Assembly: GCA_026417415.1 (NCBI GenBank)
Contig: JAOADG010000008.1
Location: forward strand, 767,612 to 831,611
Direction of reading: 5' to 3'
Source: a bacterium
GTDB lineage: Bacteria; Electryoneota; JAOADG01
DNA: 64,000 nucleotides
In this document: positions 1 to 64,000 of the stretch, in pieces
Layout: every line of letters starts with the position of its first letter
How positions within the stretch are numbered: the stretch's first letter is position 1
The notes under the pieces: generated by a model
The model's input: only the letters and a program-made list of their open reading frames with translations
Database searches by the model: none
Told to the model about the DNA's origin: nothing
Program-made: the position numbers and the translations under genes

Positions 1-2084
1 ACTGATTGCACGGTTAATCTCGCTGTAACCAATTCCGGTGGGTTGATATCATTCCCGAAACGGACAAAAAAGTCATCCGTACAGATAGTTCCATTCTGAT
101 ACGTGACTATAGGTCTTGGCGCATTTGGATAGGAAATCCCTCTATAATCATAATCTCCATCCCCTAAAAACATTACATATTTTGGTGCAGGTCTCTGCCA
201 ATAACGAAATGCATAACGTAAAAAATTTCTTAAAGCGGTTGGATCTAAATTTCCGCATGAAAATTGGTCAAAGATATCAGCAATTCGCACATTGAGGACT
301 CGAACGCGATTATTGGTCTCTCTAAATTGTTTCAATCGATTTGCAGGTTGTTCAAAAGCATCGTCGTAAATAATGATGTAATCTGCTTGTAAAGATGAAG
401 CACGCAGATCAGTATAATCGCTAGTTCCCCAAACGACTGGAGTAATTGAAGCAATTGGGGAGATGCCCGTTTCATCGGCTACATGATATTGTTTATTTAT
501 TGTAGTTGAACCACTATCTGAAAACGTATTGGATTTTATCCAACGAACTTGATAAGGATTGGATGTTTCAAAAACGTAAGGAATTGTGTTGCTGATTAAA
601 TTCACTCGATATCTTGAGCCAATAGATGTGAAAGCAACCAATTTTCCATCCCTAAGTACCCAATCTCTTGTGTAAGTCGCTTCAACCCAATCAAAATAGT
701 AACTTGCATTTCCAATTTTTCGTAATGTTAATTGATTGTTCCCTTCACGAATTAGATTTGATGGAATTGTACTTCTAATGGATAAGGTGGCGGGTAAAGT
801 GTCAAATGGTACCTGATTTAAAGAGAATACAAAAGAGTTGGGTTGTGTTCCATAATTCATCTCCACTAATCGGATGGTGAGTAAAACATCAACAGTAGAT
901 AATGCACCAGTAAGTAATAAGGGAAAACTTCTTTCCATAGTACCTGTAAATAATGGACCTACCCATCTTAAACCTGAACCAATAAAACTATTATTTGCAA
1001 AAATAGATAGTTCTGGTTCATAATAATATCTCCCAATAGCATTTGGTAGAATCATACTTCCATCCGCTGGATCTAAAGTTTGCATCCTCAAACCATCGTT
1101 ACCGCCAAAATTCAAGTCCAAAAAAAATGTCACATCTTTCAAGTAAGGTGAGATCCAATGAACGTATTCACCAGAACCTGTTCTTCTCCAAAAACTGGGC
1201 GATCGGCCAAAAAATAAAATTCTATCAGTTACATCAAAGCGATTATCATTCCCATCTTCGACCAAAATCGGAATTTCTTGCCAGTTGAATGGCTCATTTG
1301 CACTGACGGGTACAGGTAGAGAATCTGGTCCTAAACTGAGTAAGCGTATTTTCCGAACATCAATACTAGATAATTGAATGCCTACTGATAGCAAATTTTC
1401 AGCTGTTAGTTTTGTTATACCTTCTTGCGTGGTTTTGATACGATATAAAGGGCCTAAAGGGAATTGATCAACTGAATGGAGAATTGGATTAGGCAATTGA
1501 GACACCATTCTCCAATTTTTTCCTGCATGATAATTTAACACAAATTCTGGTAATTCTGTCGGAACAATACCAACTTCAGGAATTACAGGTTGATTCGTGT
1601 TTAAAAATATCAATTTTACATCAATTTCTTCTGCAAGTTGTATTGTATTAAACTGTTCTCTTGCAAAATATACTGCTATTGGAACTAAAGGGTGTCCTTG
1701 ATACTCTCGTGGTTTTCCAATTTCAATCCAAGGATGTTGAATTATTAACGGATTTATTGAAACGGTGTCTTTCGATTGTGGAAATCTTCCATCAATCATT
1801 TTTCTCACTTTTGGTGAAATTGATTGTAAATGAATAGTTTTATTGGGGGGCAATGCTACCCAATGGATGCAAGCTGGACGAAAGCGTCCTTCATGATCAT
1901 ACTGCACCGTACCATTAGAAGGGGTTATGTAGAAGCCATCTTCGGCTAAATTTTGAACACTAAGTGTATCCGTAAGTATGTAAAACAATTCGTGTTCTGT
2001 AGAAGTAACTACATGAACCTTTGCAGATATTTTTACTAAAGGAATAAAAAAAATAAGAAATATGATGCAAGAATTTCGAATCAT
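1..2084 (-). CDS. C25-family (gingipain/PorU-like) peptidase, N-terminal part, C-terminus cut by the window
   Basis: The reading frame is open from an ATG at 2084 down to base 1, giving about 694 residues with no stop, so the C-terminus lies outside the window. It begins with a signal peptide (MIRNSC then a run of I/L/F). A long beta-rich N-terminal region follows, and in the last ~140 residues the start of a C25 peptidase fold: a 'DYIIIYDDAF' strand, 'RIADIFDQFSCG', 'LRNFLRYAF' and 'YVMFLGDGDYDYRG'. These are characteristic of T9SS-linked C25 peptidases such as PorU, the sortase that removes C-terminal signals from T9SS cargo. The catalytic His and Cys would lie past base 1 and cannot be seen. 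T9SS cargo elsewhere in the window fits a PorU role, but another secreted C25 protease is possible. Confidence 0.75.
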   Translation of the reverse strand, partial: MIRNSCIIFLIFFIPLVKISAKVHVVTSTEHELFYILTDTLSVQNLAEDGFYITPSNGTVQYDHEGRFRPACIHWVALPPNKTIHLQSISPKVRKMIDGRFPQSKDTVSINPLIIQHPWIEIGKPREYQGHPLVPIAVYFAREQFNTIQLAEEIDVKLIFLNTNQPVIPEVGIVPTELPEFVLNYHAGKNWRMVSQLPNPILHSVDQFPLGPLYRIKTTQEGITKLTAENLLSVGIQLSSIDVRKIRLLSLGPDSLPVPVSANEPFNWQEIPILVEDGNDNRFDVTDRILFFGRSPSFWRRTGSGEYVHWISPYLKDVTFFLDLNFGGNDGLRMQTLDPADGSMILPNAIGRYYYEPELSIFANNSFIGSGLRWVGPLFTGTMERSFPLLLTGALSTVDVLLTIRLVEMNYGTQPNSFVFSLNQVPFDTLPATLSIRSTIPSNLIREGNNQLTLRKIGNASYYFDWVEATYTRDWVLRDGKLVAFTSIGSRYRVNLISNTIPYVFETSNPYQVRWIKSNTFSDSGSTTINKQYHVADETGISPIASITPVVWGTSDYTDLRASSLQADYIIIYDDAFEQPANRLKQFRETNNRVRVLNVRIADIFDQFSCGNLDPTALRNFLRYAFRYWQRPAPKYVMFLGDGDYDYRGISYPNAPRPIVTYQNGTICTDDFFVRFGNDINPPELVTARLTVQS

Positions 2085-2091
2085 TTCTCTA

Positions 2092-2149
2092 CAACTTGTA
2101 AAAAATTAATGATTTAAGTTAATTTAATCCTATATTCCGTTACAAGTTG
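2092..2149 (-). promoter_or_regulatory. Nested inverted repeat in the leader of the C25 peptidase gene
   Basis: Two perfect 10-base arms (CAACTTGTAA at 2092-2101 and TTACAAGTTG at 2140-2149) flank a second, smaller pair (AAATTAA at 2103-2109 and TTAATTT at 2119-2125). The structure ends 7 bases before the ATG at 2084, next to the weak ribosome-binding sequence TAGAGA. It could be an RNA hairpin in the 5' leader or a DNA operator. The base pairing is read directly; the function is inferred. Confidence 0.4.
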
Positions 2150-2179
2150 CTAATTGATTCTCCTTTCTTGCCATTAATA

Positions 2180-2698
2180 TCATTTAGTTGATACGAGTGA
2201 AGACTTACAAAATTGTGGAAATAAGAAAACTTGATCTGAAATTTTGTTTTTCATTTGATTGGTTAACAACGAAGGAATTCTAACAATTTTTTTTGCATGA
2301 TCCAAAAATACATGTTCAGTTATTCCTAATACACGAACTTCACATTCATTCTGTTTGAATAGATTGTAATAAAACTGGATACGTGTATTCGTAAATGAAA
2401 TAGGTTGGCAATGAATAGTGATTAAGTCATCGTATTCAAAACTTTTTTGATACTTCACATAACACTGAATTACAGGTAAAAAATACCCGTCTCTTTCTAT
2501 TTCAGCATAAGATTTCCAGAAAGTTCTTATCCATTCTGTACGACCAATTTCAAAAAGCTCTAAATACTTACCATAGTAAACGATACCCATTTTATCAGTA
2601 TCCGCATAACGTATTCTGAATTGGGTTTGAATTGTAAGATCTGGTACCGATTGAATGTTATTCAATTTTGAAAATGCCCATCTTTGAGTATTTCTCAA
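2180..2698 (-). CDS. Acyl-CoA thioesterase, 4HBT (YbgC/FadM-like) family
   Basis: A single hot-dog-fold protein of up to 172 residues. The family signature 'YADTDKMGIVYYGKYLELFE' occupies residues 31-50, with Asp35 at the usual catalytic position. Members hydrolyse acyl-CoA or acyl-ACP thioesters; the substrate cannot be read from sequence. There is no ATG ahead of the domain. The start at 2698 is TTG, and a second in-frame TTG at 2665 would shorten the protein by 11 residues and cut the overlap with accA from 41 to 8 bases. Lying directly after accA suggests a lipid-related role. Confidence 0.8.
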   Translation of the reverse strand: MRNTQRWAFSKLNNIQSVPDLTIQTQFRIRYADTDKMGIVYYGKYLELFEIGRTEWIRTFWKSYAEIERDGYFLPVIQCYVKYQKSFEYDDLITIHCQPISFTNTRIQFYYNLFKQNECEVRVLGITEHVFLDHAKKIVRIPSLLTNQMKNKISDQVFLFPQFCKSSLVSTK

Positions 2699-3614
2699 TA
2701 CGTCTTTCTTGGAAATTAGAGTCTGTGCTACTTAAAAGTTCTTGTAAATTTCGTACAATAGCGTCTTCAACAGCAATGGCAGCAGCTTTTGGATCCCTGT
2801 GTGCACCACCTAAAGGTTCTTTAATAATTTCATCCACTATTCCAAGTTCTTTTAAATCCGAACTTGTCATTTTTAAATTTTCTGCAGCTTTATCAGCAAG
2901 AGAACTATCTCGGTATAAAATAGATGCACATCCTTCCGGTGATATAACAGAATAAATTGCATCCTCCATCATTAAACCTCTATCAGTCACAGCTAACGCT
3001 AAAGCGCCGCCACTTCCTCCTTCACCAATTACTACTGCAATAGTTGGCACTTTCAAATTCACCATTTCAAAAAGGTTTCTTGCAATGGATTCAGCTTGTC
3101 CTCTTTCCTCAGCACCGATCCCTGGATATGCACCTGGAGTATCTATTAAAGTAACAATTGGTCTATTGAATCGTTCAGCAACCTTCATTAATCTTAAAGC
3201 TTTTCTATATCCTTCTGGATGGGACATTCCAAAATTTCTAAGCAGATTTTCTTTTGTACCACGTCCCTTTTGTTGGCCAATAATCATAATAGGAATTCCA
3301 CGGAGCGTACACAATCCACCTACCACAGCACGATCATTCCGAAACAAACGATCTCCGTTAAGTTCTAAAAAATCAGCATCAAAATGATGAATGTAATCAA
3401 GACTGTATGGTCGTTTGGGATGACGGGCTAATTGAACCTTTTGCCAACGCGTTAACGAAGAAAAAATTTTTTCCATCTCCTTCTGAGATTTTTCTTCTAA
3501 CTTTTTAATAAGCCGTTCTTTATCCTCTTGGTCGTATTTAGGATTGTTTCTTATATGTTCAATTTCTTCTTCGTATTCAGCTATTTTCTTTTCAAAATCC
3601 AAAATAAATTCCAT
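2658..3614 (-). CDS. accA: Acetyl-CoA carboxylase carboxyltransferase subunit alpha
   Basis: 318 residues, the usual AccA length. With AccD it transfers the carboxyl group from biotin to acetyl-CoA, making malonyl-CoA for fatty-acid synthesis. A coiled N-terminal helix (EKKIAEYEEE) is followed by the crotonase-like carboxyltransferase core: 'GQQKGRGTKENLLRNFGM', 'DTPGAYPGIGAEERGQ' and 'GEGGSGGALALAV' (oxyanion-hole glycines), then 'ISPEGCASIL'. I chose the ATG at 3614, preceded by AGGTGG at good spacing and overlapping the upstream stop as TAATG; a GTG four codons earlier is less likely. accD and the biotin subunits are not in this window. Confidence 0.96.
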   Translation of the reverse strand: MEFILDFEKKIAEYEEEIEHIRNNPKYDQEDKERLIKKLEEKSQKEMEKIFSSLTRWQKVQLARHPKRPYSLDYIHHFDADFLELNGDRLFRNDRAVVGGLCTLRGIPIMIIGQQKGRGTKENLLRNFGMSHPEGYRKALRLMKVAERFNRPIVTLIDTPGAYPGIGAEERGQAESIARNLFEMVNLKVPTIAVVIGEGGSGGALALAVTDRGLMMEDAIYSVISPEGCASILYRDSSLADKAAENLKMTSSDLKELGIVDEIIKEPLGGAHRDPKAAAIAVEDAIVRNLQELLSSTDSNFQERRIEKYSKMGIFKIE

Positions 3615-5242
3615 TAAATACCCCACCTTCTAAAAACTTTTTTAATCGTTGTTTTCCAGTTTGCTGATGTATTCCACTCAATATCTAATAAAGCAACAGC
3701 CGAACCTGGTGATTCACTGGATAAAATTTTAAATTGTACATTCATAGGTGCTAAACGGTGCGCAATTTTCATGATTTCAGCATAACTAACTTCACCTGTT
3801 GAAAAAAATACATCTGTTACTCTTTCCGATTGTATGATTCTTTCTAATTCATCCGTATCACCGAGGGGATCATACTTAAATGATAAAGGTAATGATTGTG
3901 ATTTGTACTTTACAAATCCAGCCAATTCATAATCAGAATTCAGTTCTTTCAATTTTTCTGCCACAATAGTTGCTAAACTATCCGTACCGATGATTAGCAC
4001 TACTGATCGTGTAAAATGTCTCAGCCATTTCGAGTGCAGAACCCACTGATAAATCAATCTCCAAAGTGGTAAAAGAATCGTCCATGTGGTAGTAGCCACC
4101 AGTACAATTAACCGACTAAACATATAATCTTGTAAAAAGAAAAATGTATAAGTAGCAGATATAAACGCTGCTAAAATACCGGCTTTTAAAGCCGAAATAA
4201 TTTGAACTTTTCCTACTGATGTGTAAGTGCCAATTGCAAAAAGTGATAGTAAAACTAAAATCGTGTTTGCAACGGTAACACGTAGATCAATAGAAAATAT
4301 AGAAAGTGAACCAAACTTAACAGTGTAACCTATGAAAAATGAAAACAGAACTATTGAAACATCTATTGCTAATGGAAACAAAAAAGATAGATTCCGAATT
4401 TTCTTAAAAAGTTTTGCAATGACGACACCAAAACGTATTAATAAAATACCGTATCCTTTCCACCAACTTTTGTAATGTTTTTCAGCAAACAAAAACATAG
4501 CGTCATAGAATGCATCTTCTTTTTTAATATTGCTACGGCGAGTACTTTCACCACGATAATGCACTGATGTCACTTCTGGTAAATAAAAAATATCATATCC
4601 AATATCAGAAACACATTTACATAAATCTAAATCTTCACCGTACATGAAAAAACGTTCATCAAAACCACCTACTTTTTCTAAAACCGACTTGGGGAGCAAC
4701 ATAAATGCACCTGAAACAGCACCTACTTTTGAAACAGTATTTTCATCTAAATAGGTAAGGTTGTATTTTCCAAAAAGTTTAGATTTAGGGAATAATAATG
4801 ATAATCCACTTATTCGTGTAAACGCTATCCAAGGTGTTGGGATACTTCTTCTACAAGCGACATCAATAGATCCATCACGTTTGATTAACTTTGGGGTTAC
4901 GATTCCACAATTTGGATTTTCTTTTAAAAAATTGATTAAAGTGGGTAAAGCATTTTCACTCACCACTGTATCAGGATTTAAAATTAGTACATATTCACCT
5001 TGGACAAATTGAAAAGCGATATTATTTGCTTTTGCAAATCCAATATTTTCATTTAGCTCAATTAAACGAATGTTTGGAAATCTCTCTTTCAAGTATTCAA
5101 TGGAACCATCATTAGAATAATTATCAACAACGATGATTTCGAGAGGGATTAATCTGGATGTACTTTCAAGTGAGAAGATGCACTGTTCGACAAAATGTTT
5201 CACTCGATAGTTAACAATTACTACCGAAATTATTGGCTTCAT
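3614..5242 (-). CDS. GT2 glycosyltransferase fused to a membrane/Rossmann module of sugar-phosphotransferase type
   Basis: 542 residues. Residues 1-265 are a GT-A family 2 glycosyltransferase resembling rhamnosyltransferases: 'ISVVIVNYRV', 'IIVVDNYSNDGS', a metal-binding 'NPD' at 89-91 and 'GEDLDLC' near 202-208. Residues ~285-400 form about four membrane helices. Residues ~413-540 form a Rossmann-like domain beginning 'VVLIIGTDSLA'. The C-terminal two parts resemble the N-terminus of polyprenyl-phosphate sugar phosphotransferases (WbaP/PssY type), but the catalytic bacterial sugar transferase domain is absent and the protein ends 'FRRWGI'. It lies 5 bases downstream of the DPM1-like gene. 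The GT2 call is firm; the acceptor and the role of the C-terminal module are unknown. Confidence 0.8.
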   Translation of the reverse strand: MKPIISVVIVNYRVKHFVEQCIFSLESTSRLIPLEIIVVDNYSNDGSIEYLKERFPNIRLIELNENIGFAKANNIAFQFVQGEYVLILNPDTVVSENALPTLINFLKENPNCGIVTPKLIKRDGSIDVACRRSIPTPWIAFTRISGLSLLFPKSKLFGKYNLTYLDENTVSKVGAVSGAFMLLPKSVLEKVGGFDERFFMYGEDLDLCKCVSDIGYDIFYLPEVTSVHYRGESTRRSNIKKEDAFYDAMFLFAEKHYKSWWKGYGILLIRFGVVIAKLFKKIRNLSFLFPLAIDVSIVLFSFFIGYTVKFGSLSIFSIDLRVTVANTILVLLSLFAIGTYTSVGKVQIISALKAGILAAFISATYTFFFLQDYMFSRLIVLVATTTWTILLPLWRLIYQWVLHSKWLRHFTRSVVLIIGTDSLATIVAEKLKELNSDYELAGFVKYKSQSLPLSFKYDPLGDTDELERIIQSERVTDVFFSTGEVSYAEIMKIAHRLAPMNVQFKILSSESPGSAVALLDIEWNTSANWKTTIKKVFRRWGI

Positions 5243-5247
5243 AGGTA

Positions 5248-6033
5248 TTAAATTTTACCGATGATTGACAACCATCTCAATCGCCAAACCATTAATATGG
5301 CTTCTTTGACAATTGCCTTTGACATTTTTGATTTTCCTACAGTACGGTCAATAAAAATAATCGGAATTTCCTCTATTTTGAATTTTTTTCTCCAGGCCTT
5401 AAAAGTTAACTCGATTTGAAAACTGTAACCATTGGACTTTACTTCATCTAAGTTTAAAGCTTCTAAAACTTCTTTTCGAAAACATTTAAAACCACCGGTT
5501 GGGTCCTTTATTGGCATTCCAGTAATGGTTCTTGTATAAAGTGATGCCCCATAGGATAACAACAATCTAGTTAAAGGCCAGTTTACTACATTCACTCCCT
5601 GTTTATATCTTGAACCAAGCACCAAATCTGCAGTTTCAGCTGCTTTTAAAAAGTTAGGAATATCGCAAGGATTATGCGATAAATCTGCATCCATCTCTAA
5701 AATTCGTTCATACCCATGCTTTAATGCCCATTTAAATCCTGTGACATAAGCAGTTCCCAAACCAAGTTTCCCAGAGCGCTGGATTAAATAGATCCAATCT
5801 TCATTTCCTCTATTTTTCCACTCGATTATTTTTTCCGCTGTTCCGTCAGGTGAATTATCATCTACGAATAAAACATGCAAACCAAAATCCATTGATTGAA
5901 TAATGGTAAGTAAACGATCAATGTTTTCTACTTCATTGTAAGTAGGAATGACAACTACCGTTTTACGGTACGGAATTTCTTTTCTTGAAGGAGGATTTAA
6001 TAAGGTACCTAACAAATTCAATTTATTGTTCAA
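5248..6033 (-). CDS. Polyprenol-phosphate mannose synthase-like GT2 (DPM1 family)
   Basis: 261 residues. The single GT-A domain shows 'VVVIPTYNEVENIDRLL', 'VDDNSPDGTA', the metal-binding 'EMDADLSHNP' and 'DPTGGFKCFRKEVLEAL', all hallmarks of the DPM1/polyprenol monophosphomannose synthase branch. Known members transfer mannose (or another sugar) from a nucleotide sugar to a polyprenyl phosphate at the inner face of the membrane, making a donor for GT-C enzymes. There are no C-terminal membrane helices, so it is of the soluble DPM1 type. The start is TTG at 6033 behind AGGAGA. A DUF2723 GT-C protein three genes upstream could use its product. Confidence 0.88.
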   Translation of the reverse strand: MNNKLNLLGTLLNPPSRKEIPYRKTVVVIPTYNEVENIDRLLTIIQSMDFGLHVLFVDDNSPDGTAEKIIEWKNRGNEDWIYLIQRSGKLGLGTAYVTGFKWALKHGYERILEMDADLSHNPCDIPNFLKAAETADLVLGSRYKQGVNVVNWPLTRLLLSYGASLYTRTITGMPIKDPTGGFKCFRKEVLEALNLDEVKSNGYSFQIELTFKAWRKKFKIEEIPIIFIDRTVGKSKMSKAIVKEAILMVWRLRWLSIIGKI

Positions 6034-6925
6034 TGTTAATCTTCTCCTGAAGAAAATAGTTTTTCAGGTTGACTACTAAGCTTTTAGGTTGAAATTGTAA
6101 AACTTGTCTTGTATAATCAGATAACAATCCTCCTTTCAAAGGTCTTCTTGCAGTTTGTTTTAAGGAAACAGTGTCAATTTTTTCAATTAAATTTACATTT
6201 AGATTTGCAATTTCCGATATAAGACAAGCAAATTCATACCGACTCAAATAATCAATTCCAGAAATATGAAATATGCCAATTTCTTTCTTCTTCAACAAGC
6301 AAAAAATCCCATATGTTAAATCATCGGTTGATGTTGGTGTAGAAAATTGATCCATTACTATCTTCACTCTTTCATTACAGCGAAGCTTGTTTACCAACCA
6401 TCCCACGAAATCCAATACAACCCCTTGTTCATATCCAAATAAAACACAAGTACGTACAATTGCATTCTTATGATTACCTGCTAAAACGTATTTTTCTGCT
6501 TCTAACTTTGTCACCCCATAAAAATTAACTGGCTTAGGTTCATCAAATTCAGAATATGGTCCTTTGGTACCGTCAAAAACATAATCAGTGGACAGTTGAA
6601 TAAAATAAGCTCCTTTCCGAAAAGCATACTCATTAATAATTCTTGGAGCTGTGGTATTGATTTGATAAGCCATGTCTCTTTCGTTTTCACATAAATCCAC
6701 ATTGGTCATCGCAGCAGTATTGATAATAACATCCGGAGAATAGTACTCTAAACAACGAAATATCTCTTCATCCTCTGTAAGTTCTAATTGAAAATAGTCG
6801 GGAACAGAACGAACATTTGGAAAACGGTCAGTACCAATCACTTCGTATCCATTGTTTCGTAAAAATGGAACAAGTTTTCTCCCCAAACGCCCCATACATC
6901 CTGTCACTAAAACTCTATCACTCAT
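6023..6925 (-). CDS. rfbD: RmlD-like dTDP-4-dehydrorhamnose reductase / NAD(P)-dependent sugar reductase
   Basis: 300 residues of the extended short-chain dehydrogenase fold. The nucleotide-binding motif is 'VTGCMGRLGRKL', followed by 'INTAAMTNVDLCE', 'STDYVFDGTKGPYSE' and the catalytic 'YGVTKLEAEK' (YxxxK). These motifs and the length match RmlD, the last enzyme of dTDP-L-rhamnose synthesis. rfbA, rfbB and rfbC are not beside it, so a related sugar-nucleotide reductase is possible. It overlaps the upstream methyltransferase gene by 4 bases (ATGA) and runs 11 bases into the DPM1-like gene, so the three are probably translated together. Confidence 0.8.
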   Translation of the reverse strand: MSDRVLVTGCMGRLGRKLVPFLRNNGYEVIGTDRFPNVRSVPDYFQLELTEDEEIFRCLEYYSPDVIINTAAMTNVDLCENERDMAYQINTTAPRIINEYAFRKGAYFIQLSTDYVFDGTKGPYSEFDEPKPVNFYGVTKLEAEKYVLAGNHKNAIVRTCVLFGYEQGVVLDFVGWLVNKLRCNERVKIVMDQFSTPTSTDDLTYGIFCLLKKKEIGIFHISGIDYLSRYEFACLISEIANLNVNLIEKIDTVSLKQTARRPLKGGLLSDYTRQVLQFQPKSLVVNLKNYFLQEKINIEQ

Positions 6926-7854
6926 ATTTTCTTACCAACAGCCACAATAACTGATGCACCAGCTAATCCACCCATTAAAGATGGCAAAGTAGCAGTAAAC
7001 ATTCTAAGGGGAAAGTACCAATCCACTTTTTTTTGAATATCTTTTCTAAGCTTTTCGCTAAGAAATACATTGTAAAATAGATCTAAAGGCAACGTTGATA
7101 CTTTTTGAACGCGAAAATTACAATCCCCCAATAAATTTGTTAATGTTTCTGGGGTAAACATCGTCAAATGTCTTGGTGCATCATAAGCTACCCAGTATTC
7201 TTTATAAATTCTTGCGTCCCAGCCTGTCGCATTCGGCACTGCTACGATAATTATTCCATTCTTTGCTAAAAGTGTGTAACAATGTTTAAGAACATCTTTG
7301 GGACGATAAGTGTGTTCTAAACTATGCCATAATGTAATTGCGTGATAGTTCTCATTGGGTACAAAACGTTGAAAATCATTGATATCGGTTAACACAAAGT
7401 GGATATTTTTTTCTTTGAAATTAGATACAAGATTTTCAGAAAAATCCACACCTGTTCCCTTCCATCCCCTTTTGCTAGCTAATTCTAAAAAATCACCAGT
7501 ACCACAACCGATATCTAAAAGTAAATTCGTGTTTTTATCCCTTGGATAGCCAAGTTTTTTAAATCGATAGATTAGAGAAAATTTTCTAATTTTAAGATAA
7601 AGTTTTTGAAATAGTGTATTCGCTGTTTGCTTTGAAACAAATGGATCATAACCAGTCGTAGGATAAAAATAAGCCAACAGGTCGGCTGTTGGCTTATTCT
7701 GAATAAAAAAGATACCACAATCTTTACATCCATGAAGTAGATATTGAAAACCTTCATGTAATTGAAAACGATCAGGTAATGTCAAATAACGGTAAGAGCG
7801 TTTACTACTACAAACTGGACAGGATCCATTCTCTACCTGTCCGATATTACACAT
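6922..7854 (-). CDS. SAM-dependent class I methyltransferase with N-terminal zinc ribbon
   Basis: 310 residues. An N-terminal four-cysteine ribbon (CPVC at 14-17 and CKDC about 25 residues later) precedes a class I methyltransferase with motif I 'LLDIGCGTGDFLE' and the post-motif 'WHSLEHTYRPKDVL'. A hydrophobic glycine-rich segment near the C-terminus could touch the membrane. Such ribbon-methyltransferase proteins commonly sit in polysaccharide clusters and modify sugars. The substrate is unknown. The ATG is at 7854, five bases after the upstream outer-membrane protein gene. Confidence 0.8.
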   Translation of the reverse strand: MCNIGQVENGSCPVCSSKRSYRYLTLPDRFQLHEGFQYLLHGCKDCGIFFIQNKPTADLLAYFYPTTGYDPFVSKQTANTLFQKLYLKIRKFSLIYRFKKLGYPRDKNTNLLLDIGCGTGDFLELASKRGWKGTGVDFSENLVSNFKEKNIHFVLTDINDFQRFVPNENYHAITLWHSLEHTYRPKDVLKHCYTLLAKNGIIIVAVPNATGWDARIYKEYWVAYDAPRHLTMFTPETLTNLLGDCNFRVQKVSTLPLDLFYNVFLSEKLRKDIQKKVDWYFPLRMFTATLPSLMGGLAGASVIVAVGKKI

Positions 7855-7859
7855 ATGTT

Positions 7860-8588
7860 TTAATCATTCGTCCATTTTTCGGGAATAAAGTAAAATCGCC
7901 ATCCTATTTGCGCAAAGATACCTGAGTAGTCAATTGGCAAGCTTGTACTGCCTACATTTTGGGATGGAACGGTTATTTTATCACCATTTTCATTTTCATA
8001 ACGAATTCTGTCCACATAATGATTCCGATATCCCGCAGTAAATGCTATTGCATGATTGTCGTTAAAAGATATTTCCAACAATCCCTTTATCATGCCACCT
8101 ACTGTTCTTCCTGTCGCTGAAACGAAGTTACGATTGCTTGCTGCACCAGTTCTAGAAGCGGTAGCAAATGAAAAATTGGGTCCAGCGCCTATGCCTATGC
8201 GGAAAACATCACCCACATCAAAAAGATAAGTAGGTAAAATAAAAAACTCGCTTCCAGAAATGTTCATTTGTGCTAATTCTTTTGTATCTGTGTTTTCAGA
8301 TTTCCATGTAGCAGCTGCGAATGCATTATATCCTATCTCCCATTGAAAATTAGGATAAGAACGATACAAAAGGGAAACACCAAACGATGGTATCCCTGAT
8401 GGTTTGGTCGATGAGGTCTTACTTTTCCCCCATAAAGTATCCACTACGTTATTTACATCTTCCATTGTAGGGATTCCGAATCCACCACGTAATTCCAGAC
8501 CGTATTTTTGTTTGATGTCCGCAGCAACCGAAAAAGTTGACCACGCGAGTATCCCAATCAATATCAGCGAACTAAAACGCATTTGCAT
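7860..8588 (-). CDS. Outer-membrane beta-barrel protein, unknown function
   Basis: 242 residues with a clear signal peptide ('LILIGILAWSTFSVAA'). The mature part has alternating aromatic/hydrophobic strands and ends in 'IGWRFYF', a typical beta-barrel closing strand. It resembles small porin-like OmpA/OMP_b-brl proteins in length and strand pattern, but no specific family motif is seen. AAGGAG lies 10 bases before the first of two ATGs (8588), which decides the start. It sits inside the glycosyltransferase cluster, so it could be a cargo, an exporter component or an unrelated passenger. Confidence 0.65.
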   Translation of the reverse strand: MQMRFSSLILIGILAWSTFSVAADIKQKYGLELRGGFGIPTMEDVNNVVDTLWGKSKTSSTKPSGIPSFGVSLLYRSYPNFQWEIGYNAFAAATWKSENTDTKELAQMNISGSEFFILPTYLFDVGDVFRIGIGAGPNFSFATASRTGAASNRNFVSATGRTVGGMIKGLLEISFNDNHAIAFTAGYRNHYVDRIRYENENGDKITVPSQNVGSTSLPIDYSGIFAQIGWRFYFIPEKWTND

Positions 8589-8606
8589 GATCTGTATTCT
8601 CCTTGT

Positions 8607-9644
8607 TTATTTATAAAAATTGTGTGTAAACCGATGTCGTTTGAAATAATATTGCCAAATAACTGATCCTTGATACATTCCTTTCAGTTGACTGTCAGGC
8701 ATAGTGCGGTGAAATTGAATTAGCTTTCTTTCCTTGTATACGATAGGAAGTCGTTTTAAAAAATCAACCCATGCCTTGATTTGGTATAACACTCGACCAA
8801 AATCACCTCTGAAAAGGTAAGCAAGAAAAGCAAGAAATTCAAGCGTCAATCGTCTTCCGATGGTTAGTAAATTGAAATCGTCTTTGTTCCTTATCCACAT
8901 CCATAAATTATTTCGATGATTAAGATAAAGTTTAAAATTACTTGCTCTATTCAAGGTAGATCCCCCACGATGAAATATTGTCACCTGAGGAACAGCAATG
9001 ATTTCCCAACCTTTTGCTAATAAACGCCAACATAAATCAATTTCTTCTTGGTGTGCAAAAAAAGGTTCATATAAAAACCCTACCTCGTAGAGTGCATCCA
9101 TTCTGAACATAGCAGCTGTACCGGAAGCCCAAAAAATATGATGGATTGTATTGTACTGTCCTTGGTCACGTTCAATAGTATTTAAAATTCTGCCATAAGC
9201 AAATGGAATACCATCTCGATCCAATAATCCTCCAGCAGCACCTGCGTAATCAAAAAATTGTTGTTCTTGGAAAGATTTTATCATGGGCTGAACTGCTGCA
9301 ATCTTTATTGATTTGTTTATGGCTTCGACTAACATTTGCAAGCAATCTTTTTGAACAAATACCACATCATTGTTTAACAATAACACATAAGGTGTCTTCG
9401 TATGACTGATACCTAAATTACAACCACCTGCATATCCTAAATTCTTATTAGAATAAATAACTTCTATCCATGGGAATCGTGAAATTGCGATTTGCACTGA
9501 ATCATCAGGTGAATGGTTATCAATCAAAAAAAGTGTAGGAAGTTCAGACGAGACGTTTTGTATAGAAAACAAACAATCTAATAGCATCTCTTTTCCCCCG
9601 TGATGTGGAATCACGATAGTCAAGAGATCTTTTAAATTTTTCAC
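8607..9644 (-). CDS. GT2 glycosyltransferase, rhamnosyltransferase-like
   Basis: 345 residues. The GT-A fold shows 'LTIVIPHHGGKEMLL', 'LIDNHSPDDSV', 'NLGYAGGCNLGI', 'LLNNDVVF' (metal-binding NND) and 'FAHQEEIDLCWRLLAKG', as in WcaA/rhamnosyl GT2 enzymes of O-antigen or glycoprotein glycan pathways. The C-terminal part contains one or two hydrophobic stretches that could bind the membrane. It starts with GTG at 9644, overlapping the DUF2723 stop as GTGA, so the two are probably translationally coupled. Donor and acceptor are unknown. Confidence 0.85.
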   Translation of the reverse strand: MKNLKDLLTIVIPHHGGKEMLLDCLFSIQNVSSELPTLFLIDNHSPDDSVQIAISRFPWIEVIYSNKNLGYAGGCNLGISHTKTPYVLLLNNDVVFVQKDCLQMLVEAINKSIKIAAVQPMIKSFQEQQFFDYAGAAGGLLDRDGIPFAYGRILNTIERDQGQYNTIHHIFWASGTAAMFRMDALYEVGFLYEPFFAHQEEIDLCWRLLAKGWEIIAVPQVTIFHRGGSTLNRASNFKLYLNHRNNLWMWIRNKDDFNLLTIGRRLTLEFLAFLAYLFRGDFGRVLYQIKAWVDFLKRLPIVYKERKLIQFHRTMPDSQLKGMYQGSVIWQYYFKRHRFTHNFYK

Positions 9645-12553
9645 TTTTTCTTTTCTTTGATTTGCTTCTTTGCCAATTCTAATCTTTCTTGTGCACCTAC
9701 ATCATTGGGTCGTTCTTTTAACCATTTTGAAAGCAATTCTACGACTTTTTCAGGTTGATTGCTCCTTTCATAGACAGCAGTCAATGCACCTAAAATTGTA
9801 CCACTTTGTGGTTTTTGCAAATAATAAGGCAAAATTGCTTGTTCAGCATCGCCATATAAACTCAACTGGATAAAGTACGTGACAACTTTTGTAATTTTAT
9901 CTTCTGGCAATGTCATATCTTTTGAAGCTCTTCTAAACATCATCGCAGCTGCAGAATCTAAACCCGCTCGGTACAACTTTTCACCGGCTTCAAATAAAGA
10001 TAAAGCAGTTGGTTTGGGCCCAAGAACCTCATCAAACAATTTACTGGCTTCTTCCAATTTATCGGGGAAAAATTGTAAGTAAGTACCTGCAACATTCAAC
10101 TTTTGTTCTGTAGATTGTTGCGGTTGTTCAATAATTTTTTTCAATCGTTTTTGCAATTCTTCAGGACGTCCAAACTCGTGGTACATTTTACCGATTTGTA
10201 ATTCTAATTCATCCATATCGAATGGAATGACCTCTGATGGCATCACCTTTTCCATACGATCTAATAAGAAAAGTACTTTCTCGCGATTGGTTAATTCATA
10301 AAACCTTGTTTCCCATTGTTCTTCAGGTATTCCAGATGAAGCACGTTTTTCTTCATTTGTGTTTATCATTTGATAATAATGAAATGCCAATTGTAAAAAA
10401 CAGCTTCGGTAATTTTGTAACAATCGCGTTTCATTTTCATTATAGTATACACTTGGATCGTTTAGATGACGATAATGATTCTTAAACGTAAAAACCAATT
10501 TTTCAAACATTTTTTCTGGGTTTATTTTCTGTCCAGTTCCATTGGGTTTAATATGAAAGGCTAACCCCTCCATACTTGAATAATTTGCAAGACCAATCAT
10601 AGAACTATTTGCAACTGTAGCAGCAAAATAGATTGGTCTTTTCCAAGTACCATCAGATTGAATGTTCCGTGTGACAATTTCAATAATCATTTGATCTTGA
10701 ACACGGATGAAATTAGGTGAACGATCTCTTTGGTTATATTCAAGTGGAATAAACATCGTCGCTGGAACATCCCAAATAATAGGACCCGATGTGGTTCGTA
10801 AAGTTATTCTTCTTCGTTGAGGTGGCCAATATCTTACCATCAGCGCTTCTTCGGTCAACGCATCAATGAATTTTGCAATGTAATCGTCAGAATAACTAAT
10901 TGGAACATTGAATTTGTCACGCATTTGTTTTATGTACCAACCAGTATTAATCAACGATAGATTTACAACAGCAACATCTTTACGAATATTCTCAACTTCC
11001 TGTAAATACCACAATGGAAAAGTATCGTTGTCTCCATTGGTAAATAAGATGGCATTTTGTTCACAACTTTCTAAGATATTTCTTGAGTAATCAAAAGCTA
11101 CGTAATTGTTCGTTCGATCGTTTTCATGATAGTTTACTGCTAGCATTCTTCCAGGTACGAATAACAACCCAAGAATTACGACAGTACCAGCCAAAACAGG
11201 TGATTGACCATATTTTTTAAACATTTCGCGAAAGTTTTCTATGATAGCAACGACACCTATTCCAACCCACAAAGAAAACGCAAAGAAACTTCCAGTGTAT
11301 GCATAATCTCGCTCTCTTGGTTGTGGATCATCTTGATTTAGATAAATGACTATGGCAATACCAGTCATGATAAAAAGAACTAAATTTGCAAAAGCCCGTT
11401 TTTTGTCACGTAAAAAATGATGGATCATTCCAAAGACGCCTAAAAAGAAAGGCAATCCCCAATATCTCCAAACGCGATTGTTAGCAAATTCCGGTTCACC
11501 GGGATAAATATCTCTTGCAATACCAATAAAGTTCCAATCAAAGTAACGTAGATACATTTTCTTGATTTGGTATTCCCAAAACGGAGCTTTTCTATCGAAC
11601 ATTGATGCGAACATATTTTCAGTGCCGTACTGTTCACGTGAAAGATAACTTTTCAACGCACTTAAAGTGGATGGATCATTTTCATTGATCATAGGATCTA
11701 ACTGCGCACGAATTACAATAAGCGCATACAAAGTAAATCCTAAAAATGTCAATAGATGAATAAAAGGGATTAATGAATTTTCATGTTGGTTTTTTCTAAA
11801 GAAGTACAAGAAAAAACCAAATGCAATAGGTATGGATAAAAATTTAATTGTAAATGGAACACCGATATCCAAAGGTAAATCTATGATTAATAAAGATATT
11901 GCCCAACCAACAAGCAATACATATGCCAAACGTTTTCTTAGGTAGTATATGATTAAAAAGATAGTCGGAATTGTCAAGATATTCAATAAATGAATCGTAA
12001 TTGCTAAACCATTTAGATAAGTAGCTAAAAGTATGAAATGATCATTCTCACCACTATCTGCATCATCTGACCACTTAAGTACTAACCAAATGACAAGTAC
12101 AGTTAAGAATAATGAAACGCCATATACCTCAGATTCAACGACGTTGAACCAAAAGGAAGGACTAAAAGCAAGTGTCAATGCACCTACGCAGGAAGCACCA
12201 ATGTTTGTAATTGTATCAGCAGGAGTCGTTTCAAAGCCACGAAACAACCGAATCAGCCGAAGCGTAATAAGGTAAGTTAAAAGTATGGTAAAAGCACCGG
12301 ATAAACTACTGAAATGCGTCACTCGGGATGCTACCTCACCAAACGGAAGCATAGAAAACAACCGCCCAACTAATATAAACAAAGGTGAACCTGGTGGGTG
12401 CGGCACTCCTAAAGTATATGCACAAGCAGCAAATTCACCACAATCCCAATATGATAATGTGTTGGCTTTTGTTAAAAGAATGACAGTCCAGGATATTGAA
12501 AAGATGATTAACCCAGCCCAAAATGTCGGTTTTTTTAATGCTTCTTGAATCAA
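9641..12553 (-). CDS. DUF2723 polytopic membrane protein (GT-C-like, putative protein O-glycosyltransferase) with C-terminal TPRs
   Basis: 970 residues. The N-terminal half has about ten or more membrane helices. The first loop holds the DUF2723 hallmark 'SYWDCGEF', whose acidic pair sits where GT-C protein mannosyltransferases keep their catalytic acids, followed by 'LGVPHPPGSPLF'. Further family motifs are 'DDPQPRERDYAY' and 'NGDNDTFPLWYLQ'. The last ~200 residues form TPR-like helices ('LSLFEAGEKLYRAGLDSAA'). DUF2723 proteins are common in Bacteroidota and are related to protein O-mannosyltransferases. The start is TTG at 12553 behind AAAGGG. The nearby DPM1-like enzyme is a plausible donor maker. 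Family call firm, activity inferred. Confidence 0.85.
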   Translation of the reverse strand: MIQEALKKPTFWAGLIIFSISWTVILLTKANTLSYWDCGEFAACAYTLGVPHPPGSPLFILVGRLFSMLPFGEVASRVTHFSSLSGAFTILLTYLITLRLIRLFRGFETTPADTITNIGASCVGALTLAFSPSFWFNVVESEVYGVSLFLTVLVIWLVLKWSDDADSGENDHFILLATYLNGLAITIHLLNILTIPTIFLIIYYLRKRLAYVLLVGWAISLLIIDLPLDIGVPFTIKFLSIPIAFGFFLYFFRKNQHENSLIPFIHLLTFLGFTLYALIVIRAQLDPMINENDPSTLSALKSYLSREQYGTENMFASMFDRKAPFWEYQIKKMYLRYFDWNFIGIARDIYPGEPEFANNRVWRYWGLPFFLGVFGMIHHFLRDKKRAFANLVLFIMTGIAIVIYLNQDDPQPRERDYAYTGSFFAFSLWVGIGVVAIIENFREMFKKYGQSPVLAGTVVILGLLFVPGRMLAVNYHENDRTNNYVAFDYSRNILESCEQNAILFTNGDNDTFPLWYLQEVENIRKDVAVVNLSLINTGWYIKQMRDKFNVPISYSDDYIAKFIDALTEEALMVRYWPPQRRRITLRTTSGPIIWDVPATMFIPLEYNQRDRSPNFIRVQDQMIIEIVTRNIQSDGTWKRPIYFAATVANSSMIGLANYSSMEGLAFHIKPNGTGQKINPEKMFEKLVFTFKNHYRHLNDPSVYYNENETRLLQNYRSCFLQLAFHYYQMINTNEEKRASSGIPEEQWETRFYELTNREKVLFLLDRMEKVMPSEVIPFDMDELELQIGKMYHEFGRPEELQKRLKKIIEQPQQSTEQKLNVAGTYLQFFPDKLEEASKLFDEVLGPKPTALSLFEAGEKLYRAGLDSAAAMMFRRASKDMTLPEDKITKVVTYFIQLSLYGDAEQAILPYYLQKPQSGTILGALTAVYERSNQPEKVVELLSKWLKERPNDVGAQERLELAKKQIKEKKK

Positions 12554-12564
12554 TGCTATACCCT

Positions 12565-14037
12565 TTACTTTTTGTATTTTCTTACTATTTTAAATACTTT
12601 TTCACGTATTACTGATAACTCGGTAGGAAGAAAAAAACCTGTTTTCCACAAAAGAACTGGAAAAGCAATTAGTACAAGCAATTTTACAAAAATATTTTCA
12701 AAAAGTTGCGTTCCAACATACCATAGAATACCCATAAAAACAAATATCAACAAAATTCGTCTCCATTCATATGGAATTGGATAAGAGCGTTGCGTAAACC
12801 ACCATTCTCCAATTGCAATTAATCCGTAACCAACTACAATTGACCATGCGGAAGCCCACATCCCCCATTTTTCTATCAATAAAAGATTAAAAGTCATCGC
12901 AATTATTGCTGAAATTACACAAATCATTGCTTGTACATGTAAGCGATTTTTTAAAAAAAATCCAGTTGATAAATTGGCAGTGATACCGTTAAACATTTGT
13001 CCGAGTAAGATTATAGGGAATATGCTGAAACCTTTCCAATAACGTTCTTCGATTAGTGATTTCCCAATCAAAGGTAATGGCTTCATAAAAAAATCAGGAA
13101 CAAAAAAAGTCATCATCAAGAATAAAAATGAAAAAATTAACAAAAAATAAGTCATCACTCTTGCAAAAAGTTCTGGACTACCCGGCTTAAATCCTTCTTC
13201 TAAAAAGAAAGGTTGCCAAGCGCTACGAAAGGACATAGATAAAATCGAAAAAGTCATTCCTAATTTAGCACCAACACCATAGTAACCAGTTTGTTCTAAC
13301 GAACCATAAACTTCCAATATTTTTCTTGCACCAAGTTCAAAAGAATAAACTGAAAATAGTATCAAGATGTTTGGTAATCCAAACTTAATTAAACGTGGAA
13401 TTACTGGAAAATCTATTTTATATGATATTCGAGTGTGTAATATGCACAATAAAATAAAAAAAGTGATGGAAGAACTTAGTAAATTTGAAAACAATACTCC
13501 CCAAAGACCAGTACTCAATACACCAACTAACCACCAGTTCAGAAATAAGTTTAGAATTGCACCTGAAATACGTAAAATACCATATAGATAAGACCTTTGT
13601 TCGGCTCTTAATACTACAAATGGCAATGCCATCATAGTATCAAACCAAAGAACTCCTAAACATAAACTTAGTACATCATAGGATGCTGTTTTTTCCAAGA
13701 TTAAACGCGATAAAGGTTCTTTAAGTATCCAAAGTATCAAAGAAAGTACTGTAGAATTCAACAATGCCAATAAGAGTACAGTACTAAACAATGATTTACG
13801 CTGTTCCGAAATTTTTTCAGGTGTGTAAAATCTTATTAATGCAACATCTGTACCTAATGTATAGATTACGGAAGCTGCAGCGATGAAACTGTAATAAAGT
13901 GTAACTGCACCATACTCTTCTGGAGATAACCAATAAGTATAAGCTGGCAATAGCAAAAAGGATATGATTTTTGTCGCCATTTGTGAAACTCCGTACACGA
14001 CGGAGTGATTTAGCAAACGTAAAAGTTTTTCTTTCAT
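12565..14037 (-). CDS. Polysaccharide/lipid-linked oligosaccharide flippase, Wzx (MOP superfamily) type
   Basis: 490 residues with roughly 12-14 hydrophobic helices. The N-terminus 'VVYGVSQMATKIISFLLLPAYTYWLSPEEYGAV' region (residues ~13-45) matches the start of Wzx/RfbX flippases ('y.pG...l..'). These move undecaprenyl-linked glycans across the inner membrane. It overlaps the upstream HEAT-repeat gene by 4 bases and lies 11 bases before the DUF2723 gene, consistent with a glycan assembly pathway. No Wzy polymerase or O-antigen ligase is visible next to it. Confidence 0.85.
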   Translation of the reverse strand: MKEKLLRLLNHSVVYGVSQMATKIISFLLLPAYTYWLSPEEYGAVTLYYSFIAAASVIYTLGTDVALIRFYTPEKISEQRKSLFSTVLLLALLNSTVLSLILWILKEPLSRLILEKTASYDVLSLCLGVLWFDTMMALPFVVLRAEQRSYLYGILRISGAILNLFLNWWLVGVLSTGLWGVLFSNLLSSSITFFILLCILHTRISYKIDFPVIPRLIKFGLPNILILFSVYSFELGARKILEVYGSLEQTGYYGVGAKLGMTFSILSMSFRSAWQPFFLEEGFKPGSPELFARVMTYFLLIFSFLFLMMTFFVPDFFMKPLPLIGKSLIEERYWKGFSIFPIILLGQMFNGITANLSTGFFLKNRLHVQAMICVISAIIAMTFNLLLIEKWGMWASAWSIVVGYGLIAIGEWWFTQRSYPIPYEWRRILLIFVFMGILWYVGTQLFENIFVKLLVLIAFPVLLWKTGFFLPTELSVIREKVFKIVRKYKK

Positions 14038-15173
14038 TGAATCGGTAGTCGAAATTGTTTCGTGAGTTCTTGACCCTTCAATAAATGAGAGTCACCCTTG
14101 ATTTTTAATAGGTCTTTTTTAGATTTTTTTGAGAAGTGGAGAAAATACTGCAGAGCTAATAAACGAATGACTTCGGAAGGATATTCACTAGCACGGTTCC
14201 AAATTTTCTTATTATTACCATTGATCAATCTATACAAATTCAAATAGTTGTAAAGTTCTTGAAGAGTAAAACTTGAAAAATTTGAAAAACGCTGAAATCT
14301 TCTATGTTGAACTATAAAATCAGAAGAAAAATATGGGATTGAATCATAACCCCACTCTCTCTGCAATATCTTTTCTAATTCATTTTTTACATTTTCAAGA
14401 AATTTTAATTCTTTTTTTCGTAAAGATGATTTGCTCGTATCAGCAGGTGACACTATTGCAGTTAATGCGAAAAAAATGGTTTCTCGAACGCTATAAATCG
14501 TATCATGAATTCCACAAATGATATCTTTTATGCTTTCATTATCTTGTGCTTTGATTAAACCACGATATGCATATCTACGAACAGATGGAATAGTATCATG
14601 AATAAGTTCTCGAAATCTTGGAACAAATTCATTTTGATTTTTGTTATAGGATGCTAATGCAGCAACAGCGGACACTTTTTTCACACGATTGGTGTCGTAT
14701 GTAAATTGAATTAACATAGAAACTGTACTTGAATCACCAATATCACCTATTGTCTTGATTGCTAAAGATAATACATCATTTGATTTTGTGGTGTCTATTG
14801 CGTGAGATAGATAGGGTATTGTTATCGTTCCGATTTTTTTAAGTAAATTATTAACTGCTTGACGCTGTCGTGCATCATCTACTGACAATTTAGATATTAA
14901 AAATGGAATTGCTAGTTCTTTTCGTGCGACTAAAGTCGAATCTGCTTTCTTTCTAATATCTGCCCATTTTGGCTCACCACTTGCTGCCATCCAAAACAGA
15001 CGCTGTAAAGTTTCATTTTCATAATCAATTTTACTTTCCCAACCGCTTTCTAATTTATTAATGATTGGTACCGCTAATTCATTTTTTGATTTTGAACCAA
15101 CTTCATTGGTATAAACAACTGTAAATTGACCAAAAAACGCTAAGAAAAATATTGTGGCAAGCTTGTTAATCAT
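14034..15173 (-). CDS. Exported HEAT-repeat protein, unknown function
   Basis: 379 residues with an N-terminal signal peptide ('LATIFFLAFFGQFTVVYT'). The middle contains several HEAT/PBS-lyase-like helical repeats, for example 'VLSLAIKTIGDIGDSSTVSMLIQFT', 'VSAVAALASY' and 'SVRRYAYRGLIKA' (residues ~125-235). Such repeats form a protein-binding solenoid; no enzymatic motif is visible. It starts 4 bases after the GNDxY-repeat gene, so the two exported proteins are probably made together and may interact, which is inference. Confidence 0.7.
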   Translation of the reverse strand: MINKLATIFFLAFFGQFTVVYTNEVGSKSKNELAVPIINKLESGWESKIDYENETLQRLFWMAASGEPKWADIRKKADSTLVARKELAIPFLISKLSVDDARQRQAVNNLLKKIGTITIPYLSHAIDTTKSNDVLSLAIKTIGDIGDSSTVSMLIQFTYDTNRVKKVSAVAALASYNKNQNEFVPRFRELIHDTIPSVRRYAYRGLIKAQDNESIKDIICGIHDTIYSVRETIFFALTAIVSPADTSKSSLRKKELKFLENVKNELEKILQREWGYDSIPYFSSDFIVQHRRFQRFSNFSSFTLQELYNYLNLYRLINGNNKKIWNRASEYPSEVIRLLALQYFLHFSKKSKKDLLKIKGDSHLLKGQELTKQFRLPIQ

Positions 15174-15177
15174 TAAT

Positions 15178-16992
15178 CTATTTCCGATTTAGATCAATTC
15201 CTACACCACGAATTCCTCTTTGCCAATAACCGCCATCTTTAGCAAAGATATCCGCATAACGATCAGTTCCACCTTTATCCATAAAAATTCCTATTGATCC
15301 ATAATCACGTCTTGGGTTTCCATACCCTAAAGTCATTTCACTATTTCGGTTCATATAAACATCATCGCCTTCATCATCTATCATGATTCCAATTCCATTG
15401 GCACTACCTGCTCCTTGTGACAACTCAGAACATTGGTAAGCATCATTTCCATTTTTATCCTGTAACCATCCTGTTCCATAATCATGACCACAACCTTGTG
15501 AAACACCTTTACTAATGTACACATCATCTCCACTCTCATCGTGAAGTAAACCTAATGAAATGTGAATTCCAGAACCTTGTGCATATTGATAAGATAGATA
15601 TCTATCATTTCCACTTTGATCCCATAAAATCCCTAATGCATACCAATAACTTGCACCTTGTCCATAAATATCCGATACGTACAAATCACTGCCAGATACA
15701 TCATATAAAATACCTATTCCTCCACTAAAATAAGGTCTTAAGCCATATCCAAATCCCTGTGATAAGGTCAGAGAATGATCTTGATATCTTAAGACATCAG
15801 TATATCTTGGAGTTGCAAGGTATTGATCATCACCTGTTTTATCATATAGTGTTCCATAACCATTGACTAAACCAACACCTTGTCCATACATTCGGACTTG
15901 ATAAATATCATTTTTTCCAAAATCATAAACATAACCTTTTCCAAAAGCAGCACATCCTTGTGCATTACGATCAGCAACGAATGAGTCAAAACCATCTTTA
16001 TCTACCAACATTGAAATACCACATATCGCTGCTCCTTGTACCCATAGATTTCCACGATATGTATCGTTTCCTTTGTAGTCCAATAATAGTGAAATACCAT
16101 TAATAGAACCTGCCATTGAAAATGCAGAATCACAAGAATATAAATCATTTCCTTCAAAATCTATCAAAAAAGAAACGGGACAAGTTTCGTCAGCAGCAGC
16201 TACTTTTCCAAAATATGTATCATTACCTCCTACATCAATTACAACCGCAAAATTGCCTCTGTAAAGATTATCTTCTACACTACCAATAACAATCTCACCA
16301 TATTGTGTAGATTTCCAAGCAAGTGTTTTACCAAGTACATTAGGATGTTGAGAAAAGTTTAAATCACCGAAAAAAGCATTCCAATGGCTGTCTGGTTTGA
16401 GTTGAAGAACGAAACCCAAAAGTTGCTGAAAATTATCTTCCCAAGGAATGGATTTAGGAATTTTCTTTATCAATTTGACGAATTGACGGAAAGAATCAGC
16501 TGAAGCTTCTCGTAATGCATACAGTGAAAAAATATCTAAATCTTCTAATTCATCCGATTCTTCATAAATGGTTGGTAACTTCTCGAGTATCTCTTTTTTC
16601 TCATATTCGGGTATATCTTTCCAAAACTCATTTCTAATTGTAATGGATTGGTTTACAATTTGTTCCCATTTGAATTGTATTGAATCAGTCGGATTTACTT
16701 TATGACCATCCAAATATGTTAAATATGGGATACTATCAATAAATTGTTTTGCTTTTTCTTCTAATTGAATTGAAGAAGTAAGTAACTGATCAACTATCTC
16801 TAAGCGAAAAGTATCCTTATCTTCTTGACTTAATGATAAAGAAAAATCATTAGGAGATAGATCTATGGTTTGTAATAGGGATAGAAAAATTGAATCTTGG
16901 TTGATCGGTTTGGCTAAGGAAGAAGTGAAAAGAAAAAAAAAGATTAATGTGAATTTTTGAATTAGGTTTTTTGTCAAAGAAGAGGGGAACAT
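15178..16992 (-). CDS. Exported protein with about 12 tandem 'hD-x-x-G-x-D-x-Y' repeats
   Basis: 604 residues. After a signal peptide ('LTLIFFFLFTSSLA') comes a ~210-residue helical, charged region without recognised motifs. The C-terminal ~370 residues are built of about 12 imperfect repeats of roughly 30 residues plus a final partial one. Each has a core such as 'LIDFEGNDLY', 'LLDYKGNDTY', 'LYDKTGDDQY', 'LHDESGDDVY' or 'MIDDEGDDVY', usually followed by a 'QG' or 'GxG' segment. The repeated acidic turn looks like a beta-solenoid that might bind calcium, but the period differs from 9-residue RTX repeats. No function is recognised. The downstream HEAT-repeat gene is 4 bases away. Confidence 0.7.
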   Translation of the reverse strand: MFPSSLTKNLIQKFTLIFFFLFTSSLAKPINQDSIFLSLLQTIDLSPNDFSLSLSQEDKDTFRLEIVDQLLTSSIQLEEKAKQFIDSIPYLTYLDGHKVNPTDSIQFKWEQIVNQSITIRNEFWKDIPEYEKKEILEKLPTIYEESDELEDLDIFSLYALREASADSFRQFVKLIKKIPKSIPWEDNFQQLLGFVLQLKPDSHWNAFFGDLNFSQHPNVLGKTLAWKSTQYGEIVIGSVEDNLYRGNFAVVIDVGGNDTYFGKVAAADETCPVSFLIDFEGNDLYSCDSAFSMAGSINGISLLLDYKGNDTYRGNLWVQGAAICGISMLVDKDGFDSFVADRNAQGCAAFGKGYVYDFGKNDIYQVRMYGQGVGLVNGYGTLYDKTGDDQYLATPRYTDVLRYQDHSLTLSQGFGYGLRPYFSGGIGILYDVSGSDLYVSDIYGQGASYWYALGILWDQSGNDRYLSYQYAQGSGIHISLGLLHDESGDDVYISKGVSQGCGHDYGTGWLQDKNGNDAYQCSELSQGAGSANGIGIMIDDEGDDVYMNRNSEMTLGYGNPRRDYGSIGIFMDKGGTDRYADIFAKDGGYWQRGIRGVGIDLNRK

Positions 16993-17016
16993 AAAATGTT
17001 CCTTTCCTTTTTGTAC

Positions 17017-18480
17017 TTAAGGATTTATCAAAATGTTGGAAACACTTCTATTTGTTAATGTTAACCAAAATGAAGGTGCTACCCCAATAATAATGATTAT
17101 TAAAGAAGAGAAAATTAAGCCCATCGTCACGTGTGTGTCTGACTTAATTGTTTCATAGGAGTCAGGCAATGGTTTCATGTACATATGAACGATTACTTTC
17201 AAATAATAGTAAACTGAAATAGCAGAAAACAAAGCCATCAAAATTGCAAGTAATAGTTGATCAGCTTTCAAAGCACTATAAAAAATATAGTACTTAACAA
17301 AAAAACCACCGGTAGGAGGAATACCTGCTAATGATATCATAAAGAGAGCCATAAACATAGCTAAAACTGGATATTTTGTTGCTAATCCATTGTAATCTTC
17401 ATAAGAATAAGAACCTTCATTTTTTCGATTTACTAAGTATGCTATTGTAAATGCTCCTAAATTTGTCACACTATAAACGATTAGATAAAGTAAGATTGAA
17501 GAATATCCTAAATTACTTTTTACAACCAGTGCAACCATTAAATAACCAGCATGAGAGATGGACGAATAAGCGAGCATTCGTTTAACAGATTTTTGTTGTA
17601 AAGCAACAAAATTTCCAATTCCCATTGTTGCAATAGCGATTATTTTTAAAATTAGCTCAAAATCACTAACCACTAATGGAAATGCAACTATCAAAATTTT
17701 AATAAATGTACCAAAAGCAGCAGCTTTGGGAGTAGCACTAAAGAAAGCGGTTATTGGAGTTGGCGCACCTTCATAAGCATCTGGTGACCAAAAATGAAAA
17801 GGAACGGAAGCAAACTTAAAAAAGAAACCAATTAAAATTAAACCTGCGCCGATCCAAAATGTTAAACTCAGTTTATTGCTTGTTTGAGAAATCCATTGGT
17901 TGACTTCAGAATAATTTGTACTTCCAGTTATTCCGTAAAACAATGTGATACCGTAGAGTAAGAAACCTGATGAAAAGGCACCTAATAAAAAGTACTTAAG
18001 TGCTCCTTCGTTAGATTGAACTCTTTTTCTTAACATTCCAGCCAATACATATAAACAAATGGACATTAATTCTAAACCAAGAAACATTACAATTAGGTCA
18101 TTCGCTGAAATCATAATCATCGCACCGGCAGTTGAAAAGAACAACAATAATGAAGTTTCTGGAAACTTTATTTTAGTTCGTTCAAAATAGGGACCACTTA
18201 ATAAAAACGTAAAAACTAAAACCGTTATAAATAATATGTGAAAAAAGTACGAAAAACTATCTAAAGAAAAAAAGTAAGTATAAACCGTCTTTTCTTGGAG
18301 CAACAATTTTACTACGAGGTAAACGATACACAAACTTCCAATTGCTAATAATGAACGGAACAAATGGTTCCGCTTGGGCAAAAACAGATCGATTAAAAGC
18401 ATGAGTAATGCAAATGATAACAGAATTATCGTTGGTAAGTTTGCATTAACTTGATCGAGAATATCAATTGTACTGTTCAT
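17017..18480 (-). CDS. nuoN: NADH-quinone oxidoreductase subunit N
   Basis: 487 residues, 13-14 membrane helices, an antiporter-like proton-pumping subunit of complex I. The family signature includes the essential Glu in 'MFLGLELMSICLYVLAG', the Lys-bearing 'GALKYFLLGAFSSGF', and 'KFASVPFHFWSPDAYEGAPTP' read across residues ~223-243. It is the last gene of the nuo operon and starts 5 bases after nuoM ends. Confidence 0.96.
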   Translation of the reverse strand: MNSTIDILDQVNANLPTIILLSFALLMLLIDLFLPKRNHLFRSLLAIGSLCIVYLVVKLLLQEKTVYTYFFSLDSFSYFFHILFITVLVFTFLLSGPYFERTKIKFPETSLLLFFSTAGAMIMISANDLIVMFLGLELMSICLYVLAGMLRKRVQSNEGALKYFLLGAFSSGFLLYGITLFYGITGSTNYSEVNQWISQTSNKLSLTFWIGAGLILIGFFFKFASVPFHFWSPDAYEGAPTPITAFFSATPKAAAFGTFIKILIVAFPLVVSDFELILKIIAIATMGIGNFVALQQKSVKRMLAYSSISHAGYLMVALVVKSNLGYSSILLYLIVYSVTNLGAFTIAYLVNRKNEGSYSYEDYNGLATKYPVLAMFMALFMISLAGIPPTGGFFVKYYIFYSALKADQLLLAILMALFSAISVYYYLKVIVHMYMKPLPDSYETIKSDTHVTMGLIFSSLIIIIIGVAPSFWLTLTNRSVSNILINP

Positions 18481-18485
18481 ATTGA

Positions 18486-20000
18486 TTAAGGGAATTGTAC
18501 GCTTGATATGGTTAGAATACTTCTACTTTTTAAAAATGTATCCGTTGTTGTTTCAATCATTTCTAAAAATGGCGATGGATAAATTCCAATCCAAATAATT
18601 ACAATAAGAATTGGAATTACTGCAGCGAGTTCTTTCCAATTCATATCGGTTAAATTTTGATTTTCTTCATGGACGATTGGTCCAAAGAAAACTCTTTGTA
18701 CCATCCACAGTAAATAGACTGCAGATAATATAATTCCAGTCGCAGCCCATGCTGTCCATACCCAATTGTTCTTTGCTGTACCTAATAAAATCAAAAATTC
18801 ACCAACAAAACCATTTAACATTGGCAACCCAATGGAAGACAACGTCACAATAAGAAATATGGTCGTATAAACAGGCATTGTTGCAGCAATTCCACCAAAG
18901 GCATTAATTTCTCGAGTATGTCTTCGATCATAAATTACACCAACTAAAAGGAATAATGCGCCAGTGGACAATCCATGATTGATCATTTGCAATACTGAGC
19001 CGGTTACCCCTTGATGATTTAACATAAACATTCCAAGCACCACAAAGCCCAAATGCGACACTGATGAATAAGCCACTAATCGTTTTACATCTGTTTGTAC
19101 CATTGCAACTAATGCGCCATAGATTATTCCAATAATTGATAAAAGAATGAGAAGTGGAGTAAAAAAGTCAACTGCAAAAGGAAACAACGGCATTGCAAAT
19201 CTTAAAAAACCATATGTACCCATCTTAAGTAATACCCCTGCTAATATAATAGATCCAGCAGTCGGAGCTTCAGTATGGGCATCAGGTAACCAAGTATGAA
19301 ATGGAAACAGTGGAACTTTAATTGCAAATGCTATAGCAAACGCTAAAAACAACCAGATTTGATTTTTATAAGGAATAGGAGTGTTTGAAACATTTTGTAT
19401 GATTGTAACTAAATCAAAAGTCAAAGGTGTACCACTATGTTGGAAATACAAATACAAAATACCAATCAGCATTAACAAGCTTCCAACAAGAGTGTAAAGG
19501 AAAAACTTTATAGAAGCATACAACCTATTTTTGCCACCCCAAATTCCAATTAAAAAATACATTGGAATTAGAATCGCTTCCCAAAAAACATAAAATAGAA
19601 ACACATCTAAAGCAACAAATACTCCTACCATTGCTGCTTCAAGGAAAAGAAAACTAAAATAATACTCTTTGATTTTATGGGTAATCGTATCCCAAGAAAT
19701 CAGAATACAAATCGGAGTTAAAAAAGTAGTCAACAGCACTAATAAAACACTAAAACCATCTACCCCTAAATAGTAATAAATTCCAAGTTCAGAAATCCAA
19801 CTGTATCTTTCAATAAATTGAAAGAGGGTATTGGACTTATCAAATCCAAACCATAAACTTAAACTTAAGCCGAATGTGATAGTAGATAAGAGTAAAGATA
19901 ACCCTCGTAAAGTGTCTTCAAATTTTCTTGGAATCAAAAGGATGATAAATGAACCCAATAGTGGTAAAAAAATAATGGATGTTAAAGTGAAATGTGCCAT
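18486..20000 (-). CDS. nuoM: NADH-quinone oxidoreductase subunit M
   Basis: 504 residues, polytopic antiporter-like proton-pumping subunit. Diagnostic segments are 'LGVDGFSVLLVLLTTFL', the Glu-bearing 'FYVFWEAILIPMYFLIG', 'VPLFPFHTWLPDAHTEAPT' and 'RLVAYSSVSHLGFVVLG'. The ATG at 20000 abuts the nuoL stop directly. Confidence 0.97.
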   Translation of the reverse strand: MAHFTLTSIIFLPLLGSFIILLIPRKFEDTLRGLSLLLSTITFGLSLSLWFGFDKSNTLFQFIERYSWISELGIYYYLGVDGFSVLLVLLTTFLTPICILISWDTITHKIKEYYFSFLFLEAAMVGVFVALDVFLFYVFWEAILIPMYFLIGIWGGKNRLYASIKFFLYTLVGSLLMLIGILYLYFQHSGTPLTFDLVTIIQNVSNTPIPYKNQIWLFLAFAIAFAIKVPLFPFHTWLPDAHTEAPTAGSIILAGVLLKMGTYGFLRFAMPLFPFAVDFFTPLLILLSIIGIIYGALVAMVQTDVKRLVAYSSVSHLGFVVLGMFMLNHQGVTGSVLQMINHGLSTGALFLLVGVIYDRRHTREINAFGGIAATMPVYTTIFLIVTLSSIGLPMLNGFVGEFLILLGTAKNNWVWTAWAATGIILSAVYLLWMVQRVFFGPIVHEENQNLTDMNWKELAAVIPILIVIIWIGIYPSPFLEMIETTTDTFLKSRSILTISSVQFP

Positions 20001-22001
20001 TTATTTCCCGAATACCAACCAAGCAATCGTAAATAAAATTCCAATGGACATGAGCAGTGCGTAATTAGAAAGATAACCAGTTTGCAATTTTCTTAGATGT
20101 TCACCTATTTTCACAACTAAAGAGCCTATACTATTAATAAATCCATCAATTCCCGTTGCATCAAATACTTTCCAAGCAAAAATTGAAAATTTATAAATCG
20201 GTTGCACAATTGTGAACTCATATAATTCATCAATCCAGTACTTATTTTCTAAGATCTTCATAATCCCTTTTGGTTTTTGGGTTAATACAGTCAATTCTTG
20301 TGGTTTTTGGTTAAAGTATTTTGAAGCCAAATATATTCCTAAAATGGCAATGATTACGGATAACCCCATTAATCCAAATTCCAACATTAGCGAATGATGT
20401 TCTTGATAATACGCCAATGAAGGCAATTTACGTGAATCTTGAAGGACAGGTTGTAACCATTCACCAATTAAGAAATGCCCGCCTAATGCATGCGGTACAG
20501 CTAAGTAACCACCTATCACAGATAACACTGCGAGTAGAATCAAAATAAAAGTCATGTAAGGGGTAACTTCTTGTATATGTCCTTCAGATTCTACACCGCC
20601 TCTAAAATTTCCAAAAAATGTTAAATACACCAACCGAAACATATAAAATGCTGTTATACCGGCTGTAATCGTTGCAACAACCCATAAAAAAATATGTCCG
20701 CTTGCAAAAGTTTTCCACAATATCTCATCTTTGGAAAAAAATCCAGAAAATCCAGGTATCCCGGCAATTGCAATTGTTGCAATCAAAAAGGTCCAATAAG
20801 TAATCGGAATTTTAGAACGTAATCCCCCCATATAACGTATATCTTGTGGATCATAATGGACGTGGGCTTTATGAAAAGCATGTTCCATTGAATGAATTAC
20901 AGCACCAGATCCTAAGAATAAACAAGCTTTGAAAAAAGCATGTGTCATGACATGGGCAATTCCTGTTTCATATGCACCGACACCAACCCCTAAGAACATG
21001 AAACCCAATTGTGAAACAGTTGAATACGCTAAAATTTTTTTAATATCCCACTGCCTTACACCTATTGTTGCTGCAAACAACGCTGTTAATGCACCTATTG
21101 TAGCCACTACTTCCATACTGATAGGCGACAATGAAAACAACAGATTACTTCTTGCTACCATATAAACACCTGCAGTGACCATTGTTGCTGCGTGGATTAA
21201 TGCAGATACTGGTGTAGGACCTGCCATTGCATCTGGTAACCAAATATAGAGTGGAATTTGTGCAGATTTGCCTGTAGCACCCACGAATAGTAATAACGTA
21301 ATCAGTGTCAATGTAGGAGTAATTTCTGGTGTATAGGTTGTATTCACTTTGGAAAACAGTTCAGTAAATTTTAAAGTTTCAAAATTTACAAAAAGCAGTA
21401 TCATCCCTAATAAAAAGCCCCAATCCCCTATTCTGTTAACGATAAAGGCCTTTTTCCCTGCACTTGCTTTGGCCATGTCTTTATACCAAAAACCTATCAA
21501 CAAATAACTACATAAACCTACCCCTTCCCAACCGATAAACAAAATGGGATAACTATTCCCCATCACTAACCAAAGCATAAAGAAAATGAACAAGTTCAAG
21601 AAAATAAAGAATTTTCTAAAACCGGGATCACCATGCATGTAACCAATAGAGTAAATATGAATGACACCACCAACTCCGGTTACAATTAACATCATTACCA
21701 CTGACAGCGGATCTAACAAAACTGCCCAATCAATAGATAGATTCCCCACTTGAATCCACGTTAAAAAAGTTACATCAATTGATCGATTTTGAATTGGTAA
21801 TGATTTTAATTGAAAGAAAGCCAATACAGATAGAATGAAGCTAATTAAAACTGTGGATGAAGAAAACCAACCGATAAACTTTTCTGGTGCTTTTCGAAAA
21901 ATGAAAGTGTTCAAAACAACACCGAAAAGAGGAAGTAGAGGGATTAAAATCAACCAATTCCAGTCGTGCGTGGAATGTAATAAATCTGGTGTCAATTTCA
22001 C
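20001..22001 (-). CDS. nuoL: NADH-quinone oxidoreductase subunit L
   Basis: 666 residues, the largest membrane subunit, with the long lateral helix expected at the C-terminus. Typical motifs are 'FFIGWEGVGLCSYLLIGFWY'-like sequence at ~150-170, 'KSAQIPLYIWLPDAMAGPTP', 'SALIHAATMVTAGVYM' and 'THAFFKACLFLGSGAVIHSM'. The outermost start is GTG at 22001, overlapping the nuoK stop, but AAAGGG lies directly against it. TTG at 21995, two codons in, has better spacing and may be the real start. Confidence 0.97.
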   Translation of the reverse strand: MKLTPDLLHSTHDWNWLILIPLLPLFGVVLNTFIFRKAPEKFIGWFSSSTVLISFILSVLAFFQLKSLPIQNRSIDVTFLTWIQVGNLSIDWAVLLDPLSVVMMLIVTGVGGVIHIYSIGYMHGDPGFRKFFIFLNLFIFFMLWLVMGNSYPILFIGWEGVGLCSYLLIGFWYKDMAKASAGKKAFIVNRIGDWGFLLGMILLFVNFETLKFTELFSKVNTTYTPEITPTLTLITLLLFVGATGKSAQIPLYIWLPDAMAGPTPVSALIHAATMVTAGVYMVARSNLLFSLSPISMEVVATIGALTALFAATIGVRQWDIKKILAYSTVSQLGFMFLGVGVGAYETGIAHVMTHAFFKACLFLGSGAVIHSMEHAFHKAHVHYDPQDIRYMGGLRSKIPITYWTFLIATIAIAGIPGFSGFFSKDEILWKTFASGHIFLWVVATITAGITAFYMFRLVYLTFFGNFRGGVESEGHIQEVTPYMTFILILLAVLSVIGGYLAVPHALGGHFLIGEWLQPVLQDSRKLPSLAYYQEHHSLMLEFGLMGLSVIIAILGIYLASKYFNQKPQELTVLTQKPKGIMKILENKYWIDELYEFTIVQPIYKFSIFAWKVFDATGIDGFINSIGSLVVKIGEHLRKLQTGYLSNYALLMSIGILFTIAWLVFGK

Positions 22002-22306
22002 CCTTTCATTAAATGGACATCGTCTATATTGATACTATTTCTATTTCGGTAAACCGTAACAATAATTGCAAGACCTACACCAACTTCTGCAGCTGCAACT
22101 GCTATCACAAATAATGCAAAAATTTGGCCAACTGGATTAGACATAAATGAAGCAAATGCTATTAAAGCTAAATTTGAACTATTTAACATTAATTCAATTG
22201 ACATAAATAAAATAATTGCATTTTTTCGCGTTAGAACTCCTGCAACACCAATTGAAAAAATTATTGCAGATAGTGCTATGTAATGATGAATAGTAATTTC
22301 CGACAT
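21998..22306 (-). CDS. nuoK: NADH-quinone oxidoreductase subunit K
   Basis: 102 residues with three membrane helices. 'GVLTRKNAIILFMSIELMLNSSNLALIAFA' is read in pieces across residues 21-51 and contains the conserved Glu of 'SIELML'. A second conserved acidic residue lies in 'AVAAAEVGVGLAI'. The start shares one base with the nuoJ stop (TAATG). Confidence 0.97.
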   Translation of the reverse strand: MSEITIHHYIALSAIIFSIGVAGVLTRKNAIILFMSIELMLNSSNLALIAFASFMSNPVGQIFALFVIAVAAAEVGVGLAIIVTVYRNRNSINIDDVHLMKG

Positions 22307-22860
22307 TACGCTACATCTTCTTCTTGTGTAATTACAATTCCATTTTCAACTTTTCTTGTGATTTTACGTTTCATAAGAGCAACTACACCAATTACAGCAG
22401 CAAAAAGTAAAATTCCAACAATTTGAAAAGGTACTAACCAATTCGAAAACAGTAACGAACCAAGTTTTACTGCAGTTCCCCATTCTTGATCAGTTACCTG
22501 ATTAAAAAATAATTCATTCCACTTTGTAGTTCGTATAGAATAGGTAAACAATACCAATACCAACCCGCTTACCACTGCACCGATTGATTTACCTATTATT
22601 TTTCCACGTTTTTCATTGTTAACTAAATTCAAGTTTAACATCATTACAACAAACAAAAATAAAACCATTATCGCGCCAGCATAGACAATAATCTGAACAG
22701 CTGCCAGAAAATGTGCTCCTAACAAAACGTATAAACCTGCAATTCCAAAAAAATGAAAAACTAACCAGAGTACACTTGCTACTGGATTTTTACGACTAAT
22801 AACCATCAGTGCAGAAAAAATCGAAATTAAAGATAAAATGATGAAAGCTATTTTAATCAC
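22306..22860 (-). CDS. nuoJ: NADH-quinone oxidoreductase subunit J
   Basis: 184 residues and five membrane helices. Family motifs are 'NPVASVLWLVFHFFGIAGLY', 'LAAVQIIVYAGAIMVLFLFV' and 'MMLNLN'. The C-terminal ~20 residues are hydrophilic. The start is GTG at 22860, five bases after nuoI, without a strong Shine-Dalgarno sequence. Confidence 0.95.
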   Translation of the reverse strand: MIKIAFIILSLISIFSALMVISRKNPVASVLWLVFHFFGIAGLYVLLGAHFLAAVQIIVYAGAIMVLFLFVVMMLNLNLVNNEKRGKIIGKSIGAVVSGLVLVLFTYSIRTTKWNELFFNQVTDQEWGTAVKLGSLLFSNWLVPFQIVGILLFAAVIGVVALMKRKITRKVENGIVITQEEDVA

Positions 22861-22865
22861 GTTAA

Positions 22866-23366
22866 CTAATCTTTATACAGAATTGGTCCGCCTACTTTTT
22901 CTGTTAACATTTCTTTGTTGTAAACAAGTTTTTCTCGTGAGTCATCTACAAACTCATAATATGGCGTTAAAAATATTGCAGCTTCAGGGCATGCTTCCTC
23001 GCACATACCACAGAATATGCATCGCAACATATCAATATTGTAAACTTTTGCATACCTTTCAGTTGGGTGTTCGTGTCGCTTTTCAGGTGGCACTTCTGCA
23101 GCTTCAATATAAATAGCATCTGCAGGACATGCCAATTCACACATTTGACAACCTACACAACGTTCTTGACCTTTTTCATTTCTTTTTAATACATGTCTTC
23201 CGCGCCATCTTGGACTAATCACAGGTTTTTCTTCTGGGTACTGAATCGTCACTTTTTTTGCAAAGAGATGTGTTAGAGTGACCCACATCCCATGGAGAAT
23301 GGGTATAATGTATATCCTTTCACCGAAGGTCATCTTCCATTTATTTTTACTTACTTCAATTGCCAT
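22866..23366 (-). CDS. nuoI: NADH-quinone oxidoreductase subunit I
   Basis: 166 residues. This peripheral-arm subunit carries clusters N6a and N6b in two ferredoxin motifs, 'CVGCQMCELACP' and 'CIFCGMCEEACP', passing electrons from the NuoG side to NuoB. The N-terminal helix ('IIPILHGMWVTLTHLF') anchors to the membrane arm. Confidence 0.97.
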   Translation of the reverse strand: MAIEVSKNKWKMTFGERIYIIPILHGMWVTLTHLFAKKVTIQYPEEKPVISPRWRGRHVLKRNEKGQERCVGCQMCELACPADAIYIEAAEVPPEKRHEHPTERYAKVYNIDMLRCIFCGMCEEACPEAAIFLTPYYEFVDDSREKLVYNKEMLTEKVGGPILYKD

Positions 23367-23375
23367 TCAACACCA

Positions 23376-24431
23376 TTAAAACCAAGTTTTATACCAAGGA
23401 AAAGCTAAAACTAGAATAGCAGTAATCACTATCCAAACAAATGCTGCTTCTAAGAGAAATTTCCACCCTAATGACATCAATTGGTCATATCGGAAACGAG
23501 GTAAGGTCCATCGCAACCACATAAAAACAAAAATGAAGAAAACAGTTTTTAGTAAAAGAGAAATGACTCCTAAGACACCGTATATAAAAGAAGAATTTGA
23601 AGCAATATCAACAAAAGGAATTTGCCATCCACCAAAATATAAAGTAGAAATTAAAGCAGAAGTAACAATTAGATGAATGTACTCTGACACTTGGAATAAT
23701 CCGAATTTCATTGAAGAATATTCAGTATGATAACCGCCTACCAATTCATTTTCGGCTTCAGGCAAATCAAACGGAACTCTTGCTAATTCAGCAAGAGATG
23801 CAACAAAAAAAATAAAGAAACCGATAGGTTGACGCCAAACATACCACTTCGTCAATGAATCTTGCTGTTTTACAATTTCATCTAACGATAATGTACCTGC
23901 AAGTAATAAGACCCCTACAACCGCTGTACCTTGTGCTAATTCATAACTTATCATTTGGCTACTTGACCGTAATCCTCCCATTAGAGAATATTTATTGTTA
24001 GAAGCCCATCCACCTAACATTACACCATAGACACCAATTGACGCAAATGCGAATATAAATAGAATGCCCACATTTAAATCAATCATTTGGAGTTTAATTG
24101 CTTTTCCTAATAATTCAATTTGATTGCCCCATGGTATTGATGCTGCTATAAGTAAAGGTGGGATTGCAGCAATTCCTGGTGCTAATAAGTAGAATGCTTT
24201 ATGTACATTTTTGGGTATCATATCCTCTTTTAGAAAAAATTTGATACCATCTGCTAAAGGTTGTAAAAGTCCTAAAGGACCTGCACGATTAGGACCAATT
24301 CTATCCTGAAACCAAGATGCTACTTTTCTTTCTGCAAGTGTCACGTATGCAGCACCGGTCATTATGGCTGCTAAAAGTATTACACCAAAAATTGTTTTTT
24401 CAATGATTAATGACCAAAGTTCGGTATGCAA
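23376..24431 (-). CDS. nuoH: NADH-quinone oxidoreductase subunit H
   Basis: 351 residues, about eight membrane helices, forming the quinone chamber with NuoB and NuoD. Diagnostic motifs are 'VASWFQDRIGPNRAGPLG', 'LQPLADGIKFFLKED' and 'ELARVPFDLPEAENELVGGY'. The start is TTG at 24431 with AGGTGA eight bases upstream; no ATG candidate is present. Confidence 0.97.
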   Translation of the reverse strand: MHTELWSLIIEKTIFGVILLAAIMTGAAYVTLAERKVASWFQDRIGPNRAGPLGLLQPLADGIKFFLKEDMIPKNVHKAFYLLAPGIAAIPPLLIAASIPWGNQIELLGKAIKLQMIDLNVGILFIFAFASIGVYGVMLGGWASNNKYSLMGGLRSSSQMISYELAQGTAVVGVLLLAGTLSLDEIVKQQDSLTKWYVWRQPIGFFIFFVASLAELARVPFDLPEAENELVGGYHTEYSSMKFGLFQVSEYIHLIVTSALISTLYFGGWQIPFVDIASNSSFIYGVLGVISLLLKTVFFIFVFMWLRWTLPRFRYDQLMSLGWKFLLEAAFVWIVITAILVLAFPWYKTWF

Positions 24432-24443
24432 TGTTTAACTCAC

Positions 24444-25268
24444 CTAAACTTCTAATACCCAATCCTCAAGGTTGTAATGATTAAATCTGCAATCATCGCA
24501 AATCATTGATTCCATTACACCATTGTAAATTCTTGCTGTCACCCGTTGTATCTTTCCACGATGTATCCCTAATCTAACTTTACATTGATGAGGACAATCT
24601 GGACGATATGCATTCACCTGATCTAAATCCCAAACACGTGAAGAAAAACGGAACTTTTTATCAGTTAGTGCACCAACAGGGCAAATATCAATCACATTTC
24701 CACTCCACTCACTATCTATTATTGCATCAATATAAGCACCTATCTCTGTTTTATCACCTCGTTCTAATGCACCGATTACTTCAACACCCATATAATCTTC
24801 AGCAAGTTTGATACATCGTCTGCAATGAATACATCGATTCATTTCTCTTGCAATTTTATCACCATAATCTACTTTTGGAAAAGTTCGTTTCGCTTCTCTG
24901 TATCTTCCAACTGCCATTCCGTGCCGGAATGCTAAATCTTGTAAATCACATTCAGAAGATTGATCACAAATCGGACAATCCAATGGATGATGTATCAAAA
25001 GAAATTCCATCACCGCTCTTCTAGCTCTAATCACACGTTCATTTTCTGTGAAAATTTCCATGCCATCTCTGACTGGAATATTGCAAGCTATCTGTAATTT
25101 AGGAATTCCTTTTACTTCAACTTGACAAATTCTGCAATTCCCTTGTGGTGGAAACCATGGATAGTAGCAAAAAGTTGGAATGTACTTCCCAATTTGTCTT
25201 GCAGCCCACAAAATGGTGATACCTTCACGTACTTCTACTTGTTGACCATCAATCACAACTTTTGCCAT
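24444..25268 (-). CDS. nuoG: NADH-quinone oxidoreductase subunit G, short form without the molybdopterin-like domain
   Basis: 274 residues from the ATG at 25268. A longer frame upstream would run inside nuoF and encodes unlikely residues, so I rejected it. The order is a 2Fe-2S domain ('CRICQVEV' with earlier Cys), the His-Cys3 motif 'HHPLDCPICDQSSECDLQD', then two 4Fe-4S motifs 'CIHCRRCIKL' and 'DICPVGALTDK', and a final 'CPHQCKV ... MICDDC' segment. Classical NuoG has 700-900 residues; this one stops just after the iron-sulfur part. Short NuoG proteins are known from Bacteroidota-type complex I, so this is probably intact rather than a fragment. The full set of electron-carrying clusters is kept. 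Confidence 0.9.
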   Translation of the reverse strand: MAKVVIDGQQVEVREGITILWAARQIGKYIPTFCYYPWFPPQGNCRICQVEVKGIPKLQIACNIPVRDGMEIFTENERVIRARRAVMEFLLIHHPLDCPICDQSSECDLQDLAFRHGMAVGRYREAKRTFPKVDYGDKIAREMNRCIHCRRCIKLAEDYMGVEVIGALERGDKTEIGAYIDAIIDSEWSGNVIDICPVGALTDKKFRFSSRVWDLDQVNAYRPDCPHQCKVRLGIHRGKIQRVTARIYNGVMESMICDDCRFNHYNLEDWVLEV

Positions 25269-25284
25269 AAATAGATAACTCCGT

Positions 25285-26592
25285 TTAATACTTGGCTGTG
25301 CCCGGCAAACAAGTGTGATGAGTAATATGATACTCAAACTCAGAACGGAAATTTTTAACAGCACTTTGTACCGGCCAAGCGGCAGCGTCTCCCAAAGGAC
25401 ATATCGTTTCGCCATCAATATTATTTGCAATATCAACAATTAAATCAATCTCATCTGGATGTCCAAGACCATTTTCAATACGATGAAGGACTTTGTACAA
25501 CCAACCCGTTCCTTCGCGACATGGTGTACATTGACCACATGATTCATGCGCATAAAATCTTGATAGTATTTCTAAAGCCCGAACTATACAAACTGAATTA
25601 TCATATACAATTACTCCGCCGGAACCTAACATTGTGCCAACTTTCTGAAATCCTTCATAATCCATTGTACATTCTTCAGATTCTGCCATCTCTCGCGTGA
25701 TTAAAGGTACAGAACTACCACCAGGAATAATTGCTTTAAACTCACGTCCCTCAAGTGGGCCACCACACGTTTCATAAAGAAATCGTTTAAAAGAAATTCC
25801 CATAGGAACTTCATATACACCAGGTTTTTTGATGAGACCACAAACACTGAACAACTTTGTTCCAGCAGATTTTTCTGTTCCATATTTTCTATACCCTTGT
25901 GCACCATATTTCAAGATATAGGGAACAGCAGCTAAAGTTTCCACATTGTTCACAATGGTTGGTGATTGATTAAAACCCTGTACAGCTGGAAAAGGAGGTT
26001 TATTTCTTGGATGACCACGTTTTCCTTCCAAAGATTCTATCAATGCAGTTTCTTCACCGCAAATGTAAGCCCCCGCACCACGATAAAGGTGTAAATCAAA
26101 ATCCCAATTTGTTTTTAATATACTTTTTCCTAATACACCCTCTTTATATGCTTCTTCAATTGCATCATTCACAACATTTGCTTCTTGTGCAAATTCACCT
26201 CGAATGTAGATATATCCCTGATGTGCACCAATAGCATAAGCACCGATGATCATCCCTTCAATTAAAGAATGAGGATCAAAACGTAAAATTTCGCGATCTT
26301 TAAAAGTTCCTGGTTCAGATTCATCTGCATTACATATTAAATACTTTGGTAAAGGACTATCTTTGGGAATGAAACTCCATTTTAATCCTGTTAAAAAACC
26401 AGCGCCACCTCGACCACGCAAACCCGATTTTTTCACTTCCTCAATCACATCATCAGGTTTCCATTCAGCAATTACTGTACGTGCTGTTTCGTAACCACCT
26501 TTTTTCCGGTAGTTCGCTACGTACCTCATACCTGGAATATCAATATTCTTAAAAACTATTTTTTCTGGATTTTTGTAATCAAAGTCAATCAT
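25285..26592 (-). CDS. nuoF: NADH-quinone oxidoreductase subunit F (NADH- and FMN-binding)
   Basis: 435 residues. It oxidises NADH and hands electrons through FMN to cluster N3. The FMN/NADH site is 'GLRGRGGAGFLTGLKWSF', the second glycine-rich stretch is 'RGAGAYICGEETALIESLEG', and the cluster ligands are 'ESCGQCTPCREGT' with a distal Cys in 'TICPLGDAAAWP'. Length and motifs are normal. Confidence 0.98.
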   Translation of the reverse strand: MIDFDYKNPEKIVFKNIDIPGMRYVANYRKKGGYETARTVIAEWKPDDVIEEVKKSGLRGRGGAGFLTGLKWSFIPKDSPLPKYLICNADESEPGTFKDREILRFDPHSLIEGMIIGAYAIGAHQGYIYIRGEFAQEANVVNDAIEEAYKEGVLGKSILKTNWDFDLHLYRGAGAYICGEETALIESLEGKRGHPRNKPPFPAVQGFNQSPTIVNNVETLAAVPYILKYGAQGYRKYGTEKSAGTKLFSVCGLIKKPGVYEVPMGISFKRFLYETCGGPLEGREFKAIIPGGSSVPLITREMAESEECTMDYEGFQKVGTMLGSGGVIVYDNSVCIVRALEILSRFYAHESCGQCTPCREGTGWLYKVLHRIENGLGHPDEIDLIVDIANNIDGETICPLGDAAAWPVQSAVKNFRSEFEYHITHHTCLPGTAKY

Positions 26593-26597
26593 TGTTG

Positions 26598-27095
26598 TTA
26601 CAAGGTCTCGGGTATTCTTCCTGCTATTAGTTCTTCAATTAAAAAATCAATCTTAGATTCATTCAAATTCTCATAATATCTATCATTCATTTGTAATACT
26701 GGAGCAGTTCCGCATGAACCTAAACACTCTACACGAGTGATACTGAAAAGTCCATCTTTTGATACTTCATCTAATTCAATCTTTAATTTTTTTTGTAAGT
26801 ATTGAATGATATGTTCAGCGCCCAATAAACTACATGCTATATTATGGCAAACTTGGAAATGGTATTTTCCTACAGGTTTTCTATGAAACATCGTATAAAA
26901 CGTTACTGCTTCATAAACGCGTATTTTACTAATTCCAAGTACTTCAGCAATATAATCCATCGTTTCAGTATCAAAATATTCAAACTCCGCCTGAGCCCAC
27001 CATAACGTGGGTAAAAGAGCAGAAAGCTTATCGGGATACTTTTGTTTCTCTCTTTCTATCTTTTGTAAAGTTTCTGGTTGAAACGACTTTTTCAC
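26598..27095 (-). CDS. nuoE: NADH-quinone oxidoreductase subunit E
   Basis: 165 residues from GTG at 27095, which has GAGG eight bases upstream overlapping the nuoD stop; the longer frame starting at 27161 would overlap nuoD by 56 bases and is less likely. It holds the thioredoxin-fold 2Fe-2S cluster N1a with ligands in 'CHNIACSLLGA' and 'ECLGSCGTAPVLQMND'. The helical N-terminus ('LWWAQAEFEY') is typical. Confidence 0.95.
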   Translation of the reverse strand: MKKSFQPETLQKIEREKQKYPDKLSALLPTLWWAQAEFEYFDTETMDYIAEVLGISKIRVYEAVTFYTMFHRKPVGKYHFQVCHNIACSLLGAEHIIQYLQKKLKIELDEVSKDGLFSITRVECLGSCGTAPVLQMNDRYYENLNESKIDFLIEELIAGRIPETL

Positions 27096-27105
27096 AAACT
27101 TATCC

Positions 27106-28320
27106 TCAACAATCCAACTCACCTGCAATGACATTAAGTGAACTGATACAAGCCACTGCATCTGCTATTAAACCACCGTTTATCAACTCTTCAATTGCGT
27201 TGTAATAATAAAAACAAGGTCTACGCCAATGTACCCGATAAGGATTTGGACCACCATCACTGATAATGTAAACCCCCAATTCTCCATTAGGTGATTCAAT
27301 AGAAAAATAGTAATCGCCAACTGGTGGATTAATGCCATGCATAATGATTTTAAAATGGAAGATCATCGCTTCCATATTCGAGTAAACATCTCTTTTCAAT
27401 GGCAGTACAACGTGTGGCACGTCAGCATGCCAAGGCCCATCAGGCAAATGATCAATTGCTTGTTTAATAATTTTATAACTTTGATTCATTTCTTCCATTC
27501 TAACTAAGTAACGATCATAAACATCACCATCTATGCCAATAGGAATTTCAAAATCAAACTCTTCATAACAACTGTATGGATATACTTTCCGGATATCCCA
27601 TTCTACACCTGTAGCACGTAAATTAGGACCTGTAAATCCATATTGAATCGCACGTTCTTTTGAAATTGGACTTACACCCCTAGTTCTGTCCATAAAAATC
27701 CGGTTTCTTGTCAATAGTTTATGAAATTCATTTAACGTTTTAGGAAAACCTTGTAAAAAGTCGTAAACATCTTTTTTAAATGATTTCGGAATGTCCCTTT
27801 CTAAACCTCCAACTCTACCAAAAGCGGTCGTCAATCTGGCACCTGTCATATTCTCAATAATTCTATAAATCTTTTCTCTTTGTTGGAAAAAGTATAAAAA
27901 ACCAGTGTATGCACCTAAATCGACGCCAAGTATTCCCATTGAAACCAAATGATCCATAATTCGTGCAAGTTCCATAAAAATCACACGAACGTAAGCGACC
28001 TTTTTCGGAACTTCAATTCCTAACATTTTTTCAACCGCTAATGTCCAAGCAACATTATTTGCAGGGGATGAAACATAGTTCATTCGATCCGTAATCGTGA
28101 TCACTTGATTATAGGAATAGGATTCTGCAAGTTTTTCAAAACTTCTGTGGCAATAACCGATTTCAGGATGTGATTTGATGATGCGTTCACCGTCTAATTC
28201 AACGATGTTTTGAAGAATCCCATGCATGGCTGGATGTGACGGCCCCAAGTTGAGTAAAAATTTATCGTTATCCTCCGTGGGAATGACGTACTTTTGATTC
28301 TGTTCAGAATACTGGGTCAT
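27106..28320 (-). CDS. nuoD: NADH-quinone oxidoreductase subunit D
   Basis: 404 residues. The quinone-binding 49-kDa-type subunit contains 'LGPSHPAMHGILQ', 'IGYCHRSFEKLAESYSY' and the family C-terminus 'GGLIADAVACISSLNVIAGELDC', quoted here as separate landmarks at residues 27-39, 56-72 and 382-404. It overlaps the nuoC stop by 4 bases and is encoded separately from nuoC rather than fused. Confidence 0.97.
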   Translation of the reverse strand: MTQYSEQNQKYVIPTEDNDKFLLNLGPSHPAMHGILQNIVELDGERIIKSHPEIGYCHRSFEKLAESYSYNQVITITDRMNYVSSPANNVAWTLAVEKMLGIEVPKKVAYVRVIFMELARIMDHLVSMGILGVDLGAYTGFLYFFQQREKIYRIIENMTGARLTTAFGRVGGLERDIPKSFKKDVYDFLQGFPKTLNEFHKLLTRNRIFMDRTRGVSPISKERAIQYGFTGPNLRATGVEWDIRKVYPYSCYEEFDFEIPIGIDGDVYDRYLVRMEEMNQSYKIIKQAIDHLPDGPWHADVPHVVLPLKRDVYSNMEAMIFHFKIIMHGINPPVGDYYFSIESPNGELGVYIISDGGPNPYRVHWRRPCFYYYNAIEELINGGLIADAVACISSLNVIAGELDC

Positions 28321-28883
28321 TCTTCATTACTTTCAGTATAAAATTTAGGTGCGTCATTTCTTTTGTTATTGATTACATGGCCTAGTGGGAAATGGCCCCT
28401 TTTGAGACCTTTAACAGGAAAATCTTTTCGTAATGGATGGCCTTCAAAATCATCTGGATTTAAAATTCTTTTTAGATTTGGATGTCCTATAAAACGGATA
28501 CCAAATAAATCGTATGCTTCTCTTTCAGCCCAATTTGCTGCGCAATACAAATCAGTGATAGAACGAATTTCAGGAGGTTCTCCGTCAATTGGAAATCTTA
28601 ATCGAATTCTATGTTGATATTTCATTGAATGTAAGTGTACAATTACTTCAAATCGCTCTTTTCTTGAAGGGTAATCAGCACCACATAAATCTAACATCAT
28701 ATCGTATGAAGTTTCAGAATCATCTCTTAATAATTGAATTAATTCAAAATTACACATTTTATTCATCACGAATACCAGCATTCCATTCGAGTGATATTCT
28801 TCTAATAGATGATATTGGAAATTTCTATGGATAAAATCTGAAACAATAGGGTTTCTTTGTTGTAATGGCGGAGCTGGGAACAC
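28317..28883 (-). CDS. nuoC: NADH-quinone oxidoreductase subunit C
   Basis: 188 residues of the 30-kDa subunit family: 'MMLDLCGADYPSRKERFEV', 'WAEREAYDLFGIRFIGHPNL' and 'PDDFEGHPLRKDFPVKG'. The start is GTG at 28883, with AGGTGAT just upstream and one base shared with the nuoB stop (TAGTG). No cofactor; it packs against NuoD and NuoI. Confidence 0.96.
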   Translation of the reverse strand: MFPAPPLQQRNPIVSDFIHRNFQYHLLEEYHSNGMLVFVMNKMCNFELIQLLRDDSETSYDMMLDLCGADYPSRKERFEVIVHLHSMKYQHRIRLRFPIDGEPPEIRSITDLYCAANWAEREAYDLFGIRFIGHPNLKRILNPDDFEGHPLRKDFPVKGLKRGHFPLGHVINNKRNDAPKFYTESNEE

Positions 28884-29392
28884 TAATTATCACCTTTCAA
28901 TAATCTGTGTTTCATAGATGCAGAAATATATCCTTCTTTTTGAACTTTTTCTTGCAGTTGAATAAATCCTTGCATAAGCATTTCAGGTCGTGGTGGGCAA
29001 CCAGGAATGTACATATCAACAGGGAATAGTTCATCCATACCTTGTATTACAGAATAAACATCAAACATACCCCCGCAGGATGCACAAGCTCCCATTGCGA
29101 TAACCCATTTGGGTTCAGCCATCTGATCATAAATTCTTTTTAATACTGGTGCCATTTTAATACATACTGTTCCAATTACAATAAGTAAATCAGCTTGCCT
29201 CGGTGAAAAACTAGGTCTCTCAGCACCAAATCGCGCGATATCATAATGTGAAGCCATGAATGCCATATATTCAATTCCACAACAAGCTGTTGCAAAAGGC
29301 ATAGGCCAGAGTGAATATTTACGTGCCCACCCCACAGCACGATTTAAATTTGTAGCAAGAAACCCATCACCTTTTAAATAATCTATTCCCAT
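28883..29392 (-). CDS. nuoB: NADH-quinone oxidoreductase subunit B
   Basis: 169 residues from the ATG at 29392 (AAAAGGTG upstream, 10-base overlap with nuoA); a longer frame from 29476 runs inside nuoA and does not look like NuoB. It carries the terminal cluster N2 with ligands in 'ATACCGIEYMAF', 'IGTVCIKMAP' and 'PGCPPRPEMLMQG', and delivers electrons to quinone. Confidence 0.97.
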   Translation of the reverse strand: MGIDYLKGDGFLATNLNRAVGWARKYSLWPMPFATACCGIEYMAFMASHYDIARFGAERPSFSPRQADLLIVIGTVCIKMAPVLKRIYDQMAEPKWVIAMGACASCGGMFDVYSVIQGMDELFPVDMYIPGCPPRPEMLMQGFIQLQEKVQKEGYISASMKHRLLKGDN

Positions 29393-29739
29393 TCTAAAGC
29401 ACCTTTTTTCCAAGCAAACAAAATTGCAAAAGTTAAAATTCCAAGAAATACGAACATCCCCCAAAAACCTTGCCAACCCAAATCAACAAGGTTTATAGCC
29501 CATGGATACAAAAAAATGACTTCTACATCAAACAATACAAAAAGGACTGAGATAATATAAAATTTTATTGCGAATTTCCTTTGAGCGTTGCCATAATAAT
29601 CCACTCCGCACTCATATGTATCGTGCTTAATTGGATCATATCGCTTTGGACCTAAAATGTGAGTAACAATGAGTACGAATGCAGCAAAGCCAATAGCTAT
29701 CAATAATTGGATTACAACTGGAAGGTATTCTGAAAGCAA
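29383..29739 (-). CDS. nuoA: NADH-quinone oxidoreductase subunit A
   Basis: 118 residues, three membrane helices. The conserved loop 'YECGVDYYGNAQRKFAIKFY' (Cys of the quinone-site loop) and 'FVLFDVEVIFLYPWA' are intact. It opens the nuo operon. The start is TTG at 29739 with AAAGG eight bases upstream. Confidence 0.97.
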   Translation of the reverse strand: MLSEYLPVVIQLLIAIGFAAFVLIVTHILGPKRYDPIKHDTYECGVDYYGNAQRKFAIKFYIISVLFVLFDVEVIFLYPWAINLVDLGWQGFWGMFVFLGILTFAILFAWKKGALEWE

Positions 29740-29782
29740 ATTAAAAACCTTTCAATATCTCACTGGATTTTTAATTTTTCTT

Positions 29783-29811
29783 AAGATATATCAAGTTGAT
29801 AAAACCTGCAA
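29783..29811 (-). promoter_or_regulatory. Candidate nuo operon promoter with a 13-base dyad in the spacer
   Basis: The 80-base gap before nuoA is one of the few sizeable gaps in the window. On the minus strand TTGCAG (29811-29806) and TATCTT (29788-29783) are 17 bases apart and could be -35 and -10 boxes. The perfect dyad TATCAACTTGATA (29801-29789) fills the spacer, as an operator would. Both boxes are imperfect, so this is tentative. Confidence 0.3.
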
Positions 29812-29819
29812 ATAACCTA

Positions 29820-30275
29820 TTAACTGTTTTCTTTTCGTAAAATACTTATTTCTGAGCGAAAATCACCTGTTTCTTGAAAACGCTTGTAAACTGACGCGAA
29901 ACGAATGTATGCAACTTCATCAATTTTGGAAATGATTGACATAACCAATTCACCAATTTTAGATGATGATATTTCATTTTCGCCCACAAATATCTCATTT
30001 TCAATCTGATTAACGATTTGCTCTAACTGATCAAGATGAAAAGGTCGTTTAGCAAAAGCTATACGAATGCTTTTAAGCAATTTTTCTCTAGAATATAGTT
30101 CAAGCCGACCATCTCTTTTTCTTACTTTATGCTCTTCAGGTTCTATGTATTCGTAAGTCGTAAAACGTTTATTACACTGAATGCATTCCCTTCTACGACG
30201 TATCGCTTGCCCGTCTCTGACTGTTCTTGAGTCAAGTACTCGATCTTCCAAGTTTTGACATCTAGGGCAACGCAT
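29820..30275 (-). CDS. nrdR: Transcriptional repressor NrdR
   Basis: 151 residues, the usual length. The N-terminal zinc ribbon 'MRCPRCQN' plus 'CIQCNKRFTTYE' is followed by an ATP-cone domain ('RKRDGRLELYSREKLLKSI'). NrdR binds NrdR boxes ahead of ribonucleotide reductase genes and senses dATP/ATP. No nrd gene or clear NrdR box is visible here. It follows glyA by 4 bases. Confidence 0.96.
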   Translation of the reverse strand: MRCPRCQNLEDRVLDSRTVRDGQAIRRRRECIQCNKRFTTYEYIEPEEHKVRKRDGRLELYSREKLLKSIRIAFAKRPFHLDQLEQIVNQIENEIFVGENEISSSKIGELVMSIISKIDEVAYIRFASVYKRFQETGDFRSEISILRKENS

Positions 30276-30279
30276 AGTG

Positions 30280-31569
30280 TTATGTGTCTTGTGGATAAAG
30301 CGGAAACTGTTTACATAATTGCTCGACCTCAGTTCTAATACGCATCTGGATATTAGGATTTTCTACATCTGAAAGTACTTCTGCAATCCATTTCCCTATT
30401 TGTTTCATTTCAGTTTCTTTCATTCCCCTTGTTGTAGCAGCAGGAGTACCTATTCGGATACCACTTGTTACGAAAGGACTTCTTTTATCACCAGGAACCA
30501 TATTTTTATTTGTCGTTATTCCTGCATTTTCTAAAGCCGCCTCTGCTGCTTTTCCTGTAAGCTCTTTATTAGATAAGTCAACTAAAATTAGATGATTATC
30601 TGTACCATCTGACACAAGTTTAAAACCTTTAGACATTAACTCCTCTGCTAACGCACTTGCATTAAGTACCACTTGCTTCATATAAATCCGGTAGGAAGGA
30701 CTTAATGCTTCTAAAAATGCTACGGCTTTTGCAGCGATTACATGCATTAAAGGACCACCTTGTAGTCCGGGAAAAACCACAGCATCCAATGCCTCTGTTA
30801 ATGTCTTTGGTTTAGGCATCCCACTTAATAAAATCTCGCCCCCTTCGAAATTGGATAAAAGTATTCCACCTCTTGGTCCACGCAAAGTTTTATGTGTGGT
30901 ACTTGTTACAACATGGCAAACGGGTAATGGATCTGGGTGCAATTTGGTTGCTACTAAACCAGCAATATGTGCAATGTCAGCAACTAAGTAAGCATTCACT
31001 TCGTCTGCTATTTCTCGAAATTTTTCAAAATCTATTATTCTTGGATAAGCAGAAGCCCCTGTCATGATGAGTTTAGGTTTATATTCAAGCGCTAAACTTC
31101 TAACTTGATCAAAATCTATTCTACCGGTATCAACATTCAACCCATAACTAACAACATTATACAACCGCCCTGAGAGATTTACTGGACTTCCGTGCGTTAA
31201 ATGACCTCCTTGTGCCAAAGACAATCCCATAAAGGTATCACCTGGTTGTAAAAGGGTAAAGTAAACGGCTTGATTTGCTTGTGAACCACTGTGCGGTTGA
31301 ACATTTACCCATTTGGCATTAAAGAGTTGTTTTAATCTTTCACGTGCCAAATCCTCTGCTTGGTCAACATACTCACAACCACCATAATATCTTTTCGATG
31401 GATAACCCTCTGCATATTTGTTAGTCATAACAGAACCCATTGCTTCCATCACTGCTTGACTAACAAAATTCTCAGAAGCAATTAATTCTAACTTATTTTC
31501 TTGCCGTAAACGTTCGTTTCTAATTGCTGTATAAATTTCTGGATCTCTTTGGTTTAGAGGTACCCACAT
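30280..31569 (-). CDS. glyA: Serine hydroxymethyltransferase
   Basis: 429 residues. The PLP enzyme converts serine and tetrahydrofolate to glycine and 5,10-methylene-THF. Motifs: '[20 protein letters not shown]', '[18 protein letters not shown]', '[10 protein letters not shown]' and the PLP lysine in '[14 protein letters not shown]'. The ATG at 31569 is preceded by a strong GGAGGT. It forms a tight run with rpiB and nrdR. Confidence 0.98.
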
Positions 31570-31581
31570 AAAACCTCCATT

Positions 31582-32019
31582 TCAAGGTTGGTCTATTTTT
31601 TGTATTCTTCTTAGATGACGTAATTCAATAGGTGGATTTGAAAAAATAAATTTATCCACTATCGCCTTTGCCAATTCAATTCCTATGATTCGTGCACCTA
31701 AACAAAGTATATTTGAATCATTGTGTTCTCTTGCTAATTGTGCTTGTAATTCATTTGTACATAAAGCAGCACGTATCCCTTTGTAACGGTTAGAAACGAT
31801 ACTCATTCCTATTCCAGTACCACATATCAATATTCCGATTTTAGCATCATTCGTAAGAATTAACTTTACCAATTTGTGTGCAATTTCTGGATAATCAACA
31901 CCATCGTGAGAATGTGGAACTTCAACAAGAATGCTATGGATATTTTTTACTTTTAAATAGTTGATAATTTGATCTCTCATTTCATAACCAGCATGATCTG
32001 AACCGATGGCAACAATCAT
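31582..32019 (-). CDS. rpiB: Ribose 5-phosphate isomerase B
   Basis: 145 residues. Interconverts ribose 5-phosphate and ribulose 5-phosphate. Signatures are 'AIGSDHAGYEMRDQI', the catalytic-Cys region 'GILICGTGIGMSIVSNRYKG' and 'AREHNDSNILCLGARIIG'. It overlaps the end of the upstream barrel gene by 4 bases. Confidence 0.95.
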   Translation of the reverse strand: MIVAIGSDHAGYEMRDQIINYLKVKNIHSILVEVPHSHDGVDYPEIAHKLVKLILTNDAKIGILICGTGIGMSIVSNRYKGIRAALCTNELQAQLAREHNDSNILCLGARIIGIELAKAIVDKFIFSNPPIELRHLRRIQKIDQP

Positions 32020-33194
32020 TTTTTCCTCTTTGGAACCTCACGTTCAAACCAAACTTCACCAATAGCGATTGAAATTGAGCACCAAGTAATCTTTTCTTCA
32101 GATAAGTTTTCGTTTCGTGAGCCCCTTTGAGTATAACCCATAGCTACATCGAGACGATTATTCGAATTGGATAAAGGAAGACCCAATCCACTTAATACAC
32201 CAATCTCCTTAATCTGCTTCTCATTGGAAGAATGGATCCCAAGTTTTGCGAATTGAAATCCAAAGCGATATCTCATTTTTTGAAAATACGGGTCTAGAAT
32301 ACTGTAATTTCGTGCGTATTCACACCATAATCCTGCTTTGAACTCTGAATTTGGAAAAATATAAATTGAACTTTTATCTGTAATTGAAAACTCTGTCCCA
32401 ACTGAAAAATCATTCATTTTTTTTGCTAACCCGAAAGCAAACGAATGCGGAAGAAATTTTTTTGAATCTCGTGATTGTTTCAAGGATGTAAGAGAATCCT
32501 GCATCTCTAAAGTTTCAAACAAAGTTGAAGTGGGTGTGTATATTACAGAGATTTGGTAATTCTTCGGTTCACAGAATTCAAAGGATAATGATGGTCGAAA
32601 TCCCCAATATTTTTTCACTATGGTAAACCATCCATCGTAGATTTGTGAATTTTCAAAATTGATTTTCCATCCACTGGTAATTGAACCTAATAAAAATCCA
32701 TTTTCAATACCTAATGAAAACTTGTCTATCTTTTTAGCAAAAACGAACGAATATTTATTGATACTTCCAACTTTATCATATTTTGTCCAATACAATTCGT
32801 TAGCAAATACTCTTGGATAATTGGAACTAAATTTATTGATTGTAAATGGTGTAAAAATGAAACCAAATCGCAACGATTTGTAAAATGGTGTGCTAATCAC
32901 AAATTGATTAAAGTACAATTCCCCTTGATTGCCGGAATTATTCCATCTGTCTAAAATTGTTCGATTTTGCAATTGGATACCTACATGAAATTTCACACCA
33001 TTTAATCGTGCGAATTGTGCAGGTAATGAAATATTTGGAACAATGGTATCAAAATTTGTTAAACCTACACCATTTTTAGCAGAAATCACACTAGATGTAG
33101 AAATGTATGGTATTCCAATTTCCTGGGCTGAATAAATGGAAGCATAACTTAGAGTGCTCAAAAACGTAAAAAGTATTAAAAAAGACCTCAACAT
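32016..33194 (-). CDS. Outer-membrane beta-barrel protein (PorV/FadL-like architecture), unknown function
   Basis: 392 residues from the ATG at 33194; an upstream frame start at 33323 would lie inside the lipoprotein gene and hide the signal peptide ('FLILFTFLSTLSYAS'). The mature protein is a series of amphipathic strands, with 'AQFARLNGVKFHVGIQLQNR' in the first third and an end region 'ITWCSISIAIGEVWFER' like the last strands of PorV/FadL-type barrels in Bacteroidota. It lies 7 bases after a lipoprotein gene, suggesting a barrel-lipoprotein pair. The ribosome-binding site is weak. Confidence 0.65.
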   Translation of the reverse strand: MLRSFLILFTFLSTLSYASIYSAQEIGIPYISTSSVISAKNGVGLTNFDTIVPNISLPAQFARLNGVKFHVGIQLQNRTILDRWNNSGNQGELYFNQFVISTPFYKSLRFGFIFTPFTINKFSSNYPRVFANELYWTKYDKVGSINKYSFVFAKKIDKFSLGIENGFLLGSITSGWKINFENSQIYDGWFTIVKKYWGFRPSLSFEFCEPKNYQISVIYTPTSTLFETLEMQDSLTSLKQSRDSKKFLPHSFAFGLAKKMNDFSVGTEFSITDKSSIYIFPNSEFKAGLWCEYARNYSILDPYFQKMRYRFGFQFAKLGIHSSNEKQIKEIGVLSGLGLPLSNSNNRLDVAMGYTQRGSRNENLSEEKITWCSISIAIGEVWFEREVPKRKK

Positions 33195-33201
33195 ATGAAA
33201 A

Positions 33202-34428
33202 TTATTTTTTATTGATTTCACTAAAGACAATATGCAACTGTGGTGCAAAAATACTGTTTGTATTGTAAAATGTTGTTCTTGATAACAAAATCGTTTCTGA
33301 AGCATCGGAAACAATGAACGCACCTTCCATTTTACTTCGTTGAATCCATCGTGCTAACGGAAACTTAGCATCAATGTTCGTTATACTATCAATTGGTGTT
33401 GCTTGCGTATTTGCAGGATACAACGTTGGTTCAGTCAGCCAAACAATTGAGTCATTCGCTGGATAGTATAAGTTAAGAGCAAGCGTATTACCAAAATTTT
33501 CGTAACTTGGTTGGCGTGTTAATCTTAACGTGGCTTTGTGTATAACTATATTTCGTTTTACTAAAGGATCAAATCGAAACCAAAGAATACCACGTATTGC
33601 ATCACCAGAACCAACAAGAAATTGATTAGGCAAATAATTAGGTGGTTTGATCAATGATACCGCTTTCGTAGCTTTTGTGGTAAAATACAACTGATTAGCA
33701 ACAGGAATTCCATCACGTATTTTACTGACATACATTTGTAAAATAGGTTTCAATGAATCTATTGCTTCATTGCTATAAAAGCTACGAATAGAATATGTTT
33801 GCAATGTATCCGCTTTTAACCACAAACCATTATTTGAAGCAGAGCGAATATTTTTAGAATTTGAAACCCAGTTTTGCACCAAGAAACGTTGTTCATCTGT
33901 AAGATAGATTCTTACTGTATCAATACTTGTAGTGTCTATAGGCATCCAATAAATAGATGTTGTAGAAGTGCAATTGTTCACCAATGTATCATAGGAAGCA
34001 GTATTTTCTTGCCATTGTATTGTTGGTACAAAAAATGAAAATGGAAACGGTGTGTTCACTTGATCAGCATAAAGGCCTGTATTTCGAGGAAAATTAAATT
34101 TCAACCAAACGGAATCAACTCGAAATGAATCAAATACTGCAGTATCTAAAACAAGTGAATCGAAGTTAGAAAACTCTAATAATATACTTGCTTCAATATT
34201 TCGAAAATACCCGATGAAAAGATTTCCATTTGAAAGTGTATTGTTAGAATGGCGATAGATACTATCTTTTACTGCTGTAATGACCGTATCTTTCACTGAC
34301 ACATGGTAATCACGTTCGCGTTCATTTTGTGCTAAATCTGCATCATTATCTGCACAAGATAAAAAAAGTACCATACAGATAATGTATTGTACGAATAAAT
34401 TTCTTTTAAATAATTTTTGCAACAGCAT
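33202..34428 (-). CDS. Lipoprotein with two DNRLRE-like beta domains
   Basis: 408 residues. The signal peptide ends in a lipobox, 'VLFLSC', so the mature protein should begin at that Cys. Two similar all-beta halves follow, each with an 'SVWLKFNF' or 'RGILWFRFD' strand and a paired 'ATLRLT' strand, reminiscent of DNRLRE/carbohydrate-binding folds found on surface proteins. No enzyme motif is visible. It precedes the beta-barrel gene by 7 bases and follows the helicase gene by 3. Confidence 0.6.
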   Translation of the reverse strand: MLLQKLFKRNLFVQYIICMVLFLSCADNDADLAQNERERDYHVSVKDTVITAVKDSIYRHSNNTLSNGNLFIGYFRNIEASILLEFSNFDSLVLDTAVFDSFRVDSVWLKFNFPRNTGLYADQVNTPFPFSFFVPTIQWQENTASYDTLVNNCTSTTSIYWMPIDTTSIDTVRIYLTDEQRFLVQNWVSNSKNIRSASNNGLWLKADTLQTYSIRSFYSNEAIDSLKPILQMYVSKIRDGIPVANQLYFTTKATKAVSLIKPPNYLPNQFLVGSGDAIRGILWFRFDPLVKRNIVIHKATLRLTRQPSYENFGNTLALNLYYPANDSIVWLTEPTLYPANTQATPIDSITNIDAKFPLARWIQRSKMEGAFIVSDASETILLSRTTFYNTNSIFAPQLHIVFSEINKK

Positions 34429-34431
34429 GAT

Positions 34432-37377
34432 TTATAAAAGAGGAACTAATTTGTTCAATTGCCAATTAACACGAATTTTAGCAACACTTCCACGTCGGTC
34501 TTCGTACAACACATAACCATTTTCTAAACCGAATCGAAACAACTCTTTTGTTAAATAGACATCATGTTTACAGTACTCTTGGATTAAATCCCATTGACCA
34601 TTCTTTACCCATTCTAAACTTTTAATTCCGTCAGCAATTTTTGTATCACCAAGTGTAGCTTTTGCTAAGGTAGAGAGTGATAATCGTTTACCTCCTGAAC
34701 TGTTTTTAATTTCTACCATTAAATCAAAAGAATTTAAGGTATTTACTATTCGAAAATCATATTTTCGAAGTACCTCATAATCAAATCGAATTGAATTATA
34801 TCCTACTACTAATTTTGCTGATTTTAAATGTGCCAATAAATCGTTGACGTCTTTCTCGAAATATGTTGAATAGGATTGTGTTCTTTCATCAAATACCACT
34901 GCAAGTGCTAAACCCATTTCTCGAATATTATGCCATCCACCGACCTCTTCAGCACTCCTCAAAGTTTCTACATCAAAGTAAACAATCGGTTTACCCTCTA
35001 ATGAAACAGTTGAAAACAATAACTGGTCCAAATTCTTATCTTTTTCCTCATCTAAAGAACCTAATATAATGTGATTTTGAATGAAATGGGAATTTACATT
35101 CTGTTCACTTACACTTGTACCCACCCAACGTTCCAATAGCCATACAGCACCCTTCTTATCTAATGGACGATTACCACTACCACATTTGGGTGATTGGACA
35201 CAACTTGGACATCCGCCTTCTTCTTTACAATTACATTCAGAAATGAGACGATGAGTTTTATTTATCCAATCCGAAACTTTTTGAAAACCCAATTCAGTAA
35301 GACCTGCACCACCATTGTACCCATCGTATAAAAAGATTGTCGGTGCTTTTGTTTGGATATGATGATCCATAGTTATGCCACCCAAATCATTTCTATCACA
35401 TAAAGCAAGTAAAGGCAACATGGCTAACATCGCATGTTCACAGGCATGTCTTGAACCTGCAAAATGAAACCCTTTTTTTGAACATTCAGCAATTAGTAAT
35501 TCATCCATAACTATCCAACATCCAACTGTATCGAAAATAACTTCCGGTAATTCTAAGGGAACAACTTCTTCTAAAACTTGTGTTATTGTATGTCTTCTTT
35601 CATATGCTACGACTTGTTCATGAACTCTTAGCTTACCTAAAAAAAATTCATCGTTTCCTATTTTTTTCTTTTCATAGATATCAAGAATTTCCGTTTCTTT
35701 TTCAGTACGCGGCATAGTATAATAGCGAGGTGCTGGAATTTGTTCAGTTACAACAACTTTTTTTCTATAAAGATCTAATTCATTGACGAGATAAATTCTT
35801 CCGTTGTGCAAATAAACAGCTCCTTGATGACATTCACGAAAAACACTTGACCCATCAATGTCACCAATCTTTGAATTAGATAATTGTTCAAAAATTTGAA
35901 ACGATTTACCAATGCTTCGTAAATCCACGTTTCGATGGAAGGAACGTTTATGTGAAAGTAACAAATTCCCTGTTTTACTTTTTACCAATTCACCTGTTTG
36001 CACTAAATCTTGTATAGTTTCTTGATAACTTTTTTCTTTGAATGAGATTTCTTCTGTCTGTATCGGCAACTCAAGTGCTGCACAGATTAGATGAGATTGA
36101 AGTATATGAGTGTTTTTGTGATTAATGGTCGCTGATTCAGAAGAACGTGAAAATACTTCATCCGGATATCTCATCAAATATTGATCAAGTGCGTTTGGTG
36201 ATGCTACCAAAACCGCTAATGCAGTTTTATCACTCCGACCGATTCTTCCCCACCTCTGCCACATAGTAGCAATTCTTCCAGGAAAACCATTTAGAATGCA
36301 GACATCTAAGCCACCAATATCAATCCCTAATTCCAAAGCTGAAGTAGCAAAAACACCTATTAATTCTCCTTTGGATAACCGTTTTTCTATATCTCTTCGT
36401 TCTTCGGGTAAAAAACCAGCACGATAGGAAGAAACTTTATTTTTTAAATGCGGGAATCGTTCAGTAATAGCAATGTACAATCGTTCAGTTTCTTGTCTGG
36501 AACGACTAAATACAATCGTTTTAATTCCATTTTGAATAGAGATCATTGCCAATTTTAAACATTCTTGAAAAGCGCTATTTACTATTGGTTGAAATAAAAG
36601 ATAATGCTTTTCAGGTTGTGGCGATCCTGAATTGGTTATTTGAATCGTAGGTTTCCCGAACAATTTTTCACCCAGTTCAGCAGGATTTGCAATTGTAGCA
36701 CTTGTGGAAATGTAAGTATTATTGGAACCATAATAATCAGTTATTCGATTTAATCTCATAAACACACATCGCATATGAGTTCCAAAGATTCCGCGATAAA
36801 TATGCAATTCATCTACAACTACATACCTCAACTGGCTAAAAAAACGATACCATAACGAATGATAAGGTAAAATACCTAAGTGTAACATTTCGGGCGTTGT
36901 AATTAAAACTTTTGGTGGAGTCGCACGAATCTTTTTTCTAATAGTATCAGGCGTATCACCATCATAAATTGCTGCACTTACATCGTACATACTTGAAAGG
37001 TTGAACGTTAATTCTATCCACTTGTGGAGTTGATCATTCTCTAATGCTTTTAAGGGGTAGATAAACAAAGCATTAGCATTTTCATTAATAATGGCTTCAA
37101 GTACAGGGATAAAGTAAGCCATTGATTTACCAGATGCGGTAGGTGTTGCTAGTACAACATTTTTCCCTGCTCTAACATTTTTAATCACTTCGGTTTGATG
37201 AGAATAAAGTTTATGAATTCCAATCTGATTTAAAACTGTTTGTATACGATTATCAAGTAGAAACTCTTCATCATATTCTGCAGGCACCGCTGAAATCACT
37301 TTGTGGTGCAAGAGGGTAGAACTTAGATACTGATCTTTTTCTATTTCTTGGATTAAACGATGTACACGATCACACAT
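34432..37377 (-). CDS. mrfA: MrfA(YprA)-like DEAD/DEAH helicase fused to an MrfB(YprB)-like DEDDy 3'-5' exonuclease
   Basis: 981 residues. Residues 1-~760 are a superfamily 2 helicase: Walker A 'TPTASGKS' (78-85), DEAH-type box 'DELH' (189-192), 'STSATI' (224-229), 'GFPGRIATMWQRWGRIGRS' (364-382), then a DUF1998-type C-terminus with the five-Cys zinc cluster 'CNCKEEGGCPSCVQSPKC' (715-732). This matches MrfA/YprA. Residues ~790-950 add a DEDDy exonuclease: 'YFDVET' (D802, E804), 'NSIRFD' (D866) and 'YCKHD' (Y935, D939), as in MrfB/YprB. In Bacillus subtilis MrfA and MrfB are separate and act together in repair of mitomycin C damage. The single-chain form is notable. Domain calls are firm, the repair role inferred. 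Confidence 0.9.
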   Translation of the reverse strand: MCDRVHRLIQEIEKDQYLSSTLLHHKVISAVPAEYDEEFLLDNRIQTVLNQIGIHKLYSHQTEVIKNVRAGKNVVLATPTASGKSMAYFIPVLEAIINENANALFIYPLKALENDQLHKWIELTFNLSSMYDVSAAIYDGDTPDTIRKKIRATPPKVLITTPEMLHLGILPYHSLWYRFFSQLRYVVVDELHIYRGIFGTHMRCVFMRLNRITDYYGSNNTYISTSATIANPAELGEKLFGKPTIQITNSGSPQPEKHYLLFQPIVNSAFQECLKLAMISIQNGIKTIVFSRSRQETERLYIAITERFPHLKNKVSSYRAGFLPEERRDIEKRLSKGELIGVFATSALELGIDIGGLDVCILNGFPGRIATMWQRWGRIGRSDKTALAVLVASPNALDQYLMRYPDEVFSRSSESATINHKNTHILQSHLICAALELPIQTEEISFKEKSYQETIQDLVQTGELVKSKTGNLLLSHKRSFHRNVDLRSIGKSFQIFEQLSNSKIGDIDGSSVFRECHQGAVYLHNGRIYLVNELDLYRKKVVVTEQIPAPRYYTMPRTEKETEILDIYEKKKIGNDEFFLGKLRVHEQVVAYERRHTITQVLEEVVPLELPEVIFDTVGCWIVMDELLIAECSKKGFHFAGSRHACEHAMLAMLPLLALCDRNDLGGITMDHHIQTKAPTIFLYDGYNGGAGLTELGFQKVSDWINKTHRLISECNCKEEGGCPSCVQSPKCGSGNRPLDKKGAVWLLERWVGTSVSEQNVNSHFIQNHIILGSLDEEKDKNLDQLLFSTVSLEGKPIVYFDVETLRSAEEVGGWHNIREMGLALAVVFDERTQSYSTYFEKDVNDLLAHLKSAKLVVGYNSIRFDYEVLRKYDFRIVNTLNSFDLMVEIKNSSGGKRLSLSTLAKATLGDTKIADGIKSLEWVKNGQWDLIQEYCKHDVYLTKELFRFGLENGYVLYEDRRGSVAKIRVNWQLNKLVPLL

Positions 37378-37687
37378 ATTTGCTAAGCAATTCGGCTTCA
37401 GAATTAGGAAAAGGAATCATCCTTAAGTGACAATGAGCATGAGCAGGAATTTTGCGTTGTTTCCAATCAATATAGCCTTGACTTCCAAAAATTGAAATTA
37501 GGATTTTCCCTATTTGTTTTTTCTCTTCATAATGAAATGAGGAACGATGATGTTTCAATACAACCATTGGAACATTACAAGTATTGCAGTTTACAATAAT
37601 AAAATCATCATTTTCGAAATGGAATTGGGTGTAAATATTTCTATGATTTACTAATTGACATAATTCGCAAGTATTTGGATTATTCAT
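37370..37687 (-). CDS. Small HIT-like protein with zinc-knuckle cysteines
   Basis: 105 residues. The N-terminus has 'CELC' and a second 'CNTC', and near the C-terminus is 'IPAHAHCHLRMIP', an H-x-H-x-H-like cluster as in histidine-triad nucleotide hydrolases/transferases. It is shorter than classic HIT proteins and the triad is atypical. It overlaps the upstream reductase gene and the downstream helicase gene by 8 bases each. Nucleotide-phosphate hydrolysis is possible but unproven. Confidence 0.55.
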   Translation of the reverse strand: MNNPNTCELCQLVNHRNIYTQFHFENDDFIIVNCNTCNVPMVVLKHHRSSFHYEEKKQIGKILISIFGSQGYIDWKQRKIPAHAHCHLRMIPFPNSEAELLSKYV

Positions 37688-38633
37688 TTTTTTCTAACCA
37701 CTGTAATGTTTCTTGTAATGCGGATTGAAGAGAATAGGTTGGTTTCCAATGGGTTACGTTCCGAAAAAAGGTATCATCACAACGCCAATCAGGAATTACT
37801 AATTCACGTAATTTATCTTCATTTAATAAAGTAGGTTTTTGGGTAAATTTCTCTTTCAAAGAAGAAACATTCTTCACTATAGGAATAACTATTTCTGGCA
37901 ACTTTACTGAAACAACTTTCCTCTGTAAAATTTGAACGACTGTATGTGCAAATTCATTCCATGTAGTATCGCCTGATCGAACATACCAAAACTTATGTTT
38001 TAAATCATCATGGTAAATGCATTTTTCTAAACTAGTAATTACATCGTGAACATAAATCCAACTGAACTTTCTTTCTTGATTTCCAATTTGTATTGTTATT
38101 CCTTTTTTAGCCAATTTTAAAAAATGTACAATATCTTTTTCTTCTGGTCCAAAAACTGCAGGTGGTCTTTGAATCGTCCACCAAAAATCACTCGAATAAA
38201 GTTTTTTCTCAGATGCTAATTTAGACATTCCATAATAACTGATTGGTTCACTTGCATCTTGTTCATTTCTTGGTCTTCCTTGTATAGAAGGACCTCCGGC
38301 AGCTTGAGAAGAAACTAACACAAATTTGGGTGGCGATGTTAATTGATTGCAGATAGTTACAATTTTTGCAGTTAACTGTTCATTCACTTCAACGATTTTT
38401 TGAATTGGGAAATACCTTAATGAGGAAGCAATATGGAAAATGACATCTTTTGAAAAAAGGATTTTTTTTAATTTTTCTTCATCCTCATAACTTACACTAT
38501 ACCAAAAGACATCTCGTAAGTTCTTATTTGGTCTAGATCGAGATAATACCGTGATTTCGTGATTTTGTCGTTGGAAGTATTGAATGCAATGGGTCGCAAT
38601 GAAACCACTACCACCCGTAATAACTAATTTCAT
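37680..38633 (-). CDS. cerR: NAD(P)-dependent epimerase/dehydratase-family reductase, probable ceramide reductase
   Basis: 317 residues, extended short-chain dehydrogenase. The cofactor motif is 'VITGGSGFIATHC' (residues 4-16), the catalytic Ser lies in 'VLVSSQAAGG' and the YxxxK pair in 'YYGMSK' (Y134, K138). By sequence alone this is a general epimerase-family enzyme. The ceramide reductase call rests on its position directly after a GNAT protein and a serine palmitoyltransferase, the same three types that make dihydroceramide in Caulobacter (Spt, bCerS, CerR). It overlaps the GNAT gene by 4 bases. Confidence 0.65.
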   Translation of the reverse strand: MKLVITGGSGFIATHCIQYFQRQNHEITVLSRSRPNKNLRDVFWYSVSYEDEEKLKKILFSKDVIFHIASSLRYFPIQKIVEVNEQLTAKIVTICNQLTSPPKFVLVSSQAAGGPSIQGRPRNEQDASEPISYYGMSKLASEKKLYSSDFWWTIQRPPAVFGPEEKDIVHFLKLAKKGITIQIGNQERKFSWIYVHDVITSLEKCIYHDDLKHKFWYVRSGDTTWNEFAHTVVQILQRKVVSVKLPEIVIPIVKNVSSLKEKFTQKPTLLNEDKLRELVIPDWRCDDTFFRNVTHWKPTYSLQSALQETLQWLEKNE

Positions 38634-39766
38634 ATTAATTGTTTCGAATAAAGTCGATATGTTTTATACAGTTTTGCCCCTATATTTGCTAAGACCTGAT
38701 TCATTCGTGTGTTATCTTCTAATATCCAAGACAATTCACCTAATTTGTATCCCCTTTTTTGTGCAGATTGATAAACAGCATTATACAAAAGTACATCAAT
38801 ACCGCGATGACGATACTCAGGTATCACACCCATTGCTAATAAACGTAACTCATCGATACCAGTAACCTTTAGCTTCCAAAGGATTTTTAACCACCCCAAT
38901 GGTAATAATCTACCTCTCTTCAATTTTTTAAACGCTTGGTTTATGTTTGGTATTGCTAGTGAAAAGGCAACAGGTTGATCATTCACAAAAGCAAAATGAC
39001 AGATTTCCGGATCTACAATTGGTTTTAATGATTCAGCTAAATAATCAATTTCTTCATCTGACATTGGGAAAAAACCCCAATTGTCAGCCCATGCTTTATT
39101 GTAAATATGTTTGACAATTTCAACTTCTTCTCTGAATTTATTCATTTGTAATGCACGAATTTCAACTTGATATCTTTTCCTAATTTTTTCTGCGCCTTCT
39201 CGGTATCGATCGGTTTGATCCTTATTAGTCATACACCATGCATACAAATCTTTTATCTTTCGGTAACCACATTTTTCAATGTATTCAGGGTAATATGGTG
39301 GGTTCCAAGGCATCATCACTTGAGGAGGTAAATCAAATGCATTGATCAAAATTCCGCACTCATCATTGGTGGAGGGATTCATTGGACCTATAGAACACTC
39401 TAATCCTCTACTCAACAACCATTGTTCAGCAGCTTGAAATAATTTGTACGCAACCGTATCATCCGCAATTACTTCAAAAAAACCGAAATGCCCAACATTT
39501 TCGCGATGAAATTCATTATGTGCATAATTGTGAATAGCTGCTATTCTTCCAACAGTTTGTCCATTACGTTTAGCTAAAAAAAGTTGGTGTTCTGCACGTT
39601 TCCAAAAAGGATTTTTCCTTTTATCCAATAATTTTAAAATTTCTGAAATAGGAGGTGTAACATAATTTGGATGGTTTTGATGAATTGAAAATGCAACATC
39701 TATAAACGTCCGATACTCATTTGGGCGATGTATCGGCACTATTATAACTTCATCATCAACTCTCAT
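38630..39766 (-). CDS. bcerS: GNAT-superfamily N-acyltransferase, probable bacterial ceramide synthase
   Basis: 378 residues, longer than a simple acetyltransferase and probably two GNAT-like halves. The N-terminal half has 'GRIAAIHNYAHNEFH' and 'GPMNPSTNDECG'. The C-terminal half has the acyl-CoA loop 'VIPEYRHRGID' (314-324) and 'LSWILEDNTRMNQVLANIG'. This ~380-residue family is usually annotated only as GNAT. The neighbours and the analogy with the GNAT-type bacterial ceramide synthase suggest that it N-acylates the long-chain base. It overlaps both flanking genes by 4 bases (ATGA), indicating tight co-translation. Confidence 0.65.
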   Translation of the reverse strand: MRVDDEVIIVPIHRPNEYRTFIDVAFSIHQNHPNYVTPPISEILKLLDKRKNPFWKRAEHQLFLAKRNGQTVGRIAAIHNYAHNEFHRENVGHFGFFEVIADDTVAYKLFQAAEQWLLSRGLECSIGPMNPSTNDECGILINAFDLPPQVMMPWNPPYYPEYIEKCGYRKIKDLYAWCMTNKDQTDRYREGAEKIRKRYQVEIRALQMNKFREEVEIVKHIYNKAWADNWGFFPMSDEEIDYLAESLKPIVDPEICHFAFVNDQPVAFSLAIPNINQAFKKLKRGRLLPLGWLKILWKLKVTGIDELRLLAMGVIPEYRHRGIDVLLYNAVYQSAQKRGYKLGELSWILEDNTRMNQVLANIGAKLYKTYRLYSKQLI

Positions 39767-40944
39767 AATACTTCTAACATATTACCGACTTTGTAAAGTT
39801 TTTCAACTGCCAGATCAATATGTTCAAATGTGTGTGTTGCCATTAAAGATAATCGAATTAGAGCTCCACCTTTTTCGACTGCTGGGGAAATGACAGGGTT
39901 AACAAAGACACCTTCATCTTGTAATAATTTACAGTAAGTAAATGCTTTAAGATCATCACCGACATGAATAGGAATTATGGGAGTTTCACTATGTAATGTA
40001 TTAAAACCACATTCTTTGAGTGCTTTTAACATTCTATGCGTATTGTCCCAAAGTTTTTGTCTTCGTTCTGGTTCTCGTTGTAAAATTTCCAAAGCTTTTA
40101 ACACTGCACCAACGTTAGCAGGAGAAGGCGAGGCAGTAAAAATCAAAGAACGGCAATGATGCTTTAAATAATGGATCACATCACTTGATCCACCAATAAA
40201 CCCGCCCACCGATGCTAACGATTTTGAAAAAGTTCCACCGATCAAATTCACTTGATTTTGAACTTGGAAATGAGCTGCTGTGCCATCACCATTAGGGCCG
40301 AGTACACCGATTGAATGTGCGTCATCAACCATCACATCACATTGGTACTTTTCTGCTAAAAAAACAATGTCCTTTAACTTTGCGATGTCTCCTTCCATTG
40401 AAAAGACACCATCAACAACTATTAGTTTAACTTTATCTAGAGGTATTGTTTTAAGTACCTCCTCTAATGCTTGCATATCATTGTGTTTATATTTTCTTTT
40501 ATTGGCATAACTTAATCTTGAACCATCAACAATACTGGCATGGACTTGGTCATCCATAACAATGTAATCGCCACGACCTACTAATGTATCCAATACACCT
40601 AAATTTACGTGATGGCCAGTAGTAAATATCAACACTGCTTCTGTTTTAATAAATTCTGCAAGCTTCTCCTCTAATTCAATATGAATTTTTAGGGTGCCAT
40701 TTAAAAATCTAGAACCAGCGCAACCAGCACCGTATTGATCAATTGCTCTTTTTGCTGCTTCCTTTACTTCTGGATGATTGGTTAATCCTAGATAGTTATT
40801 TGAACCCATCATTAAAACTTTTTTTCCGTGCATCATCACTACAGCATCTTGATCAGATTCAATGGCTCTGAAATAAGGATAAATTCCAGCAGCCATTACT
40901 TCCTTTGCACGCGTATATTCTTTGGCACGATGTTCTATTGACAA
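39763..40944 (-). CDS. spt: Serine palmitoyltransferase-like alpha-oxoamine synthase
   Basis: 393 residues of the PLP fold type I alpha-oxoamine synthase family. Motifs: 'GSNNYLGLTNHPEV', 'AGSRFLNGT', 'VDDAHSIGVLG' (DDAH 207-210) and the PLP lysine K241 in 'GGTFSKSLASVGGFIGG'. The 'TFSKS...GGF' pattern resembles serine palmitoyltransferase more than BioF or Kbl ('GKA' type). SPT condenses serine with an acyl-CoA or acyl-ACP to 3-ketosphinganine, the first step of sphingolipid synthesis. The start is TTG at 40944 behind a G-rich sequence. Alternatives are 8-amino-7-oxononanoate synthase or 2-amino-3-ketobutyrate ligase. Confidence 0.75.
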   Translation of the reverse strand: MSIEHRAKEYTRAKEVMAAGIYPYFRAIESDQDAVVMMHGKKVLMMGSNNYLGLTNHPEVKEAAKRAIDQYGAGCAGSRFLNGTLKIHIELEEKLAEFIKTEAVLIFTTGHHVNLGVLDTLVGRGDYIVMDDQVHASIVDGSRLSYANKRKYKHNDMQALEEVLKTIPLDKVKLIVVDGVFSMEGDIAKLKDIVFLAEKYQCDVMVDDAHSIGVLGPNGDGTAAHFQVQNQVNLIGGTFSKSLASVGGFIGGSSDVIHYLKHHCRSLIFTASPSPANVGAVLKALEILQREPERRQKLWDNTHRMLKALKECGFNTLHSETPIIPIHVGDDLKAFTYCKLLQDEGVFVNPVISPAVEKGGALIRLSLMATHTFEHIDLAVEKLYKVGNMLEVL

Positions 40945-40950
40945 AACGAA

Positions 40951-41289
40951 TTACCCCCTTAATCCAGTAAAAAAATCTGAAACGATTGGGATTTTAAACG
41001 AACGTCCAGAAAATGCTCTCGCCATTCCTAATAGTGCAAAACCTACACAAATGACTAACAATGCATCCCAAATGATATTCCACCGAAATAGAATTGCAAG
41101 AACTTCAATTACAAATAGGATTAGTCCCTGTTTAGCGTGATGTTGAATGTAGCGATTGCCTGTGCTATGAATAAAAACAAAAAAACATAATCCCGGAATG
41201 TATGAAAGTAATGCAAGACCCTTTCCACTTTCTATTTCTTCTTCACTCCAAATTTTTTCGTAACTCTTTTCTTTTGCGTTATATGACAT
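40951..41289 (-). CDS. Small membrane protein, DUF4870-like
   Basis: 112 residues with about three hydrophobic helices. 'GLALLSYIPGLCFFVF' and 'RYIQHHAKQGLILFVIEV' recall the DUF4870/Tic20-like small membrane family ('HA.QGL' motif). Function unknown. It starts inside the last codons of proS (11-base overlap) and ends 6 bases before the SPT-like gene, so it may belong to either unit. Confidence 0.6.
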   Translation of the reverse strand: MSYNAKEKSYEKIWSEEEIESGKGLALLSYIPGLCFFVFIHSTGNRYIQHHAKQGLILFVIEVLAILFRWNIIWDALLVICVGFALLGMARAFSGRSFKIPIVSDFFTGLRG

Positions 41290-42988
41290 TGTTTGTTAAA
41301 CTTTCTAAAAAGCACACTAATTCGCCACTACTCAACATTAATCTTGAACCATCTTTTCTTACTTTTAACTCAATTTTATCTTCGCTTTTAGCCTTTTCAC
41401 CAATGATAACAGAAAATGGATAACCAATTAAATCAGCATCTTTGAATTTAACACCTGCTCGAACATCGCGATCATCTAAAACTGTCTCAATATTCTTTTC
41501 CTTTAATTTATTATACAAACTGAAAGCTATTTGGTTAATTTCTGTATCCGAAGGATGGACTGGAATAATGGTTGCAATATAGGGTGCAAGAATATTATTC
41601 CATTGAATACCGACTTCATCATGATTTTGTTCTATAGCTGCAACTAAAATTCTTCCAACTCCTATCCCATAAGATCCCATTATAATAGGAACTTCTTTTC
41701 CATCCTGATTAAGTACAGTCGCCCCCATCGAGACCGAATATTTTGTGCCTAGTTTAAATATATGGCCCAACTCAATAGCAGTCACAATCTCTAATGGACT
41801 ATGAGTGTCAATGGATAATTCTCCTGCTCGTACTTCACGCAAATCAACAAATTTACTGGGTTGGAACTGTCGTCCAACATCTATTCCACCAATATGATAA
41901 CCATTTTTATTAGCACCAGAAACCATATTGGTAGCATTTTGTAATCGTAAATCAGCATAAATGGGTAAATCAATTTTTAATGGGCCTAAAAATCCTACAT
42001 CCGCTCCATGGAATAATTTGGGAACTTGTTCTGGATCAGTTGCCTTAATGGGTTCGCCAACAGCACTCTGTAATTTTGCTTCTACTAAATCATCGTCACC
42101 TCTCAGCAATGCAACAATTGTTTTTCCTGATTCGGTATCGTAAACCAAAGTTTTAATGCAACGATATTGAGGAATTCCTAAAAATGCGGAGACTTCTTCT
42201 ATTGTACGTTGTGTAGGAGTAGGGATTTCATAAATTTCTTCTACACTTGGTTCATCAGTAACCTTTGGAGGTATAGATTTCGCGATTTCAATGTTTGCTG
42301 CGTAATTACTTGTTGGACAACGAACGATTCTGTCTTCTCCTGCTGAAGAAACTGCCATAAACTCTTCACTTTGACTCCCCCCCATCAAACCGGATGATGC
42401 GCCAACAATAAAATAATCAATACCACACCTTTCAAAGATTTTTTTATATGCTTCACGATGAGCAAGATAGGATTGATCTAAATCATCTTCTGTTAACCCC
42501 AAAGAATAAGAATCTTTCATTAGGAATTGACGCACTCGCAATAATCCTGAACGAGGTCTTGGTTCATCTCTGTACTTTGTTTGGATTTGATACCAGATTT
42601 GTGGCAAATCACGCCAAGAGCGTACTTCACTTCGAGCCAAATGACATATAATTTCTTCATGCGTCGGGGCAAGTGCGTATAAACGACCTTTTCGATCCGT
42701 TACACGCATCATATCATCACCAAAATTTTTATTTCGTCCCGTTTCGTCCCAAATTTCAATTGGATTCAGTGAGGGTAGAAAAAACTCTTGCGCACCAATA
42801 CGATCCATTTCTTGACGTATGATTTCTATAACCTTTTTGGTGGATTTCCACCCCAATGGCAGAAATGAATATACACCTGCAGATAGCTGTCTAATCATAC
42901 CTGAACGCAGCATTAATTGATGAGAAATTGTAACTGCATCGTTTGGTGCTTCTTTCAATGTCGGAATAAAACTTTTCGATCTTATCAT
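41279..42988 (-). CDS. proS: Prolyl-tRNA synthetase, bacterial type with editing domain
   Basis: 569 residues. Class II synthetase: motif 1 region '[20 protein letters not shown]', motif 2 '[19 protein letters not shown]' and motif 3 '[17 protein letters not shown]'. The editing (INS) domain lies between motifs 2 and 3 (~220-390). The anticodon-binding domain is at the C-terminus ('[13 protein letters not shown]', '[19 protein letters not shown]'). It attaches proline to tRNA-Pro and clears mischarged Ala. It lies just downstream of the tRNA-Arg gene. Confidence 0.98.
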
Positions 42989-43009
42989 ATGGCATTACTA
43001 ATGTATGTG

Positions 43010-43083
43010 TGCGCCCGACGGGACTTGAACCCATAACCTTCGGCTCCGGAGGCCGACACTCTATCCAATTGAGCTACGGGCGC
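43010..43083 (-). tRNA. tRNA-Arg (anticodon CCG)
   Basis: 74 bases fold as a complete cloverleaf: acceptor stem GCGCCCG/CGGGCGC with discriminator A, D-arm around GCTCAATTGGATAGAGT, anticodon stem TCGGC/GCCGA with loop CTCCGGA (anticodon CCG, reading CGG), and T-arm with GTTCAAGTC. The 3' CCA is not encoded; the next bases are CACA. It sits alone between a T9SS cargo gene and proS. Confidence 0.97.
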
Positions 43084-43104
43084 ATAATTACTCAATTCGG
43101 AAGA

Positions 43105-44238
43105 TCAATGCAAATTCAACAATCGTATGGATCGTTGTTGTCCATTCGCTTGAATGCGAATAAAATATGTTCCTGATGCACCATTAGGGGAAAATGGAAC
43201 TACATATTTTTTATTACGATATATCCAACCTTGAAACAATCGTTCTTGAAAACGACCATTTACATTGTACACATCCAACGTAATGTAAGAATTTTTATTA
43301 TTTGAAAACTGTATAAAAGAAACCGCATTGAATGGATTTGGATAAGCAGAAATCTCTAGACTTGAAGGAAGAAAAACAAAAGAATGATTTTCTAATTGAT
43401 TAAAACGATTACCCTTCTGTTTCAATGTAGTTGCTAGATTAAAATTCGGTGTTGATACACCAGTATCGCTAACAGCAGTTACCATTATTCCTTTGTTTTC
43501 AGCTAAAAAATTAACCTGTGTAAAAGTCGGAATCGGTTGTGTAGATAATGGTACGAATACATTAAACACCATTGTACCGATTTGAATGTTTCCACTAATG
43601 ACTGTTACTTGCCTTAAAACATTCGCAGAATCTTGTGGACATACAAGAAATCCAAATGCGTCTACATTATTTTGAAATCTTAGGTTGGTACGAAGTTTTA
43701 GATCAACATTTCCAGTATCAGGGATATCTATAATGGCTTTAAATGAATCATACCAAGTAGTATTAAAATTTAATGGGATTCGCATCACTCTAATCGCATT
43801 GGATGGTTTTATCGCTTGGTCGGGAAGAAACAGGTCATTCGTGATACCATATCCTAATAATTCATAATTTGAGCTTGTAATTCTATAATATCCCCAAAAC
43901 ATTGAAGAATCAGTGAATAAATTAAATAAATCAACCGCATGTTGTGCCATTTCTGCGTATCTAGGATTTGTAGTTGTTCCCCAATTAAAAGTGGTATTCC
44001 ATGGAGTGATATTAGGTGAAAAAATCTCTTGAGGGGTTGGAATAGCAGTTAATGGAATAATAGAAAAATCCCATCTTTGAGGGCCACCTGTATTTCCTAA
44101 ATTTACTTGTACATTTGAGCTTGTTAAATAAGGTGCAATATAACCGACTGAATCTGGTATTTCATTTCTTGAGATTGAAATTTGCGTGAAAGCATTATTC
44201 AATAACGAGAAAAGGATGAGGATTATCATTACTCTCAT
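43105..44238 (-). CDS. Secreted protein with T9SS C-terminal sorting domain, unknown function
   Basis: 377 residues. A signal peptide ('[16 protein letters not shown]') leads a ~270-residue beta-rich region with no recognised motif. The last ~80 residues form a T9SS type A sorting domain: '[15 protein letters not shown]', 'LDVYNVNGR', then '[11 protein letters not shown]'. This predicts export by Sec, crossing of the outer membrane by T9SS and cleavage by PorU. It follows purL by a single base. Confidence 0.8.
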
Positions 44239-44239
44239 C

Positions 44240-46474
44240 TTAGTTTTCTCCTAAAGCATTAATTAAAGATTTTTCGAATATTTCCGCACATTCCTTAACT
44301 GATATATTTAACCAATCTTCAATAATTATTCGATCACCAACACAGTTGCCTAACTCTATACTTAGTAAACCAAGTTCAATAGAGGTTTTTTGAACAATTG
44401 GGATATTCTTTTCTTCAATAGAAATCACAACTCTGGATGGTGTTTCTGAAAACCATAACAATCTATCTGAAAAGTGATGATTGATTTGGACACCACAATT
44501 TCCAGCAATCGCCATCTCTGCTATACATATCGCTAAACCACCATCGGAACAATCATGAGCTGACAATATCTGTTTGTTTTTTATATGCATCTCTAAAAAA
44601 GTTAATAATTTCTTATGTAATTCTAAATCTATTGTCGGTATTTTCCCAAAATTCCTTTTCTGTATCAACCTAAGAAGTGTCGAGCCACCCAAATCCAATT
44701 TTGTTTCAGCACCTATAAGGAAAAGTTTTGAATTTCTTTTCGCATCGCAGCCTATTACAGTATCTAACTCATCTAAAATACCTAACATTCCTATTGTAGG
44801 TGTGGGTAAAATGGAGCCATCAGTAGATTCATTGTAAAAAGAGACATTCCCGCCTGAAACTGGTGTTTCTAAGATTCGACAGGCATCACCCATTCCTTTC
44901 ACAGATTCTTTGAAATAATAGAAAGACGTTGGTTTATAAGGGTTTCCAAAGTTTAAACAATTTGTTATAGCACAAGGGACCGCACCTGTACATGCAACAT
45001 TCAACGCCGCCTCAGCAACAGCAATCGCAGTTCCCCAGTAAGGATCAAGTTCTACAAAAAAAGGGTTACAATCTGTTTTTACAGAAATACCTATATTCGT
45101 TCCATCAATTCTTATTACTGCAGCATCAGCTTCTAAAGGTTTTTTTACAGTATTTGCAATTACTGTATGATCAAATTGACTAAAAATCCATCGTTTTGAA
45201 GCTATATTGGGTTCAGCGATCAAAGTTAAAAAACATTCAGTATTGGATGGGAATAAGTCAGGAAAAATGGGTTCATTTCTTTTTTGAATAATTTCTTGCG
45301 GAATCAAAGCATTTCTTTGGTACTGTGGTGCACCACCACCCAATACCAAAGAATTAGCAGGGATATTAGCAACTAACTGTTTTTGATAATAAATCCGTAA
45401 ATTTGTATCATCAACTACTTCACCAATCTTAACACATAACACTCCCCACTTTTCGCAAATGTTCTTTAACTTCTCAGCATTTTGCGGAGTACATACAGCA
45501 AGCATTCTTTCTTGAGATTCAGACAACATTATCTCATAAGGTGTCATTTTAGTTTCTCGTGTAGGGACTAAATCTAAATCAATGACCATCCCACACTTTC
45601 CACGTGCAGACATCTCTGAAGTGCTACAACTTAAACCTGCAGCACCCATATCTTGTAAACCGACCAATAAACCCTGCTGTGATAATTCTCGTACAGCTTC
45701 CAAAAGTAACTTTTCCGTAAATGGATCGCCTACTTGTACATTTGGACGTTTTAAATTAGCATCTTCTCCTAATTCATCGGAAGCAAATGTTGCTCCATGA
45801 ATTCCATCTCTTCCTGTTTTATTTCCAATGTAGAATACCCAGTTCCCCACACCCTTAGATGTCGCACTTATGATATTTTTATTTTCTACTACTCCGACTG
45901 TCATTGCATTTACAATTGGGTTTGTTTGGTAAGCATCATCAAAAGTCACTTCACCGGCAACTGTAGGTACACCCATACAGTTTCCATAATCCGCAATTCC
46001 ACGAGTAACACCATCAATTAAATAACGATTTCGTGAGTTATCGGGACGTCCAAACCTTAATGATACAAGATTTGCGATAGGTTTTGCACCCATTGTAAAT
46101 ATATCCCTTAAAATTCCACCCACACCTGTAGCGGCACCTTGATAAGGTTCAACTGCGGATGGATGGTTGTGAGATTCAATTTTAAATGCTATGGCAACAC
46201 TATCATTCACTTTAACTAATCCAGCATTTTCTTCACCTGCGGATACTAATAATCGCCCACCATTTCGTGGTAATTTTTTTAACTCAAGAATTGAATTTTT
46301 ATACGAACAATGTTCAGACCACATTACTGAATAAATTCCTAATTCAGTATAGGTAGGAATTCTCTTTAAATAACCACATATTTTTTGAAATTCTTCCTCA
46401 TTCAATCCATGATCGAGAGCGATGTCGAGCGTAACTGGTGGTTCGTTCGGTGGGTAAATCGGTATATCCTTCAT
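44240..46474 (-). CDS. purL: Phosphoribosylformylglycinamidine synthase, small PurL type
   Basis: 744 residues, the small PurL that works with separate PurS and PurQ. It converts FGAR to FGAM with ATP and glutamine-derived ammonia in purine synthesis. Motifs: 'SVMWSEHCSYKNSI', 'KIESHNHPSAVEPYQGAATG', 'GLQDMGAAGLSCSTSEM' and 'SAHDCSDGGLAICIAEMA'. purS and purQ are not in the window. It starts 2 bases after a small lipoprotein gene. Confidence 0.97.
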   Translation of the reverse strand: MKDIPIYPPNEPPVTLDIALDHGLNEEEFQKICGYLKRIPTYTELGIYSVMWSEHCSYKNSILELKKLPRNGGRLLVSAGEENAGLVKVNDSVAIAFKIESHNHPSAVEPYQGAATGVGGILRDIFTMGAKPIANLVSLRFGRPDNSRNRYLIDGVTRGIADYGNCMGVPTVAGEVTFDDAYQTNPIVNAMTVGVVENKNIISATSKGVGNWVFYIGNKTGRDGIHGATFASDELGEDANLKRPNVQVGDPFTEKLLLEAVRELSQQGLLVGLQDMGAAGLSCSTSEMSARGKCGMVIDLDLVPTRETKMTPYEIMLSESQERMLAVCTPQNAEKLKNICEKWGVLCVKIGEVVDDTNLRIYYQKQLVANIPANSLVLGGGAPQYQRNALIPQEIIQKRNEPIFPDLFPSNTECFLTLIAEPNIASKRWIFSQFDHTVIANTVKKPLEADAAVIRIDGTNIGISVKTDCNPFFVELDPYWGTAIAVAEAALNVACTGAVPCAITNCLNFGNPYKPTSFYYFKESVKGMGDACRILETPVSGGNVSFYNESTDGSILPTPTIGMLGILDELDTVIGCDAKRNSKLFLIGAETKLDLGGSTLLRLIQKRNFGKIPTIDLELHKKLLTFLEMHIKNKQILSAHDCSDGGLAICIAEMAIAGNCGVQINHHFSDRLLWFSETPSRVVISIEEKNIPIVQKTSIELGLLSIELGNCVGDRIIIEDWLNISVKECAEIFEKSLINALGEN

Positions 46475-46476
46475 TG

Positions 46477-46938
46477 CTACTCTTGCTGTGGTGGTAATAC
46501 AACTATTGATTTTGTTTTGGATGCAAGTAGATTTTGATTACTATATACTTTCACATCCATATTCACACGACCAGTATCATGTTGAACGAGTACTAATCGA
46601 ATTAAATTTTTCGTTCCCCAAGCAGTATTTGCAGTAGTATCCTGATTAGGACTGAACATTGCAATCGTGTCTCTTGGTGTACCTACTCGCTTTCGACCTT
46701 GGATTCTTACAATCAAACCTGATTGCAATTGTAAAGAAGCAGTATCGCGACAAAAAATATATACTGCATATGGTGGAATATTATTCCCGTTAGGCAATTG
46801 TAAAGTATCATTCGTTGCATTTGGAAGAGTAATCGTCACATGGATTACAGGGGAAGTTGGATTGGAATTTGAACCGATAGGGTTTCTATTGCAACCTATG
46901 CCGAAAATGATTACTAAAAGCATAACAACTTTTAACAT
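46477..46938 (-). CDS. Small lipoprotein, unknown function
   Basis: 153 residues. The signal peptide ends 'VIIFGIGCNRN', a lipobox variant with Cys at position 16. The mature part is beta-rich and threonine-rich, without a recognised family. It lies between the PEGA pair and purL, 2 bases from purL. No function can be given. Confidence 0.6.
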   Translation of the reverse strand: MLKVVMLLVIIFGIGCNRNPIGSNSNPTSPVIHVTITLPNATNDTLQLPNGNNIPPYAVYIFCRDTASLQLQSGLIVRIQGRKRVGTPRDTIAMFSPNQDTTANTAWGTKNLIRLVLVQHDTGRVNMDVKVYSNQNLLASKTKSIVVLPPQQE

Positions 46939-46950
46939 ACTGTTCTCAAA

Positions 46951-47346
46951 TTATGGAGTAAGTTTATAAGCATAATAGACCAACACTACCATTACGATAA
47001 GAATAAAAACAATTGATAAATAATCTCTTGTAAATGATCTTAGGTTCCGTTTATGTTTCTTTCTTATCTTTCTTTTTTTTATTCGTTTTTCAACCCTATC
47101 TCTAGGGACATATCTTTTGTTTCCGCTCTCATCCTCAACTAAAACATAATTGGGATCATCCGACTCATTATCTGAAAGTTCTTTATTTGACTGGGAGTCC
47201 GTTGATTCATCAATGTCCAATTGAGGATTTTCTTCTCGGATCCGCTGCACTTTCATTCTGGTTTCTGCATCTTTCTTTTTTAACCATTCAAGATGTTCTT
47301 TTTTAATTTGATCAATCTCTTCTGGTGTCAATTTTTCATTTTTCAT
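46951..47346 (-). CDS. Small membrane protein sharing its N-terminal module with the adjacent PEGA protein
   Basis: 131 residues. A charged, coiled N-terminus begins 'LTPEEIDQIKKEH', an acidic Ser/Asp linker follows, then 'DPNYV' (64-68), 'RYVPRD' (78-83), a strongly basic run and a single membrane helix at ~111-128. The same elements at nearly the same positions occur in the upstream 571-residue protein, so this looks like a truncated relative or partner. The N-terminus is probably cytoplasmic (positive-inside rule). The gene shares one base with the PEGA gene. Confidence 0.6.
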   Translation of the reverse strand: MKNEKLTPEEIDQIKKEHLEWLKKKDAETRMKVQRIREENPQLDIDESTDSQSNKELSDNESDDPNYVLVEDESGNKRYVPRDRVEKRIKKRKIRKKHKRNLRSFTRDYLSIVFILIVMVVLVYYAYKLTP

Positions 47347-49061
47347 TATTCAATTCTCAAGCTCTTTAATAAATAATAACATTTTGAATAATCTGTAGTA
47401 CGTAGTAAAATTTTATTTGTTCCTGATTTAAGGAAACGTCCTATCGGAAAAACATCTCTTGCTACAGATCTGGTTTCATCAATATTGACAGAAGGTCGAA
47501 AATTCATTTGAATAGGTTGGTCGTTGACGTAGATTGCAATTTCTGTTAATTTCGTAAGGTTAAACTGAAAATTTCGATTTGTAGCATATCCTTCTATTAT
47601 TAAAGAACCACTTTTTCCTCTTTCAATACCTACAGGGAGATTAAATAGTATTTCAATATAATCATTTCCCGATGGATTCGCATTGGGTTTACCTGGTCCC
47701 ATTTGAAAAACATAAAAGTTAAATGGTTTAGTTTTAACAATTTCAGGCCCATATTCGTTTGAAGGGACTGCACCTTGTTCTTGTGTCCAATATCCAACAT
47801 TGTACTGTATAATTCCTTTTGATCGGATTTTGCCTGTTTCGTCCAATTTAAATTCAACATCAATAGAAGGACTATATTGTGCTAAAATTACAGTTTCCGT
47901 CATTCTATCGGACACTTCAATAGTTCTTGGTGAAGGTGTAATAAAACCAATGACATCCCCAAAACTAATTGTGTGCATTCCCATAGATGGTTCAATTTCA
48001 ATTTCTCCCGTTCCTATTACGATTCCATCTACTTTTATCTCTCCAGCAACAGGTTCAGTTTTTATTTTTAGTTTAATACTCCTCTCGGGAATAAGTTCAA
48101 AAGCAAGAGATTTTACTTCTTTCGGATTATCGTAGTTAAAAGTCACAAAAGATGGTTTGGTTAAATATCCATCTTTTCTAACCTCAATTGTCATTTCACC
48201 AGTGGGTACATTCCGAATTAGTGTATTTTGGGGATAGGGAGTAGGTACACCATTAATATAGATTACAGCATCCGAATGATTGCTTGTGATGAATAGACCT
48301 CCTTCACTTTTTTCTATTGGTTGACTTATTGATTTAGGTAGAATCGTTGCAGAAGGTTTACTGCTTAAGTTCCTAATATTCGTGATAATTAAAGGTTCGT
48401 CAGGTTTTGGTGGTGGAACCTTTGTTCTCCAGAGCCCGGCTAAATCTGGATCATATGTAGAATCTGGTTCAAGATACATTTGAAGAACTAATGTATCCTT
48501 TTTATTCAATTCTATTTCTCGAAACATAGTTCTAAAGCCAGGAGCTGCCAAACCTATCCTTTTTTTCCCAGGATCTATTTTATGGTAAGTATTTGGTTTT
48601 ATTGTGGTTATTTGATTATCAATAAAGATCAAGCCATTTAAAGCATTGGTTTCAATTTTAAGAACAGGTGGTAATGTCGTTTTTTGGTAAATTAGGTAAC
48701 CTACATATGCAGATAAAATGAAGACAGATGTAAGTAAGAACTTTCTTAGTTGCTTAAATCTTTCTAAAGATTTAGTATATTTTCTTATTCTTCCTTTCGC
48801 TTGTTTCAGTTTTAGCTCGTCACGTAAAATCCAAGTAGTTATTCCATATCGATTAACATATTGGACGTAATCTGGATTGTTAGAATAAAATTCTTCTTCA
48901 ACTTGACGACGTACCTCTGCGATTTGTTGTAACCTTGTTTTTTCATTTTCTTTACCATCTTGATTTTCTGAATACTGCTCTTTTCTTCTTCGAATTCCTT
49001 CTTTCAAATCTTCGTGTATAATTTTTTGAATTTTTTCACGTTCTTCAGGAGAAAGTTTCAT
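47346..49061 (-). CDS. Membrane-anchored protein with three PEGA-type domains
   Basis: 571 residues. A charged coiled N-terminus ('LSPEEREKIQKII', 'NPDYV' at 62-66, 'TWILRD' at 76-81) leads to a membrane helix near 107-125. Outside are three PEGA-like repeats: ~135-205 ('IFIDNQITT'), ~255-325 ('VIYINGVPTPYP') and ~330-395 ('EIKVDGIVIGTGEI'). A C-terminal ~170-residue beta domain ends 'GTNKILLRTTDYSKCYYLLK'. PEGA domains are thought to pack against surface layers or carbohydrate; no enzyme motif is seen. The downstream gene encodes a short protein with the same N-terminal module. Confidence 0.7.
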   Translation of the reverse strand: MKLSPEEREKIQKIIHEDLKEGIRRRKEQYSENQDGKENEKTRLQQIAEVRRQVEEEFYSNNPDYVQYVNRYGITTWILRDELKLKQAKGRIRKYTKSLERFKQLRKFLLTSVFILSAYVGYLIYQKTTLPPVLKIETNALNGLIFIDNQITTIKPNTYHKIDPGKKRIGLAAPGFRTMFREIELNKKDTLVLQMYLEPDSTYDPDLAGLWRTKVPPPKPDEPLIITNIRNLSSKPSATILPKSISQPIEKSEGGLFITSNHSDAVIYINGVPTPYPQNTLIRNVPTGEMTIEVRKDGYLTKPSFVTFNYDNPKEVKSLAFELIPERSIKLKIKTEPVAGEIKVDGIVIGTGEIEIEPSMGMHTISFGDVIGFITPSPRTIEVSDRMTETVILAQYSPSIDVEFKLDETGKIRSKGIIQYNVGYWTQEQGAVPSNEYGPEIVKTKPFNFYVFQMGPGKPNANPSGNDYIEILFNLPVGIERGKSGSLIIEGYATNRNFQFNLTKLTEIAIYVNDQPIQMNFRPSVNIDETRSVARDVFPIGRFLKSGTNKILLRTTDYSKCYYLLKSLRIE

Positions 49062-49100
49062 AATTCCTTAATCCATTCATTTAATAAAATATAAACTGTT

Positions 49101-51620
49101 TTATCTAACGATGAAAAATGTCTCAATCGGTGGCAGTTTCTTTCTAACAACTTCAATCATTTCTTGTTGAGAATCGAAAAACTGAATATTTCTTCGTACT
49201 GAACTTTCAATAGGCATATTATTCATTACAGCCATTGACATTGCAAATGCACGGTATTGTCTAGAGGCTTCTCTCATCCGTTGTCTACCCCAATTTGCAT
49301 TTTGAACTCTTTGAAACTCATCAAAATCAATCTTTTTTGAACGAAATTCATTATAAATTATCTTTAATTCTTGAATTGCACTATCTACTACAGATTGATT
49401 ACATCCAATTTGTAAAAAAATGAAAAATTTATCATTGATTTTTTTGTAGTTAGCACCCAAAGAATAAGCCCATCCCTTTTCTTCACGCAATTTCATTTGA
49501 ATTATATTAGACAAAAGTGATATTTGTGTTTCAAAAATTGGGATAAGTGTATCTTCAAGTTCTTGGAATTCCCCTACTAACATTACATAGGATTGTGTTT
49601 TTCCAGCCTTTATTTCAAAAACTCCACTTGGAAGTGAGTGTACATTTCTATCATCTCTTGGGTAAGAGATTGAAACAAATTCCCAGAAAGCACTTGTAAC
49701 AGTGTTTTGAACGTTTTCGAAAGAAAGGTTTCCGTCTAAAGTCACAATCATCGAATTTGCTGTAAAGTAACTTTCAGAAAATTGTATTAAATCTTGAACT
49801 GTAATGGATTCAATTGATTCAACAGTCCCATACGGTGAACTGAGGAAACTTTCACCATAAATTTTCTGATTAAACAAGGTATTTGCTAAATGTTTAGGTG
49901 TTGCAACATCTTTTTTAATTCTACGAAGTAATGCGCTTTTCAGATCTTTTAAGTAATCTTCTTCAATTCTTGGATGTTTAAGAGCATCAGCAATTAAATG
50001 GATAAACTGGTTGAAATTTTCTTCAGGGACATCAAATCGAATAAAACTAAATGCCGATGAGGTATAATAATCATCAAATGGAATATTAGGGTCATCTGCA
50101 CACTTGACTACTGCCCCTAATGAAGCTAACGTGTCTTTCCATTTAGATATGGGAAGGGACATAGGTCCATATTCTTGAACAAAAGTATGTAACAATTCAA
50201 CTATCCCTTCTTTTCCTTTCGGTTCTCTTTTGGAACGATCACGAATCAAGATATGACCACCTACTAATTTTGAACCACTTTCTTTACGATAGAAAAACTT
50301 TAAGCCATTAGGTAAACTATCAGAAAAAAATTGTGCTCTTGTATTTTCTATTGAAACGGTATTCTTTGACTTCCCTTCATAAACAATACCATACGGCAAT
50401 TGTAAAACATCCTGAAATCGCTGTATTACTTCGTGGATGGGTATCGTTTGCAATACCTTATCATATTGATTCCAATATTGTTCTGTATTTTGGACTAACT
50501 TTCCTGCTCGCATTAAACCCCAGTATTGAATTTGTTCCGTTGAACGCATTTCATCCCATCTTCTACGTGCACGAAAACTTTCAAGTTTACTCTGATTGAA
50601 ATCTTTCTTCACGAACTTAATAAAAGATTGTTGTATTAATTTAAAAATAGAATCTGGTTCTAAGTCGCTTTGTGACCAACCTTCAAACTCTAATAGAACA
50701 CCATTTCTATCTCTAAAAAGAGATAGCTCAATTTTTTTTAATGGTAAATCGGGAAAAAAATCAAGTGGAGAAAACAAATTCGTAACAATTTCCATCGCTA
50801 CAATTTGACGGATTGAATCTGTTGGGAAGGGACCTATTCTTCCATGAAAACGAAAAAGTTGTTCTGATTTTTGTTCCGTCTTAAAAAATGTATTGTGTGT
50901 ATAAGAACGAAACTTAAAATTCTTTTCAACTGGAATATCACCAGCTGGTATATCTTGAAAAGTATTTTGAGATAATTTGATTAAATCACTTTTCGAAAGA
51001 TCGCCAGAAACAAGTAAAATCATATTATTTGGATGAAACCAAGTTTTATAATACTCAACTACTTCTTTTCGTTGTATCCTTTGCAATGATGCTTTAGTTC
51101 CTAATATCGGAAGAGAATAAGGGGTACCTTCTTTGTCCCATAAATCAAATAACACTTCAAATAGGTAATCATCATCCAATTCAGAACGAGCCATTTCTTG
51201 TAAAACAATTCCTTTTTCTTTTTCAAATTTGTCTTCAGGCAAGATTGAATAGAATAACTGCTCCTTCAATAAGTTAGCAATCGTATCTCGAAACTCTACG
51301 GGACCTATCATCATAAAAGCAATATAATCTTTGCCTGTTTGTGCATTAGCATAAATTCCGTAATTGTCCAATTTTTTATAGAATTCTTCTTGATTATAGC
51401 GAAGTGTACCATTAAACAATAGATGTTCAAGATAATGAGATATTCCATTTGTTGATGCTGTTTCAGTTCTTACACCACACTTTACAACCGCTACTAATGA
51501 GATCATTCCTGTACCATATTGAGAATGGGCATAACCAGACATTCCATTTGTAAGAATAAAATCTTGTGCAAATACTAAACGAAAGACACTCAGTAAAACC
51601 AAAACGGATATTTTTTGCAT
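49101..51620 (-). CDS. Exported M16-family zinc metallopeptidase
   Basis: 839 residues from the ATG at 51620, chosen because AAAGGA lies upstream and a signal peptide (MQKISVLVLLSVFRLVFAQ) follows directly. The inverted zinc motif 'HYLEH' is at 62-66, and a downstream 'VLQEMARSE' around 139-147 gives the third ligand. A second M16 lobe (~430-830) lacks the zinc motif, as is usual for two-lobed M16 proteins (PqqL, insulinase type). It probably degrades peptides in the periplasm or at the outer membrane. A hairpin separates it from the preceding T9SS cargo gene. Confidence 0.9.
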   Translation of the reverse strand: MQKISVLVLLSVFRLVFAQDFILTNGMSGYAHSQYGTGMISLVAVVKCGVRTETASTNGISHYLEHLLFNGTLRYNQEEFYKKLDNYGIYANAQTGKDYIAFMMIGPVEFRDTIANLLKEQLFYSILPEDKFEKEKGIVLQEMARSELDDDYLFEVLFDLWDKEGTPYSLPILGTKASLQRIQRKEVVEYYKTWFHPNNMILLVSGDLSKSDLIKLSQNTFQDIPAGDIPVEKNFKFRSYTHNTFFKTEQKSEQLFRFHGRIGPFPTDSIRQIVAMEIVTNLFSPLDFFPDLPLKKIELSLFRDRNGVLLEFEGWSQSDLEPDSIFKLIQQSFIKFVKKDFNQSKLESFRARRRWDEMRSTEQIQYWGLMRAGKLVQNTEQYWNQYDKVLQTIPIHEVIQRFQDVLQLPYGIVYEGKSKNTVSIENTRAQFFSDSLPNGLKFFYRKESGSKLVGGHILIRDRSKREPKGKEGIVELLHTFVQEYGPMSLPISKWKDTLASLGAVVKCADDPNIPFDDYYTSSAFSFIRFDVPEENFNQFIHLIADALKHPRIEEDYLKDLKSALLRRIKKDVATPKHLANTLFNQKIYGESFLSSPYGTVESIESITVQDLIQFSESYFTANSMIVTLDGNLSFENVQNTVTSAFWEFVSISYPRDDRNVHSLPSGVFEIKAGKTQSYVMLVGEFQELEDTLIPIFETQISLLSNIIQMKLREEKGWAYSLGANYKKINDKFFIFLQIGCNQSVVDSAIQELKIIYNEFRSKKIDFDEFQRVQNANWGRQRMREASRQYRAFAMSMAVMNNMPIESSVRRNIQFFDSQQEMIEVVRKKLPPIETFFIVR

Positions 51621-51638
51621 AAACCGTCCTTTCAGAGA

Positions 51639-51667
51639 AACGGGTCGGCTCATTGAACCGACCCGTT
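51639..51667 (-). terminator. Hairpin between T9SS cargo gene and M16 peptidase gene
   Basis: On the minus strand, a perfect 10-base stem (AACGGGTCGG/CCGACCCGTT) encloses a 9-base loop. It starts 19 bases after the stop at 51686 and is followed by TTTCTCT. The stem is GC-rich in an AT-rich genome. The T-tract is short, so it may be a leaky terminator that reduces expression of the M16 gene or an mRNA stabiliser. Confidence 0.5.
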
Positions 51668-51685
51668 GATAAATCCACATATTGA

Positions 51686-53788
51686 TTACTTTAGTAAAAT
51701 CATTTTTTTCATTGCATTAAAATTACCTGCAGTCATTTTATAAAAATAAACACCTGCCGGCAATTGTGTCGCATCTAAAGTAACAGTATAAACACCTGTT
51801 TCTAAATTTTCATTGACCAATTGCATTACTTCTCTTCCCATCACATCAAATACTGCTAACTTGACATGGGACTTCATTGGAATTGTAAAAGAAATATCCG
51901 TTGTTGGATTAAACGGATTGGGATGATTTTGTGCTAAGGTAAATTTTGATGGGATTTGTGTTTCGCTCTCACGCACATAAGTAGGTCTAGCATAACCTCG
52001 GATACGATAGGTTACAGGTTGCTGTTCAGCATTGCATTGCAAGGTAAATTGGGAATTCAATGTTCCTGGTGCTGGAGGTGTCCAGGTAATTGTCACATCA
52101 AAACTATCTCCACCCGCGACAGTAAATGCTGTGTCACTAAAAGTGACTATAGTTCTAAGTAAACTGCTAACAAAAATTCTTGAAACAATAAGCGGTTGTC
52201 CACCATCGTTAAACACTCTTAAAATCTTGGAATTACTTTGTCCTACTTCAATGGTATCGAAAAAGACAGTATCCCGTGCAGGTGGTATAGTACGCAACAC
52301 AGGATAAGGTGGTAAGGCGTTAGATGGTGAAATATAAGCACGAATAATCCAATCCCCAGATTCATCTGCTTCTAAGACACCTTGAGCATTGGATTGCCAT
52401 GTAACTGGGGGCATAGAAAGATTAGTGCCAGCAAGAGGTTGATTGTTATCTCTTGCTAACGAATGTCCATTGACTGAATGAAATGCAACGATGGCACCAC
52501 CATTAAAAATATTAACTGGTGGATTCACCGCTAAACGATATAATGAATCAGCAGTACCTACAACATTCACTGTACCAATAAATGCAGGAGTCGTTTGAGC
52601 AGAAGAAATGTCCGATAAATAAATTCCTATTGTGTCAGCACGTGGTGTTGTAGTTCCAGTGAGACGTATAGCTACCGTATCAATCTTTGCTGGATATCGA
52701 GTCGGTATAAACAATACCCCAATTTTATTGTTATCCCCAAAGTTAACTAAAGCATCACTAGTTCCATCTTCATAACGAAACCAACTATTCAAATAAGACA
52801 CTTTTTGCTCTAAATACTTGATATTATTATCCGGAACGTTATCACCATTTACAATGGCACGTGCATGTAGTATTCCATTAAATGGAGAATTTCCAGTATT
52901 CCATACACTTGTTGTAGTAAATGTTGCACTCTGATTTTCTAATAAAGGAGAAGTAGAATTCATAACCTGTTGAAATACTGTATCACCGGTAGTTGTGTCA
53001 ATTAATGCAAAATGAACTTGATACGATTGAATATTTCCAGTTCCTGAATTTCTAACGGTTGCTGAAAAATTTACGTTTTGATTATAATTGTAATAAAATC
53101 TTCTAACGCCAGCCGAAGCTGAATATATACTATCAACCCTAATATCAGTGAATGGACTCAATTCACCACCTGCTCTTAAAATCAAATCACCACCTGCTAT
53201 AGAAGTCCCTGTTGTCCAACCAATTCTTGAACCTGTTTTAATTCTAGAACGGTTTGCAGTATTTCCATTTCCATCCATAATATTCCACCATCCGTTTCCT
53301 GAATATGCTCCGCCTGGTGCAGGTCCATAAACAATCCAAAAACTTTGTCCCGCAGCAATTGTGACAGAATCAGGAAAATCACGATCGATCCATTGTAAGT
53401 TAGGTAAAGGGGGATTTATGCGTATCCACATTTGTGGGATGGGGCTTCCTGGATAATTTACATTATTTACTATCGTATCGGTATAAACAAAGACAGAACA
53501 AGGTGCAGTAGAATTTGTTCCTCCTGAACTTCCTTGATTTAATACTGCAAAGTACACTGAACGCAATTCAAATTCAGAAGGTGCTGTGAATCGAGTTGCA
53601 TTCCAGTAATTCGTTGCAGTTGTAAGTAATCCGGGAGTACCATTGTCATAAAAAATTGTATCCGGTTGGGGAGAATCTATAATGGTAAATGAACTCAGGA
53701 CCTGTCCATCAGGTGTCAATACATGTTCTGCAGAAATTCCATTAAGCACAATTAAAACAAAACTTAGAAAAACAATTAAACGTTTCAT
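51686..53788 (-). CDS. Large secreted protein with T9SS C-terminal sorting domain and an ASPM-like beta domain
   Basis: 700 residues. A signal peptide ('LIVFLSFVLIVLNGISA') precedes a long beta-rich, Ser/Thr/Asn-rich body with several Ig-like modules. Residues ~500-600 resemble an ASPM/choice-of-anchor domain ('VGQSNSKILRVFNDGGQPL', 'DSFDVTITWTPP'). The final ~85 residues are a T9SS type A sorting domain: 'LAQNHPNPFNPTTDISF', 'VFDVMGREVMQLV', 'LPAGVYFYKMTAG'. It is probably a surface or secreted structural/adhesive protein; no catalytic motif is seen. It is preceded by a 58-base gap and AAAGGA. Confidence 0.85.
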   Translation of the reverse strand: MKRLIVFLSFVLIVLNGISAEHVLTPDGQVLSSFTIIDSPQPDTIFYDNGTPGLLTTATNYWNATRFTAPSEFELRSVYFAVLNQGSSGGTNSTAPCSVFVYTDTIVNNVNYPGSPIPQMWIRINPPLPNLQWIDRDFPDSVTIAAGQSFWIVYGPAPGGAYSGNGWWNIMDGNGNTANRSRIKTGSRIGWTTGTSIAGGDLILRAGGELSPFTDIRVDSIYSASAGVRRFYYNYNQNVNFSATVRNSGTGNIQSYQVHFALIDTTTGDTVFQQVMNSTSPLLENQSATFTTTSVWNTGNSPFNGILHARAIVNGDNVPDNNIKYLEQKVSYLNSWFRYEDGTSDALVNFGDNNKIGVLFIPTRYPAKIDTVAIRLTGTTTPRADTIGIYLSDISSAQTTPAFIGTVNVVGTADSLYRLAVNPPVNIFNGGAIVAFHSVNGHSLARDNNQPLAGTNLSMPPVTWQSNAQGVLEADESGDWIIRAYISPSNALPPYPVLRTIPPARDTVFFDTIEVGQSNSKILRVFNDGGQPLIVSRIFVSSLLRTIVTFSDTAFTVAGGDSFDVTITWTPPAPGTLNSQFTLQCNAEQQPVTYRIRGYARPTYVRESETQIPSKFTLAQNHPNPFNPTTDISFTIPMKSHVKLAVFDVMGREVMQLVNENLETGVYTVTLDATQLPAGVYFYKMTAGNFNAMKKMILLK

Positions 53789-53801
53789 AGTTTTCCTTTC
53801 T

Positions 53802-53829
53802 TTAATAATGAGGTCATAGCAATTTACAA
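53802..53829 (-). promoter_or_regulatory. Candidate promoter of the large T9SS cargo gene
   Basis: In the 58-base gap after the NlpC gene, TTGTAA and TATTAA lie about 16 bases apart on the minus strand, at a suitable distance from the ATG at 53788. Both are partial matches to -35/-10 boxes. The positions may be off by a base, and AT-rich sequence gives such matches by chance. Confidence 0.22.
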
Positions 53830-53846
53830 GAAAAAAACGTTAAATG

Positions 53847-54518
53847 CTAATCATTTTCGAATGGTTCCGTAGTCAGTTCGTAATCAATGGGATACTCCAA
53901 TTTAATGTCATTGAGTCCTTGAATAGGAAAACGTCTTATTGTGGCTACTTTGTTTTTCCAGTAAGGATCTTCAGTGGAACCGATAGTTACTCCCTTTCTT
54001 GAAGCATGTGCAAAACGATTATTGTTTAACATTATCCCTACGTGAAAAATTCTTCCCTTTCGATTTTTAAAACATATGATATCACCAAAACGTACCGAAT
54101 CTCTCAAAACTTCCACACCTTTTTTTGCAATTTCCTTTGAAGATCGTGGAAGTTTAATACCAAAATCAAGGAACACGTGATTTACAAATCCTGAACAATC
54201 TATGCCTTTAGGCGTATTTCCACCGTATCTGTATTTTACACCCATCCACTTTGAAATACTTTTCAAGAATTCAGCTGCACAGATGGTTTCAGTATTTCTT
54301 TGGTTATCATTTAAATTTTCAATAGAAAACTGTAATTGTTGAAGAATATGTTCACGCAGTTGATAGAGGATCGTAGTATCAGGAGATCCTATTAATGTAT
54401 AATGGTCTAAACCAGATGAGTATCTTGAATTTGTTACCAGATGAATTTCACTGAAAGTGTTCAATGAACTACAAGATACCATTAAAAATATTACTAAAGT
54501 AAATAGGTACTTGTTCAT
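53847..54518 (-). CDS. NlpC/P60-family lipoprotein (cell-wall endopeptidase)
   Basis: 223 residues. The lipobox 'FLMVSC' places the mature N-terminus at Cys16. The C-terminal NlpC/P60 domain has the catalytic Cys108 in 'GIDCSGFVNHVF', His159 in 'FHVGIML' and a further His171 in 'FAHASRKG'. These enzymes cut peptide stems of peptidoglycan, typically D-gamma-Glu-meso-DAP bonds. It overlaps the parB stop by 4 bases and belongs to the shape/partition gene run. Confidence 0.9.
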   Translation of the reverse strand: MNKYLFTLVIFLMVSCSSLNTFSEIHLVTNSRYSSGLDHYTLIGSPDTTILYQLREHILQQLQFSIENLNDNQRNTETICAAEFLKSISKWMGVKYRYGGNTPKGIDCSGFVNHVFLDFGIKLPRSSKEIAKKGVEVLRDSVRFGDIICFKNRKGRIFHVGIMLNNNRFAHASRKGVTIGSTEDPYWKNKVATIRRFPIQGLNDIKLEYPIDYELTTEPFEND

Positions 54519-55369
54519 AAGTTTGTCAATTTTTGTATCAAGATTTCACGTTCATTTTCTGAAAAATAATGCAGTGAAATCTTTCCTTTTTTTATCGTAC
54601 CTTCAAGTGAAATTTTACAACCTAATGCGTTTTCTAAAAGATTTCGTGTGACAGGATCATCAAACTTTTGTTTGCTATTCAGTTTTGACTTTTTTGATTT
54701 GAATTTATTTTGAACAAGATCTTCTAACTGACGAACTGATAATTTTTTTTCAATTGTTTTTCGCCATAATAATTGAATATCTTCTTTTTCACTGCACTGA
54801 AGCAGTGCTCTTCCATGGCCTTCACTAATTACCCCCTGGCGAATACTTTCTTGAATTTCTAAAGGGAGGTTTAATAATCTCAGCGTATTTGTAATTGTAA
54901 CTCTAGCTTTACCTATGCGATCGGCTAATTCTTCATGAGTCCATTGGTTCTCTTCTAATAATCTTTTGCATCCAACAGCGAATTCAATGGGATTTAAATC
55001 TTCTCGCTGTAAATTTTCAATTAATGAAATGGTTCCAATTTGTTTTTCTGAAATATCTTTTAATATCCTACAGGGGACTTGTGAAAAACCAGCCATTTGA
55101 GCAGCACGCCATCTTCTTTCACCTGCGACGATTTGATACATTTGAGGGTTTATTTCAATTACTAAAATGGGTTGTAAAATTCCATTTTGTTTGATTGATG
55201 CAGCAAGTTCTGCTAATGAAGATTCGTCAAAATCCTTTCTTGGTTGATTGGGATTTGCTTCTATTTTTGATATTGGTATGACTTGATATTCGCCTTCTTT
55301 TGAATCTTCTTCAAGCGATGAAATTAGTGCACCTAATCCTTTACCAAGTCCAGTATTTTTAGTTTTCAT
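54515..55369 (-). CDS. parB: Chromosome-partitioning protein ParB
   Basis: 284 residues from the ATG at 55369 (GAGGA upstream, 11-base overlap with parA); a longer frame from 55450 runs inside parA and is unlikely. The N-terminal 'GLGKGLGALI', the CTP-binding ParB/Srx motifs 'PNQPRKDF' and 'VAGERRWRAAQMAG', and the helix-turn-helix region 'EELADRIGKARVTITNTLRL' are all present. ParB loads at parS sites and spreads as a clamp, working with ParA. No parS search was possible. Confidence 0.96.
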   Translation of the reverse strand: MKTKNTGLGKGLGALISSLEEDSKEGEYQVIPISKIEANPNQPRKDFDESSLAELAASIKQNGILQPILVIEINPQMYQIVAGERRWRAAQMAGFSQVPCRILKDISEKQIGTISLIENLQREDLNPIEFAVGCKRLLEENQWTHEELADRIGKARVTITNTLRLLNLPLEIQESIRQGVISEGHGRALLQCSEKEDIQLLWRKTIEKKLSVRQLEDLVQNKFKSKKSKLNSKQKFDDPVTRNLLENALGCKISLEGTIKKGKISLHYFSENEREILIQKLTNL

Positions 55370-56129
55370 TAAGTAACATTTCCTCTGCCAAAGCCATATA
55401 ATTTTTTGCACCACGACTCGTGATATCATAAAGAAAGATAGGTTTTCCATGAGAGGGTGCTTCGGAAAGTTTTACAGACCGGTGAATACATGTTTCATAG
55501 ACTTTTCCTTTGAAAAATCGAATAACATCTTCTCGTACTTGACGAGACAAGTTTAATCGCGGATCGTACATTGTAACTACAGCACCTTGAATTTCTAATT
55601 CTGGGTTAATATGTCTTTTAACTAAACGTATGGTATTTAATAGTTTGGTTAATCCTTCCAATGCATAATATTCAGCTTGAATTGGGATCAGCACTGTATC
55701 ACAAGCACTTAAGGCATTTAAAGTTAGTAAACCTAATGATGGTGGTGAATCGATGATAATCCAATCATACTCATCGCGTACCCCCACCAATGCACCTGCC
55801 AACTGCTTTTCTCTCGAAATCAAAGGAACTAATTCTATTTCAGCACCCACTAAGCTGATATTAGCGGGAATAATCCATAAGAATTCCAATTCTGTTGCTA
55901 ATGCGCAATCTTTATAATGGGCATTTTTGATGATTAGTTCATAACTAGTTGGATGTTTGTCTGGGATATTTACACCAACTCCACTGGTTGCGTTTCCCTG
56001 TGGATCTAAATCAATTAATAAAACCTTTTTTTCAGCCAAAGCCAAAGCTGCACTTAAATTGACAGCGGTGGTGGTTTTCCCTACCCCACCTTTTTGATTT
56101 GCTATGACAACAATCTTGCCTTTTTTCAT
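55359..56129 (-). CDS. parA: Chromosome-partitioning ATPase ParA
   Basis: 256 residues. The deviant Walker A 'KGGVGKTTTAVNLSAAL' (14-30), the switch 'LLIDLDPQGNATSG' and 'IIDSPPSLGLLTLNAL' identify a Soj/ParA chromosomal ATPase without the N-terminal helix-turn-helix of plasmid ParA proteins. It moves ParB-bound origins. It lies 5 bases after recG. Confidence 0.96.
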   Translation of the reverse strand: MKKGKIVVIANQKGGVGKTTTAVNLSAALALAEKKVLLIDLDPQGNATSGVGVNIPDKHPTSYELIIKNAHYKDCALATELEFLWIIPANISLVGAEIELVPLISREKQLAGALVGVRDEYDWIIIDSPPSLGLLTLNALSACDTVLIPIQAEYYALEGLTKLLNTIRLVKRHINPELEIQGAVVTMYDPRLNLSRQVREDVIRFFKGKVYETCIHRSVKLSEAPSHGKPIFLYDITSRGAKNYMALAEEMLLNEN

Positions 56130-56134
56130 AGTGA

Positions 56135-58261
56135 TTAGGCAATTCCTCCTAAAGCCATTTTCTCTTGATATCTTCTTTTTAATTCAATCCATACCATATC
56201 TGATTCAGGTTGATGGGAACTTGCTAAAAATAATTCAGCTTCTTTACGCATTTCAATGACCCATTCTTTGTGAATTTGTAAATCAGTAAAGATCAATTCA
56301 TTCAATCCATGTTGACGGGTACCAAACAGTTCACCGCTTCCACGAAGTTTAAAATCTATTTCTGATAATTCAAATCCATCCTGAGAATTTAAAATGGCTT
56401 TTATTCTTTCTTTTGCTACCTCATTAGGTTGATAAACAATTAAAATACATTTTGAAGCATACTTACTTCTACCTACACGTCCCCGCAATTGATGAAGTTG
56501 TGCTATTCCAAAACGTTCAGCATGTTCAATGACAATCATTGTAGCACGTGGTACATCTACACCAACTTCTATGACAGTTGTCGTGATTAACACTTGCACT
56601 TTACCTGATGTAAACTGTTTTAAAACTTCATTTTTCTCATCAAGGGACATTCTGCCATGAAGTAATCCAACAGAAATGTCTTTAAACTCAGTTTCTTTTA
56701 AAATGTGATATTCATCAACGGCTGATTTTAGATCGAGTGCTTCAGATTCTTCTACTATTGGAAAAACAATATAAGATTGAAATCCTGCAATTGCATTTTC
56801 ACGAACAGCATTAAAAACTTTTTTACGTTGTTTTGGTGTGATGGCTATCGTTTTGATGTTGCTACGATTGGCTGGTTTCTCTGTTAATGTAGATACATCT
56901 AAATCTCCATAAATTGTTAATGACAAAGTTCTTGGTATAGGGGTAGCTGTCATTACCAATAAATGAACACCATTTCCTTTGTCTGTTAATAATTTTCTTT
57001 GTTCTACGCCAAAACGATGTTGTTCGTCAATGATTGCTATTCCTAAATTTTTAAACTGAACATCTTCTTGAATTAATGCATGTGTACCTATTACAATATC
57101 AATTTTCCCATTTTCAAGTTCTTTAAGAATAGTACTTCGTTTTGTATTTGAAATACCAGAAACAAGTAATTCACTGGTTATTCCAACTTTTTTAAGCATT
57201 TCAACATAATTAATATAGTGTTGTTCTGCCAATACTTCAGTCGGAACCATAAATGCACCCTGATAACCACTTTCAATAACCATACACAAAGTTAAGAGTG
57301 CTATAATGGTCTTTCCGCTTCCAACATCACCTTGCAGCAAACGAAGCATGGGCCTAGATTGTTTTAAATCTAAATAGATTTCATTCAAAACCTTTCTTTG
57401 TCCTTTCGTCAATTCGAATGGTAATAAAGATAACAGTTTTTTGGTTTTATGCCCTACTTCCATTATACTATTCGTTTGAACTAACTTTGATTGTTTTCTT
57501 CTAGCTAATAATGCAAGTTGAAAATAAAATAGTTCATCAGCAATAAAATAGTTAAGACCAATTTGTGGTTCATTGATGGTAGTTGGAAAGTGTATCAGTT
57601 TTAGTGCTTGTTTCAAAGACGGTAGGTGCTTTCTTTTTCTTATTTCAGCTGGTAATGTATCTGGTGGATCTATGAAAGGATACAATCGTTCTAACAGTTT
57701 TTGATATCCGCGTGAAGTCAAAGATACTTTTTTAAAATCATCTTTTTCTTGATAAATAGGATAGATTTTACGTTCAATTGTATGTTTATTTAATTCAATA
57801 TTTTCTTGTGACAATTTTTCAATTCTCGGGTGAATAAAAGAAGGCGAATGATCAGAACCAGTAACCTTTCCGGTGATTAAAAACCACTGATCATTTTGAA
57901 AAATACTGATAAAGGTTGATATTCCTTCATAAAAAATCAATTGAAAAGCATTTGTATCATCTTCTAAAAAAACTTTTAACATTTTTTTATGTTTCGCGCC
58001 ACGTAAAGGTATTTCTTGTACGAGTTTGACTTGACCGATAGCAGATACTGTTTGTTGATAAAAACGATTTAATTGATTTGCAGGCACGATATTCGTTTTA
58101 TCAAAATATCTTTTTGGAAATCTAAGAAATAGATCTTTTACTGTTAAGATATTTGCTTCTTTAAGTACTTTCCAACGTTGAGGTCCAATGCCTTTTTGAA
58201 ACTCTAATGAACTATTCCAATCAATGGACTGATTTAATGAAACGTTCGTTCTTTCGACCAC
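56135..58261 (-). CDS. recG: ATP-dependent DNA helicase RecG
   Basis: 708 residues. The N-terminal wedge/OB-fold domain ('IGPQRWKVLKEANI', 'AIGQVKLVQ') is followed by the motor: Walker A 'LLQGDVGSGKTIIALL', 'DEQHRFGVEQR', 'MTATPIPRTLSLT', and the C-terminal 'QLHQLRGRVGRS' and 'LRGSGELFGTRQHG'. RecG remodels stalled forks and branched DNA. The start is GTG at 58261, three bases after the DUF4139 gene, without a strong ribosome-binding site. Confidence 0.97.
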   Translation of the reverse strand: MVERTNVSLNQSIDWNSSLEFQKGIGPQRWKVLKEANILTVKDLFLRFPKRYFDKTNIVPANQLNRFYQQTVSAIGQVKLVQEIPLRGAKHKKMLKVFLEDDTNAFQLIFYEGISTFISIFQNDQWFLITGKVTGSDHSPSFIHPRIEKLSQENIELNKHTIERKIYPIYQEKDDFKKVSLTSRGYQKLLERLYPFIDPPDTLPAEIRKRKHLPSLKQALKLIHFPTTINEPQIGLNYFIADELFYFQLALLARRKQSKLVQTNSIMEVGHKTKKLLSLLPFELTKGQRKVLNEIYLDLKQSRPMLRLLQGDVGSGKTIIALLTLCMVIESGYQGAFMVPTEVLAEQHYINYVEMLKKVGITSELLVSGISNTKRSTILKELENGKIDIVIGTHALIQEDVQFKNLGIAIIDEQHRFGVEQRKLLTDKGNGVHLLVMTATPIPRTLSLTIYGDLDVSTLTEKPANRSNIKTIAITPKQRKKVFNAVRENAIAGFQSYIVFPIVEESEALDLKSAVDEYHILKETEFKDISVGLLHGRMSLDEKNEVLKQFTSGKVQVLITTTVIEVGVDVPRATMIVIEHAERFGIAQLHQLRGRVGRSKYASKCILIVYQPNEVAKERIKAILNSQDGFELSEIDFKLRGSGELFGTRQHGLNELIFTDLQIHKEWVIEMRKEAELFLASSHQPESDMVWIELKRRYQEKMALGGIA

Positions 58262-58263
58262 GT

Positions 58264-59595
58264 TTACAGACTTTGTTGTCTAATGGTATAAGTAATCGTT
58301 TTCTTTGAATTGGATGCAATTTTTACAATAATTCTTTTTTCTTGTGCTGAAATATCTGTTACTTCTTCTGAAGATTTTACAATATTCCAATCGCCATAAC
58401 CATTGATAATGACTATCAATACTACATCTTCCTTTTTACTATTTCTTAAGTTAACTTTGTAATCTGTTTCTGAAATCTTATTAGTTACATTACGGTATTC
58501 TAATTGAACCGTTTCACCGACTAAATCAAAAGCATCGCCGACTGTTAATGTTACTTCAGATGAAGTAGGCGTATGTTCAATTACGTCTTCACCAATAAAT
58601 TCACGATTTCCATTTGGTTCTTCTTGAAAAATACGTACACGACCTGCAGGTAAAGGCAGATTTAACTTATGTTCTTTATCGTTTTTAAAAATTATCTTAG
58701 ATTGAACTTTTTTATTTCCTTGAAATGCAGAGTAGTGATATTCCTGCGTATATGGAACTTGAATGACAGACATTAAGCTTATTTGTTTATTTTGTCGATC
58801 AGAAAGCGTTGTTTTCCGCTGTAGTTCGTATAAATGATATTCATACAACTCCCGTTGTTCAAATTGGGAACTAGGAGCTTTTCCCACCAATAGTTCAGCA
58901 CGGTCAGTAAAAGCGGGATATGGAGACGGATATACTCGGTGGATTGAACCTGCAATGAGTTTGATGTTTGCATCGTGATAATCGGCCCCTGAATTGTTTT
59001 GAACATCAACCCATCCTTGAAAATCAAATTGCTTTCCTTTGCTATTTAAAGATAGAATATATTCAGCTTTCCAATTGATATCATTGGTAATATAGGTTAA
59101 CTCTACTAAAACTTTTTCTTTCGGTTTTTTATCTAAACGCCATATTAATGTAGGTTTAAGAAACATTCCTTCTGTATTGCCTTGTAAGATAATTTGCTTT
59201 ACGCCCTCCTTAATGATGCGAATACCAGTTCCCGTTTCGAGCACAATCCCCCATCCCGCTGGTGTAAGCAACTTTCCAGAAACAATCTCACCTTGCTCTA
59301 AAATTAAATCTACTGTTTGGCCTAAGCGATTTTGCAGTAATTTTTCGTGATTGACCAAATCATATTCATAATTCTGCTCTAATACTTCTACTCCGGGTAT
59401 GGATAATTTGACTGAAGTAGGATCTATTTTCTCTGGTACATCTGAAAAAATTAATTCTTTTGAATCAGTAATAAGGACTTCACGAATTTCTCGTATTACC
59501 GCCATATTTTGGTTATAAATCGTCAGAAACGTATCATATGCTAAACTGGTTTGGTAAATAAAAACTAAAAAATAAAGAATATACTTGATTTTCAT
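58264..59595 (-). CDS. Exported DUF4139-family protein
   Basis: 443 residues with a signal peptide ('YILYFLVFIYQTSLAY'). The N-terminal part ('TIYNQNMAVIREIREVLI', 'DVPEKIDPTSVKL') and the C-terminal half ('NDINWKAEYILSLN', 'GWVDVQNNSGADYHDANIKL') match DUF4139 proteins, all-beta exported proteins of unknown role. It lies between a TPR protein and recG. Confidence 0.75.
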   Translation of the reverse strand: MKIKYILYFLVFIYQTSLAYDTFLTIYNQNMAVIREIREVLITDSKELIFSDVPEKIDPTSVKLSIPGVEVLEQNYEYDLVNHEKLLQNRLGQTVDLILEQGEIVSGKLLTPAGWGIVLETGTGIRIIKEGVKQIILQGNTEGMFLKPTLIWRLDKKPKEKVLVELTYITNDINWKAEYILSLNSKGKQFDFQGWVDVQNNSGADYHDANIKLIAGSIHRVYPSPYPAFTDRAELLVGKAPSSQFEQRELYEYHLYELQRKTTLSDRQNKQISLMSVIQVPYTQEYHYSAFQGNKKVQSKIIFKNDKEHKLNLPLPAGRVRIFQEEPNGNREFIGEDVIEHTPTSSEVTLTVGDAFDLVGETVQLEYRNVTNKISETDYKVNLRNSKKEDVVLIVIINGYGDWNIVKSSEEVTDISAQEKRIIVKIASNSKKTITYTIRQQSL

Positions 59596-59602
59596 ACTAC
59601 AC

Positions 59603-60028
59603 CTATTGGTTTAAACGTTTTTGAATGGTTTTCACTAATTCGTGATTGGGATAAAGTTTTAAAAACTTCTCCCATTCTTTTTTAGCGAGTTCTTTTCTAC
59701 CTATTTTCTCATAGCAATTTCCTAAAGCAAAGAGTGCATCTGGTACTTTATTTGAATATTTTACTGAGGTTGCAAGTGAAAACTCCATACATGCTTCTTC
59801 AAGTTTATTCATTTGCATTAACACATGACCTGCCCAAAAATGAAAATTTCCCCGTAAAGGATGAAGTGGATAATTTTTTGATAATTTTCTTAATAAAATT
59901 AATGCTTCTTTTCGAGCTCCATTCTGAATTAATTTGTTTGCCTCATTGTATTGATCATCTACAGAACTGGCATTTACCTTTATTAACAAAATAAGAATAA
60001 TACACCCGATATAAAAACATCCTTTCAT
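59603..60028 (-). CDS. Small exported TPR protein
   Basis: 141 residues. A signal peptide ('CIILILLIKVNAS') is followed by about three tetratricopeptide repeats, e.g. 'ALILLRKLSKNYPLHPLRGN', 'EEACMEFSLA' and 'ALFALGNCYEKIGRKELAKK'. It probably acts as a periplasmic scaffold (YbgF-like C-terminal repeats), but no partner is known. It follows rodA by 9 bases. Confidence 0.75.
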   Translation of the reverse strand: MKGCFYIGCIILILLIKVNASSVDDQYNEANKLIQNGARKEALILLRKLSKNYPLHPLRGNFHFWAGHVLMQMNKLEEACMEFSLATSVKYSNKVPDALFALGNCYEKIGRKELAKKEWEKFLKLYPNHELVKTIQKRLNQ

Positions 60029-60037
60029 AAAAACCTC

Positions 60038-61261
60038 TCAAGAATATAAATGGTAACGACTTGAACAGTTGATTGCCAACCCCATGAAGATACAATTTGT
60101 TATCATTGAAGACCCACCGTATGAAAGAAAAGGTAACGGAATGCCAGCTACAGGTACTAAACCTAAAGTCATTGCTATATTAATAAACACTTGATATAAC
60201 CAAACGCCTCCAATTCCAAACAACAACATTCCGTTAAATTTATTTTTCGATTTCATACCTCGTTGCCAAACACGAAGAATAATTGTCAGAAAAGCCATTA
60301 ATAGAATGGTTGAACCAATAAAACCCCATTCTTCAGATACTACTGAAAAAATAAAATCCGTATGTTGGATTGGCAAAAAGTCGAGTTGTGTTTGTGTCCC
60401 TTTTAAGAAACCTTTTCCAAGAATGCCGCCACTACCAATTGCAATTTTTGATTGGATACTTTGATATCCTTTACCAAGAGGGTCTGATTCAGGATTTAAA
60501 AAAGAAATAATTCTTGCTTTTTGATAATCATGAAGTTTAGTATTCCAAATCCAAGGTGAAATAAACCCTATAGCGATATAAAGTAAAATTAATATACCAA
60601 CAAACCATTTTGTATTAATTTTCATAAACAATAATATTGCACCTAAAATGAGAGATAAAATCCATATCATTTTATAAAAAGAAAAAATTAAAGAATGAAA
60701 TAAAAAATATACTACAAAAAGCACGACCAAAGGTAATCCTGCCATTAGTAAAACTATTAATGCTGGTGCAAAATAGATGGAAGAAGTTGCCAAATCGGGT
60801 TGAGAAGCGACAAGAATGAATGGAATAACAACGAATAACGATATGCCTAAAAAAGTACCCCAAGTATTGAGAGTGTTCAATCGATCGCTTATTAATCTTG
60901 AAATTGCAAGCACAACTCCTATTTTCATCAATTCAGAAGGCTGGAAGCGAATACCCCCTATCTCTAACCAACGTATCGCACCCATCCCTAATATACCAAA
61001 AATTTCCACAGCAACTAAAAATAGAAGAAAAACAAACCATATGATATATGAAAATAAATAAAATTGAATTGGCTTTATAAAAATTGTTAGAAAACCTATC
61101 AACAAACCAATTGTAGAATAAATAACATGATTTTTTGCAAATTTAGACCAACCTAAATCTTCTTGAAAGGTAGCAGAGAAAACGGCAATACAACCTACTA
61201 ATATCAAAAAAATCCAATGTAAAATTAAAATCCAATCTAAATGATGCTCTAACGTTTTCAT
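60038..61261 (-). CDS. rodA: Rod-shape peptidoglycan glycosyltransferase RodA (SEDS family)
   Basis: 407 residues with about ten membrane helices. SEDS motifs: 'IRWLEIGGIRFQPSELMKIG', 'FVVIPFILVASQPDLATSS', 'HTDFIFSVVSEEWGFIGS' and 'GIPLPFLSYGGSSMI'. RodA polymerises lipid II together with PBP2 (MrdA) in the elongasome. It begins one base before the mrdA stop region ends, so the two are coupled. Confidence 0.97.
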   Translation of the reverse strand: MKTLEHHLDWILILHWIFLILVGCIAVFSATFQEDLGWSKFAKNHVIYSTIGLLIGFLTIFIKPIQFYLFSYIIWFVFLLFLVAVEIFGILGMGAIRWLEIGGIRFQPSELMKIGVVLAISRLISDRLNTLNTWGTFLGISLFVVIPFILVASQPDLATSSIYFAPALIVLLMAGLPLVVLFVVYFLFHSLIFSFYKMIWILSLILGAILLFMKINTKWFVGILILLYIAIGFISPWIWNTKLHDYQKARIISFLNPESDPLGKGYQSIQSKIAIGSGGILGKGFLKGTQTQLDFLPIQHTDFIFSVVSEEWGFIGSTILLMAFLTIILRVWQRGMKSKNKFNGMLLFGIGGVWLYQVFINIAMTLGLVPVAGIPLPFLSYGGSSMITNCIFMGLAINCSSRYHLYS

Positions 61262-63058
61262 TCAATCACCACTTACATGATCATTTATCACACCAAAGTC
61301 AAATAAATTTGCAGGTTTTCCTAAATATCGACCAATGATTTCAAACGCTATTGGTGCTGCATGAACCCCACCCCAACCAGAATTTTCAACCAGTACAGAA
61401 AGGGCTATCTTAGGGTCTTCAAAAGGTGCAAAACAGATAAACCATGCATGATCGTTCCCATGTGGATTTTGTGCTGTTCCTGTTTTTCCTGCTGCATCAT
61501 ATCCAAGTTTTTCAAAACGTGCAGCAGTTCCATATGGTGCTGAAACTGTTTCACGCATCGCACGACGGATAAAAGGAAAAATCCAATCTTTCAAATTTAC
61601 TTCAATTTTAGGGTATTGTGGTCGTATCCATTCACCTTTCAAGGTATCCCCGTAAGCAACTACCAAATGTGGTTGAATATACCAACCGCCGTTGGCCCAA
61701 ATGCAAGCATTTACTGCTTGTTGGATGGGAGTTACCAGTATCTCACCTTGTCCAATTCCTAAGTTTGCTAACGTTCCAGCACCCCATTGATAGTTACGTT
61801 TTTCATACCATTCCTCTGATGGTGCTAATCCTGAAGATTCTAAATCTAAATCTACATTGGTTTTCTTTCCATAACCCAATTTTAACATTATTGAGTTCAA
61901 GCGTTTTAATCCGATTCTTTGGCCTAACACGTAATAATAAACATCGCAAGATGCTGCAATAGAGAGTTTAGCATTGACAGCACCATGACCCTTTTTACTA
62001 GCATCTTTAAAGAATCTGTTTCCTATTTGGATACCACCCCCGCAGAAAATTTTTTGTGAAGTGTCAATTAATCCATACTCTAACGCAGCAGCAAGTACGG
62101 TCATTTTAAAGGTACTACCGGGTGGATACATCGCTTGTAAAGCACGATTAAAAAGAGGTTTATTGGGATCTTCAGATAATGCTTTCCAAACTTTACCTGA
62201 AATAGCCCCGTCAAATAATTTGGGTGAATAAGTCGGACTGGATGCAAAACATAAGATTTCACCCGTTTTCGGTTCAATGGCAACTATAGCCCCATTTTTT
62301 CCTATTAACAAACTTTCTGCTAAAGATTGTAAAGACGGATCAATGCTAATTTTTAAGGGACGACCAGATCCCGGAGCAATATCCGGTGTTTCTAAAATAG
62401 GACCTAATTCTTTTCCTTCTACATCTATTAAACGAAATTTTAATCCTGGTATTCCTCTTAACAATGTATCGTATGTTTTTTCCAAACCCACTCTTCCAAT
62501 CATTGTACCACCTCGAAGAGATGGATTTTTTTCGATTTCAACTTCGTTAGGTTCACTTATATAACCAAAAAAATGAGCTCCACAATCAATTTTATAATGG
62601 CGTTTGGTTTCTTGTTGAATAAAAATACCAGCAAAGTCAGCTCTAAACTCTTCTATTGTCGAAATTTCTTGAAAACTCATATCCCGAAGTACTCTAACCG
62701 CTTTGTTTTTAGAAGCATTTTTACCAAATAACACTTTTTTCAAAAGTAAAGTATCAAGGTTCAATAATTCACAAAATTTTTTTAATTTTTTTTCAGAATT
62801 ACCAAATTCATTTGGGGTAATATATAACGAGTAACTTACTGTATTTTCAGCGATAACATTACCATATCGATCAAAGATTTCACCTCTAAGTCCAGGTATT
62901 TCCGTAATTCTTATGCTATTCGCTAAAGATTTCTTATAGAAAAAATCATAACGAATAACTTGTAAAAAAAACAATCGTATAAAAAGAACACCAAAAAAAA
63001 CACAGGTTAGAAATGACAATATACGATAACGGTTTACAGTCAAATCAAGTGTTTTCAC
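61262..63058 (-). CDS. mrdA: Penicillin-binding protein 2 (elongation transpeptidase)
   Basis: 598 residues. One N-terminal membrane helix, a PBP dimer domain ('IPGLRGEIFDRYGNVIAENT' around 54-73), then the transpeptidase with active-site 'STFK' (S315, K318), 'SCD' (S370) and 'KTGT' (K525). It cross-links peptidoglycan with RodA. The start is GTG at 63058, overlapping mreD by 14 bases. Confidence 0.97.
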   Translation of the reverse strand: MKTLDLTVNRYRILSFLTCVFFGVLFIRLFFLQVIRYDFFYKKSLANSIRITEIPGLRGEIFDRYGNVIAENTVSYSLYITPNEFGNSEKKLKKFCELLNLDTLLLKKVLFGKNASKNKAVRVLRDMSFQEISTIEEFRADFAGIFIQQETKRHYKIDCGAHFFGYISEPNEVEIEKNPSLRGGTMIGRVGLEKTYDTLLRGIPGLKFRLIDVEGKELGPILETPDIAPGSGRPLKISIDPSLQSLAESLLIGKNGAIVAIEPKTGEILCFASSPTYSPKLFDGAISGKVWKALSEDPNKPLFNRALQAMYPPGSTFKMTVLAAALEYGLIDTSQKIFCGGGIQIGNRFFKDASKKGHGAVNAKLSIAASCDVYYYVLGQRIGLKRLNSIMLKLGYGKKTNVDLDLESSGLAPSEEWYEKRNYQWGAGTLANLGIGQGEILVTPIQQAVNACIWANGGWYIQPHLVVAYGDTLKGEWIRPQYPKIEVNLKDWIFPFIRRAMRETVSAPYGTAARFEKLGYDAAGKTGTAQNPHGNDHAWFICFAPFEDPKIALSVLVENSGWGGVHAAPIAFEIIGRYLGKPANLFDFGVINDHVSGD

Positions 63059-63533
63059 GCTTGTATTTCCACTTTATAGCGAGTGTGATTACTAAAGAAA
63101 AAAGGGCAGTATAAAGAACAGAAAGTAGTCCTTTTGTAAAAAAATGATACAACCAATTTTCACTGTGATACAAAGTGATTATAGTAATGAAAAAAGTAAC
63201 AAAAATATTTCCGAAAGAAGATAAGACAAACCACCTAATCGGACTAAATGTTAATTGATAAGTAAAATAAACAGCAAATATAAACAATACCGTTATATAA
63301 ACTAAACTGGTTGTTCCTAACGGAATACCTGCAAAAGCATCTAGTACAATCCCCCCTATAAAAGCTACTAAATATGTTTGAGAATTAGATACTTGAAATA
63401 ATGACCATACTAACCCTAACCAAAAAAAGTCAGGAATTATTCCACCTATAGAAATTCTTTCTGCTAAAAATACTTGAATAGGAATCAACCATAAAAAGTG
63501 TAATAAAAAAGAATTTGAAGAGATTGGTTTCAT
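63045..63533 (-). CDS. mreD: Rod shape-determining protein MreD
   Basis: 162 residues with five or so membrane helices ('FWLGLVWSLFQVSNSQ', 'AFIGGIVLDAFAGIPLGTTS'). The small hydrophobic protein sits in the fixed mreC-mreD-mrdA-rodA order, which supports the call more than its weak sequence conservation. It overlaps the mreC stop by 4 bases (ATGA). Confidence 0.9.
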   Translation of the reverse strand: MKPISSNSFLLHFLWLIPIQVFLAERISIGGIIPDFFWLGLVWSLFQVSNSQTYLVAFIGGIVLDAFAGIPLGTTSLVYITVLFIFAVYFTYQLTFSPIRWFVLSSFGNIFVTFFITIITLYHSENWLYHFFTKGLLSVLYTALFSLVITLAIKWKYKRENT

Positions 63534-64000
63534 TGATCACCATCACCAAAATACTGTTTATTTTCACTAGTTAAGACAAAGACAAACTCAAGTGCTTCAA
63601 TGTTCGCTGTTGGAACTACAGGTAAATTTAGAAAATGTCCGCTGGGAGATGGTAATGGTAACTGCTTCGCAACTGGTATTCCTTTTGGATAAATTTTGCC
63701 CACACCTGCAGTAATCCACAAATCACCATTCTTAACGTCAGCTGTTAATGGTACACCCTCTACTTTTGGTAGATCACTTTTAGATGTTCTTAATATCCCT
63801 TCTACACGACTTCTTTGGTTTTTAACGGCTATTCCTAAATCAGGATCGCCAATGATTTGTACTTCCGAAGTGGTCAAAGTACTGTAAAGAATTCTACCTA
63901 CTACACCCTTTTCATTGATTACTGGTAATGGAGGTTGGACACCATGATGTAACCCTCTATTGATTACAATTCTTCTATGTCCGATACGAAAATAACGACC
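63530..64000 (-). CDS. mreC: Rod shape-determining protein MreC, C-terminal part
   Basis: The frame is open to base 64000, giving 157 residues; the N-terminus with the membrane anchor and coiled coil is outside the window. The visible part is the periplasmic beta domain: 'INRGLHHGVQP', 'VINEKGVVGRILYSTLTTSEVQ' (in pieces), 'SRVEGILRTSK', 'GDLWITAGVGKIYPKGIPVA'. MreC links MreB filaments to PBP2. An internal start at 63877 is not the real one. Confidence 0.95.
   Translation of the reverse strand, partial: GRYFRIGHRRIVINRGLHHGVQPPLPVINEKGVVGRILYSTLTTSEVQIIGDPDLGIAVKNQRSRVEGILRTSKSDLPKVEGVPLTADVKNGDLWITAGVGKIYPKGIPVAKQLPLPSPSGHFLNLPVVPTANIEALEFVFVLTSENKQYFGDGDQ

Follow-up and report, generated by a model that had tools for sequence, protein, structure and literature searches.

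Three adjacent genes on the minus strand of the window, the whole 64,000-nucleotide stretch of DNA that was analyzed, very probably encode the synthesis of a ceramide backbone. They run in the order spt, GNAT, and SDR (37680-40944), and an ATGA sequence forms a 4-base overlap at both junctions (Table 1); open reading frames and junctions alike were found as the original prediction had described them. That this lineage makes sphingolipids is a prediction from its genome, to which the three proteins contribute with unequal firmness.

Table 1. Predicted ceramide genes of the window and their neighbors on the minus strand
Feature	Position	Strand	Length	Basis
spt (serine palmitoyltransferase, Sphingobacterium/Bacteroidota type)	39763..40944	-	393 aa, TTG start	Model, structure, tree, catalytic residues
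bcerS-like gene (YghO/CC_1154 family tandem-GNAT N-acyltransferase, putative)	38630..39766	-	378 aa	YghO identity, AlphaFold model
cerR-like gene (extended SDR, presumably reducing 3-oxo-ceramide or 3-oxo-sphinganine)	37680..38633	-	317 aa	SDR ranking, tree, motifs
Possible accessory gene, small membrane protein	40951..41289	-	112 aa	Hydrophobic stretches, position upstream of spt
HIT-like gene	37370-37687	-	105 aa	HAHCHLR; without a Pfam match above threshold
MrfA/YprA-type DEAD helicase gene	34432-37377	-	981 aa	MrfA zinc-binding domain and C-terminal RNase_H_2-type domain

Membership of the synthase in the Spt family is well supported. Its top curated model was NF047600 (Bacteroidota serine palmitoyltransferase), matched at 593 bits, which is below the formal curated cut-off of 640, with the runner-up at 408 bits. 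When the protein was searched against a structure database, the closest solved structure was Sphingobacterium Spt (PDB ID code 3a2b; 448 bits, 53% identity over 385 residues), well above Thermus AOS, Kbl, and the cysteate enzyme. Residues H135, D207, H210, and K241 align with the Sphingobacterium active-site residues, K241 being the PLP lysine in GTFSKS, as originally noted, and we found no marked difference between the two enzymes. We also built a tree that took in E. coli BioF and Kbl, the genome’s own two Kbl genes, and Spts of many phyla. In this tree, the window Spt grouped among the Spts and away from Kbl and BioF, and the Sphingobacterium and Taibaiella Spts formed the sister group to the Spts of the window’s phylum. 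The SPT-like character claimed for the synthase is thus borne out by the model match, by the identity to 3a2b, and by the tree.

The GNAT protein is likewise well supported as a member of the bCerS/CC_1154/YghO family on the basis of full-length homology: it shares 39% identity with E. coli YghO over 96% of its length. YghO is the E. coli BL21 counterpart of CC_1154, one of five Caulobacter genes needed to form dihydroceramide (PMC9386255); other papers name the same gene bcerS or cerS (PMC11087976, PMC11324152). The tie to CC_1154 runs through YghO. A PDB sequence search with the GNAT protein found nothing useful, and we therefore turned to its predicted structure. The AlphaFold model (mean pLDDT 92.7) shows a pair of GNAT domains and matches structures of tandem-GNAT proteins, and the assignment to the ceramide synthase family made at the outset holds. 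Relatives of this family also occur remote from spt, in Bacteroides, in Tunicatimonas, and on a Chloroflexota plasmid; membership in the GNAT family alone, therefore, does not fix function, and much of the case for a putative ceramide synthase rests on the linkage to spt.

The SDR, the candidate reductase, is the most divergent protein of the trio and the weakest assignment, and its placement in a tree is less sure than that of Spt. It topped the genome’s SDRs against every CerR tried and was the best reciprocal match to CerR. A search of the genome’s SDRs with E. coli CerR gave 66 bits for the window SDR and 41 for the next; with a profile of spt-linked reductases, the values were 263 and 142 bits. 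In the tree, the window SDR and its same-family relative fell beside the E. coli and Sphingomonas CerRs (support 95/91), on long branches and with an identity to these two CerRs of 22-26%. The protein keeps a TGxxGF nucleotide-binding motif plus S108, Y134, and K138. These findings agree with the CerR-type reductase originally proposed, although less firmly than for its two partners. The Rossmann motif begins at residue 2-6, and we saw no hydrophobic segment and no obvious signal peptide in the protein; Caulobacter CerR is reportedly periplasmic. The SDR also evolves much faster than its partners: identities to the same-family genome (L005) are 36-37% for the SDR, 56% for the GNAT protein, and 71-72% for Spt.

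In the pathway that we propose, Spt would condense a fatty acyl thioester and an amino acid into 3-oxo-sphinganine; serine is the most likely amino acid and acyl-CoA the probable thioester. The tandem-GNAT protein is predicted to transfer a second fatty acyl group to the amino group of the long-chain base, and the SDR would use NAD(P)H to reduce the 3-keto group. Reduction could come either before or after N-acylation; the sequence does not decide between the two orders, which are also disputed for Caulobacter (PMC11087976). No gene for a specialized acyl carrier protein or ligase lies beside spt in the locus examined. Bacteroidota Spts use acyl-CoA (PMC11324152), and acyl-CoA may well be the Spt substrate here.

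The same enzymes might instead start from an amino acid other than serine and yield a ceramide-like product: with alanine, a 1-deoxyceramide; with cysteate, a sulfonolipid. The choice of amino acid does vary among alpha-oxoamine synthases, and co-abundance ties 1-deoxy- and sulfono-ceramides to bacteria with Spt-like genes (PMC11334938). We nevertheless regard this outcome as unlikely: the cysteate enzyme (28eh) scored 268 bits with the window Spt, far below the 448 bits of Sphingobacterium Spt, and this difference disfavors a sulfonolipid synthase, while alanine is not separable by sequence. A still smaller chance attaches to the SDR being an unrelated incomer, with the true pathway reductase elsewhere in the genome. 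The low identity of the SDR to its same-family counterpart, compared with the high identity of Spt, would fit such an origin, as would the families of the phylum that keep CerR apart from spt; in each genome checked from families without an adjacent cerR, there was one strong CerR match elsewhere. However, the window SDR outranked all other SDRs of its genome for every CerR tried, and its position is exactly that of CerR in family f6 of the phylum and in Gemmatimonadota.

Hardly credible is an ordinary Kbl or BioF that happens to lie beside an unrelated acetyltransferase and a sugar epimerase. Generic BioF/Kbl, GNAT, and epimerase models do match the trio, as the original prediction expected of automatic annotation, but a Kbl/BioF identity is refuted by the tree together with the cross-phylum linkage. 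The genome, moreover, carries two separate, clear Kbl genes, and a search of it for bioB, which would mark a biotin operon, gave nothing above the cut-off. A synthase grouping with BioF or Kbl, combined with a biotin operon elsewhere without its own bioF, had been named beforehand as the finding that would speak against Spt; the tree and the bioB search both point the other way. Synthesis of a ceramide backbone by Spt, the GNAT protein, and the SDR is, then, the reading that we carry forward.

The trio is embedded in a long run of minus-strand genes in which overlaps are common. The HIT-like gene, downstream of the SDR gene, overlaps it by 8 bases and is in turn overlapped by 8 bases by the helicase gene; on the other side, the gene for the 112-aa protein ends 6 bases upstream of spt. 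Because these flanking genes also overlap or abut, the operon boundary is not derivable from the overlaps. Of the “minimal coupled operon” in the original prediction, the 4-base coupling is present, but “minimal” is therefore not established. The same-family genome also has the HIT-like gene beside cerR, and two other families have it near cerR. The 981-aa protein may be a helicase–nuclease fusion of the MrfA-MrfB type, with an RNase H-like C terminus.

In 12 of the 19 spt-bearing loci of the phylum, the gene immediately upstream of spt encodes a membrane protein of the 112-aa type. Further upstream is proS or purL in most loci of the phylum, and the adjacency to spt holds with either. A homologue of the 112-aa protein gave a weak match to DUF4870 (E = 0.05), which makes it DUF4870-like at best, and this type of gene was not seen beside spt in the listed named genomes of other phyla. 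Eukaryotic Spt has small subunits and ORMDL regulators, of which the 112-aa protein could be an analogue in role. That it is a dedicated Spt anchor or regulator in the phylum seems very doubtful: inherited gene order explains the adjacency equally well, because purL, proS, the helicase gene, and the HIT-like gene are partly kept too.

The neighborhood of spt and the GNAT gene is more than chance, its linkage being kept both across the phylum and in named genomes. Among 39 genomes of the phylum, 33 encode both proteins, three have the GNAT protein only, three have neither, and none has Spt only. The named-genome scan, which may exclude the window’s own record and those near it, returned at least 80 loci, spanning Ignavibacteria, Zixibacteria, Gemmatimonadota, Myxococcota, Cloacimonadota, Planctomycetota, and others. 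Among the matches listed from these genomes (80 loci), spt was within reach in 57 and adjacent to the GNAT gene in 53, and all three genes were present in 43. The 16S gene of the window genome is 93% identical to that of the same-family genome; against another genome of the phylum the figure is 83%, and against an Ignavibacteria genome it is 82%.

Myxococcus, Rubrobacter, and Gemmatimonadota carry the same gene set. Bacterium HR33 and a Gemmatimonadetes genome (L059, L072) share with the window the spt-bcerS-cerR order and both 4-base overlaps, which rules out uniqueness of the coupled operon; these operons differ from that of the window by sequence divergence only (identities of 50-52% for Spt, 42-43% for GNAT, and 29% for SDR). 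The three predicted functions also match those of spt (CC_1162), cerR (CC_1164), and bcerS/cerS (CC_1154) in Caulobacter crescentus, whose GNAT protein belongs to the same family as that of the window through the link with YghO. Caulobacter additionally requires acpR and aasR, whereas no such genes lie beside the window spt, and its bcerS is apart from spt, whereas the window trio is directly joined (PMC9386255, PMC11324152). An E. coli plasmid record (NZ_MG591698, L037) holds homologues of all three window genes in one cluster. Unlike the window, this cluster adds genes for an acyl carrier protein and an acyl ligase, has yghO on the opposite strand, and encodes an Spt of the proteobacterial type.

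The pathway, the gene set, and its tight arrangement are already known in many other bacterial phyla, and the window trio leaves understanding of the pathway unchanged. Spt-like proteins are reported from 38 phyla in the Black Sea, where the three genes frequently lie together, and our results support this published view of widespread bacterial sphingolipids (PMC11334938). What the window adds is a ceramide gene set, compact and probably complete, from an uncharacterized lineage in which spt and putative ceramide synthase genes are nearly phylum-wide. A complete spt-bcerS-cerR set also lies at 4674-8041 of an actinobacterial plasmid, that of Rubrobacter radiotolerans (L041), beside CRISPR genes; there, the three genes are annotated merely as aminotransferase, hypothetical protein, and oxidoreductase.
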